A stretch of 64,000 nucleotides of DNA from positions 264,671,609 through 264,735,608 of the forward strand of contig NC_133666.1 of the NCBI RefSeq assembly GCF_037893015.1, given 5' to 3'. Position 1 is the stretch's first letter; every line of letters begins with the position of its first letter. Origin of the DNA: Macrotis lagotis. Taxonomy: Eukaryota; Chordata; Mammalia; Peramelemorphia; Peramelidae. Positions 1 to 64,000 of this stretch are shown piece after piece. The position numbers and the translations under genes were made by a program. Under the pieces are notes generated by a model, which did no database searches, was not told the DNA's origin, and saw only the letters and a list, made by a program, of their open reading frames with translations.

Positions 1-124
1 AAAATCTGATTTATAACCAGTAGGATGTGACATTGAAATAGGAGTCCTTTTAATGTTGGCTTAACCTGTCATTTTTTTAAAAACTATTTTAAAAATAGTT
101 TTTAGATTTATATCCTTTGAAAAG

Positions 125-290
125 GTAAACTGAATCATCTTTTGTCATAGTTCTTACCTAGTGCTTAATCGTTGAATGGGAAGGCTTTCAGATAAACTGA
201 GAACTGGGAAAGACTTTAATTTAGAAAGGCCAAGGTCATCCACTGCATCTGGGGCCATGGTTAGTGATTCTGATAGTTATCTTGTAACTA
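125..290 (+). repeat. MAR-type marsupial repeat, 5' half
   Basis: Matches the element at 11081-11420 (TTCTTACCTAG, AGATAAACTGAGA, GGTCATCCACTGCATC.GGGCCA). It ends where an inverted piece of the same family begins. Confidence 0.6.
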
Positions 291-305
291 CTACTATTCC
301 CAGAT

Positions 306-440
306 TGTTGTTTATCCATCAAGCCTGAAGAAGACCAATGACACCAGGAGGATAATACCTTGACTTGCAATTGAATTGGATTTAAGTAAGGCAGAGCTGT
401 GTAGTCATCAGTCTGACTCTCCTTCAAAGTCCAGTCATAT
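306..440 (-). repeat. MAR-type marsupial repeat, 3' half in inverted orientation
   Basis: Contains TGCAATTGAATTGGATTTAA and GAAGAAGACCAATGACA, which belong to the family's 3' half but on the opposite strand to the adjoining 5' half. Confidence 0.55.
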
Positions 441-480
441 GATAGACATGCAGGCGGAGCAACAATTCTTATGTCAACCA

Positions 481-1305
481 AAAAATCTCTATGCCTAGCA
501 TATACCCTGAAGGATTTAGTGTAAGGAAATATCTTGGTCCTAGAATTACAAGTATTAGATATCTGGAAGAGTGGTAGTTTGCACAGGAGAGAGTCCCAAG
601 TGGTTGGAGTACTATTCTCTTAGTAAGTAAGGTTTGAAATTCAGAACACTACCTCATCCTCCTTTCCCATTAGACAAATTTCTTGATCATTAAGAAGTTT
701 TTGTAATACTCATACTTTTAACTACAGAGGTTAGAACTATTTCCAAGTTTTTTTTCTGTGATTTATATAAACCTCAATGAGGCCTATGCAGTCCCTTTAA
801 ATGATATAGACTACTCAGTGGATTAAAAGTACATTTTTATACACAGACTTGAATCTGTACTTCAAAGCTCAAAGTGGGGGAACTCACTCTACAGAGGCAG
901 ATAGCAAATCCTCACATATCTTATAAGACAGTTTTTGAGAGATTATAAAGTCAAAAAACTAAATCATTAAACTTAGAGAAATCAAAGTCTCTTAGAATTT
1001 AGCCTGGTCCTTGGACAATAGGCATACAGTTGATCATTAAGTTCATTTCCAGAGCTTTACTCACTGACTAGGACTACTAACTTTTTTACACAGAGGCAAG
1101 ATCTTCAAGAATCTGCAGTCACCTCCACACCATGATGAGATACAGATTTTGACCTTTTCTGATTAAATTCAAACTTTATGTAGACTCATTATAAGGACCC
1201 AAGTCTTTCCATCATTTTTTATCTAGTTTTTAAATAATTAAATCATTAGCTAATATCTATATCTTTTTTTAAATCTTGTACTGCATAATGTTGACCAGAG
1301 CATTC
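481..1305. other. AT-rich intergenic DNA, nothing recognised
   Basis: No coding potential, clear repeat family or regulatory cluster is visible. Confidence 0.5.
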
Positions 1306-1455
1306 AAATTTACTACTAACTACTCTTGTGACCTTGGATTACATAAGTCATTTAACTTCTCTGGATGTCAATTCTCTCATCTGTAAAATGAGGGGGTAGA
1401 GTATATGACCTCTGATGTTCGGTCTAAATCTATGATACTCTGATTCTGTAACCCT
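1306..1455 (+). repeat. MIR-type SINE fragment
   Basis: CTTGTGACCTTGGATTACATAAGTCATTTAACTTCTCTGG-type core, then CATCTGTAAAATGAGG and CTAAATCTATGAT, the usual MIR/THER1 order. Confidence 0.7.
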
Positions 1456-2685
1456 GAAATGAAATTATACCTCATTACTCTTAGAGTATAGTCATTTCTC
1501 CAGACCAAAACTAAGAAGGAGGAAAAGGCAACACAGATATTTGAGAAGTTAAATCGATATCACAAAATCCTTGAACTTAAATTCATGTACTTTACTCATA
1601 GGAAAGTTCCAATGGATTTTTCACCCAGAGTTTATTCACCCTTATTTTAAATCTAATTCTAACAGAGTTGACTATTCAATTTCCCAGCCAGACAATAATA
1701 ATATAAAGAACAATGTGAGAAGCAATGGTGACAGCAGTTAATTATGAAAAAGAAAAAAGAAAAAATTGACAACCATAAAATGAAAATGAATAAAAAAACA
1801 CAATAATTTACAAGGCAACTATGGTACTAGTATATTTGAGTAAAGTGACACATAACCTTCTATTGCATGGCTGAATTACAACTTAATTACATTTATAAAT
1901 ATTTATAATCATGCCTTTGAAGAATCAAGAAAAGTTTGATGTTCAGTTAAATAAATTTCAAATGTCAGAGAAGTCTTTTGTACATTTTAGAAATATTTCT
2001 GTTAAAATTGTTGGACTAAAAGTTTTGATGGCAAGAAGGGGAGAATTCACTTATATGCAACAGCTCACTTCTTGATAATCCTAGATAGATGAATTTTACC
2101 AGATAATAAAAGATAAATTGTGTAGTTCAGTAAATCTTTCCTCTAGATTGATTTTCAGGGTTCCTTGGATAGTTTAATAGATTTGTTTAGTCCAAAGTAG
2201 GGTTAAAGATTCCTTTTCCCACTGCCATACCTAATTTTTATTATAAATGAGAAAACTTTTGTTCATCAGGGTAACTCATTGGTTTGAGTCTATTTTTACA
2301 GAGTTACGTTTTAGATTATATATATGGATTTTTGTGACCTCATCTGTAAAATTAAGAGGGGGAAGTTGCATCCAGTGCCAGTTCTATTCTTACATCACAA
2401 GACATTATACTAAAATCTCAACAATGAAGAATAAACCACTAGAAACAGGTTCTTCTTTACTTTCTCTCATTGAGTGACATGATCAAAAAATTATTTTAAG
2501 TAAATTATTTTGGAAATTGTTTGAAAGATGAATTATAAAGGCTGCAATCTAGAAACATGCAGGTCAATCTGGAGGCTATGTGAAAAGTCTGATCCTGAGC
2601 TTAGAATAGCCTACATTCATAATGTATGTATCTTGAATAAAGTTATTTAATATGTTGTTTAGCCCCGTTGTAATGAAGGCTCCAT
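1456..2685. other. AT-rich intergenic DNA, nothing recognised
   Basis: A 76-codon ORF at 2247-2477 has no family resemblance and is taken as chance. Confidence 0.45.
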
Positions 2686-2689
2686 AAAG

Positions 2690-2802
2690 AAAGGGTCCAT
2701 TTTTTAAAAATTTTTCTTGGTTATCCCCAGAACTTATCAAAAATATCTGACACATTTTAAACATTTATTTTTAAAAGTGGTTGATAAATATTTATTGACT
2801 TG
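2690..2802 (+). repeat. L2-type LINE 3' tail
   Basis: GGTTATCCCCAGAACTTA and TTGATAAATATTTATTGAC correspond to the TATCCCCAG...AATAAATATTTGTTGA end of L2. Confidence 0.55.
2791..2796 (-). promoter_or_regulatory. Candidate GAPT poly(A) signal AATAAA
   Basis: TTTATT on the plus strand reads AATAAA on the minus strand, about 300 nt past the GAPT stop. It is the nearest canonical hexamer I see downstream. It lies inside an L2-like tail of opposite orientation, so it may be used only by chance or not at all. Confidence 0.3.
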
Positions 2803-3099
2803 TAGTAATCAGGGAAAAGTCCAAGCCAATGATAGTGTTAAAGAAAAGAAAGAGTTTATGACAGATATTATACAGAATCATGAGACCTGATTATGGAAGG
2901 AAGGCAAAAGAAAAGGATATTGAATAGTTAATAATAGTGATAAAGGTAAATAAGCCCCAGGGAGGTGAAAATAGAAGACAATTACATTTGACCAATAGAA
3001 AATAACCAGACAATCTTATATATTAGTTTTCGTTGAATGACAGAATCATAATAGAATTTTACTTAATTTTTCAAAGATATTCAATGACATAAACCATTA

Positions 3100-4013
3100 T
3101 TATTCATCTGGAAAGATATATATATCTTCATCTGGAGGATTATTGAGAAAATTAGGTTTCTGGAAATCATAATATTCTGATGAAGTTTTAGTTTCATTTA
3201 AATGCTTCTCAGAAGTAAGTTGGCCTGTATTTTCATAAAGATCTGTTAAACAGTCCCTTGCACAGCTCTTAGGTCCAGTTTCCACATTTTCATAGCTCTT
3301 GTCTGGATCATCTCTGGAGAGAGGAGATGGATCATCTTTTATTTGTGATAACTGTGAAAAGCGCTTTGGACCAGTGTATTCTGTGGGGGTACATGGTGTA
3401 TGAGATAGATCAGAATCATTCTGATACTTTTTCTTGTGCAAAAATCTTGGTAGGGAAAAATTACTTGGGCAGCGGTAGCATTTCCAATACCAGGCTAAGC
3501 CCAGGACACAGAGGAATAGAATTGCTAGAAGAAGAAGAACAATGAGAAGTACAGGGCTTGACTTACTTCCACATAGTTTTTGAAAGTTTATTCCGCAGGT
3601 TTTAAGAGTAGACCATTCATCATTGTTATCAACCACCTTGCAATCCATGCTACATATTTGCAGATTTCTGTTGTTCAGAACTGAAGTTGGAATGGTACAT
3701 AGTTTATTGAATTTCAAGTAGAGTTTTACGTCATTGGAGATATTAGAGAGGAAATTTTTAGGTAAAGCCTCTATATGATTAGAAGACAGATCGAGTAATT
3801 TCAGATTCGGCAGATGGTAGGTTTTGTCATACTCTATGTACTCTACTCCACAGTTATTCAGGTATAGAAATTCTGTTCTTTGATCGATGCTAACCCACTG
3901 CAATATCTTATTCTTCACGAACTTATTACACTCAGAAGTTGAAAAGGATGGGTGAAGATGGCATAAAAGAAAATGCACAAAGAAAAAAGCTGAATGATCT
4001 GTCATTTGGAAAC
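3100..4013 (-). CDS. GAPT: GAPT coding exon: GRB2-binding transmembrane adaptor with an extra LRR ectodomain
   Basis: The ORF runs from ATG at 4005-4003 to TAA at 3102-3100 and encodes 301 residues. In order: a hydrophobic signal-like stretch (about 5-18); a leucine-rich-repeat ectodomain (about 44-115, best match LKLLDLSSNHIEALP at 68-82, then VKLYLKFNKLCTIP); a Cys cluster resembling a short LRRCT cap (C118, C122, C137, C145); one extracellular sequon (N88-I-S); a transmembrane helix (about 152-171); and a tail. The tail matches eutherian GAPT at FSLPRFL, YENVE.GP, LYENTGQ, YY.FQKP and DEDIYI.PD. YENV (Y238) and YENT (Y257) are YxN-type GRB2 SH2 sites. Eutherian GAPT, as I recall it, is about 157 residues and starts just before the membrane helix, so residues 1-145 are extra. 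A splice acceptor (AG at 4015-4014) lies 8 nt before the ATG, so an upstream exon exists, probably 5'UTR. A start codon in that exon cannot be excluded. Gene identity is very secure; the ectodomain reading is secure as coding, and its LRR class is inferred. Confidence 0.93.
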
Positions 4014-4040
4014 CTACAACAAATTATAGATACATTAATT
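4014..4040 (-). other. GAPT: Splice acceptor of the GAPT coding exon
   Basis: Read on the minus strand, a T-rich stretch ends in TTTGTTGTAG at 4014, followed by the exon leader GTTTCCAA and the ATG. It has acceptor form with a moderate pyrimidine tract. I could not place the matching donor or the first exon. Confidence 0.6.
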
Positions 4041-4235
4041 AATTACTATTACAAAGTTCATGAAGGAACATTTTAAATCTCAATAATTTCTTTTCTTTGA
4101 CTTTTCCATAGATCTAAAAGAAACTGATGAACCAAGTGAGTGCCTTGTTCTATGTAAAGACCTAATGAAAAAAATCATTTCATTTTATATTTTAGGTATG
4201 GCTTATGTTAATGTATATATTGTTAATTATTAATG

Positions 4236-4478
4236 TTGTTCTATTGTTCAGTAGAGTCAGACTCCTCATGACCCCATAGAATATGCTGTCCATGGGGTTT
4301 CTTGGCAAGAACATTGGACTGATTTGCCATTTCCTTCTCCAGTGGATTAAGGCAACAGAGGTTAAGTAACTTGCCCAGGTTAATACAAGTAAGAAGTGTC
4401 TAAGCTTGAATCTGAATGCAAATCTTTCTGACTTCAGACTCAGTGCTCTCTATCCATTGAATCACCAGTTGTCTCCAT
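4236..4478 (-). repeat. SINE1-type marsupial SINE
   Basis: Reverse-oriented: TTGTTCAGTAGAGTCAGACTC, GGTTTCTTGGCAAGA, GATTTGCCATTTCCTTCTCC, then a tRNA-like head complement ending near CCATTGAATCACC. Confidence 0.8.
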
Positions 4479-4734
4479 TCTATTAAATAACAAATGGAGG
4501 GAAAAAAAAGTGATATGGATCCAACAGGGCAAAAATGATGACACAAAGACTTATCCTGAACCCATGACCCTAGAAAGTTTGCCTCAGAAAGATCTATCTC
4601 ATACAGTCCCTGACAAATCCTGACTTTGTGATCCTGGGCAGATTACTTAACCTCTTAATCTCTTAGTCAACTCTTTATCTAGGAGTTTTTAATACCAAAG
4701 AAAGCACAGAGAAATGGGGAAAGGGAATAAGCAT

Positions 4735-4978
4735 TTACATAGTATCTACTATCACCAGGAAGTATAATAGGCACTTTGCAAATATTATCTCATATGATCC
4801 TTACACCAATCCTGCTAGATAAGTGCTATTACTATCATCATCTTAAATTGGGAAAACTGAAGCAAAGCTTATGTGACCTGTCCAGGGTCTCCCAGATAAA
4901 TATCTAGATTTGAGCTGGGGTCCTCTTGACTCTAAGAGCAAGTGCTGTATTCACTACACTACCATCTGTCTCTCCCAG
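4735..4978 (-). repeat. MIR-type SINE
   Basis: CACTTTGCAAATATTATCTC, GGGAAAACTGAAGC and TGACCTGTCCAGGGTC are the reverse complement of a MIR core and 3' part. Confidence 0.7.
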
Positions 4979-5032
4979 TCCGCACCCTATCCCTAATATT
5001 CTTACTATTAAATGCTGTATAGCCTAGCTGTC

Positions 5033-5275
5033 CATGTTGTTGTTGTTCAGTCATTTCCATCATGTCTGACTCTTCATGACTCATTTTGGGGTTTTCTTGA
5101 TGAAAAATCTAGAGTGATTTGCCTTTTCATTCTCCAGTTCATTTTATAGATGAGGAAACTGAGGAAAACAGGGTTAAATGATTTCCTCCAGTGTCACATA
5201 GCTAGTATCTGAGGTTGAATTTGAATTCAGGAAGAAGAATCTTCCTGACTCCAGGTCCAACACCTAGCTGTCCCT
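5033..5275 (-). repeat. SINE1-type marsupial SINE, near full length
   Basis: GTTGTTGTTCAGTCATTTCC, GGGGTTTTCTTGATGAA, ATAGATGAGGAAACTGAGG and CCTAGCTGTCCC in the expected reverse order. Confidence 0.85.
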
Positions 5276-5559
5276 TGCTATCTATACTGATATTTTATTC
5301 CCTGAAAACTAGTGGCTATCATCTAAGCTGTGTCTTTTCAAGAATCTAGCATAGTATTCTTCATGTAGCATTAGTTTTTTTTTTAGCATTAGTTTTTAAA
5401 TGTTTTCTAATTGAGATCCTCACTTTAGTTACTTTTGACTAAGCTCTAGGATTCATTGCTGTTGAGTAAATGTTTTGGAACTTTGGAGAATTTTCTGGAA
5501 GGGATGTGTGGAATATATTAAAGGGGTTATTGGGATATAATGGTAATGTTGAATAATAG

Positions 5560-5745
5560 GAAGATAGCTGAATTTGAAAAACACAGGACTTAAGTTCAAA
5601 TTATGGCCAGTATTGTGTATAACTTGAATGACTTTGGACAACTCAATTAGCCTTCCTTCTCTTCAGTTTCTTCATGTTGAAAAATGAGGAAGTTGTACTA
5701 GCTGAACTCTAAATTATTTTCTGTCTCTCAATCTATGATCATACC
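5560..5745 (+). repeat. MIR/THER1-type SINE fragment
   Basis: GGACTTAAGTTCAAATTATGG, GACTTTGGACAA.TCAATTAGCC, TTTCTTCATGTTGAAAAATG and TCTCAATCTATGATC. Confidence 0.65.
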
Positions 5746-8065
5746 ACCCTTAGCCAAAAGAAACATGAAAGTTCTCCCTTTTCACCTTTCTTCATCTAAG
5801 AATTCCCTGCAAAAGGAAAGTAGTAAGTTCTTTTTCAAAGAGGGCTGTGACTATATCACAGGATAATTATATTACCGGAAAAGTCTTAATCTTCCATTGT
5901 GATTTATCAACAAAATAGTCTTGCTGTAACTCTTTATTCGATTGTAATGATATTAATTATAATATAGTTTTATTTATTTATCTTGTCTTTTAAGTCTTTC
6001 TGAATGGCTATGAAATATTCTACACTTCTTGTTTAATCCAGGCTATGTGCTAGCAAAGAGGAAGTTTAAGTAGGAAAATAATTGTATTCTCATACTTTCC
6101 ATAGCTACTTATTAATCACACTTCAAACTTTCCTCAAAGAAAAAAATGGTCTTACATTACTTTAAAAACTAGTATATTTAAAAAATCAGTTATCAGTGCC
6201 CTATTTTTGAGAGATATTATAATGAGCATAATAGAAAGGTATTTTTTATTTTTAATTATTTTAATTTAACTAATATAATTAATTTAATTATTTTTATGTT
6301 AAAAATAGAGAAATAACTACTTCAACTGAATCAACTCCTCTGTTAAGAATTTTGATGCATGGGAGAGCCCTGATAATTCTGCCCTGTGAGCATACAAGAC
6401 TTTGGTTCATTTAAGATCATCACTTAAAAAAAAAATAATGAAAATAGCTGATATTTCAGGCTTAAAGGTTTGCAAAGTTGTTTGGCATATAGTAAGCACT
6501 TAATATATTCTTTTTAGTGTCATTTCTATATTGTTACTTTTGAAGCCGAAAATTAACCCTAAGAAGGTAATATATTATTCCCCTCTACCTTCTCATTCAC
6601 TCCCTGATCTATAGAAATATAGATATTTCTCATTTTAGAGAAAAAAATTTCAAATTTGGGGCTCATAGAGCTTTAGCAGAAGGGCAGAGCACCCTTTCTA
6701 TTATATATAGCAGTCAATGCTTAGTAAATGGTTTAACCTTTCACTGTTTCCTATCTGAAAAATGAAAATGAATAAAATGTTCAGGGATATTATGTGGATT
6801 AGATAATTGCTGATCACAAAATTATTTGCCAGTGTTATTCCCAATTTAAGAATTTACTCAGTCTTGCAAAAATCAATTAAAATAATATTCCCTCTTCATC
6901 CCCATGCAAAGAAAAATGGCATTTTTCTAATTGTTTTTGCTATAGGTGTTGTTCTGGGCCAAGTATCACCCCTCTCCTCTGCTCCAAAATAAAACAACAA
7001 CAAAAACCCAGTTTTCATTTGTAAAATTAGAACACTGGTTATTTATAAATCAAGTTTCCTTTTTTATTTCCCCAGGATAAGACCTTACCTTTTAGGCTGA
7101 TGGATCACAGTCTGCCTTTCACCCTTCTCTCAGGCTGAGAGTTCTGTGCCTTTGTTTCACTCCTTCCTCGTTTTTAACTTGATGATGTGGATATATTCTT
7201 GATCAAAATCTGCTTTCAGGGTGTTTCTTCACACTTTGCATGATTTCCTTATGTTAGAGGAAGTTCACACCAGATACATCAAAGTAGATAAGAGCAATAT
7301 CTGTTAAGAAGATAGATCTTTCAATACATCTAAAATGTTTTTTGAAAAAAAAAAACATGGATGGTGCCATAAGCTTTTTAATCAAGATATACTCATAAAT
7401 GTCCTTGTCATGGAAAGTCATTGCATTCTCCTTCAAACTTTTGTAGTACCAAGGTATTTTTCTATTTGAATTAATTATACTTGCTAATGAAGAACAAATA
7501 TCCATCCCATTGGTTCTTTCTCCCAAAGATCAGTCAGCACCCTCTAAATTGTGACTGCCTGGAGACCTTGGATGTCTGATTCCTTAATGGAGAAATCAAC
7601 TGACTCAAGGAAACTTTTGGGAAAAGTGTACATGCAGTTGTTTGGGTAAACCAATCAGTCTTCTCATATGTAGATGTCCTGTGAGTTTCACATTGCTCTT
7701 ACTGTTTGAGAAGAAAAGTAGACAGAGAAAGCATTAATGATTATGTATCTATGCCTCCTCTTCCTCTAATCAATTCATATATACAGTAGCTACCCTGAGA
7801 GGGGAAGGAGTGTCAGTTCACTGTAAAGATAAATTAAAGAATCATAATTGTTTTGATTAATAATTCCATATCAAATATCTGTAAAAAACAGTTGAGGGAT
7901 CCCCATTCCTTATATCTAGGGAAAATGCCTGAGAGTTGCAGATGCCTCAATTAATTTTCATGCATTAATATTAAAGGAGGAACTAAGTAAGAAATGGTAG
8001 AAGAGATGTAGGAGATAAAGGCTAGACAGAAGAAGTGAGAGTGATTTGGAATGAAAAAAGGAGAG
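5746..8065. other. AT-rich, probably GAPT upstream/intron DNA
   Basis: Holds only faint MIR/L2 tails (for example GGTTTGCAAAGTTG and ATAGTAAGCACTTAATA near 6465-6505). No exon, ORF with homology or regulatory cluster is visible. A 90-codon minus ORF at 7254-7526 has no recognisable family. Confidence 0.4.
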
Positions 8066-8699
8066 TAGAATCAACAAACATTTAGTTAAGTTCTAGAAAT
8101 GCAAAGAGTAAATAAGTTCTAGTTCCTGACATCAGGGAATTGACTCAAAAGTATATTATAATATGATAGGTGCAAAGAAGAAGTTCAAATAGAATGATAT
8201 AAAAGATTGAAAAAAGGAAAGGCATTCCTAATTGGGAGAATTGGGGGAAGTTTAATGGAGCAGAGATGGGGTTGATAAATGTTTTGCAACTGGCTCTGAA
8301 AAAAAAATGTAGGTGTTTAAACTACATCATCAGCATTTTCTTCATCATTTTCTTAAGTCTAGACAATAAAAAAAAGAAAGACCCAAGTTCCTGGAGAGTA
8401 GAGTGATTTCCAAGGTGCAAATACTAACCCTGAAAATTTAACAATTGGTGCCTTCTAACTAAATAGAACTAGCTCCAGCACAGTACTGGCCTTGAAGGAA
8501 GGAAAGAAGTTCCAAGAGGTGGAGATATAAGGATGAACTAATTTCATATAGGGTGGATTTGTAGACATAAAAGTGGAAGCAGAAAGGTTAGAATGAAATC
8601 AGGATGGTAAAAAGACTAGTACAGCTAAATGGATTTGGAATTGGTTAACAAATGACACAATGGTTAATAGTCATAATAAATGGATTAATGCCAGACCAT

Positions 8700-8945
8700 T
8701 TCCTCAGTGATATTGATTATGCTCATAGGTTATAGAATGCTAGACTTAAATTAAGAGGACCTGAGATAAATTCCTGCCTCACTAGCTGTAGAAGCCAGTC
8801 ACTTAACTTCTCTTTGACTTACTTTTCTCATTTCTCAAATGGGAACAAAAATAACACCTACTCTGTAAAATTGTTGTAAGTACAAATAAGATATGTAAAA
8901 TGCTTTGCAAAACATAAAATGACATATGTTGTAATTATTATTACT
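8700..8945 (+). repeat. MIR-type SINE, near full length
   Basis: TAGAATGCTAGACTTAAA head, CCAGTCACTTAACTTCTC, CATTTCTCAAATGGGAAC, AAAATTGTTGTAAGTACAAA and AAAATGCTTTGCAAA in order. Confidence 0.75.
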
Positions 8946-9095
8946 AATTTTTTCTCACTCCTTGAATTTAACTCATTCTTGCAAATGTGCAGCAACCATT
9001 TTGTTCTATCACTTCAAAGGAATCAGAGTTATGGGTAACACAGGATTCAAAGTAGCTAATATCTTTGGGAGAACATTTCATCAAGAATATACATG

Positions 9096-9248
9096 TAGGG
9101 AGCAGCTAGATGGCTCAGTGGATAGAGCACCAGTCCTGAAATTAGGAGCACCTGATTTCAAATCTGGCTTCAAACACTTAATAATTACCTAGCTGTGTGA
9201 CCTTGGGCAAGTCACTTAACTCTATTATCTTAAATAAATTTTTAAAAA
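9096..9248 (+). repeat. WSINE1-like SINE
   Basis: GGGAGCAGCTAGATGGCTCA head, ACACTTAATAATTACCTAGC core and CTTGGGCAAGTCACTTAAC, flanked by AATATACAT / AATATGCAT as a probable target duplication. Confidence 0.85.
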
Positions 9249-9654
9249 TATGCATTTTTTCTAATAAAGTGCCAATATTCTCTTTTTTCACTCTGACCTA
9301 AAAAAAGCAAAACAAAAAAGCATAACTTTATTATGAACATTTCATAATTGACTTACCTCGTTTCCTTTTTTGACAAAATAATTCAGAGGTATTATAAAGA
9401 TACCTAGATTTGACAAAGTACAACTAATTTATTGCAAAGAGGAGGAAGAGAAATAGGTTAGATGATAATAGAGGCAAATAGATTCACAGATAATCTGAAT
9501 CTCAGTGTTGGATAATTGGGAAGCTAAGAGGTCATAAAATCTAATCCACACATGAATAAAATTTCTCTCTTACAATGTTCCCCAAAAGTATTGAGGGAAG
9601 CCTACTACGTCTTAAGAACAATGCTTTCCACTTGGGATAGTTCCAAATTTTAGC

Positions 9655-9805
9655 ATTTTTTTTGTTTTATTGCAAGGCAAGGGGGTTAAAGTGACTTACC
9701 CAAGGATGCAGAACTAGGTAATTATTAAGTATTTGAGGACAGATTTGAACACAGGTCCTACTGACTCCAGGGCCAGTGCCCCATCCACTGTACCACTTAT
9801 TTAAC
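9655..9805 (-). repeat. WSINE1-like SINE
   Basis: Reverse copy beginning with TTTTGTTTTATTGCAAGGCA and carrying AGGTAATTATTAAGT and CTCCAGGGCCAGTGCC. Confidence 0.85.
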
Positions 9806-10984
9806 TCAGCATGTATTTTCTTACATCAATCTAAGGAAATTATAAAGGAATAGTCAATTCTTTAATAACTGAAGAGATGAGATAAGTGTCATTTTACCTT
9901 TATATTATCTGCTGTGTAAGACTTTTAAAAAGAACAAAAATCTGTTATATAAATGATTAAATATCATGTCCATCCCACTGTTAGGGATTTGAAGAAATGA
10001 AAGAGGAGAAATTACGAGGTATAGTTAAAAAAAAACTATTACCATTTTCCATTTTAGCCAATCAATCCTGGTAGTTAATCCTCTTAGATGACCCTCTATA
10101 CCCCATCTACGCTTTTTTCTGGTTGTCTCACAAACCTGCAATGTACCTCCTCCTTATCTATGCCTTTAAGAAATTCTTAATTTCCTTCAGAGTTTAGCTC
10201 AAGCACCCTTCTTAATCCTTCCTTTCTTCCTCTCCATCTCCCTGTACTTCTTCTGCCAACCCCCCCAAATTATCTTTATTTTGTAGATGCAACAGGGATA
10301 TTTCTCCACCTCCCACCTACATTCTGGGTTCCAGGTTATGGAATCATAAGGGCCCTATTTGTGAGTATGTATAACTCAAAACTCATGGACTTACACTTAT
10401 ATATTGATAGAGTCCCCTTACTGGCTGCAGAGCAGGAAGAATTGATGACTCAGTAGAGGTTCAAAAGTGACTTTCCTAGTCCTTCATTCTCTCCCCATTT
10501 CTGGTTTCAGATCTTCTAAGACTGATTCAAGTTTTCTTCTAGGAGGATGGTTGGAGAGGGGCAAATAACCCAATACTTAACCTTAATTTCCATTAGACCA
10601 TGTGCTTGTGAAAACTTAAGCACATGAGGTACCTAGGAAAGCTTGAACCCAGGCTTAAACTACCTTTCTGGTATTTGTTCCTCTCTGAATAAATATCCTG
10701 AGATGGTTATACCAAGATTTGGAATTGACCTTGTAGGTTTGACAAGTCCAGAGGCTATGAATTCCATCAGGTTGAGGCTGACAGATTGCAAGGGAAGTTT
10801 CTGCATCAGATGGTTACCAATAAGATGAATGACCCACAACAGTCATTTTACCAGCAGCCTAAGTGAAATTTAAAATGCTTAATTAGCAGTTCTGCAAACT
10901 TCTTTATGTTCTAATGAAGTTTAAGTATCAAAGAACTGAGGAGAAGTTATGTTACTGACTTGTTTTCCTGTGTTTAATATTTTC
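9806..10984. other. Intergenic; faint L2-like segment, otherwise unrecognised
   Basis: About 10070-10330 is pyrimidine-rich with TCCTTCAGAGTTTAGCTCAA, as in L2 3' regions. A 61-codon ORF at 10643-10828 lacks any recognisable family. A small hairpin (TGTGCTT/AAGCACA) lies near 10600-10623. Confidence 0.4.
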
Positions 10985-11600
10985 TATATCTGTTGGAAGG
11001 CAACTAGGTGGAGCAGTATATACAGTGCTAGTCCTGGAGTAAGGAAAGTTCATCTTCTTGGGTTCTAATCTGACCTCAGAAACTCTTGACGATCTACTCC
11101 TACAGCCTGAAACCTTCATGATAGTAAATTGAACCATCTTTTCTCTCAATTCTTACCTAGCCCTAATCACTGAATAGTCATGGCCTCAGATAAACTGAGA
11201 TCTGAAAAAGATCTTAATTTGACAAGGTCAAAGTCACCCACTGCATCCTGGGCCATTGTCAGTAGTCTTGACCTTTGCTAGCCACTGTATTTCAATGATA
11301 ATGGAGGAAAGAAGGAAGGTGACTTTACACAGCTTGGCCTCATTTAAATCCAATTCACAAACAAGTCAAGACATCACACTGAGATGTCACTGGTCCTTAT
11401 AAAGAATGAAGGGTGAACAATAATCTGACCTCAGATATTTCTAGTTGGGTAACTGTTTGCCTCTGTTTCTTCCTCTGTAAAATGGACTGGAAAAAGAAAT
11501 GGCAAATCACTCCAATATCTTTGCCAAGAAAATCTCAAGTGGGGTCATGAAGAGTTGGACACGACTGAAAAATGACTCAACAAGAACAATAAATATCTGT
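10985..11600 (+). repeat. SINE1-type SINE split by a later insertion
   Basis: Left part 10985-11080 (GGCAACTAGGTGGAGCAGT and on to TAATCTGACCTCAGA) and right part 11436-11600 (CTGTAAAATGGACTGG, GGCAAATCACTCCAATATCT, GAGTTGGACACGACTGAA) form one element. A MAR-type repeat occupies 11081-11420. Confidence 0.85.
11081..11420 (+). repeat. MAR-type repeat inserted into the SINE1, with perfect TSD
   Basis: A 340-bp element flanked by identical 15-bp copies TAATCTGACCTCAGA at 11066-11080 and 11421-11435. The body reads TTCTTACCTAGCC, CACCCACTGCATCCTGGGCC, AAATCCAATTCACAA and GAATGAAGGGTGAACAA. Confidence 0.85.
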
Positions 11601-11929
11601 TGAAATAAATTTCCTGTGTGGCATTTTATTCATATTATACATAGGTACCTTTTCTGCTTCCCCAATTTTGGGAAGGCCATAAAGGTGAACCAGAAGTAAA
11701 AATTATCTTGGGGACACCAGGATGGGGACTTGAAAAGACAATGAGTGTAAGAAAAGAAACTCCAACCCTAGGTTCCCTGCCTGCATCTCTGAACCCAGTC
11801 CAGACTATAAGGCTGAGTATAGAACAGAGAACATTGAAACAAATACCTCAGCCCTTGTGGTTTCAGTGATGGTATCCCCCCTCCACCCACCACACAATAT
11901 AATTTAATTATATGTATACTTGTTTCTCT

Positions 11930-12022
11930 CAATAGAATATAAACTTCAGAGCACAGCTTTTTTTTTTCTTTTCTTGGCACATTTAAGTGCTTATTGAATG
12001 CTTAATTACTGATTGACTAATT
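11930..12022 (+). repeat. L2-type LINE 3' tail
   Basis: AGAATATAAACTTCAGAGCA, then GGCACATTTAAGTGCTTATT and a GATTGACTAATTGA end, as in L2 termini. Confidence 0.55.
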
Positions 12023-13007
12023 GAAACTTTTACCTTAAAAAATCAGAAGAGCTGAGTTCTCATCTCATAATTCTAACAAGTTATAACACTATGGGTAAAT
12101 CACCAAGTAGATCACAGAATCCTATCAAATTATAAGTTTTTCCAAGGACAGAGACGTACCCAAAGTAAGTTTTTGCTCTCTCTCCCCAATACTGTTCTCC
12201 TCTACAGAGCTCTACACATAGTGGTCATTTACTAGTTATTTCTTAAGTAAAAAAATTGAATTGAACTTTATGTCTGTGAATCTCAGTTTTTTCATATGTA
12301 AAGTGGTTTGAACTAAGGTGTCTTTCAGCACTAAGATGCAATGATTCTGATTATTCAAATCAATGATACCCAGGTGGTGGTAGATATATTCAAAAGTGCT
12401 TTCTCAGGGGCTGATGATGGTAGAGTATTCTGGGGAATTCACTTGATCAAGAAACATTTATTAAGTATTTATTATTGTGCCAAGCAAAAAGTTACAGGGA
12501 AATATGGCAAGGCTATAGTAGAACTACAGCATCTCTAAAATCAAATACTTGTCAGAGCTTCTTTAATTGGTTATACACTTTCAAAGGATTTCATTTTTCT
12601 TGCTTTCTCAAAGAAGGGCTTAGGAGAAAGTAGAAAGAAGACAAGATAGACCTTTGCTGAAAAAATTAATTAAATAAAAGGAAAACAAAAAAAAATGTTT
12701 TACACTTTGTTGTAACTCCTCACCATCCCCACCCTGTTCCTTATAGCTTCCTCCCACAATTTGTCCTAATGGCTAGAATGATCAGATAACACTGCTTGTT
12801 GCTTCTCCTACTCCAACTATGTTCTTCATTCCTTTCACTCTTAATTTTATTCCTTCATTCAAAGTAAAAATAAGTTAATGCTGAGAATAATGGGCAAGTA
12901 GTCATTATAAGACACTTCTTATACATATTCTTCCACTCATCTAAAATGATGGGTGTATAATTTCACAATTTTGTTAAATTTATTGTTTCTAGACCTTTGA
13001 CCTTATT
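12023..13007. other. Intergenic DNA with weak MIR/L2 traces
   Basis: 12230-12345 has a MIR-like CTGTGAATCTCAGTTTTTTC end. The rest shows nothing I can name. Confidence 0.4.
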
Positions 13008-13075
13008 TTCTCAGCTCTAAAATTTTATTTATATTGTTACATTCTCAGCTCTAAAATTTTATTTATATTGTTACA
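13008..13075. repeat. Perfect 34-bp tandem duplication
   Basis: Two identical copies, 13008-13041 and 13042-13075, each starting TTCTCAGCTCTAAAATTTTA, with no mismatch. It is a recent duplication. Confidence 0.95.
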
Positions 13076-13269
13076 TTTGTAATTCACAAAAATTCAATGA
13101 TGACTCTGTGTGACTTTAAAAAGATAAATCCACATTGTAATTATGCTGGATGCAACTTGCATTATTTCATGACTAGTTAATACCTAGATGGAGAAAGAGG
13201 CTTGTATCACTTATAGGCAAGGTAGATTGTCCCCTCCAATTATATTTTTTGGAACCTAATTTATGATCT

Positions 13270-13580
13270 CAATATTCAACTGAAATTGTTCTCTGCAAAG
13301 TTAACTAATGATGTCTTATTTGCCAAATCCTTGTCTTCTTTACCTCTTTGTAGCCTTTGACACTGACAATCGACTGTTCTCATTGAGTCTGTTTTCTCTC
13401 TAGTTTTGGTTAACTCTGCTCTCAACTAATTCTTCTCCTCTTTTCTGACCACTCCCTCTCTCCTTGATTGGATTGTCATTCTTGTCATGCCTGCAATCCA
13501 TTAGGGTCCCCCATGTCTCTGTCTAGAGGCCTCTTCTTCTATTACTATTTCACTTGATTATATTATCACTAGTTATAATC
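13270..13580 (+). mobile_element. L2/CR1-clade LINE reverse-transcriptase fragment
   Basis: In one frame VAFDTDNR matches RT motif A (AAFDTVDH), and further on GVPHVSV.RPLL matches motif B (GVPQGSVLGPLL). Spacing is right for L2 ORF2. The frame is broken by stops and shifts; it is a dead fragment. Confidence 0.7.
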
Positions 13581-14363
13581 TCATCCTGGAGGCCTATTGA
13601 AGGGAGCAAATAGTAATATAGCACTCTACATTATGTCAACTCAGAAACAATTTCATTAATTTTTTTATTAATCTTAATTCAATTTCTGTTCTGCTTGAGG
13701 GAGAACATCCAAACTGGTAGAATCTCTTCATGCTCTCGAACAATTCACCAATGTCAGACATTTTAAAATAATTTTTATTGATGTCTTGAAATTTTTTCAA
13801 AATGGTAAAACAGAGTTAGTAATACATTGCTTAGGATTACTATTCAGCTACATTTAATAGAAAAAAAGTCATTTAATGTTTCAGGAAAGCTACTAGAGAA
13901 ATATCCTCTCAAAAAGATTTCATTTTTCTTTAATCTCACCTGAAACTGGTTATGGGTGACCTGAAGTAATCAAGAGAATTCTTTCTGATCAATACTCTAG
14001 TCTCTTGAGGAATTGAGGGAAAGAGAGAAAGAGGGAAAGTCAGAATTCTATTGCCATTAGATTGATTAATTAAGCGTTTTTCATCCTTGTATTTATCAAG
14101 GGACCTCAAGAATTGGAGTCTTTCCCATAGTGTTGACTGTTAAAGAAAGCCTAATAAGGGTTCCACAGGTTCTTAAGACAAGAAGGAAAGAATTGTAAAA
14201 ACCTTATAGGACAATGAGGTTTCAAATGATCTAATTTTAATCCATAAGGCAAATAAAAAAAGAGATTAAAATTTTTAATTCAAAGTAAAATCATAATTGT
14301 TTTGCATTTATTGTTAAATTGTTACTTTTATTGTAATGATTCTGTGTCCATAATTTTCCTAAA
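13581..14363. other. AT-rich intergenic DNA, nothing recognised
   Basis: No gene and no clear repeat family visible. Confidence 0.4.
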
Positions 14364-14445
14364 GCATATGTCAGACCATATCACCACTTTAATAAACTCC
14401 AGTGACTCCCTATTACCTAACATCCATGGAGTTGTTTCAAAACAG
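14364..14445 (+). repeat. L2-type LINE fragment
   Basis: GTCAGACCATATCACCACTT followed by CTCCAGTGACTCCCTATTAC is the GACCATGTCACTCC...CAGTGGCTCCC block of L2. Confidence 0.6.
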
Positions 14446-14501
14446 ACATCTTGGCATTACTAATGACATCCTCCAACCTTCTGAAAATCCCTAAGCACTT
14501 T

Positions 14502-14945
14502 TTGCAGCCAAATTCCAGAATTATCAGGTAAAAGAGAAAAGCTTGCAAGCAGCCAGAAAGAAACAATTTAGATACTGAGGAGCCACAGTAAGGATCACAC
14601 AGGACCTGGCAGCATCAGCTGTGATATTCCAAATGTGATATTCCAAAAAAGCAAGGGAACTGGGAATGCAGTCAAGAATCCATTAGTTGGCAAAACTGAG
14701 CCTTCTTTTCCAGGGAAAAAGATGGACATTTAATGAAATAGGAGACTTCAACTTTTTCCTGATGAAAAGATCAGAACTTAATAAAACATTTGGGCTTCAA
14801 ACAGGAGACTCAAAAGACACATGAAAAGGTAAAATTAAAAAGGGGGGAGAAAAAACTTATCAAATAAGATGAAACTGGCTATATCCCTACCTAGGAAAAA
14901 GACTTTAATAACTCTAGGGAACTGTAACTCTATTAGAGAGAATTT
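14502..14945 (+). mobile_element. L1 LINE: ORF1 C-terminal region, decayed
   Basis: Conceptual translation near 14505-14760 gives LQAARKKQFRY, GATVRITQDLAAS and RELGMQ-type pieces, matching the C-terminal domain of L1 ORF1 protein (LKAARKK...PIRISADFSAETL). It is interrupted by stops. The element continues at 16013 after an inserted L1. Confidence 0.75.
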
Positions 14946-15995
14946 TATTTAAAGATTTTATTTGTTTTGAGTTTTACAATTTTCCCCCTAATCTTACTCC
15001 CCCCTCACACACACAGAAGGCAATTTGCCAGTCTTTACATTGTTTCCATGTTATACATTGATCCAAATTGAATGTGATGAGAGAGAAATCATATCCTTAA
15101 GGAAGAAACATAAAGTATAAGAGATAGCAAGATCAGACAATAAGATATCAGGTTTTTTTTCCCTAAATTAAAGTTGATAGTCCTTGTTATTTGTTCAAAC
15201 TCCACAGTTCTTTCTCTCTATACAGATGGTATTCTCCATTGCAGATAGCCCTAAATTGTCCCTGATTGTTACACTGATGGAATGAATGAATCCATCAAGA
15301 CTGATCATCAGAGGCAGCTAGGTGGTGCAGTGGATAGAGCACTGGCCCTGGAGTCAGGAGTACTTGAGTTCAAATCTGGCCTCAGACACTTAATAATTAC
15401 CTAGCTGTGTGACCTTGGGCAAGCCACTTAACCCCATTGCCTTGCAAAAACCTAAAAAATAAAAAAAGATTGATCATCGCCCTCATGTTGCTGTTAGGGT
15501 GTACAATGTTTTTCTGGCTCTGCTCATCTCATTCAGCATCAGTTCATGCAAATCCCTCCAGGCTTCCCTGAATTCCCATCCCTCCTGGTTTCTAATAGAA
15601 CAATAGTATTCCATGACATACATATACCACAGTTTGCTAAGCCATTCCCCAAATGAAAGTCATTTACTTGATTTCCAATTCTTTGCCACCACAAACAGAC
15701 CTGCTATGAATATTTTTGTACAAGTGATGTTTTTACCCTTTTTCATCAACTCTTCAGGGTATAGACCCAGTAGTGGTATTGGCAGATTCAAAGGGTATGC
15801 TCATTTTTGTTGCCCTTTGAGCGCAGTTCCAAATTTCTCTCCAGAAAGGTTGGGTGAGTTCACAGCTCCACCAACAATGTAATAGTGTCCCAGATTTCCC
15901 ACAACCCTTTCAACAATGATCATTATCCTTTCTGGTCATATTATTGAATCTGAGGGGTGTGAGGTGCTACCTCAGAGAAACTTTAATTTACATTT
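14946..15995 (-). mobile_element. Younger L1 3' end inserted in the older L1 (17-bp TSD)
   Basis: The A-rich end (AAATAAAATCTTTAAA on the minus strand) is at the left. Flanks are identical: TCTATTAGAGAGAATTT at 14929-14945 and 15996-16012. The body includes the ORF2 C-terminus and 3'UTR and matches 52714-53653 in the other orientation. The 89-codon plus-strand ORF at 15613-15882 is antisense noise. Confidence 0.85.
15311..15467 (+). repeat. WSINE1-like SINE, full length, inside the L1
   Basis: GAGGCAGCTAGGTGGTGCAG head through CCTTGCAAAAACCTAAAAAA tail. TSD GACTGATCATC (15299-15309) / GATTGATCATC (15468-15478), one mismatch. Confidence 0.95.
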
Positions 15996-16012
15996 TCTAT
16001 TAGAGAGAATTT

Positions 16013-16930
16013 AATTAGCAAGAAGATATGAATATTCATGACTTATCTGAGAAACTGCTATCCAATAAGATGAAACTAGCTATATCCTTACGTGGGAGAA
16101 AGACTCTAATAACTCTGGAGAATTGTAACTCTAGTAAAGAGAATATACTTAGCCAGAAGTGATAGATACTCATGACCTTTCTGTAACTCAGAATGATTTA
16201 AAAACAAAACCTCCTTAAAAAGGGGGACAGTAAAGAGATGGGAGGATGGAGTAGACTGAATGGGGTAAATCTTATTACATTAAGAGGCCCAAAGGACTAA
16301 TTGCAATAGAGGGGAAGAAGGGAGGAGGTGAGAACCACCTGAATCTTACTCTTATCAGATTGGCTTAAAATTAACATACATGCATTCAGTAAAGTTAAGA
16401 AACTTAACTTTAAAGTGTTAAAAGGGGGAAAGGGGAGAGGGAGAAAATGGGGAAACAACAGAAGGAAGGGAAAGAAGAAGGGGCAAAGGGAAAGAGGGAA
16501 AAAGGGGGAAGGGGTTGGAAATAGGAGGGCAAACAGACTGACGGTGGTGGTATTCAGAAACAAAATAGCAGGGAATATGAAATAAGGGGAAAAAGGGGGA
16601 AAATACAAACAGAGCAAAGATAACATGGAGGGCAATAAAGAGTTAGTAATTTTAACTTTGAGCAGAGTGGATTAAAAAACCACAATCCTACAATATGCTG
16701 CTTATAAGAAACTCATTTGAAGCAGAGAGATACATATAGAGTAAAGGTAAAAGGTTGGAGCAAAATATATTTTGCTTCACCTGAAGTGAGAAAAGCAGAG
16801 GTAGCAATACTTATCTCAGACAATGAAGCTGCAAAAATAGATCTATAAGGAGGGAAATGTAAGGGGAACTTCAGGGGATGTTGTAAAAAGATAACAATAT
16901 TTCTATAGAAAGTATAGAGGTCATCAGAGA
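16013..16930 (+). mobile_element. Older L1, continuation: inter-ORF region and ORF2 endonuclease start
   Basis: Near 16685-16850 the translation gives CCL, stop, ETHLK and then GWSKIYFAS and VAILISDN, matching the N-terminus of L1 ORF2 (CCIQETHL, GW.KIY, AGVAILISD). Before it is a purine-rich tract (16240-16620). Several stops show it is dead. About 730 bp separate the ORF1 and ORF2 matches once the insertion is removed. Confidence 0.65.
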
Positions 16931-16979
16931 ACTGAATGATGTGCAAGCAGGAATTCAAATTTGCATAGTACTGATAAGA

Positions 16980-17135
16980 ATATTTTTTGTCCTTCATTCT
17001 CAAAGAAGACCATGATATCAGGGAAGGTGATGCCATACCAAGTATGTGAATTTGAGTGAGGGAGTGCTATGCTGTTACCAGCCTCACTTTCTCTTCCAGA
17101 GAGAGCCATCTGGATCCAGTGACCAGATATGAATC
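16980..17135 (-). repeat. MAR-type repeat fragment
   Basis: TTTGTCCTTCATTCTCAAAG, AGACCATGATATCAGGGA, AGCCTCACTTTCTCTTCCAG and CATCTGGATCCAGTGACCAG. Confidence 0.8.
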
Positions 17136-17296
17136 TATGAAAATCTATGGTCTAGTCCATACCTCATATGTAAATTCCATTTATAGCATCTCTGAAAAAG
17201 TTGATCATTCAACCTCTGTCTGAACATTTTCAGTGATCACTTATCTCAAGAAAATGGCTTCTGCATCACAGAAATCTTTGTTCAAAACCTACCTCT

Positions 17297-17449
17297 AAGG
17301 GTAGCTAGGTGGCATAGTGGACAGAACACAGGCCCTGGAATCAGGAGAATCTAAATTCAAATTTGAGTTCAGACACTTAATAATTGCTTAGCTGTGTGAC
17401 CTTAGGCAAGTCACTTAAACCCATCACCGTAAATAAATAAAATTAAAAA
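17297..17449 (+). repeat. WSINE1-like SINE
   Basis: GGGTAGCTAGGTGGCATAGT head and CACTTAATAATTGCTTAGC core. TSD AAAACCTACCTCT (17284-17296) / AAAACCTACATCT (17450-17462). Confidence 0.9.
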
Positions 17450-17462
17450 AAAACCTACATCT

Positions 17463-18509
17463 GACATATACCATTGTTTTAAAAGTAGAATTTTAAATTT
17501 ATTAATAAAATTGATAAAGTTCACATTACAAATAATATCATAAAGAATTATTTTCAAGTCATTTGAATATATTGCAGTTCTGCATCCAACCTTAATCCAA
17601 ACTTCAGGTCTATAGTGGTCTATACTGGTGCCACCATAATTGAGCCCCATATCATGATGTTCAAACTCTTCATTCCCAAATTTTTTAATTATCTGAAGGA
17701 ACTTATACTTTTCTGAATCCTGTTCCAATAATCTAGTTATTATAATGATGTGCTATTGATTCTTCTATAGCCACAGTACATGCCATTGCCCCTTCCTTCC
17801 CATGTAAGTCTGTTCTAGCACCCAATTCTAATTCCCCTGTATTCAAAAATGGCATCACAATAGTGGGTCAGTAGCTAAATATTTGGTCAAGTTGTTTAAC
17901 TTCCTCGAGCTTCAGTAAAATTAAGGGGTTGAACTATGACTTTGGGAGTCCTTTTCAAAGTCAAATCTATGATCTTGAAATGGTCTATTCTACTGGTTAA
18001 GAAGCTATGAATGCTATTCATGTTGGGTTCAGATTTGCCAGTTTGAAACTTTATACCCTTTAATACTCTTGCCTTCAGGATTCTAATGTCTCAAAGACTT
18101 GAAAGCCCTTCAGGTATTTGGAAGTGGATGTCATATTTGTAGAAATAGTAACATCTACTAAATTCTCTACAACAGAAGTTAATTTTTCCATCAAAAATCA
18201 AGAAACCATCCTCAAAATTTAATTGATCCTGGAGACAAAGGTTCAAATTAACTATTGAAATCATAGTTTCCTGGTGATGCAAGTCATTAGAGTTGCAGCC
18301 TGTTATGGACTAGGGCTACTCAAACTTGAATCCTTGCTATTGTGCAAGGCAACAAACCCTTCTGACCATAAGTACTTTGTAAATGAGAAAGTGAACTGTG
18401 CCCACTTGAACTAATGATGTATTTTTGCAAATTATACCTTCTCTACTATTTCTGAGTAAGCTCCCTTTTGTTAAGTGTTCTTTGACAAAAAAAAAAGGAA
18501 AATCACAAA
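17463..18509. other. Intergenic DNA; weak MIR at 17830-17990
   Basis: MIR-like end GAACTATGACTTTGGGAGTC...AAATCTATGATCTTG at 17925-17980. The 105-codon minus ORF at 17411-17728 overlaps a SINE tail and has no family resemblance. Confidence 0.45.
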
Positions 18510-18795
18510 TGTTTGGAGGGGCTGTTGTTTGTCCTTCCGTCTGGAAGAAGACCATGACATCATGGAAGTAATGTCATGAAATACATGTGAGGGGGGTGCT
18601 AGGTTAAGTCACCAGTCTCACTTTCTCCTCAGAAACCATCTGGGACCAGTGATCAGGTATGAATTCAGATGACTGGGGATGGAACTGGATGCAAGACAAT
18701 CATGGTTAAGTGACTTGCTCAAGATCACAACTAGTAAGTGTCAAGTGTCCGAGGCTGGATTTGAACTCAGATCCTCTTGACTCTAGGGCTTGTTG
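18510..18795 (-). repeat. MAR-type marsupial repeat with SINE-head end
   Basis: TTTGTCCTTCCGTCTGGAAG, ACCATGACATCATGGAAGT, CCATCTGGGACCAGTGATCA, then TTAAGTGACTTGCTCAAGAT and GGATTTGAACTCAGATCC (tRNA-head complement). Confidence 0.8.
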
Positions 18796-18811
18796 AAGGG
18801 GTTGATAGAAA

Positions 18812-19300
18812 ACAGGTACACTAATGCATTGTTGGTATAGTCACCAATTGTGATTATCCAAACAGTGTACAGTTATTAATACAGTCATTATGAAAAGCAA
18901 TTTGGAATTATGCCCAAAATATCAATAATTTATGCTTATTTCTTTATTTAATAATCTTATTATATTCTAAAGTCATCAAAGAAAAAGGACCCACAGATAC
19001 AAAAATAATATGTCAATTCTTTTTCGTTGTGGCAAAGAACCAGGTACTAAAATGGTCCCTAACAATTAAGGAATAGCTAAACAAATGATAATATATGAAT
19101 GGATTGTAATATTATTGTGCCCTAACAAACAACAAAGAAGACGGTTTCAGAGAAATTTTGAAAGACTGATTCAGATTGAAGTAAGAAGAAATCAAGAGAA
19201 CAACTTGTACAATAATAACAATATAGTACAGGTAAACTTTGAGGGAAAAAGAGACTCTTCTCAATGTACTGCCAACCACAGTTCCAACTGCCCTTCTAAA
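18812..19300 (+). mobile_element. Old L1 ORF2 end/3'UTR fragment
   Basis: TTGGTATAGTCACCAATTGT, AGCAATTTGGAATTATGCCC, TGTGGCAAAGAACCAG, CAATTAAGGAATAGCTAAAC follow the L1 pattern seen at 52714-53653, with greater decay. Confidence 0.65.
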
Positions 19301-19529
19301 AATGTGGCATCCCAACAACATTCTGAATCTGCTCATTTCCCCTTTCCACAGTTCTCTACCCAGGTTTTCAGAACAAAATCTTCTGGGGGGATTCCCCTTT
19401 TGTGTCTAGAATGATTGTGAGAGGTAGAGGATACATAAGAAGATGTAATTGTTTTCAGATCTACCTTCACGGTTTCTATTTCCTTTATTCTATGGCTCTT
19501 GGTAAGATCATAAAGGGTCTGAGGATGTG

Positions 19530-20100
19530 CTACAACTCAGTCCCAAATTGTCCTTCACAAGGAATTTTCCTAAGCACAAGCAGGACCATGTCACTCCCTT
19601 GCTCAAGGGCTTCCCATTTCACAGAGGATAAAATTAAAAACTGACAAGTTTTCTATTTAAAGTATTTCACAATCTGACTCCAACTTGCCTTTCCATTATT
19701 CTTTTCCACTATATTCCCAACAAATTGGCCTATTTTTACTTGACATTCCAAATTTCCTTCAATGTCTTTATTCCATTACACCTTGAATGCACTCTCTCTT
19801 CACCTGTGCCAATAAGAACCCCTAACTTCCTTTAAGGCTCACTTTATGATATGACATCTTCTACTTTCCCAATGTCCCTAGATATTTGTGCTCTTTTCCT
19901 TCTCCTCAAATTACTTTCTACATGTCTATCTGTTTCCATGTTGCATCCTTTCAGTTGAAGTATATAACATATTTACTAAGGACAGGAACTACTTTTGGTC
20001 TTTCTCTTTGTATCCCCAGTGACTAGCATAGTGCTTTGAATTCAGTAATCACTCAGTAAATGTTTATTGGAATTCATTGGATTGAATAAAGGAATGTGGA
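19530..20100 (+). mobile_element. L2 LINE 3' region, about 570 bp
   Basis: GACCATGTCACTCCCTTGCT, GGATAAAATTAAAAACTGAC, TTTCACAATCTGACTCCAAC, TATCCCCAGTGACTAGCATA and TCAGTAAATGTTTATTGGAA occur in the canonical L2 order. Confidence 0.85.
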
Positions 20101-21200
20101 ATTATCTCACTTTGTATTTAGTTATTCCTTTCACATTGTGGTGGAAAAGGGGTCAGAGGAACAGTGCCCCCCATATGAAAAATTCCCATAAATTTTTTGA
20201 CCTGTCCTTTGTACCAGTGAAGAAATCTCAATTATTATGGTATTAAGATAAAAAAAATGTTGCTATTATATAATACTATACATATATTTTATGCATTTCT
20301 GAATTTCTAAACTTTTTCTGTGATGTCTGTTGGCTTTTGCATGTTTTCTGAGGTTTCCACAAAACTAACTCTGAAATTCCATTTTGATTTCTTATTGCTG
20401 ACTTTCAATATATTGAAACTCATGGTGGGAAAGTTGCCATGTGAAGGGGATTCCAGTATATTCCAATAAATCTTCTATTGCTGGCCCTTAGTAATCACTT
20501 ACAAGACCAGAAACAACCCTACCCCATTTTAGATTAGATGTTTATGAATAAATAAGAAAGTACCTCATTCAACTAATCACTTAATGGAAGGCTTTAGACA
20601 AAGTACCAAAAAACCTTTCAATTGATTCAGAGTAATTTTGCACAAGAATCAGATAAACTGAGGAAACCTGGATATGCCTCAGGGCTTGTATGATAATAAA
20701 TTAGTTAAAATTGGAGTCAGAAAAATATATTAATTTGGGCTTCTCTTCTAAAACCACTTCCCCTCTTATCCCCACCCCAAAGGAATAACTTAGGTGGGGT
20801 TGAAGAGGTGAGAGGGTGAATATTTGCCTTTGAATCTTAGGTCTCCTTCCTTTTCCTCCTCCTTTACCATAGGAAGGACCTTGAGAGCATGAAGAGTTCT
20901 CAGGATTTCCCATTTTCCATTGCTGTCCTAGCTTCCTTGCCTGGAGAGAAGCTGCTGGTGGCAGTATCTGCATCTGGATCCAACAACACTATTAAAGGAA
21001 CTTTTTAAAAATTCTGAATTTAAATGAGGAAGCCTGGGGAGAGAGACAGAGAGACAGAGAGAACAAGAACAACAACATTTCTACACAAACAGAAAAATGG
21101 GGGGGGGGGAAGAGGATGAATATCCATTTCATAGCATTTGATTTTTTTAAAAGTATATAATAAATTCTGTTACTTTCAAACCCATCATGCCTATCTGTCT
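20101..21200. other. Intergenic DNA, nothing recognised
   Basis: Includes a purine run GAGAGAGACAGAGAGACAGA near 21040-21060 and a G9 run near 21099. No gene signature. Confidence 0.45.
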
Positions 21201-21209
21201 TTTTTAATG

Positions 21210-21720
21210 TTTTTATTTTTAGCACCAAAATTACTTTTGCCAATCCCTTTCTCATGTACCCTTACCCCCAATTAAAAACCAAAAGACAGAAAAAACCAAA
21301 CCATAAAACAAATGAGTAAAATTCACCAAATGAGTCTATGCAGAGACCATGCCAAAACACATATAGTTCTTTTTGTATCTCAGAGCCATCACATCTTTCT
21401 CAGAAGGTATGTTACATGCTTCATGATAAATTCTCTGGAGATATGATTTGTCATTGAACTGATCAGAATTCTTTAATCTTTCATTTACAATGTTGTCCTT
21501 GTATAAACTGTTCTCCAGACGTTTTCCCATCACTTTGTAGGTTCATATTATATATGTCTTTCTCAACTAGTCCCCTTTGCTATTTTTATGGCAAAAAATT
21601 CAATACATTTATATAACAAATTTAACCATTTCTAAATTGTCTAAGAGATCATCCATGCCACTGCTTTAAATGCTAGTACTCTGTTGTTTGTTTCTTCCCC
21701 TTTTAATTCCCCTTCAGGAT
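21210..21720 (-). mobile_element. Probable ancient L1 3'UTR fragment
   Basis: Weak resemblance to the reverse-oriented L1 3' region (TTTTTATGGCAAAAAATTCAATACATTTATATAAC...TTTAACCATTTCTAAATTG-type order). Highly diverged, so the family call is tentative. Confidence 0.35.
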
Positions 21721-21929
21721 CAGGAATTTATTTTACTTATAATTATTTCATCCCTTATATTTTCCACCCTCCTAACACCTTCACCTCCCCATCCCCAATT
21801 TGTTTCTTTGTCGAGTTTTTCATATTTTTACATAAAACTTTACTGTGTCTGGATATAATTCTCCATTATCCATATTTCAAAAAAAAGAATGAAGTTCATT
21901 CATATGATGCCTAATAAGTGATAACTACT

Positions 21930-22129
21930 CTTCCCCAGTTAGTCAATGAGTCAACAAATATTTATTATATGTCATATATGAAGTCCTAGGAATAAAAAGA
22001 TGGGCAAAAACACAGTCTTTACTCTCAAGTGTTTTAACTAGGGAGACAGTATACAAACAGATATCTACATATAAGATTTATACAAGGAGGATGGGAGATA
22101 ACCTCAGGCAGAGGCACCAGCATTAAGGG
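21930..22129 (+). repeat. Old interspersed-repeat segment (L2/L3-like, family unnamed)
   Basis: GTCAACAAATATTTATTATA, GAAGTCCTAGGAATAAAAAG, ACAGTCTTTACTCTCAAGTG and GCACCAGCATTAAGGG match a block that recurs at 46210, 50165, 51700 and 59030. Confidence 0.45.
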
Positions 22130-22174
22130 AAGTGGTCATCACAAATTCGTGAAGATTCTTTGTGATGACCACTT
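22130..22174. repeat. Perfect hairpin: 16-bp arms, 13-nt loop
   Basis: AAGTGGTCATCACAAA (22130-22145) and its exact complement TTTGTGATGACCACTT (22159-22174) flank TTCGTGAAGATTC. Confidence 0.95.
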
Positions 22175-23675
22175 TTGTTTTCTAGATGTTAACGAACTAT
22201 TCCTTTAATAATATAATTATTATATCCTCTAAGTACATGCTCAATATTGGAACTAAAGAAGTTACTTTCAAGTCATTGAACATTTAATAAATCAAATTTA
22301 CTTTTCCCAAACTAAAGAGGAAAAATATGCAAAAGAGTTTCTTTGTATATGGTCCCTTTTTGTCTCCATTTGGAAACAAAATCATCAGGGTATGGTGAAT
22401 CACATAGTCTTAACTACCCACCAAGTCTATGAGGCCCAGATTTCAGGTCTCTGGAAATTTGTATGCCTCTAATTGGAAACCATGTTAGGGAAGTCAGGCT
22501 CTATTGAGTCCCAGGGACAGTTTAATCCTGGGTCTACATCATATTGACTGAGGACTTGCGGAAGGAAAGCCTGACTGAGACTAATCAAGTACTGAGAGGT
22601 CTTTGTCCTATCACAACTTTCTAAAATTTGGAAATAAAATATGAAATTCACTAGCCTACAGTTTACAGCCTTCATGAAGATATTTTCTTTTCTCCAATCT
22701 TGTATCACCCTTCTTTTTCTTAATAGCCTTTAAAGAATATGAATACTGGATCACCAAATACATCTGTCAGTTATTTTAATTGTCTGGCAGTTGGTTTACC
22801 TGTATCTGAAGACTTATCCTTGTTGAGGGAAGCTAAGTTGACTTCTTATCATCTTACTGATCTTGGGCTTTAACTCCTTATAGCAATTTTTATTCTGTTC
22901 TTTCCAGTTCAAAAACGTATTCAAAAATCTTTGGCAGATAAAATAGAATCAAAACAAGCACTGAGTAGAAAAGTGGTTCTTTCTTGCCCATTAGAGCATC
23001 AACAATCACCTCCCATTCCCTTTTTTTGCTTTCCTATCACTTTCACCTCACTTTAAACTTTAGTACTCCCAAACTTTCTTATTTCTCTCTAATCCTCTTC
23101 TGGAGTTTCGGTGGCAATAGCAGTGAAAACAAGAAGGTTCTGACAAGTGGAGAGATAGATTACCAACAATTGATAAAATCACATAATTGAAGTTTCAAAA
23201 ATTAGAAAGCTTAAGCAAATTGACCTAAGAACATCAACTGCTTTTAAAATGATTTTCAGATGAAAATTTCACTTTAAAAGCAAGTTTTGTTTTTGTATTG
23301 TACAAGAGGAAGCTAAAACTGATATTATTTAAAGATTGGCTTAGAAATAAAAATTTTTAAAGCTTTAGTTGACTGTAATGGTTAAGTTTCACCAGCAGAG
23401 GGAGATCTAAGCTCATGCTGGTCTTTAAAAGCGGTAGACCAGAACAAACAAATGGAAACCAGGGCCTTTCCGAAGAATTTACACAGACCAGAAGGAAGAC
23501 AATTTTATTGAGTATTTTAATAAACTTGTAGTGCAAAAGCAACTATTGCTTGAATTCATTTCAGTTAGATATTATTCTGTTTGAAATATACTGGAATTTG
23601 TTCAAAATAAACCCTTTACTTCATTGATCAGCATCCTGTATGGTATCTTTGAAGAAACCCAGTTCAATCCCCAGA
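22175..23675. other. Intergenic DNA, nothing recognised
   Basis: No gene, SINE or LINE pattern that I can name. Confidence 0.4.
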
Positions 23676-23790
23676 TTTAAGAAACTGAGGCCTAGAGACA
23701 GAATGATTTTTTGAAAGACACTCAACAAATTACTAGCATAGCTAAGATTGGAAACCATTTTCTGGATTCTTAAACCAATTACCTTTTTTT
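23676..23790 (-). repeat. MIR-type fragment
   Basis: AAGAAACTGAGGCCTAGAGA followed by CTAGCATAGCTAAGATTGGA, reverse MIR core. Confidence 0.5.
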
Positions 23791-24259
23791 TAATGAGATC
23801 TTTATTACTGTAGAATTTCCTAATAATTCTGGGGGGGGTGGTTTATTTAACTTAAATTGTCATTTTATTCCTGGTATTTCATTAGCAATTCATTAGAGGT
23901 GCTTATGAGATATGAGTCGTGCTGCTTCTGGCCACCCCACCAGGACCATCATTTCTATCCTTTTTTTTAAAAGAAAAAAAATATGAAGAATGAACTCTCA
24001 ACTGTTTAATCCTCTTCCAAAACTTTCTTTCTTCTTTCATTTTGGAGTTCCTCTTAAAATGGGAACCAAAGGAAAATTGCTGATCTGCTCAGTCAATCAT
24101 TGAAAGTTTCCTATGTAAGAGGAGGTCTTCATATTTTTCAGGTTGTGTGGGAGTTCCTTTACTCTCTTTCATTGTGTTTAGTAGGAAAGTTGCTATATAT
24201 CTGTGAAGTCTTTAATTTTAAGGATATACCCTTTACTTAGCTCAATAAAGTGCTTCATT

Positions 24260-24415
24260 TGAGCAGTCATTTATGACATAGTGAAGTCTGTCTCTCTCAC
24301 TTTATACCTGAGGCATCAGAGACCAGAAAGCCTAAGAAAAATAACCAAAGTCAAACCAGATTTTCTAAGTTCAAATTCAGGATTTTTCACTGTGCTATAT
24401 GATAAATGGTGAATC
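24260..24415 (-). repeat. MIR-type fragment
   Basis: ACCTGAGGCATCAGAGACCA, TAACCAAAGTCAAACCAG and TTCAAATTCAGGATTTTTCA. Confidence 0.45.
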
Positions 24416-24829
24416 TGATAGCTCTAGCCTAATGGGATTTCAGAAATGAATTTCAGAACTAGAGAAAATTAAAATGTAAGTAAATGGAGAAAGGGAAAGG
24501 GGGAAAAGTCTGAATAGTAAAGTATAAGCTGCTAAATTTCCACCTTTGTCTTATCTCCAATTCCACTTCTTTGTAATTTTGTATATTTTTTCATTCCTAA
24601 AAATCTCTGAAGTTTCCCTTATCCTGATTCCCCACTTCTACTTCCCTCTCTCAAGGCCTCTTTGCTCAGTGACTTAATAGCAGGAAAACTTACATGCCCT
24701 ACTAGGCAACTTCTACAGTTTGTCGACAAGTAGATATCGCAGTTGGAGCCCATTGTGAGAAGTAAATAGCACAGCCTATGATATTTTGGTCTGATATAAA
24801 TGGAATGATTGTAGGGTTCCGATAGCAGC

Positions 24830-24965
24830 TACCACCACTAGGTAGTTCCATAAACTTGTGGAAGTCACTTAAATTCTCTTGGTCTCAGTTTCCCCAAAGT
24901 TAAAAAAAGAAGCCTAATCTAATATCAAAGGTCAATTCCACATCATTAATTCCATGAAAGGGTCT
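24830..24965 (+). repeat. MIR-type fragment
   Basis: GTGGAAGTCACTTAAATTCTC, then GGTCTCAGTTTCCCCAAAG and AAGGTCAATTCCACATC. Confidence 0.5.
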
Positions 24966-25123
24966 CAGTTCTTTTCCTCTATGAATTTGGATTTGGGAAA
25001 CTAGATATATCTTTTAACTTTCATGTTGGTCATCTGAGAAGAGGAGGTATTCTGGTAGAATATGCAGATAGCTACAGAAAAAGATTTAATATCTGATCAT
25101 TTCATAAAACCTACCCTTAACCA

Positions 25124-25124
<1 letters not shown>

Positions 25125-25178
<54 letters not shown>
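25125..25178. repeat. (CA)27 microsatellite
   Basis: 54 bp of uninterrupted CA. Confidence 0.98.
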
Positions 25179-25182
<4 letters not shown>

Positions 25183-25189
25183 AACGAAG

Positions 25190-25400
25190 AAAAGGAAACA
25201 GGCATTTATTAAACATCTGTTATGTGAAAGGAACTTTACAAATGCTATTTCATTTGTTCTTCTCAATGACCCAGTGAAGTAGGTATCTCTAGTTTTACAA
25301 CTGAAGAAACTAAGGTAGAAGTCTTCTTCAGAGTCACTTCTAAGTTTAAGGTTAATTTTGAACTCAGATCTTCCAGGTCTATAACTCTATCCACAGATAC
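25190..25400 (-). repeat. MIR-type SINE between two microsatellites
   Basis: GGAACTTTACAAATGCTATTTC, TTTTACAACTGAAGAAACT and TTGAACTCAGATCTTCCAGG in reverse-MIR order. Confidence 0.6.

Positions 25401-25405
<5 letters not shown>

Positions 25406-25450
<45 letters not shown>
25406..25450. repeat. (TC)22 microsatellite
   Basis: 45 bp of uninterrupted TC. Confidence 0.98.
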
Positions 25451-25453
<3 letters not shown>

Positions 25454-25800
25454 AAACATCTTTGAAAAAGTAGTCTATATCCATTTGTCTCAAAATCCAT
25501 TTATATATACATCATTTTCTTATAATTCAGCTCCTGTGTTCTTCAAAACACCATTTTTTGCTTGTTTTGTTGTTTTTAAACCAATGATCTTATTTCCAAA
25601 TTCAGAGACTCCTCCCTTATTCTCTTCATGGACATCTCTGCAGTTTTTGAAAGTGCTGACTCTCTTTTCCAATCACTATTTTACAAAGTTCTACTTATCT
25701 CTTTCTTGTTTTCATATCTTTGTTATTTTTCTTCTCTGTATTCTTTGGAAGAAGTACTGAAGTAAAAAAAAAATCTTGGTGTTTGGATGCTGGATCTGGT

Positions 25801-25863
25801 TCCTGTGTGTTGAGTTGAGTTGAGTTACTATGTGTGTTGAGTTGAGTTGTTGAGTTACTATGT
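25801..25863. repeat. Compound GAGTT pentamer repeat
   Basis: TTGAG/GAGTT pentamers occur in two blocks, each ending in TTACTATGT, so the array is itself duplicated with a period of about 30 bp. Confidence 0.8.
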
Positions 25864-25924
25864 CTTTCCTCAAATGTGAAATAAGTAGCCTGACTGGTTA
25901 CTACTAAGATCTCTTTCAGACCAA

Positions 25925-26150
25925 ATTCTGGGCAGAGGTGCGGTGCCACGGTGTTAGATGCAAAAAAACCTAAATTCAAATTTGGGCTCAGATATAGTCT
26001 GTTAACTTTGTGATCCTGAGCACAGGTCACTTAACTTTGGGTTGCCTCAGTTTCCCCAATTATAAGACAACAACTATAAGACATAGCTGTTGTAAGGATG
26101 TAACGTAAAGTACCTGCCACATTGTCTACATGATACAAATGTTTATTCTT
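25925..26150 (+). repeat. MIR-type SINE
   Basis: CTAAATTCAAATTTGGGCTC, CACAGGTCACTTAACTTTGG, CCTCAGTTTCCCCAATTATA and GCTGTTGTAAGGATG in order. Confidence 0.7.
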
Positions 26151-26689
26151 CCCCTCTATGGGTACACAGTAGAATCTTTTACATTATTTTTGTGCTGCAC
26201 TTTTTTATTTGACCACACGATGGCATCATAAAGCTGGAAAATGTTTATTGTAACTAAGCCAGTTTCAAAATATCTTAAAGCAGATTTTCATACTTTATTA
26301 TAAAAATCGTTATCTTTCAGATTTCAGGCCTTGAATTTCATGTATAATATTAAGTGGTCACCTTTAAATAAATATTGAAATGCAATGAAGAATTTACATG
26401 TATGTGTGAATATATACATTTATATATAACTCTACTTTGTAATATAATTAAATGTCAAAGTGCACGGTATTTTATGCCCTACATAAACTTTAAGAATGAC
26501 ACACTGTCAACAAAAGAGCCTCTATCAATTAACTCTATTCAGCTGTATTGGAATACATTATACTCGTATACATTATGAAATTATAGGTTTTTGAATAGTA
26601 TTTTTCAAAATGGAAAACTCTCTACCATGTGGCAATGAGCTAAGGTTGGCCTGGGAACCCTGGGAGAATGGAAAATTCAAGAATTCCTT
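26151..26689. other. AT-rich flank before the CpG blocks
   Basis: No repeat or ORF of note; base composition shifts sharply at about 26690. Confidence 0.4.
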
Positions 26690-26980
26690 CTCCTTAACCC
26701 GGAGTCCAAAGTCTGGGAGGTGGGGGAGGGCGGGAAGGCTCGGCGGAGGCAAGTCCGGACTCGTCTGAGACTGAGCCGAGAGGGAGGGAAGGAAAGCAGA
26801 GAGGAGAGGCGCCCCTTCCCTCCCCGCCAGGCAGGAGCGGGCACAGCTTGCGCGGCTGCCACAGGCTGCGCCGGCCCGGCCGCTCCGCTTCTCCATTTCT
26901 TCTGGGTACAGTCACGGTCGGGAGGCGCTGCTCGCCACCGGGTGACCTTGGAGGGCGCGCTTCAGGGCGGGCGCTTATTT
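26690..26980. promoter_or_regulatory. Second, smaller CpG-rich block upstream of PLK2
   Basis: About 290 bp rich in CpG, separated from the main island by about 200 bp of AT-rich DNA. It sits about 1.1-1.4 kb upstream of the PLK2 TATA box. It could be a distal promoter element or the start of a divergent non-coding transcript. No gene is visible in it. Confidence 0.6.
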
Positions 26981-27047
26981 ATACCTAAGTCTTCTTGGGT
27001 CCCTAAGCTTTTTTATATATAATCGTGTATCTAAATAGTCTGGCGAG

Positions 27048-27161
27048 GCCTACAGACTTGTCCTTAAATGCCTAAAATTCCATACAGAGGAATGAAGAGT
27101 TGAAGCCTACAGACCTGTCCTTAAATGCGTAAAATACAACACAGAGAATTAAGAATTCATG
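27048..27161. repeat. Degenerate 57-bp tandem duplication in the PLK2 upstream region
   Basis: Both copies begin GCCTACAGAC(T/C)TGTCCTTAAATGC (27048 and 27105) and drift towards the ends. It fills the AT-rich gap between the two CpG blocks. Confidence 0.8.
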
Positions 27162-27962
27162 ATATTAAAAAAAAGCTATTAAAGTGGGGGGGGGCGGTTC
27201 ACTGGAGCAGGACCCCCGAGAAGGTTCACTGGACGTGAAGCGGCCGCAGCAGCCGCGCCACGTCTGGGTGGGATCCACGATGCCCCCTTGGCTCTCTTCA
27301 GGGTGGGTTTGGGTCGCCCGCCCTCCTCGCACCCGGGCCCGCTGCTCACGGCCAGTAAAAGCCAGAGCGTGTGCCGGTGCCACTGTGCGCTCCCTCCCTC
27401 CCTTGGCCCCGAAGGACGGCCAGGCCGGACCAGCTCGGAAGCATCTCCCTGAAGCAAGGTCTACACCCGCAACGACAGCCGCCCGCGGGAGAGGGGCGCG
27501 GGGAGCGCTGCGGCCCCCGGGGCTCCGGCCTGCGCACCAAGGCCGCTTCCGAGCCACCCCGGGCCCGTTTGAATAAAGGGAGCGGAGCCAGGCCAGCTCC
27601 GGGGCCGCCCAGACCGCGCGCTCTGCCCCGCCGCCCTCAGCCGCCGGGGCGCAGGCGGAGGCGCAGGGGGCGCGGGGTCGGGCCCCGGTGGGAGAAGCGC
27701 CCGCACTTCCCCTCCGAACTGACTGGGAGCCCCCCGCCGCCCCATCCAACAAGCCCCCCCGGGAACCCCTCCGGGCGCACGGAGGCCGGGCTCGGAGCTC
27801 TCAGAAACTACCGGCGGGCGGGGGGGAGCTGGGGGTGCCGCCTCCTCCCGCCCTCCCGCAGGGGCCTGCGGGCCGCATCTCCGGGGGGCTCCCCGGCCGC
27901 CTCCTCGCGGGGGGCCCGGGGGACCGGAGCCGGGCCGGGCAGCTCGGCCGCTGGCAGGGCGA

Positions 27963-27971
27963 GGGGCGGGG
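27963..27971 (+). promoter_or_regulatory. GC box (SP1-type) upstream of PLK2
   Basis: GGGGCGGGG-type motif about 60 bp upstream of the TATA box, in the core promoter position expected for an SP1 site. Confidence 0.6.
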
Positions 27972-27980
27972 CGCTGCTTG

Positions 27981-27988
27981 TGACGTCG
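27981..27988 (+). promoter_or_regulatory. CRE-like site TGACGTCG upstream of PLK2
   Basis: Seven of eight bases match the palindromic CRE TGACGTCA, 46 bp upstream of the TATA box. A CREB/ATF site fits PLK2's known immediate-early induction by activity and serum. Binding is inferred. Confidence 0.6.
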
Positions 27989-28026
27989 CGGCTCCTGCAC
28001 GGCCCACCCCCTCGGCCCGCCCCTGC

Positions 28027-28032
28027 TATAAA
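28027..28032 (+). promoter_or_regulatory. TATA box of PLK2
   Basis: TATAAA followed by GGCGCCCGG in otherwise pure GC sequence. It lies 155 bp upstream of the start codon and places the transcription start near 28055-28060. Confidence 0.8.
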
Positions 28033-28056
28033 GGCGCCCGGCCGGCGGGCGGCTCC

Positions 28057-28181
28057 GCACAAGTGGCAGCGCGCGCTGGCTCGGTTCGGCTCGGCTCGGC
28101 TCGGCTCGGCTCGGTGCTAAGCCCGGGAGACGCGGCAGGGCAGCTCGGAGCCTGCGGGGAGCCTCCGGGGAGGCGCGCGCC
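28057..28181 (+). other. PLK2 5'UTR (start inferred from the TATA box)
   Basis: About 125 nt of GC-rich leader without an upstream ATG. It contains a pentamer tandem repeat. The left end is approximate. Confidence 0.55.
28081..28115 (+). repeat. Seven tandem TCGGY pentamers in the PLK2 leader
   Basis: The unit TCGGC/TCGGT repeats seven times without a break. Each unit carries one CpG. The array lies within the predicted 5'UTR and is a plausible length-variable element. Confidence 0.85.
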
Positions 28182-34039
<5,858 letters not shown>

Positions 34040-34531
34040 AGACTTTTCTGTCTAAACCCAAAGGACTTCTTTTTTTAATTTCACTGTGAGAATGAAAGGG
34101 AAGGCAGGAGAACGCTCAGTATGTTGAAGATGGACAGGTGGTGGTACGAAAACAATTCCTTTGCAGCCTGCTGGGCTGGGACCAGACTGAGGCATAAGAA
34201 ATCTTGTTTTTTGGATACTATTAAACAGTGGACTAGAATGCCGTTTTCCTCGACGTACCTGTTTAAGAAGTTTTTCGGACAATTTCTCAGCAAAAATGAA
34301 TTGACTTTTAACTTCTCTCTGGAGAGAGCATTTCAGACAGAGGACTTGGAACTGTGAATACGCTTCCTGAAGGGGAGGGACGGGGAGAAAGCTCCCATTT
34401 TGTTGAACGGCTGTAACTAGAGCAGCTTTGAGCTGCCCAACTGTGAACTATGGCCATATTTTTTTTTTTCTTTTAATTTTTCAAGACAAAAATTAACCCA
34501 CACTTGTGGCTGGAGAAGTGCATTCCTTGTT

Positions 34532-34537
34532 AATAAA
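34532..34537 (+). promoter_or_regulatory. Proximal PLK2 poly(A) signal AATAAA
   Basis: Canonical hexamer about 490 nt past the stop codon, followed by a T-rich stretch. Confidence 0.55.
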
Positions 34538-34619
34538 CTTGTTATTTATTACAGCCTAAAGTGCAGTATTTATTATCTAAACTTTGGAGGGGGGGGATGT
34601 TGACCATTTTAAACTTGGC

Positions 34620-34625
34620 AATAAA
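34620..34625 (+). promoter_or_regulatory. Distal PLK2 poly(A) signal AATAAA
   Basis: Canonical hexamer 580 nt past the stop, with a TCTCCTGTCTT-rich downstream element. It is the likelier main site because the AU-rich elements lie between the two signals. Confidence 0.65.
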
Positions 34626-34645
34626 GAGAATGAAAAGTAGAAGCT

Positions 34646-35574
34646 TTGCTCTCCTGTCTTAAATCTAGACTTCAGAAACAGATGGTGATCAAATGGACTT
34701 TGAATTCCTGCTGGCTCGGGGTGCTTTTCTAGAACTGCTCAGTAGACTGGGATTGGAATATGCACAGAGAAAGAAGCTTGCAGATCTACCCCACCCCCAT
34801 CCCCTCAGCAATAATGCAGTGATACTAGTAGAACACTGACAATTTGCTCCTCCACTTGTATCCTGACTCAGACTTGGGAGATACACATCCGTTTCAACAG
34901 GAAGAGAACAAATGTAACACATAAAACACTTTCAAAAATCCAAATTCAAGTCTTGTTTGAACTTAAGTCACTTGCTCTCTTAGAGTACTTCCCCAGAACT
35001 AGTTTACCTTGGCTCTGAAGACTATAATAATCATATGTAAACACCTCATTTCATTAGGTGACAGCAGGGATGGGAAACTCACTTAAACACTGAGCAGCCG
35101 CACTCTGTATTACATTTGCACCACCTATGCGTATTACTCAGCCTCTTAAAAAAATCTGCCTAAATTCTAGTCCTGTTGCCAGGGCTAGGGCAGGAGTCTA
35201 GGAGCTGAAAGCCTTTCTATAGATCTAGTTTCATATATGAAGGAGGAAGAATGATACTTGTATGTAATCTGCAGTGTCTGTCTCAACTGTACTTGAAGAG
35301 GTCAAGACTTTATTTCCAAATTGCCTTTACATTCAGTTTGCTCTCTTTTCTTCCCCAGATACACATATTAAAGAAAGCTGTTAGTCCAGTTCTCCTGAAC
35401 TTGTGTTGACCTGTACATGATGCAAATGATTTGAATTCTTTTCCAAATCGGATCCAGGTTCTGGGGAAAAGAAACAGTAACTAGGCTAAGAGTCTACATG
35501 TACTACTTTTGCGTTCATCTTCCTACTTAGAGATGATTAGGACACATTGTAGTTCAGAAAGATAAAATACATCA
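34646..35574. other. PLK2 downstream flank
   Basis: No repeat family or ORF with homology. The stretch is relatively repeat-free compared with the rest of the window. Confidence 0.45.
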
Positions 35575-35878
35575 TAAAAGTATGCACATAGATTTACAGA
35601 GGACTTGGCATTTAGAAATGATATATCTGACCTTAATAATAATCAACATTAATAAAGTATGCAAAGCACTTTTCATCCATTATCCTAATAGATTCTCACA
35701 ACCACCCTGTGAGGTAAGTATCACAAGTATTAGCTCCATTTTACAAATGAGGAAATTGAGGCTCTTTGAAGTTAAATGACCTGCCCGTGGGCAGGGCTGT
35801 TAAATAGCCTAGAAAGGATTTCAGCCCAGGTTCCTCAATTTGCCTCTTAGCACTTTCTGTTCAACTGTGCCAATGGGC
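35575..35878 (-). repeat. MIR-type SINE
   Basis: GCAAAGCACTTTTCATCCAT, CATTTTACAAATGAGGAAAT and TTAAATGACCTGCCCGTGG, reverse order. Confidence 0.7.
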
Positions 35879-35906
35879 TTTGATAGCTAAGATTTGATAG
35901 CTAAGA
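35879..35906. repeat. Perfect 14-bp tandem duplication
   Basis: TTTGATAGCTAAGA occurs twice without a gap. Confidence 0.9.
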
Positions 35907-37839
35907 ATTTCAAGACAGAGTAGATGGAGACCTGACACATGATGAGGATTTCAAGGGGGTGCCATTGAAGCCCTTAACTGGTCTGTAGGAAAAGCTGGAA
36001 TAATCAATAACAGTGCTACTTAGACAATTTTAAATTGGTGTTTAGTTAAATTGATCTGTGAGTATATGTGTGTATTTTAAAGTGAAATTTATGCATACAC
36101 TTGTCATTCCTTTTTGTTAATAGTGTACCTTTAATGATCATTCCTGCTTTTGTCTAAATACAATCCTGTTCCTGACCACACATTGCATGTTTTTTTGTTC
36201 TTGCTTCACTTGTTATTTTGAATCTGGACTTTGTTCTCTGATGAACAGAGAGGAAGAGATTGTATAAGCTTGGAAAATATAAAATTTCCTTCCATTCAAA
36301 GAAACCTCTTAAAGTACTTCCAAACAGAAAACAACACACATCATGAAGCACCTCAAAAGCACATTAATGTGGCTTTGAATTGATATCCCTAATCCATAAA
36401 ATATAACTGAGTCCTGGAGAGTGGACAAAATACCAGCTAGTATCTACTAGCTTAAATACAAACGTGTTGGAGTCCCTATTATAGAGAAAGGAGGTCATCT
36501 GACCTCAAATAAACTGCAAAAGTCCCCAGTGTGTTCCTAAATCAGACAAAAATGTAACTGGGAAATGTTTGACACAGTAAATTTTAAAATGCAATACGAC
36601 ATAGATAATGGTAATTTGTGACTTTCAGAGAAAATATGCTGTCCATTGTAGAGATCCTCTATTGGAGTGTGACACCACTGATCTGAGCAATGGAAAGAAA
36701 CTGTTCCATTGTCTCTGTGTAGAGGTCATTTAAATAAAACTTCCCCAGTACCATATGGACTTTATACATATATCTATACATATATAATGATCTGATCTGG
36801 GAGTCAAGCTGTGATTTCAGGAACATAGTGAGGAAATGCAAAAGAATAACTACCAATTTAGATTAATAATGTAATCTGAGAGAGCAGTCTGAGGCATACT
36901 CTGGAGGTAAAAAACACTTAGAAATGGTCACATAGGCAGCATGTGTCAGAGACAAATAATGAACATAAGTCTTCTCAGTCCCAATGCTGGCTGGATCTGT
37001 CTACCAAAACCTATTCCCCCATTCCTAACTGGGGAGCTGGGGAGGGGCTGTATTAACTTTAACTAAGAAGTTGCTAACATGTTATTTATGTTAATCACAA
37101 CTGATTGAATAATATTCTCCACGGTGAAGTTTTATTCTATTCCCTACACACATTCAAGTTCATTAGTTGGATAGCTATTTAAAAGTCCTTCCTGCTTTAA
37201 ATTTATTATTCTACTTGGTTCCCTTCACTTGGGGATAGAAGTGAAATAGGTTTTTGTATAGATGGATTTAAAATTCCAGCTAACTGTGTTCACAGATAAA
37301 TAGAAGTAAGCTTCCAATAACTTGCATTGGCATTTCTGTAGCACTGGTCCTCAGTCCATTCTATTGAAAAAGGTAATTCACTTTGATTTTAAACTGCAAG
37401 GGAAATTTAGCAAGGAAGGTATTTTAGAAACAAACATATTACCAGTCTCAAATTGCAGAAATATCTTCAAACCTACCAAATTAAATTATTAATAAGGGGC
37501 ATATTAGAGGCCTTATGAAAACTAATAATTTTTTATTGGTTATTGTCTTCCCTTTAACTTGATTCATAAACTCAATCTGTGATTAATGAGGAACCATGTG
37601 ATTAAGATAAAAATGACTGATAGACACCAAATAGAGACTAAGCAGTAGGGAATAATGAAATAATAACTCACCCCATATCAGCTCTTTTTGGATAAAATAC
37701 TATTTTTTATCAAATTTTGATATTTATATGTGATTAAATTTCATGGAAAGTACTTTAGCAAAATTTTGCAATTCTATTTCTTCTTCTTGTATGTATGTAT
37801 TTCTCTTAGCCCCTTCCATTTCACTAAAACATCTATATT
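35907..37839. other. AT-rich gene-free DNA
   Basis: No gene, no confidently named repeat. Confidence 0.4.
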
Positions 37840-37844
37840 TATCT

Positions 37845-38090
37845 CTTCTCACAAGGTGATCTCATCATCTTGTGAGCATGAAATTAATTTTTATACATTA
37901 TCCACCTCAAAGGCAATTATACATATCTGTTTCTGATGAATCACAATATCCCTGTTTTTCTCTCTTTTTCACTCACTTCTAGCCTGAACCCCTTCCTCAT
38001 CCTTCATTTCCCCCAAACAGCCCATTACTGATTTTGATTGATATTCCATTTCAATTCAATGATAAATTATAACCATAATCATCATTTTCC
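37845..38090 (+). repeat. L2-type LINE ORF2 fragment, decayed
   Basis: CACAAGGTGATCTCATCATC and further pyrimidine-rich sequence follow the L2 block CTTGGTGATCTCATCAGCTC. Frame destroyed. Confidence 0.45.
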
Positions 38091-38111
38091 TCTGATTGCA
38101 AATTCTCTCTT

Positions 38112-38263
38112 TATTTTTTGGTTTTTGCAAGGCAAATGGGGTTAAGTGGCTTGCCCAAGGCCACACAGCTAGGTAATTATTAAGTGTCTGAGGTCAGATT
38201 TGAACCCGGGTACTCCTGACTCCAGGGCTGGTGCTTTAATCCATTGTGCCACCTAGCTGCCCC
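38112..38263 (-). repeat. WSINE1-like SINE, full length
   Basis: TTTTGCAAGGCAAATGGGGT through ATTGTGCCACCTAGCTGCCC, with AGGTAATTATTAAGTGTCTG inside. Confidence 0.92.
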
Positions 38264-38344
38264 AAATATCTCTTTTTTGAAAGAGGACAGGGAAAGATTG
38301 AACACAATTCTTGTCTCTTCCAATCACTAACATCCTCAGATTCC

Positions 38345-38612
38345 ACAAGAAGGAATTTTGTTATTGATGACGTTCAATCATTTCAGAATCTTCATGATCT
38401 CATTTGAGGTTTTCTTGGCAAAGGTACTGGAGTGGGTTGCTATTTCCTTCTATAACTCATTTTACAGATGAGGAAATTGAGACCCCCCCCAAAAAGGATT
38501 AAGAGATTTACCCAGAGTACCCAGCTAGTAGGTAGCTGAGGCTAAATTTGAACTCAAGATGAGTCTTCCTGACTCCAGGTTCAACATCCTATCCACTAAA
38601 CCCCCTAGCCGC
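38345..38612 (-). repeat. SINE1-type marsupial SINE
   Basis: GAGGTTTTCTTGGCAAAGGT, CATTTTACAGATGAGGAAAT, GAGTCTTCCTGACTCCAGGT and a CTAGCCGCC end. Confidence 0.85.
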
Positions 38613-40389
38613 CTTGTACAAAGAGGAGTATTCAATGACAAACCTCCAAATGGAGAAGTTCCATGAATAAGAACACTTAGGGGATGCTAGTAAGTAGACC
38701 TGGGTTAAACCACCATTTAAAAAGGAGTACATTGACCTACTGTATGTATTAGCTGGCCATGTGAGTCTAAGAATGGAAGAGTGGAGACTAGGTATCTAGT
38801 CATATCTGATTATCAGGAACAGCACCCACTTCAACAATTTTCATTATTCAGAACTTTTTCACTTCTACCTCACTCCAGGTTAATTATTTTGAAGGCCATT
38901 CCTCCTCCTTTTGTAAAGAACACCTTAATTCTCTCCTACCTATATTGGAGAGCTGGCTGAAACACATGTAGCTCATACAGAGAAAATGTGAACTGATTCT
39001 TGTACCAATAATCTTCCCTGTCAATCTCCCTTTACTTCTCTGTCTCAGTAGCCTCAAAACAAATGTAATAGTATCAAAACTGATAGTTTGCTCTGAGGAT
39101 CACATGAGATAAAACTTATAAAGGACTTTGCAACTCTTAAAGGACTATATAAATGAATTGCCATTATTATGTTCATTTCTTTCCATTATTTTCTTTTTCT
39201 CATCTTTCCTTTAACTTTTTTTCCTTTCTTCCCCCTTTCCTTCCATTTGACTTCTTTCGCACTTAAAGATACAAAAGTTCAGTGTAGCAAAAATGCTTTG
39301 TAGTTGATGATTCTGGCAAGAGGGAAGTGGACTTTTTAAGGGAGAGTGAGGTTTAGGAAGGAAGAAACTGTCCAGTCTCATTTTTCTTACCACAGTCTCC
39401 AGCCCATTCTTCACATCTTGGATGAAAGCTAAGCACACAAATGGAAGTTCATTTCTTCATTCTTGGTATGTGATCTGCAATTCTCTCAAAGTAAATACAA
39501 CATATTAAAACTGATTTCCATAAGCCACAATGAAAATCAATTACACGGCATGCTAGTCAGTCTAGAAAATAAGAAAAGCTGTGTTTTCCTGAAGATGGGA
39601 ATGAATTCAGGTATAAATGGATTTTATGAAACTCATTTCTTTTTTTTTCTTTGACTTAACCAAAACTTCTCCAAAACTTCTTCTTAGGTTCTACTCTATT
39701 TCAGAGCTGTTTTCTGCCTTATTAACTCCAGCAATGGAAAAGATCTCTTTGATTGAATCACCACAATTTAATTATACCAATGCATTCAAATTAAGAAGTT
39801 AGCCCCCCATTTAAACATACAGTGTTAAAATCCAATATCATGGTTCATCAATGTTTAGAGTTCAATTTAATAGGATATATGAAGGTAGCCCCTGGGATTA
39901 TCCTGGCAATTTTATTTCTGTGTGGAAACAAAATAGATTTGAAATATTAAAACCCAACTATTTCCCCACTTAAATGATGCAAGAATGAAAGAGGCTCAGA
40001 ACTTTCTGTGCTATTGAATCATGGATTATTAGATATTTCAGAACAGCTTTGCAGAGTAGCACATGCCCAAAAGAAATCTGACCTCAAGGAAATTAGGCAA
40101 TGACTTGAAAGAAATATAATATTTCCCCCCTATTCTTTTTGTTCAGTTTTCATGGGAATTTTTGCTTGAGGATAAATTTTCAGATATGGACATAGGTTTT
40201 TGTTTCAGCACTATGAAGATCCAGACCACTTAATGATACCAAAGAGTTGATGACAATGGCAACAAATTTTCTAACATGTGTTGGATGAATAAGAGCTATA
40301 TGGTCAAGTAGGATTATTGGTGGACCATCAAATTCTCAAAATTCATTCATTAAGCTTTCTTATAATATGAAAAAGCACCGTAAAAACAA
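38613..40389. other. Gene-free DNA with a MIR 3' end at 39090-39175
   Basis: GGATCACATGAGATAAAACTT and AAAGGACTTTGCAACTCTTAA form a MIR 3' part. Other small ORFs here lack family resemblance. Confidence 0.45.
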
Positions 40390-41130
40390 TAAAAATTATG
40401 TTGATGATGAAGATAACTAACATGTATATAGCACTTTACATATATTATCTCATTGTCTGGCATATTTGATAGGCATTTAATGAATTCCTGTTCGTTGATT
40501 AATTGAAACCTAGTAAAGAGATAAACCATAAACAAAAATAATGGAACAAATAAGTGAATGAGAATGATGAAAGCAAAGTGAGAATTCAAGCAAAAGGTCA
40601 TTAACAAGAAGAAGAAGAATCAAGAAGGATTTCCTAGAAGAGCTTTTAAAAATGTACAAGAATTCATCAGGTTCAGAAATGGGAGCAGGTGGAACAAAAA
40701 AAGGGGGGGATATGGGAAAATATAGTTTATATATACAGGAACAGAATAGCCTAGTATAATTGGACTGGTGTGTATGTGGAGGGGAGCTGAGAAGGCTGGA
40801 ATGGTAGAATGATGCCAGATTTTGGAAAGCTTTGCCACTAGGCTAAGGAATTTGAACCACATTTATTGGGCAAAATAAAGGCTTGTGCAGAAGAATGATG
40901 TGATGGGATGTGTACATCTTGTCTGAAGAACATTAGAAATGGGGGGGTGGGAAGTGGAGTTAGGAAGAGACATTAGGAGATTAATGCAGTAACCCAAAAT
41001 GACAGTCATGAAAACTCACACTGGGGTAGGAGCAATGGGAACAGAGTGGAGTGGATATGACACAGAGGCATTATGGAAGCAGAGATGATTAGATATTCAA
41101 GGTGAGGGAGAGAGAAAAGTCCGAAAATAC
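40390..41130 (+). repeat. Old interspersed-repeat block (MIR/L2 tail, then an unnamed mammalian family)
   Basis: 40400-40505 has TATAGCACTTTACATATATT and ATAGGCATTTAATGAATTCC. From 40615 onward GGATTTCCTAGAAGAG, GGAAAGCTTTGCCACTAGGC, GAATGATGTGATGGGATG and TTAATGCAGTAACCC match a known transcript-like repeat pattern of older mammalian genomes. Confidence 0.45.
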
Positions 41131-41219
41131 TGAACATTTAATTGAATATAGTGTCTGATCAATCAGATAGTGCCACTGATGGAATTAAATGAGTGAGCTA
41201 TTATGATTATAGGATTACA

Positions 41220-41345
41220 GATTTAGAGATTGGAAGGAGAGCCTTAGAAGTTGAGTTCAACCCTTTCACTTTACAGATGAAAAAACTCAGACCATGGAGA
41301 ATGAAGTGATTTATCTCAGATCATAGAAGTATTAAATGGAGCAGT
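41220..41345 (-). repeat. MIR-type fragment
   Basis: TCACTTTACAGATGAAAAAACT and AAGTGATTTATCTCAGATCA. Confidence 0.55.
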
Positions 41346-41490
41346 GGAGAGAGTATTAGATCTGAAGTTAGAATAATTGGGTTTGAACCCAAACTCTGTG
41401 TGACATTAGATAAGTCATTTCACCCTTCTTATCCTCAACTGTACAGTGAACAGATAGGAAGGACTACATGGTCCCCAAGTTCTTTTTTAG
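41346..41490 (+). repeat. MIR/THER1-type fragment
   Basis: GCAGTGGAGAGAGTATTAGA, GGGTTTGAACCCAAACTCTG and CATTAGATAAGTCATTTCAC. Confidence 0.6.
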
Positions 41491-41502
41491 AAATAAACCT
41501 AA

Positions 41503-41650
41503 TGGGCAGCTAGGTGGCACAGTGGATAGAGCACTGGCCTTGGAGTCAGGAGTAACTGAGTTCAAATCCAGCCTCAGACACTTAATAATTACCTAGCTGT
41601 GTGGCCACTTAACCCCATTGCCTTGAAAAATCTAAAAGAAAAAAAAAAGA
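41503..41650 (+). repeat. WSINE1-like SINE with a small internal deletion
   Basis: TGGGCAGCTAGGTGGCACAG head. It lacks the usual ACCTTGGGCAAGC stretch before CACTTAACCCC, and ends CTTGAAAAATCTAAAAGAAA. Confidence 0.92.
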
Positions 41651-41655
41651 AAGAA

Positions 41656-42244
41656 ATCTAACATCCATTTAGCGGAATATGTCTTCTGATTCCAAATCTA
41701 GGACTCATTTTCTGAAATGCCTTTACCAGTGCTTACTTCATTTCTATCAATTTTTCTAATGTTAATTATGCAGATTCAGGGGTCAGGGATTAGTAGCTTC
41801 AAGAGATAAGGAATAAGATGACATTTTCATTGATAGTCTCACAGTGATGATTGTAAAGGACATCTATGTACTGAATAAATGGTCCCTCTGCTCTGGTCAT
41901 TTGATCTGTCTTAGACCATCATTGTAGGGCAATACATGAACAATTCAGGTAAGCAATCTATACTGATAATGGTGGTGATCGAAATCAAGAAATCAGCTTT
42001 ACTGAGGACACATTCCTTCTTGCCATACATAGACTTTTGCCTTAACCTATTCATTGATGACAAGTCTTCATATTTTTGTTTCACCCTCCTGTTAATATTG
42101 CTGACTGCTACAAGAAAAAGTCACTGAACATCAAAAATTCCTTTGGTATCTTAAATAAAGATGAGTCTCAGTGAGAGGTAAAAGAACTACTTTTGAGGCA
42201 TGGGTTCAATTTTAAGCTTTTAACTTTTTCCTAAGTATACTTAG
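41656..42244. other. Gene-free DNA, nothing recognised
   Basis: A 63-codon ORF at 41936-42127 has no family resemblance. Confidence 0.4.
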
Positions 42245-42505
42245 TGGATGCTTTGTTGTTGTTGTTGTTCAGTCTCTTCCATGACCTTGTTTCAGGAATT
42301 TTCTTGGCAAAGATACTGGGGTGATTTGCTATTTCCCTCTTCAACTCAATTTACAGATGAGAAAATGGAGGCAAACAGGGTGAAGTGATTTGCCCAGGAT
42401 CACATAGCTAGCAAGTGTTAGTGGCTGGATGTGAATTCCTGGAAGATGAGTCTTCCTGACTTCAGACCCAGTTCTCTTTTCATTGTACTACCTTGCTGTC
42501 CCTAG
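42245..42505 (-). repeat. SINE1-type marsupial SINE
   Basis: GTTGTTGTTGTTGTTCAGTC, GATTTGCTATTTCCCTCTTC, TTTGCCCAGGATCACATAGC and CCTTGCTGTCCC. Confidence 0.88.
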
Positions 42506-42599
42506 TAGGTAGTTCCTAATTGCAAATTGGCTGATCTGTGTCTACTATGAATGAATCTAGTGGATTCTTCTCTTTGAGATTTTTATCAGTATTGATAAT

Positions 42600-42720
42600 T
42601 GTAAATGTTTTATAATATATTGTATTGTATTATATCATATTATCATATTATATTATATATTGCATCATATCATATTAATTTTATTATATTATGTTTCTTA
42701 TATTATATTATATATAATGT
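42600..42720. repeat. AT-only low-complexity tract (TATTA/CATAT motifs)
   Basis: About 120 bp of ATTATATT and ATCATATT variants, nearly free of G. Confidence 0.8.
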
Positions 42721-43109
42721 TTTTATGATTTATATGTTTGTGTGAGTCTGCCTTGCAAATTACTTCAAAGAACATGAATGCAAAGAAACCTTTTTCTTCT
42801 TGTTCTGCATAGCAACTCCTATGCTGATTTGGGGTGGTGCCTTTGCAACTGAACTTGTAAAATTATTCAAAAGACAGTAACACCATCCAGAAATCTAGTT
42901 GTTTGGTCGGACTCCAAGGATAGTTAATACAGATGTTCAATTTGTCATAACCTTACTGCTAGAAAAAAGTTAGGGTAAGCCTAAAAGAAAGACTCTACAG
43001 CAGAGTTTTAATAAAAATATAAAATAGGTGAAAAAAAATATTTCTCCAGTGGAAAACTGTGAGATTTGAACTATCATTAGGAACAAGTATTTATAATATG
43101 TTTATAAGA

Positions 43110-43320
43110 AGACCACGGATATTATAGTAGAAAGAAAATCAGGCTTGAGTGGCAGATGATCCATATTCTTATCCCAAATTTTTCACTTACTAATCCTTGA
43201 GCAAACCAACTAACATTTCTGGTATTTAGTTTTTTCATCTGTAAAATAAAAAATGAGGACTGGCTCACTCCTGAGTATCTTCTAGCTAGATCCTTCTATG
43301 ATTCTGTGTGGTATTGGGTA
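43110..43320 (+). repeat. MIR/THER1-type SINE
   Basis: AGTAGAAAGAAAATCAGGC, TTTTTTCATCTGTAAAATAA and GATCCTTCTATGATTCTGTG. Confidence 0.65.
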
Positions 43321-43559
43321 TAAGCATGGTGACATCTGTGTCTATTTAAGAACACAGAAGCTCAACACCAGAAAGTTAACCATGAAGATTTTTTTTTAAT
43401 GCTGTTATGAACTATGAAACAGTGGTAATTATAAAATAGCTCCCAGTTCTCTGCTTCTTCAGTAATCACAGCACAAAAGGAGTGGGGAGAAAAGGGGAAG
43501 ATGGTATTAAGAATCACTTAGTCTATAACATTCATTTTTAGCTGTTAGTCCTCTGAATG

Positions 43560-43770
43560 TTTGATAAGGTTCCTTGAATTTCTTTAATTCCCAACTAAAA
43601 TCCTATCTTTTAGAGGAAACCTTTCCTAAATTTTCTTAATTCCTCTACTGATTATTTTCTATTTATATTGTATTTAACTTGGCTTGTGTATAAACATACA
43701 AATATACACATATGTCATCTCCCTCTTTAGATTGTAATCTGCTTTAGAGCAGGGATTGTCTGTATCCCAT
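43560..43770 (+). mobile_element. L2 LINE 3' region, left part
   Basis: AGGAAACCTTTCCTAAATTT, TTAGATTGTAATCTGC, GAGCAGGGATTGTCTGTAT. It resumes after the MAR insertion with CACAGAGCCTGGAATATAAA at about 44090-44115. Confidence 0.75.
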
Positions 43771-44085
43771 GTTTAGCTAGGTGGCACAGTGGGTAGAGTT
43801 CTGGACCTGAGGACAGGAGGACCTGAGTTTAAATCTGAACTCAGACACTTACTAGCTATGTGACTTTGGGTAAGTCCCTTAACTTACCTCCCATTCAGGG
43901 CTATTTCCAGTCATCCTGATCCATGACCACAGGACCCAGATGACTCCAGAGGAGAAAGTGAGGCTAGTGACTTAGCACAGTATCCTCTTGTTCAAATCCA
44001 ATTCATGTGGTTGTCAAGGCATCACCTCCCTGATATCATGATCTTCTTTGAGAATGAAGGACAAACATCATCATCATCTCACATT
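43771..44085 (+). repeat. MAR-type repeat, full length, inserted in the L2
   Basis: Head TTAGCTAGGTGGCACAGTGG, GACCTGAGTTTAAATCTG; body CAGTCATCCTGATCCATGAC, GTGAGGCTAGTGACTTAGCA, GATCTTCTTTGAGAATGAAG, ATCATCATC tail. It shows that the tRNA-like head and MAR body are one unit. Confidence 0.9.
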
Positions 44086-44115
44086 TACCACAGAGCCTGG
44101 AATATAAATATTGAT

Positions 44116-44999
44116 TGATTGGGGAAGGGGGGGTTATTCAAGACTTGGGGGAAGGCCCTGTGAAAATGGTTGGAGCTGTGAAACTGACTGTCCTATTGGA
44201 GGACGAGGGGAAAAAATGAGAAGACACTGCCCAGAATAATAACAGCTCAAAATTGACAGTTTGTATGAACTGATTTGTTCAAAAACAAGGAGAAATGGAT
44301 AAAAGCAAAGATATTGATTCTATCCCTATTTATTAGAGAAGCTTACAAGATACTAAATATTACCTTGAGGACAAACTCCAGAAGTCCCATCTGCACGATA
44401 AACACTTGATCTTTTCAAGTGAATAGACATGGCTGCCAAGGACAACACTAATATAAAATACAAGTTCATCTATAAAATATTACATGGAGAAAAGGATGAT
44501 TACAAATAATAGTCTCTCATAGAACAGGATAAAGATAGGACCTATGATTTCACTGACATAGGCAAAGGTGTTGTGAGGCTGAAAGGAGATATGAGACATA
44601 AAGCACTTTGTAAACATTAAAGTATTATGTACATTCCTGTTATCTTAGTTGTTTGTTATTGTTGTTGTTAGCATCTGGTCACCAGACTTTCAGTTTGGTG
44701 ATGACTTTATTCTTAGCCTTCTGTTGTACTCTTGCAATGTTTATAGAATAATCAAAGGCATACTGGTAAATGTTTAACAGTTATGTTCTCTGGAAAAAAA
44801 AGAATGCATGTAAGCACATAAGTTTATTCTGTTTTATTATTTGGGATTTTTTGTTAACATTTATACAATCAATATACTAATTTTTAGCATTGGTTATTTC
44901 TTACACTGAGCATTTAATAATGGTCTCCTCACAGGTTGGTTAGAGCTGATTCCAGCACATCCTTGAGAATAGGGAACGTTCAGATGAGGAAACTTCATA
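44116..44999. other. Gene-free DNA; MIR 3' end near 44560-44650
   Basis: GTGTTGTGAGGCTGAAAGG and TAAAGCACTTTGTAAACATT. Nothing else recognised. Confidence 0.45.
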
Positions 45000-45400
45000 T
45001 GTCAATGCAGATCATAATAATAACAGATAATATTTATATGGCACTTTCTTGTCAGGCACTGTACAAAGTGCTTTGCAAATATTATCTCATTTGATCCTCA
45101 TAATAATCCTTGGAAGTAGATATTGTTTTTATCTCCAATTGACAGATGAGGAAATTGAGATAAGCAGAGGTGAAGTGACTTGATCAGAGTAACACAAATA
45201 GTAAGTATATGAACCTGTATTTGAACTCAGATCTTCCTGACTTCAGATCCAATGCTTTATTCACTGGTTCAGCTATGTTGGTTCTCCATTATTTAGCCCT
45301 AGAGGGTTTCCTAGTGAAGTTAGAGGTTAAGTGACTTGACCAAGGTCATTACCTGCACGTGTCACATGTAGGATTTTCACCCAGATATTTTTGACTCTGA
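45000..45400 (-). repeat. MIR-type SINE plus a second degraded MIR
   Basis: CAAAGTGCTTTGCAAATATT, GACAGATGAGGAAATTGAGA and TTGAACTCAGATCTTCCTGA to about 45285, then AGGTTAAGTGACTTGACCAA at 45325. Confidence 0.75.
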
Positions 45401-47079
45401 ATTTTGTTCTTCATCCAATAAAGAAGGGGGGAACAAACCTCCAAAATGATTTCAGTAAAAGCAGATTTACTATGTGATAGCTTATCAGTTTGGAGCTGAG
45501 AACCTCCTTTCCCCTCTTTGTCATTTTAGAAATGAGAAAAGTGATAAAATTTTGCTCATTTTTAGATAAAACTAGATGAAATGACACAAATTTATTGATG
45601 TTTCTATAGTAATCTGTTCTTATCACTAATGATAGTAGAACCAACACATATGGATGTTATCAACTTGATGTATGATGATATAGTGGCAATATCATCCAAA
45701 AATATGAAATTAAGAAGAGGAATTAGAACTGATCAAATACATATGGAAGAAATCTAAAAACTATGTAAAGAAACATTGGAAGAAATGAAACCCATATATT
45801 CTTCATGTTATAACATATAGTTAGATGTTCAGTGATTTAGTTCATCATAGGTAGGACCTACAAATGGGCAACTAACTTGGCTAAGATTTAAATAGGAAGA
45901 AATTGAGCTGTTCCACTTTTGGAAAATGGTATAGATGTTTTTAACAAGGTCAGACTCCTTACTTCTTAAGGGGTACAATGATTAACGTATTAAATTAGAG
46001 TCAGGGAGAACTGAGTTCAAATCTTACCTCAGTCATCATGAGTTGTAGTAGACTATCTGGCATATAGAAGATTTATGGAGAGTATTAATAGCTATTAGCA
46101 TATTGTGAATGAATACTTGTGTACCATAAATAACATAGAAGGTTTGATCAAAGAAATGTATAGTTGGGCTATGCACGTGGCAAGAATAAGAAAAAAATGG
46201 TTAACTGTTTGAGTGTTTTACCAATTAATTCATAAGTTATTATTAATTGCTTACTATATGGCATTCATTATGTTAGGTGTCAAAATACAAAGAATGAAAC
46301 AATCCTTGATCCCAATGTGTTGACAATCAAAAGTACACTATCAAAGTCAAATTTTAAATTTAATAGACCTACCATTAAATATTGGAAGAACTAAAGAAAG
46401 CCCAAAGATCAGTGAATGAATTCTCCTCTGGAATATTATGAAAAGAAAGGGATGAGTACCACCCAGAAGTCATGCAGAGGTTAGGATCTCTAATGGTTGA
46501 GGTAGTAAACCACACTAGTGACCTCATAGGTATACAGATGCATGCGTATACCTATACACTTCTCCATTAAACACATTGTGGCTCCTTAGCAAAAGGTATT
46601 TCTTATACTCAACATGTATATTCTAAAATCTTCGGTTATTGAATGTTTAATTCAATTTACATCTGGTCATTGAGTGAAAATAGAATAATTTTCTCATTTT
46701 GGAAAATACATGGATTCTTCAGAACATTTATAAAGGAAGCATAGAATGTATCCTAACAGCTATCCACTATATTAAGATGCTCTGTTCAGAAGCAATATAG
46801 AAATTATTTAGGAAAGAGATTCTGTCAACCCATAAATGAACAAGCACCATGGAGTTTCTGAATCACAGTTTTAAAATTCAATCACAGAAGAAGAGTTTCA
46901 CCAATTGTTCAGACATTGCTTCTTTTTCCTCTCTCAGACTGATTCTACAGTTGTAAGGGAAACCAACATTCTTTGCAATGTTCCTAAGCAACACAATGAC
47001 ATTCAATCCTTTCTTTTACAAAAAGTAGTTTGAAAGTTTTAATTATTGTTTGTTGCTACAATTTTAGTTTTTTTTAGGA
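45401..47079. other. Gene-free DNA with faint SINE and L2/L3-like traces
   Basis: 45955-46030 has a SINE head remnant (GAGAACTGAGTTCAAATCTTA). 46210-46330 has the recurring GGCATTCATTATGTTAGGTG block. A short GGTATAC...GTATACC inverted pair lies near 46530. No gene. Confidence 0.4.
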
Positions 47080-47195
47080 CAAAAACTGAATCTCATTTAC
47101 CTTTGCATCCCTCCTACCCCATCCCCTCTACCCATTGCCTACAATGGTAGTTCTCAAACAGTAGATACTTAATAAATGTTAAATGAATAAATTCA
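47080..47195 (+). repeat. L2-type LINE 3' tail
   Basis: CTTTGCATCCCTCCTACCCC, CAGTAGATACTTAATAAATG and TTAAATGAATAAATTC. Confidence 0.7.
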
Positions 47196-47260
47196 TACTC
47201 CTACATTGAAAAAAACTAAGGCACTTGGGTCACATATATTTATTCAGTGTTCAGTAATTC

Positions 47261-47340
47261 ATTGGATATTACTATTTAGTTCAGACATGTGATTTCATCC
47301 ATTGGATTTTATTGTTTACTTCAGACACGTGATTTCATCA
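47261..47340. repeat. 40-bp tandem duplication, 34/40 identical
   Basis: ATTGGATATTACTATTTAG (47261) and ATTGGATTTTATTGTTTAC (47301) each continue with TTCAGACAYGTGATTTCATC. Confidence 0.9.
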
Positions 47341-47480
47341 GCACCTGGACTCTCCTTTAAGAGACTCACTTTCTCCACTGACTTTGATGCAGATGAACAT
47401 TTCCCATCTTAGAGGGTCACTTTAGTGACTGAGAGTTTAAGTATCTTGCTCAAGTTCAAACTGTTAATAAGTGTCAAAGA
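47341..47480 (-). repeat. MIR-type fragment
   Basis: TTTAAGTATCTTGCTCAAGT and GACAGGTCTTGAATTCAGTCC, reverse MIR. Confidence 0.5.
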
Positions 47481-49158
47481 CAGGTCTTGAATTCAGTCCT
47501 TTTTATGCTAAAACTGGTCCTCAGTTCATTATTCCGTTTGGTCTTGGGATTAGGTTATTATCAATTTATTCATCAGGAGGAGGAAGGAAAGGGAGGAGAT
47601 TGGACTTTGAATTCACAGGTACTGAGAATTCTCAGTTAAGAAAGTGCCCTTTGTCAATGCAGATAAGCAATTGCTCTCTAATTTATAGTGTTAGAAAATT
47701 TCAAGGGACATTGAAAAGGTAAATGTCTGACTCATTGTGGTACAATCAGTATGTGTCAGATGTAGGATTTGGACCTGCATCATCATGATTCTGAGACTGG
47801 CTAGCAACTGTGCCCTGCTGCCTTTCATTTACTATATTTATATTTCTATAATAATTTCTATAATAACATATCACAATTATGGATTACTAATAACAATTAC
47901 AAATAATGAGTTTGCATTGAGAAACCACTATGTGAAAGTGCAATTCTTTATAGCAATGGATGGTGATGACAATTTAAGAAAAGGCAATGACACAGTCATC
48001 TCTTGAGAAGTGAAGGAGACCTAAAAGTGTTGACTTGGACAGGGTACAGGTTTTATCATCATTACAGAAGATCTGTTGCTTTCCAGAGTCTGGCTCATTA
48101 TTCATTCTTTGTTTATAGAAGGGAATTTGAAGTCATTCCATTATATTAAGGGGTCCACGGAGCTTCTTCACCTGGGTAGCAAAGAGGAAACAATAAAACA
48201 GGAAGAGTTATTTTTTGTTTTCTTAAAGATCTTCTAATGCAGTTGATTCCCTTTATCCAGGGAGGAGACTAGGAAAGATCTAATTCTATAGGAAGAAATT
48301 ACTTATTCACCTCGATGAAAGGTGTTTGATAAAAGTTATAGTTTAGTGAAGTTAGGATACACCCAAAATATTGTCATGGTTATTAAGGTATTATATAAAC
48401 ACAGAGACTCTATAGCAACACTAACTTCCTTAGTCAATATTAACTCAAATGATAATATTAATGTAAAGATTCAGTTAAACATTTCAAGATTTTATAATTA
48501 TTTATCAAGAAAAAGGAAGCAATAAAATAAAGTTCTCAGTTCCAAAAGACATTAAGGGAGTTTCACCTTCAGTCTAGTAAACACTGTCACTCAACTGACG
48601 CATTCGTAGTCCTCCTTTTATTGACAAATTTTATATGCCTTTCAAAGAGAGTTCCTAGGGGGAAAAAGTGGTTTGTGCCAGACTATAACAGCTGGTGGCT
48701 TCTGGGACTCTTATAGATTTCCAAGTGCACAGGACCCATTCATTATTCAAATTGGGCAGCTACAGTATGAACAGCTGGTTTGCACCACTCTGTGAAAATG
48801 GCATTTTCTGGATAAAAAAATGGTAGGTGAAAGGCAGGAGCTTTTGAAGCTACCTTTGAACTTGAAAATATTGGCAAAAATGGAAAAACAGGAAATACAA
48901 TAGCAGTTTGGAAATTACAATAATAAAAATGAACCTTTACATAATCTTACTGGTTTTGTAAGAATCCACAGTCAAAACAAGGTGTTTTTAAAATTTTATT
49001 TTATTTTGGTTCCCCTAATATACTGCTCCAGTCTATGTAAATATTTTGATTAAGTCATGAATGAGTGTTTGGTAGTTTCAAAAAAATTGCAGAAATCATA
49101 GATCAAATCACAAAATCCTAGGTTTCCATGACAGCTGTAGAATATGCTGTCTGTATAT
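47481..49158. other. AT-rich gene-free DNA
   Basis: ORFs of 67-89 codons at 47737 and 48322 are AT-driven and match nothing. No repeat named with confidence. Confidence 0.4.
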
Positions 49159-49240
49159 ATACAGAGTATGTCAAAAGTTTCAGTTCAGTTTTAAACTTAA
49201 AAAAATTTTAAAAATTTAAAACTTAAATCTGTACCAATTT
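49159..49240. mobile_element. Possible mariner-type MITE remnant
   Basis: ACAGAGTATGTCAAAAGTTT followed by CAGTTTTAAACTT resembles the mariner terminal repeat CAGGGTGTCCCAAAAGTCTT...CAGTTTTAAACTT. The right-hand arm is only faintly kept (AATTTAAAACTTAAAT). Confidence 0.4.
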
Positions 49241-49659
49241 TTGGAACAATACATGTAGACATGTGTGTACATCTATGTAAACACATACATATATGAATGG
49301 ACATTTTTTTTCTCCCCCCCCCTTTGTGGCTGCTCTGCCCAAGGTCTGGTAAGATTTCTTGGGATTTACAGGACCCAAATCACTGGCTCTCCTTGACTGG
49401 CCAACAATAGGTCTAGACTAAACTCCCTGGTCATTGCTTTGGTTCTAACTGGTTCAAAATGAATGCAAATGGGAACTGTTTCTGTTTTGGTCAGAATCTT
49501 TGAGTGTCTTTGGCTCCAAGATTGATTTTTTTTTTTGGACTATGCAAAAAAGACCCTTCAGCTTCTTTTCTTTTTTGCCACCTTAGTCACCTGAAACTCT
49601 GAGGGTCTTACCCTCCCAACAAATTTTTTTTTGTTAAGTAGTCATTTTTGGTTTCTTTG
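49241..49659. other. Gene-free DNA with C- and T-runs
   Basis: Contains a TTTTTTTTCTCCCCCCCCC run at about 49304-49322. Nothing else recognised. Confidence 0.4.
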
Positions 49660-49950
49660 CCTCATCTCTCTGTTAACTAACTTTAATGACTGAATGAGCC
49701 TTGCCTCCATCACACTGTGACCCAGGAAAGATCTAGCTTTAAAAAATCAAGGTCTTCCACTATAACCTGGGTCATCTCCAGTCATCCAATCCATATCTGG
49801 CCACTGGACCCAGAAGTCTCCAGAGGTAAAAATGGGACTGATGACTTTATACAGCCCGCCCCACCCCCAAAATTAAATCCAAATCATTTGCATGTCATGG
49901 AATCACCTCCCTGATATCTTGGTTTTCTGGATAAACAAAGGACAAACAGC
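49660..49950 (+). repeat. MAR-type repeat
   Basis: CAAGGTCTTCCACTATAACC, TCATCTCCAGTCATCCAATC, CATATCTGGCCACTGGACCC and TCACCTCCCTGATATCTTGG. The 65-codon ORF at 49717-49914 is repeat sequence. Confidence 0.85.
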
Positions 49951-50594
49951 AATAATATGGTTACATACACATGTGTGGTCATATATATTTCACTTTATGG
50001 TTATTATGGTTATTATGTTTAATTGTACAAGATAACTGAATAAAAAAAAGAATTCTCCAATGAATATTATGAATCAATCTGACTTTGCACAACCTTTTCT
50101 AGTCCATAGACCTATCTATATAATGATTGATTTACTTAGATTAATTGATCTATTATAATCATCTGTTTCAATCTTTTAATTATTAAAGAAATTTTTCTTG
50201 AGCAACTACTAAATTCAAGGCACTCTATTAGAATCAAGGTAGGAGATAAAAGAATAATAGCTATGTTCCTTGCCCTCAAGAAGATTACAATTTAATTTTT
50301 CCCTTCCCTAATTAAGAGTGAGGCAGAGGGTTTGCAAAGTATGGCACACTCTACCTGAAGTAGAGCTGGTAATCAGTTAAGGTAAGTGGCAACAGTGGCA
50401 AAGGGAATAGAGCCACCAAAAAGCATGGATTCTTGAGAGTATCCTGAGAGTGGGAAAGCATTATAGGGAGAGTGCTAAGTCTCATTAAACAAAGAGAATT
50501 AGGGTTTGTTTGTGTGTTTTTAAATCTTTTCTTTGGTTGTAGAAATTGTTCCATAAGATTGAAAACTGTTTTCTTGATGTGACAGAGACTGTAA
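49951..50594. other. Gene-free DNA; L2/L3-like block at 50165-50300
   Basis: TTCTTGAGCAACTACTAAAT, CCTTGCCCTCAAGAAGATTA recur from the unnamed old family. Confidence 0.45.
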
Positions 50595-50868
50595 CAAAGG
50601 ATGGTTGTGATGGAAAACCAAACTGGGTGGTGCAATGGAAAGAACACTGGGCAGGAAGACTAATCTTCCATAGTTCAAATCCAGCCTAAGACATTTAGTA
50701 GCTATGTGCCTAGGCAAGTCACTTAACCATATCTACCTCAGTTTCCTCATCTGTAAAATTATTGCAGAAGGAAATGGCAAACCCCTACAGTGTCTTTGCC
50801 AGGAAAACACCAAATAGGGTAACAAGGGTCAGATACAGTTAAAATGACTGAATAAAACCAGACAATTA
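50595..50868 (+). repeat. SINE1-type marsupial SINE, full length
   Basis: CTGGGTGGTGCAATGGAAAG head, GCAAGTCACTTAACCATATC, CTCAGTTTCCTCATCTGTAA, GAAATGGCAAACCCCTACAG and GGTCAGATACAGTTAAAATG. Confidence 0.88.
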
Positions 50869-50995
50869 GAAATTTTGAGAGAAACATACAACTGGTGGAA
50901 AGTAGTGGGTGAAGCTAACACTAACCCTGGACTATAAATTTTCTATGGGGTTTCTATAATAGGAATCTTCAATGAAGAAGAAACATTTATTAAGC

Positions 50996-51022
50996 GTGTG
51001 TGTGTGTGTGTGTGTGTGTGTG
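50996..51022. repeat. (GT)13 microsatellite
   Basis: 27 bp of GT directly abutting the probable LTR at 51021. Confidence 0.95.
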
Positions 51023-51601
51023 ACCAACTAAAGGTTTCAGGGGTTAAAGTGAACACGAAAGAATTCACTTAAAAGACCAACTCTGACCCAGAATTATTTA
51101 GTGACAAGTGACAAAAAAGGTTTATTTAAGTATTACTGTGATGACTAGAAGCTAAAAGAGAGAGGAGATAGAGGAAGTAGGGGCAACTGGGAATGGTTGT
51201 TCTCCTGATGGGATGAGCGGCAGGACAATCAAATAGTTAAGAGTTAGGGTCTGGCTGTAGGTCAGCAGCTGCAGCATCATCCACAATAAGCAGTATAGAG
51301 ATAGGGAGTAGTACAAGGAAGAGATTAGGAACAGTAGTAAGCACAACTGGGCAGATAACAGCAGCATATCAGTAAAGACAGGGTTTCTGGGGGAGAGGGG
51401 GAGACAACACCTGTTGTACCTGCTGGGAAAAGGTGGGAAAGATATTTGAGGCAATTTCCATCACATCTCAGTGGATTTAAATCTCAGAAGAGGTTGAAGT
51501 AATTCCCACTATCTCAATTCTCAGTTTCCATGGGAAAGTCCCCAATGGGTTTGGGAAAGAAGTTTAAACTTTTATATTGAAGCCAAGACATTTACATTTC
51601 A
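51021..51601 (-). mobile_element. Probable solo LTR of an endogenous retrovirus
   Basis: Read on the minus strand it starts TGAAATGTAAATG, has a TATA-like CAATATAAAAG about 30 bp in, an AATAAA signal (51120-51130 region) and ends TTGGTCA, giving TG...CA ends. About 580 bp. No flanking target duplication was confirmed and no internal viral gene is present. The 100-codon ORF at 51152-51454 is not a recognised viral protein. Confidence 0.45.
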
Positions 51602-52289
51602 GTAGGGGTTGAGGTGCTAAATAACAATGGAATGAAAATAAGACACCAGCATTTAAAGAAAATAATTTTTATTCTCTAATGTTTCTTCTCTACCACCATG
51701 TTCCCCATTAGAGGAACAAAGATATAAATAAAACAGTTCCTTCCCTGCAAAAAGTTTGCATTTTCCTGAAACAAATGGAATGAAAAACAATTAAGCAGTT
51801 ATTAAATTCCAAAGATGTTCACATGCAAATAGAAGTGCAACTAGAATAATACAATTATTCAATTGAAATAAAATACAAATAGAAAAATTAGACAGATTTT
51901 GGTCTCTAGGAGTTCACATTCTAATAAGGGGAAATAAGATCAAATTATCTTTAGGGTACAGGCGTATTGGCAGGTCAGATAGCAATGTGTAAAGATCTGC
52001 AGGGCAAATGGTAAAGCCCAGTGTGGATCTTGGGGAATAATGTAAAGTCAGATGGTCTCTGACCAATAAATCATAGGCACGGGCGATGGGCCTGGTGGTA
52101 GGAGTGGAACAGGACTCAGGCTTATTATCCAAGGCAGGAGGTATTAATATTAAACTGAAAGGGGAGATCTAACACTTGGTATTAACTGGACACTGGGGGC
52201 TGTGGTAAGGAATGGAAGGTCTCCCCAACTAGGACAGTACAGGGATTTTTCCCAGTTTAAGGTGTATGGGGGGGGGGAATAAGGAAACT
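51602..52289. other. Gene-free DNA with an old repeat block
   Basis: 51700-51790 (CCTTCCCTGCAAAAAGTTTG) and 51900-51930 (GGAGTTCACATTCTAATAAG) belong to the unnamed L2/L3-like family. The rest is unrecognised. Confidence 0.4.
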
Positions 52290-52498
52290 ATATATAAAGA
52301 GAACTGACTAGAATGTAGATCTTGGATTTAAACAGAACTTAATACAAATCCAAACTCAGACATTTACTAGTTGTGTGACCCGTGGCAAGTCAGAAACTCT
52401 GTTTGCTTCAGTTTTCTCATCTATGTCATAATGATAAAATGAGATATTATAAAGTGCTTTGTAAAGCTTAAAGTAATGTTGGCTATGATAATTATAAA
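52290..52498 (+). repeat. MIR-type SINE
   Basis: CAAACTCAGACATTTACTAG, TGTGTGACCCGTGGCAAGTC, TTCAGTTTTCTCATCTATG and AAAGTGCTTTGTAAAGCTTA. Confidence 0.75.
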
Positions 52499-52501
52499 GA
52501 G

Positions 52502-52557
<56 letters not shown>
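52499..52557. repeat. (GA)n microsatellite, about 59 bp
   Basis: GA dinucleotides with one interruption near the left end, grown from a MIR 3' end. Confidence 0.95.
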
Positions 52558-52560
<3 letters not shown>

Positions 52561-52713
52561 TAAGTTCCCTTTACAGAATCTAAGTCCTTTATGCCTTGAA
52601 TATCTATGACACAATTATTATACAAGACAGAGTGAATCAGGGAGAAATTTTGGTGGAAGGGGACTTGCAAAAACTGTGGGGGTTCATTAATCAGTGAAGA
52701 AATCACAAGGTTC

Positions 52714-53689
52714 ATTTGGAATTACACAAAGGGTAACAAAAATGTACATACCCTTTGATCTAGCAACACCACTACTGGGTCTATACCCTGAAGAGATTAT
52801 GAAAAAGGGTAAAAACATCACTTGTACAAAAATATTCATAGCAGCCCTGTTTGGGGTGGCAAGGAATTGGAAAGTAAATGTCCTTTAAATGGGGAATGGC
52901 TTAATAAACTGTGGTTATATGTATGTGATACAGCACTATTTTTCTATTCCCCCCCCCAGGAGGGGGGGCAGCTAGGTGGCGCAGTGGATAAAGCACTGGC
53001 CCTGGAGTCAGAAGTACCTGGGTTCAAATCCGGTCTCAGACACTTAATAATTACCTAGCTGTGTGGCCTTGGGCAAGCCACTTAACCCCATTTGCTTTGC
53101 AAAAATCTAAAAAAAAAAAAAAAAACAACAAAAAACCAGGAGGGATGGAAATTCAGGGAAGCATGGAAGGATATTCATGAGCTGATGCTGAGTGAGATGA
53201 GCAGAACCAGAAGAACATTATACACCCTAACAGCACCATGGGGGTGATGATCAAGTTTAACGGACTTGCTCATTCCATCAGCGCAACAATGAGGCATAAT
53301 TTTAGGGTATCTACAATAAAGAATACCATTTGTATCTAGAGAAACAATTGTGGAGTTTGAACAAAGGAACAAAGACTAAAGACTATTACTTTTAATTTAA
53401 AAAACCCATTATCTTATTATGTAATTTTGCTATCTCTTATATACTTTATATATATATATATATATTTATACTTTAATTTTCCTCTTTAAGGATATGATCT
53501 CTCTCATCACATTCAACATAGATCAATGTATACCATGGAAACAATGTAAAGACTAACAGACTGCCTTCTGTGGGGGTGGGGGGTGGGGAGGGAAGCAAGA
53601 TTGGGGGGGGGGAAAATTGTAAAATTCAAAATAAATAAATAAAATTTTAAAAAGAATGATATTTAATAAACTATGACTGTGGGGGGAAA
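52714..53689 (+). mobile_element. L1 LINE: ORF2 C-terminus and 3'UTR inserted in the LTR
   Basis: 5'-truncated. In the translation, IPFDLATPLLGLYPEE, TCTKIFIAALFGVARNW, then after a frameshift CPLNGEWLNKLW, match the C-terminus of L1 ORF2 (PLLGIYP, CTRMFIAALFTIAK.W). The 3'UTR matches 14946-15995 reversed and ends AAATAAATAAAATTTTAAAAA. TSD AAGAAATCACAAGGTTC at 52697-52713 and 53690-53706. Confidence 0.88.
52965..53135 (+). repeat. WSINE1-like SINE inside the L1
   Basis: GGGGCAGCTAGGTGGCGCAG head, ATTACCTAGCTGTGTGGCCT, long A-tail. TSD CCAGGAGGG at 52956-52964 and 53136-53144. The 78-codon ORF at 52822-53058 is L1-SINE read-through. Confidence 0.95.
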
Positions 53690-54184
53690 AAGAAATCACA
53701 AGGTTCTCTGACTCAGAAGGAGAGTAAGAAAAGACAAAGTTTAATTCACAGATTATTATAAAGAGTTACAAGTTAATTCCCAGAGTTCTTTAGGGAAGCA
53801 GCAAGGTGAAGAAAGCTAGTTTTAAGAAGATAGTAAAATTTAAGCAAAGAAGAAACAGCTTCAAACTGGCATGATGAGAACATCAAAGACAGTTAAGGAG
53901 AAGGGGTAGGGGGAAGGGGCTAAGGTTGCTTCCTATTATCTTAGGAATTTACATTTGAGGAGATAACTAAACTAAATAATGAGGAGAAAGTCAGAGGCCC
54001 ACAGAAAATTCCAGACAAGCACAGATAATATTTACTTAATATCACAGGTAAGACCAGATGGATATTTCTCTAATATTTCTCCTTCATCAAGTGTAGAGGA
54101 TTGTAATTGCAAAAGGAAAACTGACTCTGGGGTTAATAGGAGTTGAGTTCCAATGTTACCCCGATACTAAGTTACAGACTTGAG

Positions 54185-54275
54185 CACCTTCTAGTTGTAA
54201 ATCCATAAGGTCCCCAAATTCTAGCATAGTGCCTATACATAATAGGTACATAACAAACATTTGTAAATTGATAAA
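54185..54275 (+). repeat. L2-type LINE 3' tail
   Basis: CTAGCATAGTGCCTATACAT and AACAAACATTTGTAAATTGA. Confidence 0.6.
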
Positions 54276-54339
54276 TGCATATAGAAAGTATTAAAAAATA
54301 CTAATAGAATTCAAAGGAGGTTGAGATCCTCTTCTCTGA

Positions 54340-54612
54340 GCAGGATAATGTAGGTTTATTGGAAGGGATGAAATTTGAATGGGGTCTTGAAGAATGGTTA
54401 AGATTTCAATTGGTAGAGATGGGGGGTGGCAGAGTGGGACTGAACAATAGAGATATTCCAAGTATGGAGAAGGTTGTGAACGAAAAAGACTCAAGGACAG
54501 GAGAATCCAGGTCAAATCTGAGGCACAGAGAGCAGTTCAGTTCGACTGGGGAGCAAGATGCTCAAAGGCAAAGAGCACAGAATAGGCTGGGAAGAACCCT
54601 AAGCTAATGAGT
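54340..54612 (+). repeat. Old interspersed repeat (same unnamed family as 40615-41130)
   Basis: GGGGTCTTGAAGAATGGTTA, GATATTCCAAGTATGGAGAA and GGCAAAGAGCACAGAATAGG. The 82-codon ORF here is repeat sequence. Confidence 0.45.
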
Positions 54613-55299
54613 TTCAAGATTGATTATATGACTACAGGCCAGGCTGAGTGTGTGTTCATTCAAAGTGATTATCAAACTGGTCAGCTTCAATTATCCCAGT
54701 TGGTGGAGTTATATAGACCAAGCCTAGATTTCCAAAGACTTATGATGGTGTCTCCTACCTTAGATTATAAATCTTAATGAGATTTCAGTGAAACACAGCA
54801 TTCATGGGGGAAAATATTAAATAAATGAAAGTTATTGACACAATGTGGTTGCCACAGTACCCATCTGTTTAGTAAAACACATCAAGCATCTGTAGGCAGG
54901 GTTGATTTCATGAGAATATATATATAAAAAGCTCTGGGCAGTCTGGTGGGGAGGGGACATGGAATTTTTTGTCCCCTTTTTTCTCTCTGCTTTCTTAATC
55001 TCTACATATTGTTGTCAGTTTTCCACAAACATTCAATACCTTTTTAAGTAGTTATAGGATATAAGAAGTGGGAAAGGAAATGAAAAATATTCTCTTAGCC
55101 AGTTGAATGGGGAAAGTGTTTTGTTTTGTTTTTAATCACTATATTCTGTAACTAGAAGAACTGCAATTCAATTCTTGTATACTTTTACACAGGGAAAGTT
55201 TATTTTAAAAGTATTTACTTATAGAAACATGGTGCTAGGTATATGGGGAAGACAGAATATTTAAGTAAGGTTCAGGACCTATCCTCACCTAATAGGGAA
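54613..55299. other. Gene-free DNA, nothing recognised
   Basis: AT-rich with GAATATATATATAAAAAG near 54915. No gene. Confidence 0.4.
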
Positions 55300-55440
55300 A
55301 AGGCTGTCCCAGAACAAAGAGCACTAGATTTTTAGTCAGAGAACCTAGATTTGAATCCTGGTTCTGCCATTTATTTTACAAATCTGTTCATCTTTCTGGG
55401 GCTCAGTACCTCATCTGTAAAATAGTGACAGTAACAGTTG
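55300..55440 (+). repeat. MIR-type fragment
   Basis: TAGATTTGAATCCTGGTTCT, GCTCAGTACCTCATCTGTAA. Confidence 0.65.
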
Positions 55441-55452
55441 ACATTTATATGT

Positions 55453-55668
55453 TGCTTTTGTTTGGTCCTGTCCCATTCTTTGTGACCCCATTTGAGATTT
55501 TCTTGGCAGAGATTCTGGAGTGGTTTTGCCATTTCCTTCTCCAGCTCATTTTACGGATGAGGAAACTGAGTAAAATAGGGTTAAGTGATTGAAAAGGATC
55601 ACACACAGACATCTGAGGCCAGATTTGAATTTTTGATTCTACATCCAGTGCTCTATTCACTATGCCTT
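55453..55668 (-). repeat. SINE1-type marsupial SINE
   Basis: CATTCTTTGTGACCCCATTT, GCCATTTCCTTCTCCAGCTC, ACGGATGAGGAAACTGAG and GAGGCCAGATTTGAATTT. Confidence 0.85.
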
Positions 55669-55679
55669 GTAAAAATAAT

Positions 55680-55925
55680 GGTAGTATTAGTTAACATTTA
55701 ACTATTATGTACGAAGCACAGAGCAGTTTCTCTGAGTTTAAATCTTGTCATAGCGACTTATTACTTGTGGACACTAGGGATGTCTGTTCACCTACCTCTG
55801 TTTGTTTGTCTATAAAATTAATAGTACTTACCTAATTCCCAGGATTGTTGGGAGGATAAAGTGAAACAATATTTGCTAATTGCTTTGCAAACTTATAAAC
55901 TCTGTATAAATGCTAGACATTATTG
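55680..55925 (+). repeat. MIR-type SINE, near full length
   Basis: CTGAGTTTAAATCTTGTCAT, TTTGTTTGTCTATAAAATTA, CCCAGGATTGTTGGGAGGAT and TTGCTTTGCAAACTTATAAA. Confidence 0.7.
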
Positions 55926-56137
55926 GCTATTAGTATGTTGTATAACTATATAATATAGTAACCTATAATGAGGGCCATTTGAATACAATTCTAACTTAAA
56001 TGTAGCATTTTAAAATAATTTTTTGGCAAGAATATTAAAGTCAATACAATTGCTATATGTCCTTAAAAGTAAATCAATTTCCTATGATATGAAATTTTAA
56101 ATACCTGATTAATTTGGTGTTTCAGGTTATTTTATTT

Positions 56138-56283
56138 ATATTTTTTTGCAAGGCAATGGGGTGAAGTGACTTGCCCAAGATCACACAGCTAGGTAATTAT
56201 TAAGTGTCTGAGGTTGTATTTGAACTCAGGTCCTCCTGACTCCAGGACCAGTGCTCTAGTCACTGCATCACCTAGCTGCTCCC
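56138..56283 (-). repeat. WSINE1-like SINE, full length
   Basis: TTTTTGCAAGGCAATGGGGT through CATCACCTAGCTGCTCC. Flanks CAGGTTATTTTATT (from about 56124) and CAGGCTATTTTATT (56284 on) are a target duplication with one mismatch. Confidence 0.93.
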
Positions 56284-56285
56284 CA

Positions 56286-57599
56286 GGCTATTTTATTCAT
56301 TAAAAGAGCTGCATATTTCATCCTATGTGAGATTCCCAGAAAACGACCCAAGGGCTATTTCAAGGTCAGTTCTGCCAGCCAAAGGCACTGGTGTAAAAAA
56401 ATCTCTGTTGATACAGGTGTCTGAGACAATCCTGTCCAATTTGAAAGTTTACACTTCTTATCTACAAATATCCTTTCAAGAATAAGCATTTTTTTTATGC
56501 AAGGTTCATGCTTAAGTTGAATAGGTGCCTTTGGTTTTTGATCCCTGACTTAGTGAAGGAGAGGAATTTAGTAGAAAGACATCCACTTTCTCTTAGTACA
56601 GTTTTAGTTCTCCTTGCTCTTGGGCAGAAGGAATGCCAAACCATGTAAGAAAGCCGATATGTGTCACTAGCCTATGAGAATAATACCTCTTTCATCACTT
56701 AAGATATGACAGTAGTTGATTTAGAGTTTTCACTAGCCTTGTTCTACCCACATGAGGTATGTTTTTTCCAGATATAGATTAGCCTTCCATTTACTGGAGA
56801 GCAGACTAATGCTGTGGCATCCATCCATGGATTGTCTGCAGGCATTATGAATCTATGGAGTGAGAGAAGAGATAGTGATCCTCTGAAGCAAGTCACATGG
56901 CCCAAATTTCTTCTGTGGCCCTAATTCAGTCAATGAACAGTTCCCAAGGCATCATCAATGTTTGAGTTGGGAAGAGTCAGAGTAGGACAGTGAAATGTTG
57001 TGGAGCCAAAGAATCTGGACTTGAATTCTACCATGAAATACTGTGTGATGCATCACCTGCAGATGACTTATTAAGCACTCATTATTAAAAGACAAAAATA
57101 AATAGTCCCCACTCTCAGGGGTCTTACATATAAGTGAGGAAAATCATGTACACAATTAAGTGAATGGAAAAGAAAAAATACAAAATAATTTGGGGGGAGA
57201 GGTATTTAAAGCACTCATAAATCATTTCCCTTTTTTGGGTCTCAGTTTTTTCATGTGCAAAATAGGGGAACTGGATAAAATAACCTCTAAGATAACTTCT
57301 ACTTCTAAATTCTATGACTTTTAAAAATGTGAACAGTTAAGTGAAACAAATTTCCGCATTGACCATATGCATATATATATATATATGAATAATGATAGGT
57401 ATAGATATATGTGTATGTGTATATGTTTTGTTACAAGAGATTTCTCATAGACTGTGGCTAAAATATAAATTTTGTAATGGAAAAAACATTGGTATGGAGA
57501 GTGTATTTACATATATATATACATATTATTTGGAATCATGGATAGTCATTATATTGATCATAAAGCTCTTACTTCTTTCAAAGTTATTTATCTCTACAG
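56286..57599. other. Gene-free DNA; old repeat block at 57060-57190 and (AT)n at 57368-57386
   Basis: 57100-57160 (CCCCACTCTCAGGGGTCTTA) is the unnamed L2/L3-like family. ATATATATATATATAT at about 57370. Nothing coding. Confidence 0.45.
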
Positions 57600-57850
57600 T
57601 GTTCTACAAATTATTTTCCTGGTCCTGCTAATTTCATACCTTATCAATTCATAAGAGCCTTCAAAACTGTTCAGTTTTATAATATTGATGTTGTAGTAAA
57701 AATCATAGTTCTGGTTTTGTTCATTTTATTCTGTATCAGTTCATGCAAGTCTATGTGTCCTTTTTGAGACCATTTATTCATTTCTTACAGCACAATAGTA
57801 CCTCATCACATTTAAATACTATAATTTAGTCATTTTTTGACTGATAGAAC
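57600..57850 (-). mobile_element. Ancient L1 3'UTR fragment
   Basis: CATTTTATTCTGTATCAGTTC, ATGCAAGTCTATGTGTCC, CTTACAGCACAATAGTACCT match the reverse L1 3' region at 15520-15625 (CATTCAGCATCAGTTCATGC, ACAATAGTATTCC). Confidence 0.6.
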
Positions 57851-58139
57851 AAGTTTCTCTACCTCACTTGAAGATAGACTCTAACAGCAGAAACAATGGT
57901 TATAGTAGTAATCTTAATATTAATAAAAGGGGGAAGAGTCCTTTAATTCCAGTTCATATGTCACATTTCAATGTCATGATCATAAATATAACATTTTTAT
58001 TTCTACAAAAGCATCCTTTTCCCAAAACATTCAGAGAACTTTAGAGTTATTAACTCCTTAATCCTTATGAAACAAATAATAATCATGTGAATGGAAAAAG
58101 AATTGATGATTGGAGAGGTTGTCTTATTTTATTACCTCA

Positions 58140-58720
58140 GAGCTGTTGCTGTTCAGTCTTTGTTTTGGGATAGGATCAATAGCATCATGCCTGATATCTT
58201 CACTTGCATGTGAATTGAATTTAAGGAAGCCAGAGTTGCAGAAAAGCATCAGTCTTTCTTGCTATTCCTGAGCATGGAGGTTCAGTGGCAAGACAAAAGT
58301 CAACATGACTGGTGATGACCTGGGCTGCAATGGATGATCTTGTCATCTTCAGAGTGAAAGGAAGTTCTACATGTTATACAGCACATGCTTCAACTGCTTT
58401 CATGGCCATTGAAACAAATTGTTCTCACCTGCCTATTCCACCAGAGAAAGTCTTCACTTGCTTGGGGCAAACAGTCCCCCAAAACACAGATAGGTTGTGA
58501 TCTCTCAATTACCTCCAACTAGCTGAGACCTTCTGTTGAAATGGCTTACTGGGGTGTGGCTGCTTGGCATGCTACATCTTGTTAGAGCTCCAGTTGGGAG
58601 CTGAGTGCCATTCAGACACTAAAGAAGGACAAACAATCCTGAAAAGGGCTTGGAAAGCCTATCTTCACACCAGAGATGCTGGTCCTCCTTGAACACCCAT
58701 GCATCCCAAGACATTTTATA
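58140..58720 (-). repeat. Long MAR-family copy (about 580 bp)
   Basis: GTTGCTGTTCAGTCTTTGTT, TGAATTGAATTTAAGGAAGC, GGGCTGCAATGGATGATCTTG, AAACAAATTGTTCTCACCTG, GGCTTACTGGGGTGTGGCTG and CTTCACACCAGAGATGCTGG. It extends beyond the short MAR copies and shows the longer form of the family. The 62-codon ORF at 58312-58500 lies within it. Confidence 0.7.
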
Positions 58721-59539
58721 TACAAAAAAATTATTAACCTCATATCACAGCAATTAGCAGGAAGAGGAACCAGGATCCTAGACTTTTAGTCCTTTTAGCA
58801 TTGGAAAAAAGAGGAAAAAACAAATAACCTTGTAAGCAATGAATTAAAACAGGAATGTTCTTTATGAGTCATCTTGTCTTCTTTTTTAGCCCATCCAGTT
58901 TGGCTTTCAGTAAGTTCAAGGTCAATGAAAATGTAGTTACATCCTTGGAGCTCATCAGTGCTAAACTTCTTCTTGCTGATTTCTCTATTGTCCAAAAGCT
59001 TGAAGTAACTCAGTCAATAAGGCTTTATTAAGTCCCTGATATTTTCCAAAATTATGCTTAATTCTGGGTATTTAAAAAAAGGCAGTCTTTATTCTTTAGG
59101 CAGGCAATCTAAAGGGAGAGACAACATGCAAACAACAGTGTACTAAAAAGCAAAATACATGGGAATCTGAAGTTAATTAATAGAGAAGACACTCATATTA
59201 AAGAGGATCAAGAAAAGGTTTTAGTTAAGACTTTCAAAGACCATTCTGATGAAATGGACCTAATCTATCCATAGTATTTCTTCCGCATGACAAACACATG
59301 GACACTTGACTTTGCTGAAAAATCTTAGTCTGCTCTAAATAAAATAAAGGGAAGTGACTCACTCATTTGCCAGATTTACTCTCTTGAGCCAGACTCAACC
59401 AGATGCTGGTCATTAGGACATAAAGTGACATTCATTTGATAGAGATGCATGTAGCATGAGAAGCATTTAACCTCCCAATGAGTTTGGTGGTGTGAGGAAT
59501 TCTGTAAATTCAGATCCTTTCTTGCCTCTTCATCTGCAG
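58721..59539. other. Gene-free DNA; old repeat block at 59030-59245
   Basis: AATAAGGCTTTATTAAGTCCC, GGGAGAGACAACATGCAAAC are from the unnamed L2/L3-like family. Confidence 0.45.
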
Positions 59540-59745
59540 GCTCAAAAGATAGCCCTACTACATTCAGAGCTATCTCCAGTCATCCTGATGCATATCTGGC
59601 CACTGGACTCAGATGACTCTGAAGGAGAAAGTGAGGCTAGTGACCAAATCCCTCATCACTTAAATCCAATTCACTTGCTTATCATGGTTTTACCTCCCTG
59701 ATATTTTGATCTTTTGGACAGACAAAGAACAAACAACAGCTTAGT
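59540..59745 (+). repeat. MAR-type repeat, 3' part
   Basis: GAGCTATCTCCAGTCATCCT, CATATCTGGCCACTGGACTC, GAGAAAGTGAGGCTAGTGAC and TTTTACCTCCCTGATATTTT. Confidence 0.88.
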
Positions 59746-59829
59746 CAAGTGTGGGAAATAATTAAAGCCCCTCTACTCAGAGCTATAAAATAGATCATTG
59801 AACTAGAACTGAAAGGAACCTTAGAGATC

Positions 59830-59960
59830 ATCAAATCCAAAGTCTTTTTTTTTTACCAGTGAGAAAACTAAGGCACAGAAGGTTTGAATGGCTTGCCCAG
59901 GATCACACAGTTAGTATCTGAGATGGTTTTTGACTTCATGTCTTGACTTCCAAGACAGCA
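59830..59960 (-). repeat. MIR-type fragment
   Basis: AGTGAGAAAACTAAGGCACA and GGCTTGCCCAGGATCACACA. Confidence 0.65.
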
Positions 59961-59984
59961 ATAACAACCTCTTTGGTGACACTC

Positions 59985-61045
59985 TCCCTACATCAGCCTA
60001 TTCTCCCCACACACAATTGTCAAATGGCTCTTTCTAAAGTATGGGTTTCAATTAATTTCAGCTCTGTCCAAGAAGTTCCATTGTCTCATTATTGCTAGAA
60101 TAAAAGACAAACTATTCTGTCATTTGAAACCCTTCTTTATTTGATTCAGTCTATCTTTCCAGGATTTTTGTGTACTTTTGTTCTTCATACTATAAATTCT
60201 ATTCAACCAGTCCTACACAGCATTTCATCTACCAACTCAAGGACTTGGTGCAGGCCATTCTCTCTTATCTGGAATCCATTCTCTCTTTACTGTGACTTTT
60301 TAGAACTCTTAGCTTACTTCAAGATGAAGTTCCAGGGCCACTTACTACATGTAGTCTATTCTGATATCCTGGGCTGGTAGTGTTGTTCCAGTCACTCAGA
60401 TTCTCACATGAGAAGTGATTCTCAAATCTTTATTCTCCTCTATCCCTAAAACTCAATTAATTTCCAAGTCTTATTGAGGTTAACTCCAACCATAAGCTTT
60501 CTCATGTTTGTCCCTTTATATTTGCTCACACTACAATCACTATAGATCGGGTCCTTACCATCTAGATTGTTTCAAGAACCTTCTAGGGAAGACTCCTAGT
60601 TGTTGCAGTGGAATCAGACCTGTGTTTGAATCCTTTCTAAGGCATTCATTACTTATGTGACCCTTGACAAGTCTCAGCCTCATTTTCCTTATTTGTAAAA
60701 TGGAAATAATAATAGGATCTTTCCCAGGGCTCTTGTGAGCACCAAATGATATTACTTGGAAAGTGATTGAAAACCTTAAAGAACTTTAGGAAAGTTAACT
60801 ATTATTAGTGTCCTTAAAAAAACCCAAAACAAAAAACTTACTTTTAAATTTACTTCATGTTTTGTATTTATTTTTTGGTGTACAAGTCATGCCTCCTTTC
60901 ACATCAATAGATTATTAACTTCTTGACAACAGATATTTTCATTTTTGATTTTGTATTCTAGATTTCATATTGCTCCTAGTGAATGCCTTCCACATAGTAG
61001 CCTCTTAATACATACTTGTTTAATGAATGAATGCATGAAAGAATG
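59985..61045 (+). mobile_element. L2 LINE 3' region interrupted by a MIR
   Basis: AATAAAAGACAAACTATTCTG, CCCTTCTTTATTTGATTCAG, later TTCTTGACAACAGATATTTTC, CCACATAGTAGCCTCTTAAT and TTTAATGAATGAATGCATGA follow L2 order. A MIR occupies about 60600-60810. Confidence 0.6.
60600..60810 (+). repeat. MIR-type SINE within the L2
   Basis: GCAGTGGAATCAGACCTGTG, GTGACCCTTGACAAGTCTCA, ATTTGTAAAATGGAAATAAT and GGGCTCTTGTGAGCACCAAA. Confidence 0.7.
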
Positions 61046-64000
61046 AATCCTCTAAAGTTCAACTTGTACTCCCCCCCCACACACACACCTTTTCTTCCCT
61101 TATGAATTAATGGAAACTACTTCTCCAGAAGCAGTGATATAACACAGTGAAGATTTACCAGAAATCTACCCCCAGAAGTTTCCAGATGCATGAAGGGATG
61201 GCTAACTCAAGGTATATAAGGTTCTTGTCTAACCTCTACCTGACACCCACATGATGAGCATTATGTTTACATGTTTTTATTATATAATTCCCAAACCTAT
61301 GTATTAGTTTTGAAAACAATTATAATTATAATGTCAATTTACTCTTTGGTTGGGGACAATTATATGCTTCATAATAATGAGATAAACTAAGATCTTGTTC
61401 ATTGCTATATGGTTCCAACAGTTATGAGGCACTCCTTATGAGGCACAGTTACCCAGTGAACAAAACAAGGTGTCAAAAGGTGAAAATGTCAAGGCATCCA
61501 TTGAGAAATTTTCCACTTTTGCAATTTTGTCCTTTGTCAGGTTACATAAGGAAAAATAAAATCTTAGGGTGCTCTTTCCAGGAATCTTTATCAATGATAA
61601 TTAACTGATTCTGATAAATTTTGACAGTTATAGAATAGGAATAAATGGCAAAGAAATGAGTCCTTTGATATGCATTTGCTAGAAGAAATGGTATTATTAA
61701 TTTGATTACTCTTTTTAGATAAAGAGGTAGAAGAAGGATAACACAGTAGAACATGGCTGGTTTATTGGTATGGAAAACATGGTTTCATATCTAGGATTGG
61801 CTAGATAGAATACAATGAATGTATAGTTGGTATAATGTAGACACAATTTTAATCTTTCTCTTTCCCATTTTCTTTAACTGTCTAATAGTGATGTAATAAG
61901 AAATGGCTCATAAAACTCATCAAAAACACACCCTGTCTTTGTCAAGTCCTCTATAAAAAGATAATAATATGGGGTGCTAACTCTGAGGACCATGTTAACC
62001 CTTAAATAAACATTTCTAATGCACTAATTAATTTTGGAGGAATGGAAAATTATATTGTATTCCACCTAGGTCTGAAATCTGATGCCTTCTCCACTGTAAC
62101 TGGGGAAAACAGAGAATCTGCTGGTCATTTCCATGAAGAAAAAGCAAATCTCTGAAGTATTTTGCATCTTCTGAGTAGTTAATATCCTGTTTTCCAAGGG
62201 TAAAGAAAAAAAAAAACCTAACATCTTCGAAAATGAAATCCCATCTTCTTTTCATATAGGTAACTGGGAATGTGACATTTAATTTCTAAAAAACATGTTC
62301 CTAGTTAAAGGTTTAGCTTGAAGAAGTAAGTCCTTGTTTTATGAAAATTAACCTCCATTGATTCCATTGCACTGACATCCTTTTATTCATAAGGAGCAAG
62401 TGCCAAGCTTGATTTTAAAGTACAATGACATATATGCTAATACCCATTTTTATTCTATCCACAAGTAATTGAACATCTTATAGCTGTGAACTATTTTGCC
62501 ATTTCAGTGTGAATATTGAGTGGAAATATTTTTTTTCTTAAGCCAGACAGCATGGACTTAAGCTATTAGAAATACATTTGTAATTGATTTCACTCCATTA
62601 CTGTAAGCTAAGTTGCCGAGTGGTCTTTGCCAACACTCTATGGAAATGTATCCTTAAAAGAAGGGATCAATTCTTTGAGTCCTTTGGTAGGAATTGTCAA
62701 AGAACAATGTCCCTATCACTGTTTAAAGGTGGTACACTTTCAGCACAAATAGTAAGTAATGATTTTCACTTGATTAAAACAGGTTGCTCAGTGGAGAAGG
62801 AAGGAAATCTAATTTTATTCATCCTCAATTTGATAAAATCTAGATATGTACCTGAAAACCAGGAAGAACATTACTTGACTGCCAAAAAGATATTAGCAAG
62901 TTAGCTATTGAATAAAAACTAACCACCTATCTACAAACTAAATAAGCCAATATTGAATTTTTCCTGAAATAATTTAAGAGCCTGGTTGAAGTCACACCAA
63001 TTTCTTTTGAAGGTCATAATTAACAACATTAAATCCTCTATCTCTTAACCTTTCAGATTGGCCTTTGAAAAGTGACTCTCAAAAATCAGCACCAATTAAA
63101 TCATCAAACTCAGTTTTAAATACCAAGGAGTAGAAAATCATGCTGATTTTATTTTATTAGAGCCAAATGACAGTTGTACAAGTTTAAAGAGATCTGGGAA
63201 GGATCCCCCCCCCCTTTTATAATTTGAGCAGAGATGAGCTGTTGATTTTACATTTCTAAGTAGGTGGGAGGTTTTAATAGCATAGTGATAAAGAAATGTA
63301 CTTAGATAAGCTTGAGTCAGAAGGTGCCTGTTGTTTTAAAATAGATATTTACATCTTGAAGATTAATGGCTAAAAATAGATGTTTCTCTCCCATCAATAA
63401 TATTGTTCAAGTTTTTTATCATCATCCCAGCTACTCTAAGGAATTTGTCATCAGGAGTGCAATTGAAAAGGGATTGAAAATATTTGAAAGAGAAATCTAT
63501 TTTTAAACCATGGAAAAGAAACCAGTACTTTGGAGTTTGGCTCATCCATCTACATGCACATTTTTCTTTTAGAGGCTTTTTAAATTTCTAGATGAAAAAA
63601 TTTATAATTTCATTGACAAGAGTTCCTCCATATTGTTTCCCTATGAGAAGGGAAAAAAGGTATATGTGGAAATATCAGTCATAGGTGATTTATTTGATTG
63701 AATTAATTGATTATAATGTATCCAGGGGACACTTGTCTCAATTATAGAAATTTATGAATTTTTTGAATTTATAAATTTTTCATAATTTATATATCACTTC
63801 AAACAAATGAATGGAATTTTAAACAGAGGTGAGTAGAGATTGTGATTGTGATATAGGAATTAGAATTTCTTTGGAAAGGAAAAGGAATTACGTGAAAGAT
63901 GGGACTTGATTGTAGCAAGGATCTGATAAGGTGAGTGAAGGAGCAATGAAAAACACAGCATTTACCTGCTTCCCTGTCTTTGTGAATTGAAAAGTGTGAG
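61046..64000. other. AT-rich gene-free DNA to the window end
   Basis: No recent SINE in nearly 3 kb, which contrasts with the rest of the window. Several ORFs of 60-106 codons (longest 62584-62904) have no family resemblance. A C10 run lies near 63206. Confidence 0.4.

Follow-up and report, generated by a model that had tools for sequence, protein, structure and literature searches.

The adaptor protein GAPT, which we take to be a short form in human and mouse, is preceded in the marsupial Macrotis lagotis by open coding sequence for a signal peptide and a leucine-rich-repeat (LRR) ectodomain. This raises the question of whether the ectodomain was gained by marsupials or lost by eutherians, and hence of what kind of protein GAPT originally was. 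We addressed it in a window of 64,000 nucleotides (the whole stretch of DNA that was analyzed; NC_133666.1, positions 264,671,609 to 264,735,608) and in the GAPT and LRRC25 proteins of other mammals.

The GAPT exon and its neighbors

The reading frame consists of 301 codons plus a stop and runs uninterrupted from an ATG at window position 4005 to position 3100 on the minus strand (coding exon 3100..4005). The original prediction of a single open exon joining a signal peptide, an LRR ectodomain, a cap, a sequon, and the GAPT tail was thus confirmed at the level of the reading frame. Its assignment to GAPT also held, as the Pfam GAPT model (PF11770) matched residues 143–300 with an E-value of 4.1e-44 (150.6 bits, cut-off 21.1) and the neighboring genes are those of GAPT. 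A polo-like kinase gene, PLK2 by position, lies head to head with GAPT on the plus strand (28182..34036), with Pkinase and POLO_box matches in its exons. The first exon of a RAB3 gene, probably RAB3C, lies ~109 kb from GAPT on the side opposite the polo-like kinase and on the strand of GAPT. Because these neighbors fit the order PLK2-GAPT-RAB3C, the window was identified as the GAPT locus. ACTBL2, PLK2, GAPT, RAB3C, and PDE4D are listed together for human 5q11.2 in a passage of PMC6119347. An Rfam scan of the whole window gave no matches.

Upstream of the ATG, the AG at 4014–4015 (TTTGTTGTAG) is, on reading the sequence, a plausible 3′ splice site. It directly precedes eight bases (4006–4013) that presumably belong to the 5′ UTR (4006..4015 with the AG, minus strand).

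Predicted structure of the GAPT ectodomain

The features of the protein are all encoded on the minus strand. A hydrophobic N-terminus (residues 1–24; 3934..4005) was assigned as signal peptide with a putative cleavage site. It is separated by ~120 residues from a membrane helix (residues 151–177; 3475..3555), which appears both as a hydrophobic stretch and as a helix in the structure model (H151-177). The ectodomain between them (residues 25–147; 3565..3933) is supported by the marsupial alignment and conserved Cys residues. Seven Cys residues follow the signal peptide, six of which are common to other marsupials, while Cys 103 is unique to this protein among the marsupial records compared. 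The ectodomain contains a single sequon, N88-I-S.

AlphaFold2 modeled residues 31–120 as an LRR solenoid with pLDDT of ~90, although the mean pLDDT of the five whole-protein models ranged from 63.4 down to 43.6. The solenoid core (residues 45–119; 3649..3873) has model strands at residues 46–48, 70–72, 93–96, and 115–119, and is followed in the alignment by a C-terminal cap with Cys 118, 122, 137, and 145 (residues 118–145; 3571..3654). The LRR motif LLDLSSNHIEALP at residues 70–82, on which the LRR assignment had originally been based, falls within this solenoid, and the assignment is upheld by the model. The Pfam LRR_8 model matched residues 47–102 with an E-value of 7.1e-5, at 22.9 bits and therefore under its cut-off of 27; among the seven other ectodomain-bearing marsupials, this cut-off was passed by Dromiciops alone (27.3). 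A sequence search against solved structures returned LRR proteins, the best being Leptospira LIC10831 with an E-value of 3.8e-13, a score that sums many weak matches to its repeats. A Foldseek search of the model against the PDB gave no match at an E-value ≤0.001. As modeled, the marsupial GAPT ectodomain is an LRR solenoid of about three repeats with capped ends. Such capped solenoids, mostly longer, are found in GPIb-alpha, Toll-like receptors, and variable lymphocyte receptors, which have the fold but not the tail in common with GAPT. Most likely, the exon product is a type I membrane protein with an LRR ectodomain, one helix, and a GAPT tail.

The cytoplasmic tail and the adaptor class

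The cytoplasmic tail (residues 178–301; 3103..3474) is covered by PF11770, has a pLDDT mostly <50, and is predicted to be disordered. Its YxN motifs presumably have the specificity of the GRB2 SH2 domain. Two of the four marsupial YxN motifs are kept in Macrotis, namely YENV (residues 238–241; 3283..3294), which is of the GRB2-SH2 type, and YENT (residues 257–260; 3226..3237); Y-E-N is present at both places in 20/20 long GAPT records. The other two, YGNE and YYNF/YYNV, have been lost in Macrotis (residues 268–281; 3163-3204) and are kept in the seven other marsupials compared. The tail ends in DEDIYIFPDE (3103..3132), which aligned with the C-terminus of LRRC25 (DEEEYVIPG and similar).

Human and mouse GAPT are like the GAPT of the window in membrane helix, tail, YENV/YENT motifs, and gene neighborhood, but are described without an ectodomain comparable to its ~120 residues. 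Such adaptors are characterized in a review (PMC4861716) as having few extracellular residues and as unlikely receptors; they are known as transmembrane adaptors. The GAPT of the window has the several tail tyrosine motifs for SH2 adaptors that mark this class, but far too large an extracellular part for it. The same review reports that B-cell proliferation and antibody amounts were raised in mice lacking GAPT, and that tyrosine phosphorylation of GAPT was absent after Fc-epsilon-RI triggering (PMC4861716).

The ectodomain in other marsupials

A search with the full-length protein returned nine proteins, i.e., the one from the window and eight from other marsupials. Seven of these eight records (282–300 aa; Dromiciops, Notamacropus, Phascolarctos, Petaurus, Antechinus, Monodelphis, and Sarcophilus, whose record ends before the C-terminus) preserve an open frame with the complete ectodomain, so the stops or frameshifts that would have spoken against the original prediction were not found in them. 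This conservation makes a 301-codon reading frame by chance very unlikely. Mean pairwise identity among eight marsupials was 56% in the ectodomain, 68% in the tail, and 83% in the signal peptide. Cys 26, 52, 118, 122, and 145 were present in 8/8 marsupials and Cys 137 in seven. The remaining record, from Trichosurus (P0009), has 170 aa and begins at a Met within the C-terminal cap; it is either a gene-model artefact or a truncation in this marsupial.

The GAPT gene of Macrotis was further compared with a decayed copy at C9:320446741-320447641, 56 Mb away, in which ectodomain and tail are both present. This copy contains stop codons and insertions matching repeats of the window, and has an L1-like 5′ flank; what appears to be the start of an endogenous retroviral element lies beside the copy, at the far end of the flank. 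In the ectodomain, 41 of the 112 paired codons differ in amino acid between gene and copy, three of them being stops in the copy. For these 41 differences, other marsupials had the residue of the gene alone at 21, that of the copy alone at 5, both at 7, and neither at 8. In the tail, 33/122 codons differ (two stops), with the corresponding counts 15, 8, 3, and 7. By these counts the copy has changed more than the gene, at least as clearly in the ectodomain as in the tail. This comparison, a small test with a single decayed copy, suggests that the ectodomain is under constraint in Macrotis, in line with the selection originally proposed for it. We also considered the copy as a retro-copy that would prove splicing of the GAPT transcript and rejected it in this role. 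It begins a few bases before the ATG and has no upstream exon, and together with the L1-like flank this means that it provides no evidence on transcription.

An intact frame could still accompany a working marsupial product that is as short as the human one, with the ectodomain not made. The Trichosurus record would fit this. Against it, the column at which the short form starts has no Met in 8/8 marsupials (Phe, Ile, Leu, or Thr instead), the only Met residues of the Macrotis protein are 1 and 120, and the ectodomain looks constrained. We therefore consider a short marsupial product very unlikely, and full transcription and translation of the frame in Macrotis to be the probable state.

Long, mid-length, and short forms of eutherian GAPT

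A protein search seeded with one human LRRC25 tail and two marsupial GAPT tails gave 122 matches. Among the 120 listed were 9 marsupial GAPT proteins (including that of the window), 37 further GAPT records, and 74 LRRC25-like records, the last being LRRC25 records or unnamed proteins without a GAPT domain. Thirty of the 37 bear eutherian names and the other seven were placed among these on the tree. By length, these eutherian records comprise 12 of 273–288 aa, 6 of 161–245 aa, and 19 of 151–158 aa. The 12 long records have a signal peptide and ectodomain homologous to those of marsupials and align with them from the first Met to the end of the tail. Nine are named: Propithecus, Rhinolophus, tiger, Ictidomys, hippopotamus, Camelus, dog, Tupaia, and Hyaena. 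The original prediction that eutherian GAPT lacks the ectodomain is thus contradicted in its general form. A search with a marsupial GAPT profile recovered nothing but marsupial GAPT and unrelated-family LRR proteins; neither the long eutherian records nor LRRC25 was among its matches.

The short records begin at a Met that corresponds to the internal Met of 'AEMLKSCGN' in long eutherian GAPT, which agrees with the earlier claim that the short protein starts where the ectodomain ends. Eighteen of the 19 short records begin with Met-Leu, and that of Jaculus with Met-Ser. The record closest to human among those compared, from the Old World monkey Pygathrix, has 157 aa. Remnants of the cap, from a few to ~20 residues long, precede the short-form Met in the mid-length records P0051, P0065, P0072, P0074, and P0132, which come from sloth, armadillo, the bat Glossophaga and a relative of it, and a species near hippopotamus and camel. 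The Camelus isoform X2 (P0076; 245 aa) has a different N-terminus, joined within the ectodomain beside an 8-residue eutherian deletion, which suggests a splice site inside the old GAPT exon.

Two origins had been left open, loss in eutherians or gain in marsupials. A gain, by fusion of an LRR ectodomain to an originally short GAPT, would account for the short form known from human and mouse and for the 19/37 eutherian records of at most 158 aa. It is already contradicted by the homologous signal peptide and ectodomain of the 12 long records, as well as by the cap scraps in mid-length records and the whole-length resemblance to LRRC25 described below, and we regard it as extremely improbable. 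Since 12/37 eutherian records carry the homologous ectodomain, it is ancestral to therians, which settles the alternative against a marsupial gain. The 120 listed matches (of 122) included no GAPT from monotremes or sauropsids, and the ectodomain is therefore taken as ancestral within therians only.

The distribution of the forms among eutherians is irregular. On a tree of the shared GAPT part, at least 8 changes between long and short were needed when mid-length records were omitted, and at least 10 when they were counted as short. Sister pairs of mixed form, for example Suricata with Hyaena and Microcebus with Propithecus, suggest that the pattern partly reflects the choice of isoform in annotation, and for this reason we give no figure for real losses. 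Mouse-like rodents (4 records), mole-rats (2), heteromyids (2), rabbit and a relative (2), and xenarthrans (3) had no long record here, and these look like true losses. In short-form species the upstream coding sequence would then be truly lost.

The long eutherian forms have themselves changed. All 12 share the deletion of eight residues in one LRR (window residues 88–95), and in all 12 Cys 118 is replaced. Four of them (camel, Rhinolophus, P0083, and P0129) are also missing at least one of Cys 26, 52, and 137. The nine named long-form species are all boreoeutherian, and the shared deletion is accordingly shown for this group and not for xenarthrans or afrotherians. When Propithecus was modeled as the target with the same 20 long sequences, its ectodomain had a pLDDT of 33–48 and no solenoid, which, coming from one target and one program, is a pointer to unfolding and not proof of it. 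If the ectodomain nevertheless works in the same way in long-form eutherians, there would be no erosion, only loss in some orders. The mean identity of 56% among the 12 long forms, equal to that of marsupials, and the retention of Cys 26, 52, and 137 in 8/12 speak for this. The repeat deletion and replaced Cys 118 common to all 12, the further missing Cys residues in four, and the low-confidence Propithecus model speak against it, making it rather unlikely in our view. We conclude that the eutherian state of the ectodomain is erosion and not clean absence. In a passage of the bowhead whale genome paper, GAPT is named among positively selected candidates (PMC4536333).

Whole-length resemblance of GAPT to LRRC25

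The comparison with LRRC25 was begun because the Sarcophilus GAPT record is named 'Leucine rich repeat containing 25' in UniRef. According to PMC6107485, LRRC25 (MAPA) is a leukocyte type I membrane protein of 305 aa that contains LRRs and a YENM motif. Profiles of the 20 long GAPT records and of the 67 LRRC25-like records of at least 285 aa (of 74) were aligned with hhalign. Columns 28–287 of GAPT aligned with columns 26–306 of LRRC25 with a probability of 97.2%, a score of 82.8, and ~21% identity over the aligned columns. None of 200 column shuffles was as good (best 28.5). The eight marsupial GAPT sequences alone scored 75.8 over the whole length (shuffle maximum 27.1). The ectodomain alone scored 38.1 against a maximum of 20.7 in 199 shuffles, or 42.0 against 24.4 (199 shuffles) when only marsupials were used. 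The tail alone scored 36.2 against a maximum of 22.4 in 200 shuffles, whereas the marsupial tail alone gave a weak match, with a score of 23.3 against a shuffle maximum of 20.5 and a probability of 10.9%. The tail was also shuffled in blocks, so that motifs were kept but their order was broken. In local mode, none of 150 such shuffles reached the real score when the block size was 6, 8, or 12 columns, and 1/150 did so at 16 columns; in global mode, 0/150 reached it at each of the four block sizes.

The two proteins are colinear from the N-terminal cap to the C-terminal end, except that LRRC25 has an extra Cys-bearing stretch between cap and membrane. Their tails have the same motif order: YENV/YENM, YxN, YxN-L/F-Q, and an acidic C-terminal YxxP. 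Most of the 67 LRRC25-like records (55) carry three tail YxN motifs, while two are present in 10 records and four in 2. The acidic C-terminus conformed to a strict pattern in 46 records and did not in 21.

Generic LRRs combined with convergent GRB2-binding motifs could in principle produce such a resemblance between unrelated proteins. Indeed, 33 LRR decoys, taken from the marsupial GAPT profile search, scored up to 67.4 against the GAPT profile, level with most of 10 single LRRC25 sequences (42.5–71.6), which are therefore not set apart by score. In addition, the tail comparison restricted to marsupials is weak, human LRRC25 scored only 7.5 bits in an hmmsearch with the marsupial GAPT profile, and the Pfam GAPT model did not match this sequence. 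Yet none of the decoy alignments extended past column 144, whereas 8/10 LRRC25 sequences aligned past column 230, including six that reached column 287 (the remaining two ended at 166 and 88). The match covers cap, membrane, and C-terminus; the tails match in motif order without any LRR; and the adjoining RAB3 and PDE4 genes are paralogous in parallel. We judge it unlikely that GAPT and LRRC25 are unrelated.

For human chromosome 19, PIK3R2, RAB3A, PDE4C, SSBP4, and ELL are listed at one locus together with LRRC25 (PMC5897035); in chicken, LRRC25 is listed alongside RAB3A and PDE4C for chromosome 28 (PMC7379350). The pair RAB3C and PDE4D beside GAPT parallels RAB3A and PDE4C beside LRRC25. We take these RAB3-PDE4 neighborhoods to be blocks from the early vertebrate genome duplications; a literature search for them as products of genome duplication found none. 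The window gene lies outside an LRRC25-type locus (RAB3A, PDE4C, SSBP4, and ISYNA1), as would not be expected of an LRRC25 orthologue, and at the equivalent of 5q11.2 as opposed to 19p13.11. Because its neighbors are a polo-like kinase and RAB3 (read as RAB3C), it is a paralogue of LRRC25 and not LRRC25 itself. A six-frame search of the Macrotis genome with the human LRRC25 protein gave no usable match (best E-value 0.4); in this marsupial, the gene may have diverged strongly, be split into small exons, or have been lost.

Discussion

Taken as a whole, the evidence is best explained by GAPT being an LRRC25-like receptor whose ectodomain was kept in marsupials and eroded in eutherians, to which we assign a probability of about three in four. 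The exon in the window would represent the ancestral therian form, with an LRR ectodomain, a membrane helix, and a disordered YxN tail that recruits GRB2. GAPT and LRRC25 would most likely both derive from a single ancient LRR immune receptor by duplication, and would have been kept in duplicated chromosome blocks. Marsupials would have retained the folded ectodomain of GAPT, while part of one repeat would have been lost in the ancestor of the long-form eutherians compared, followed by further decay or dropping of the ectodomain in several eutherian lineages. The small adaptor of human and mouse would be the remainder, with translation beginning at an internal Met immediately outside the membrane. 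The more specific proposal, that GAPT and LRRC25 are a surviving genome-duplication pair of a GRB2-recruiting LRR receptor, and that eutherians are dismantling the GAPT ectodomain stepwise from a ligand-controlled receptor to a ligand-free adaptor, has in our estimate a little better than an even chance.

Judging from LRRC25 and other LRR receptors, the ectodomain in marsupials probably binds a ligand or partner, which may be a protein or glycan carried by the same or a different cell. The tail would gather GRB2, with binding at the ectodomain controlling its recruitment. A receptor that has lost its trigger would fit the damping role that the GAPT-less mice suggest for the adaptor. The long GAPT sequences are not new, as they are already public under the name GAPT. 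In the papers covered by a literature search, whose scope excluded most subscription journals, we found no statement of a GAPT LRR ectodomain or of kinship with LRRC25.

If this reading is true, GAPT is by origin not an adaptor but the remnant of a receptor, which would account for the presence in eutherian GAPT of a signaling tail without an extracellular trigger. A ligand or partner would be predicted in marsupials, and LRRC25 would be the sister protein, expected to use the same motifs for GRB2 binding. The transition from a receptor to an adaptor could then be traced species by species in living mammals.
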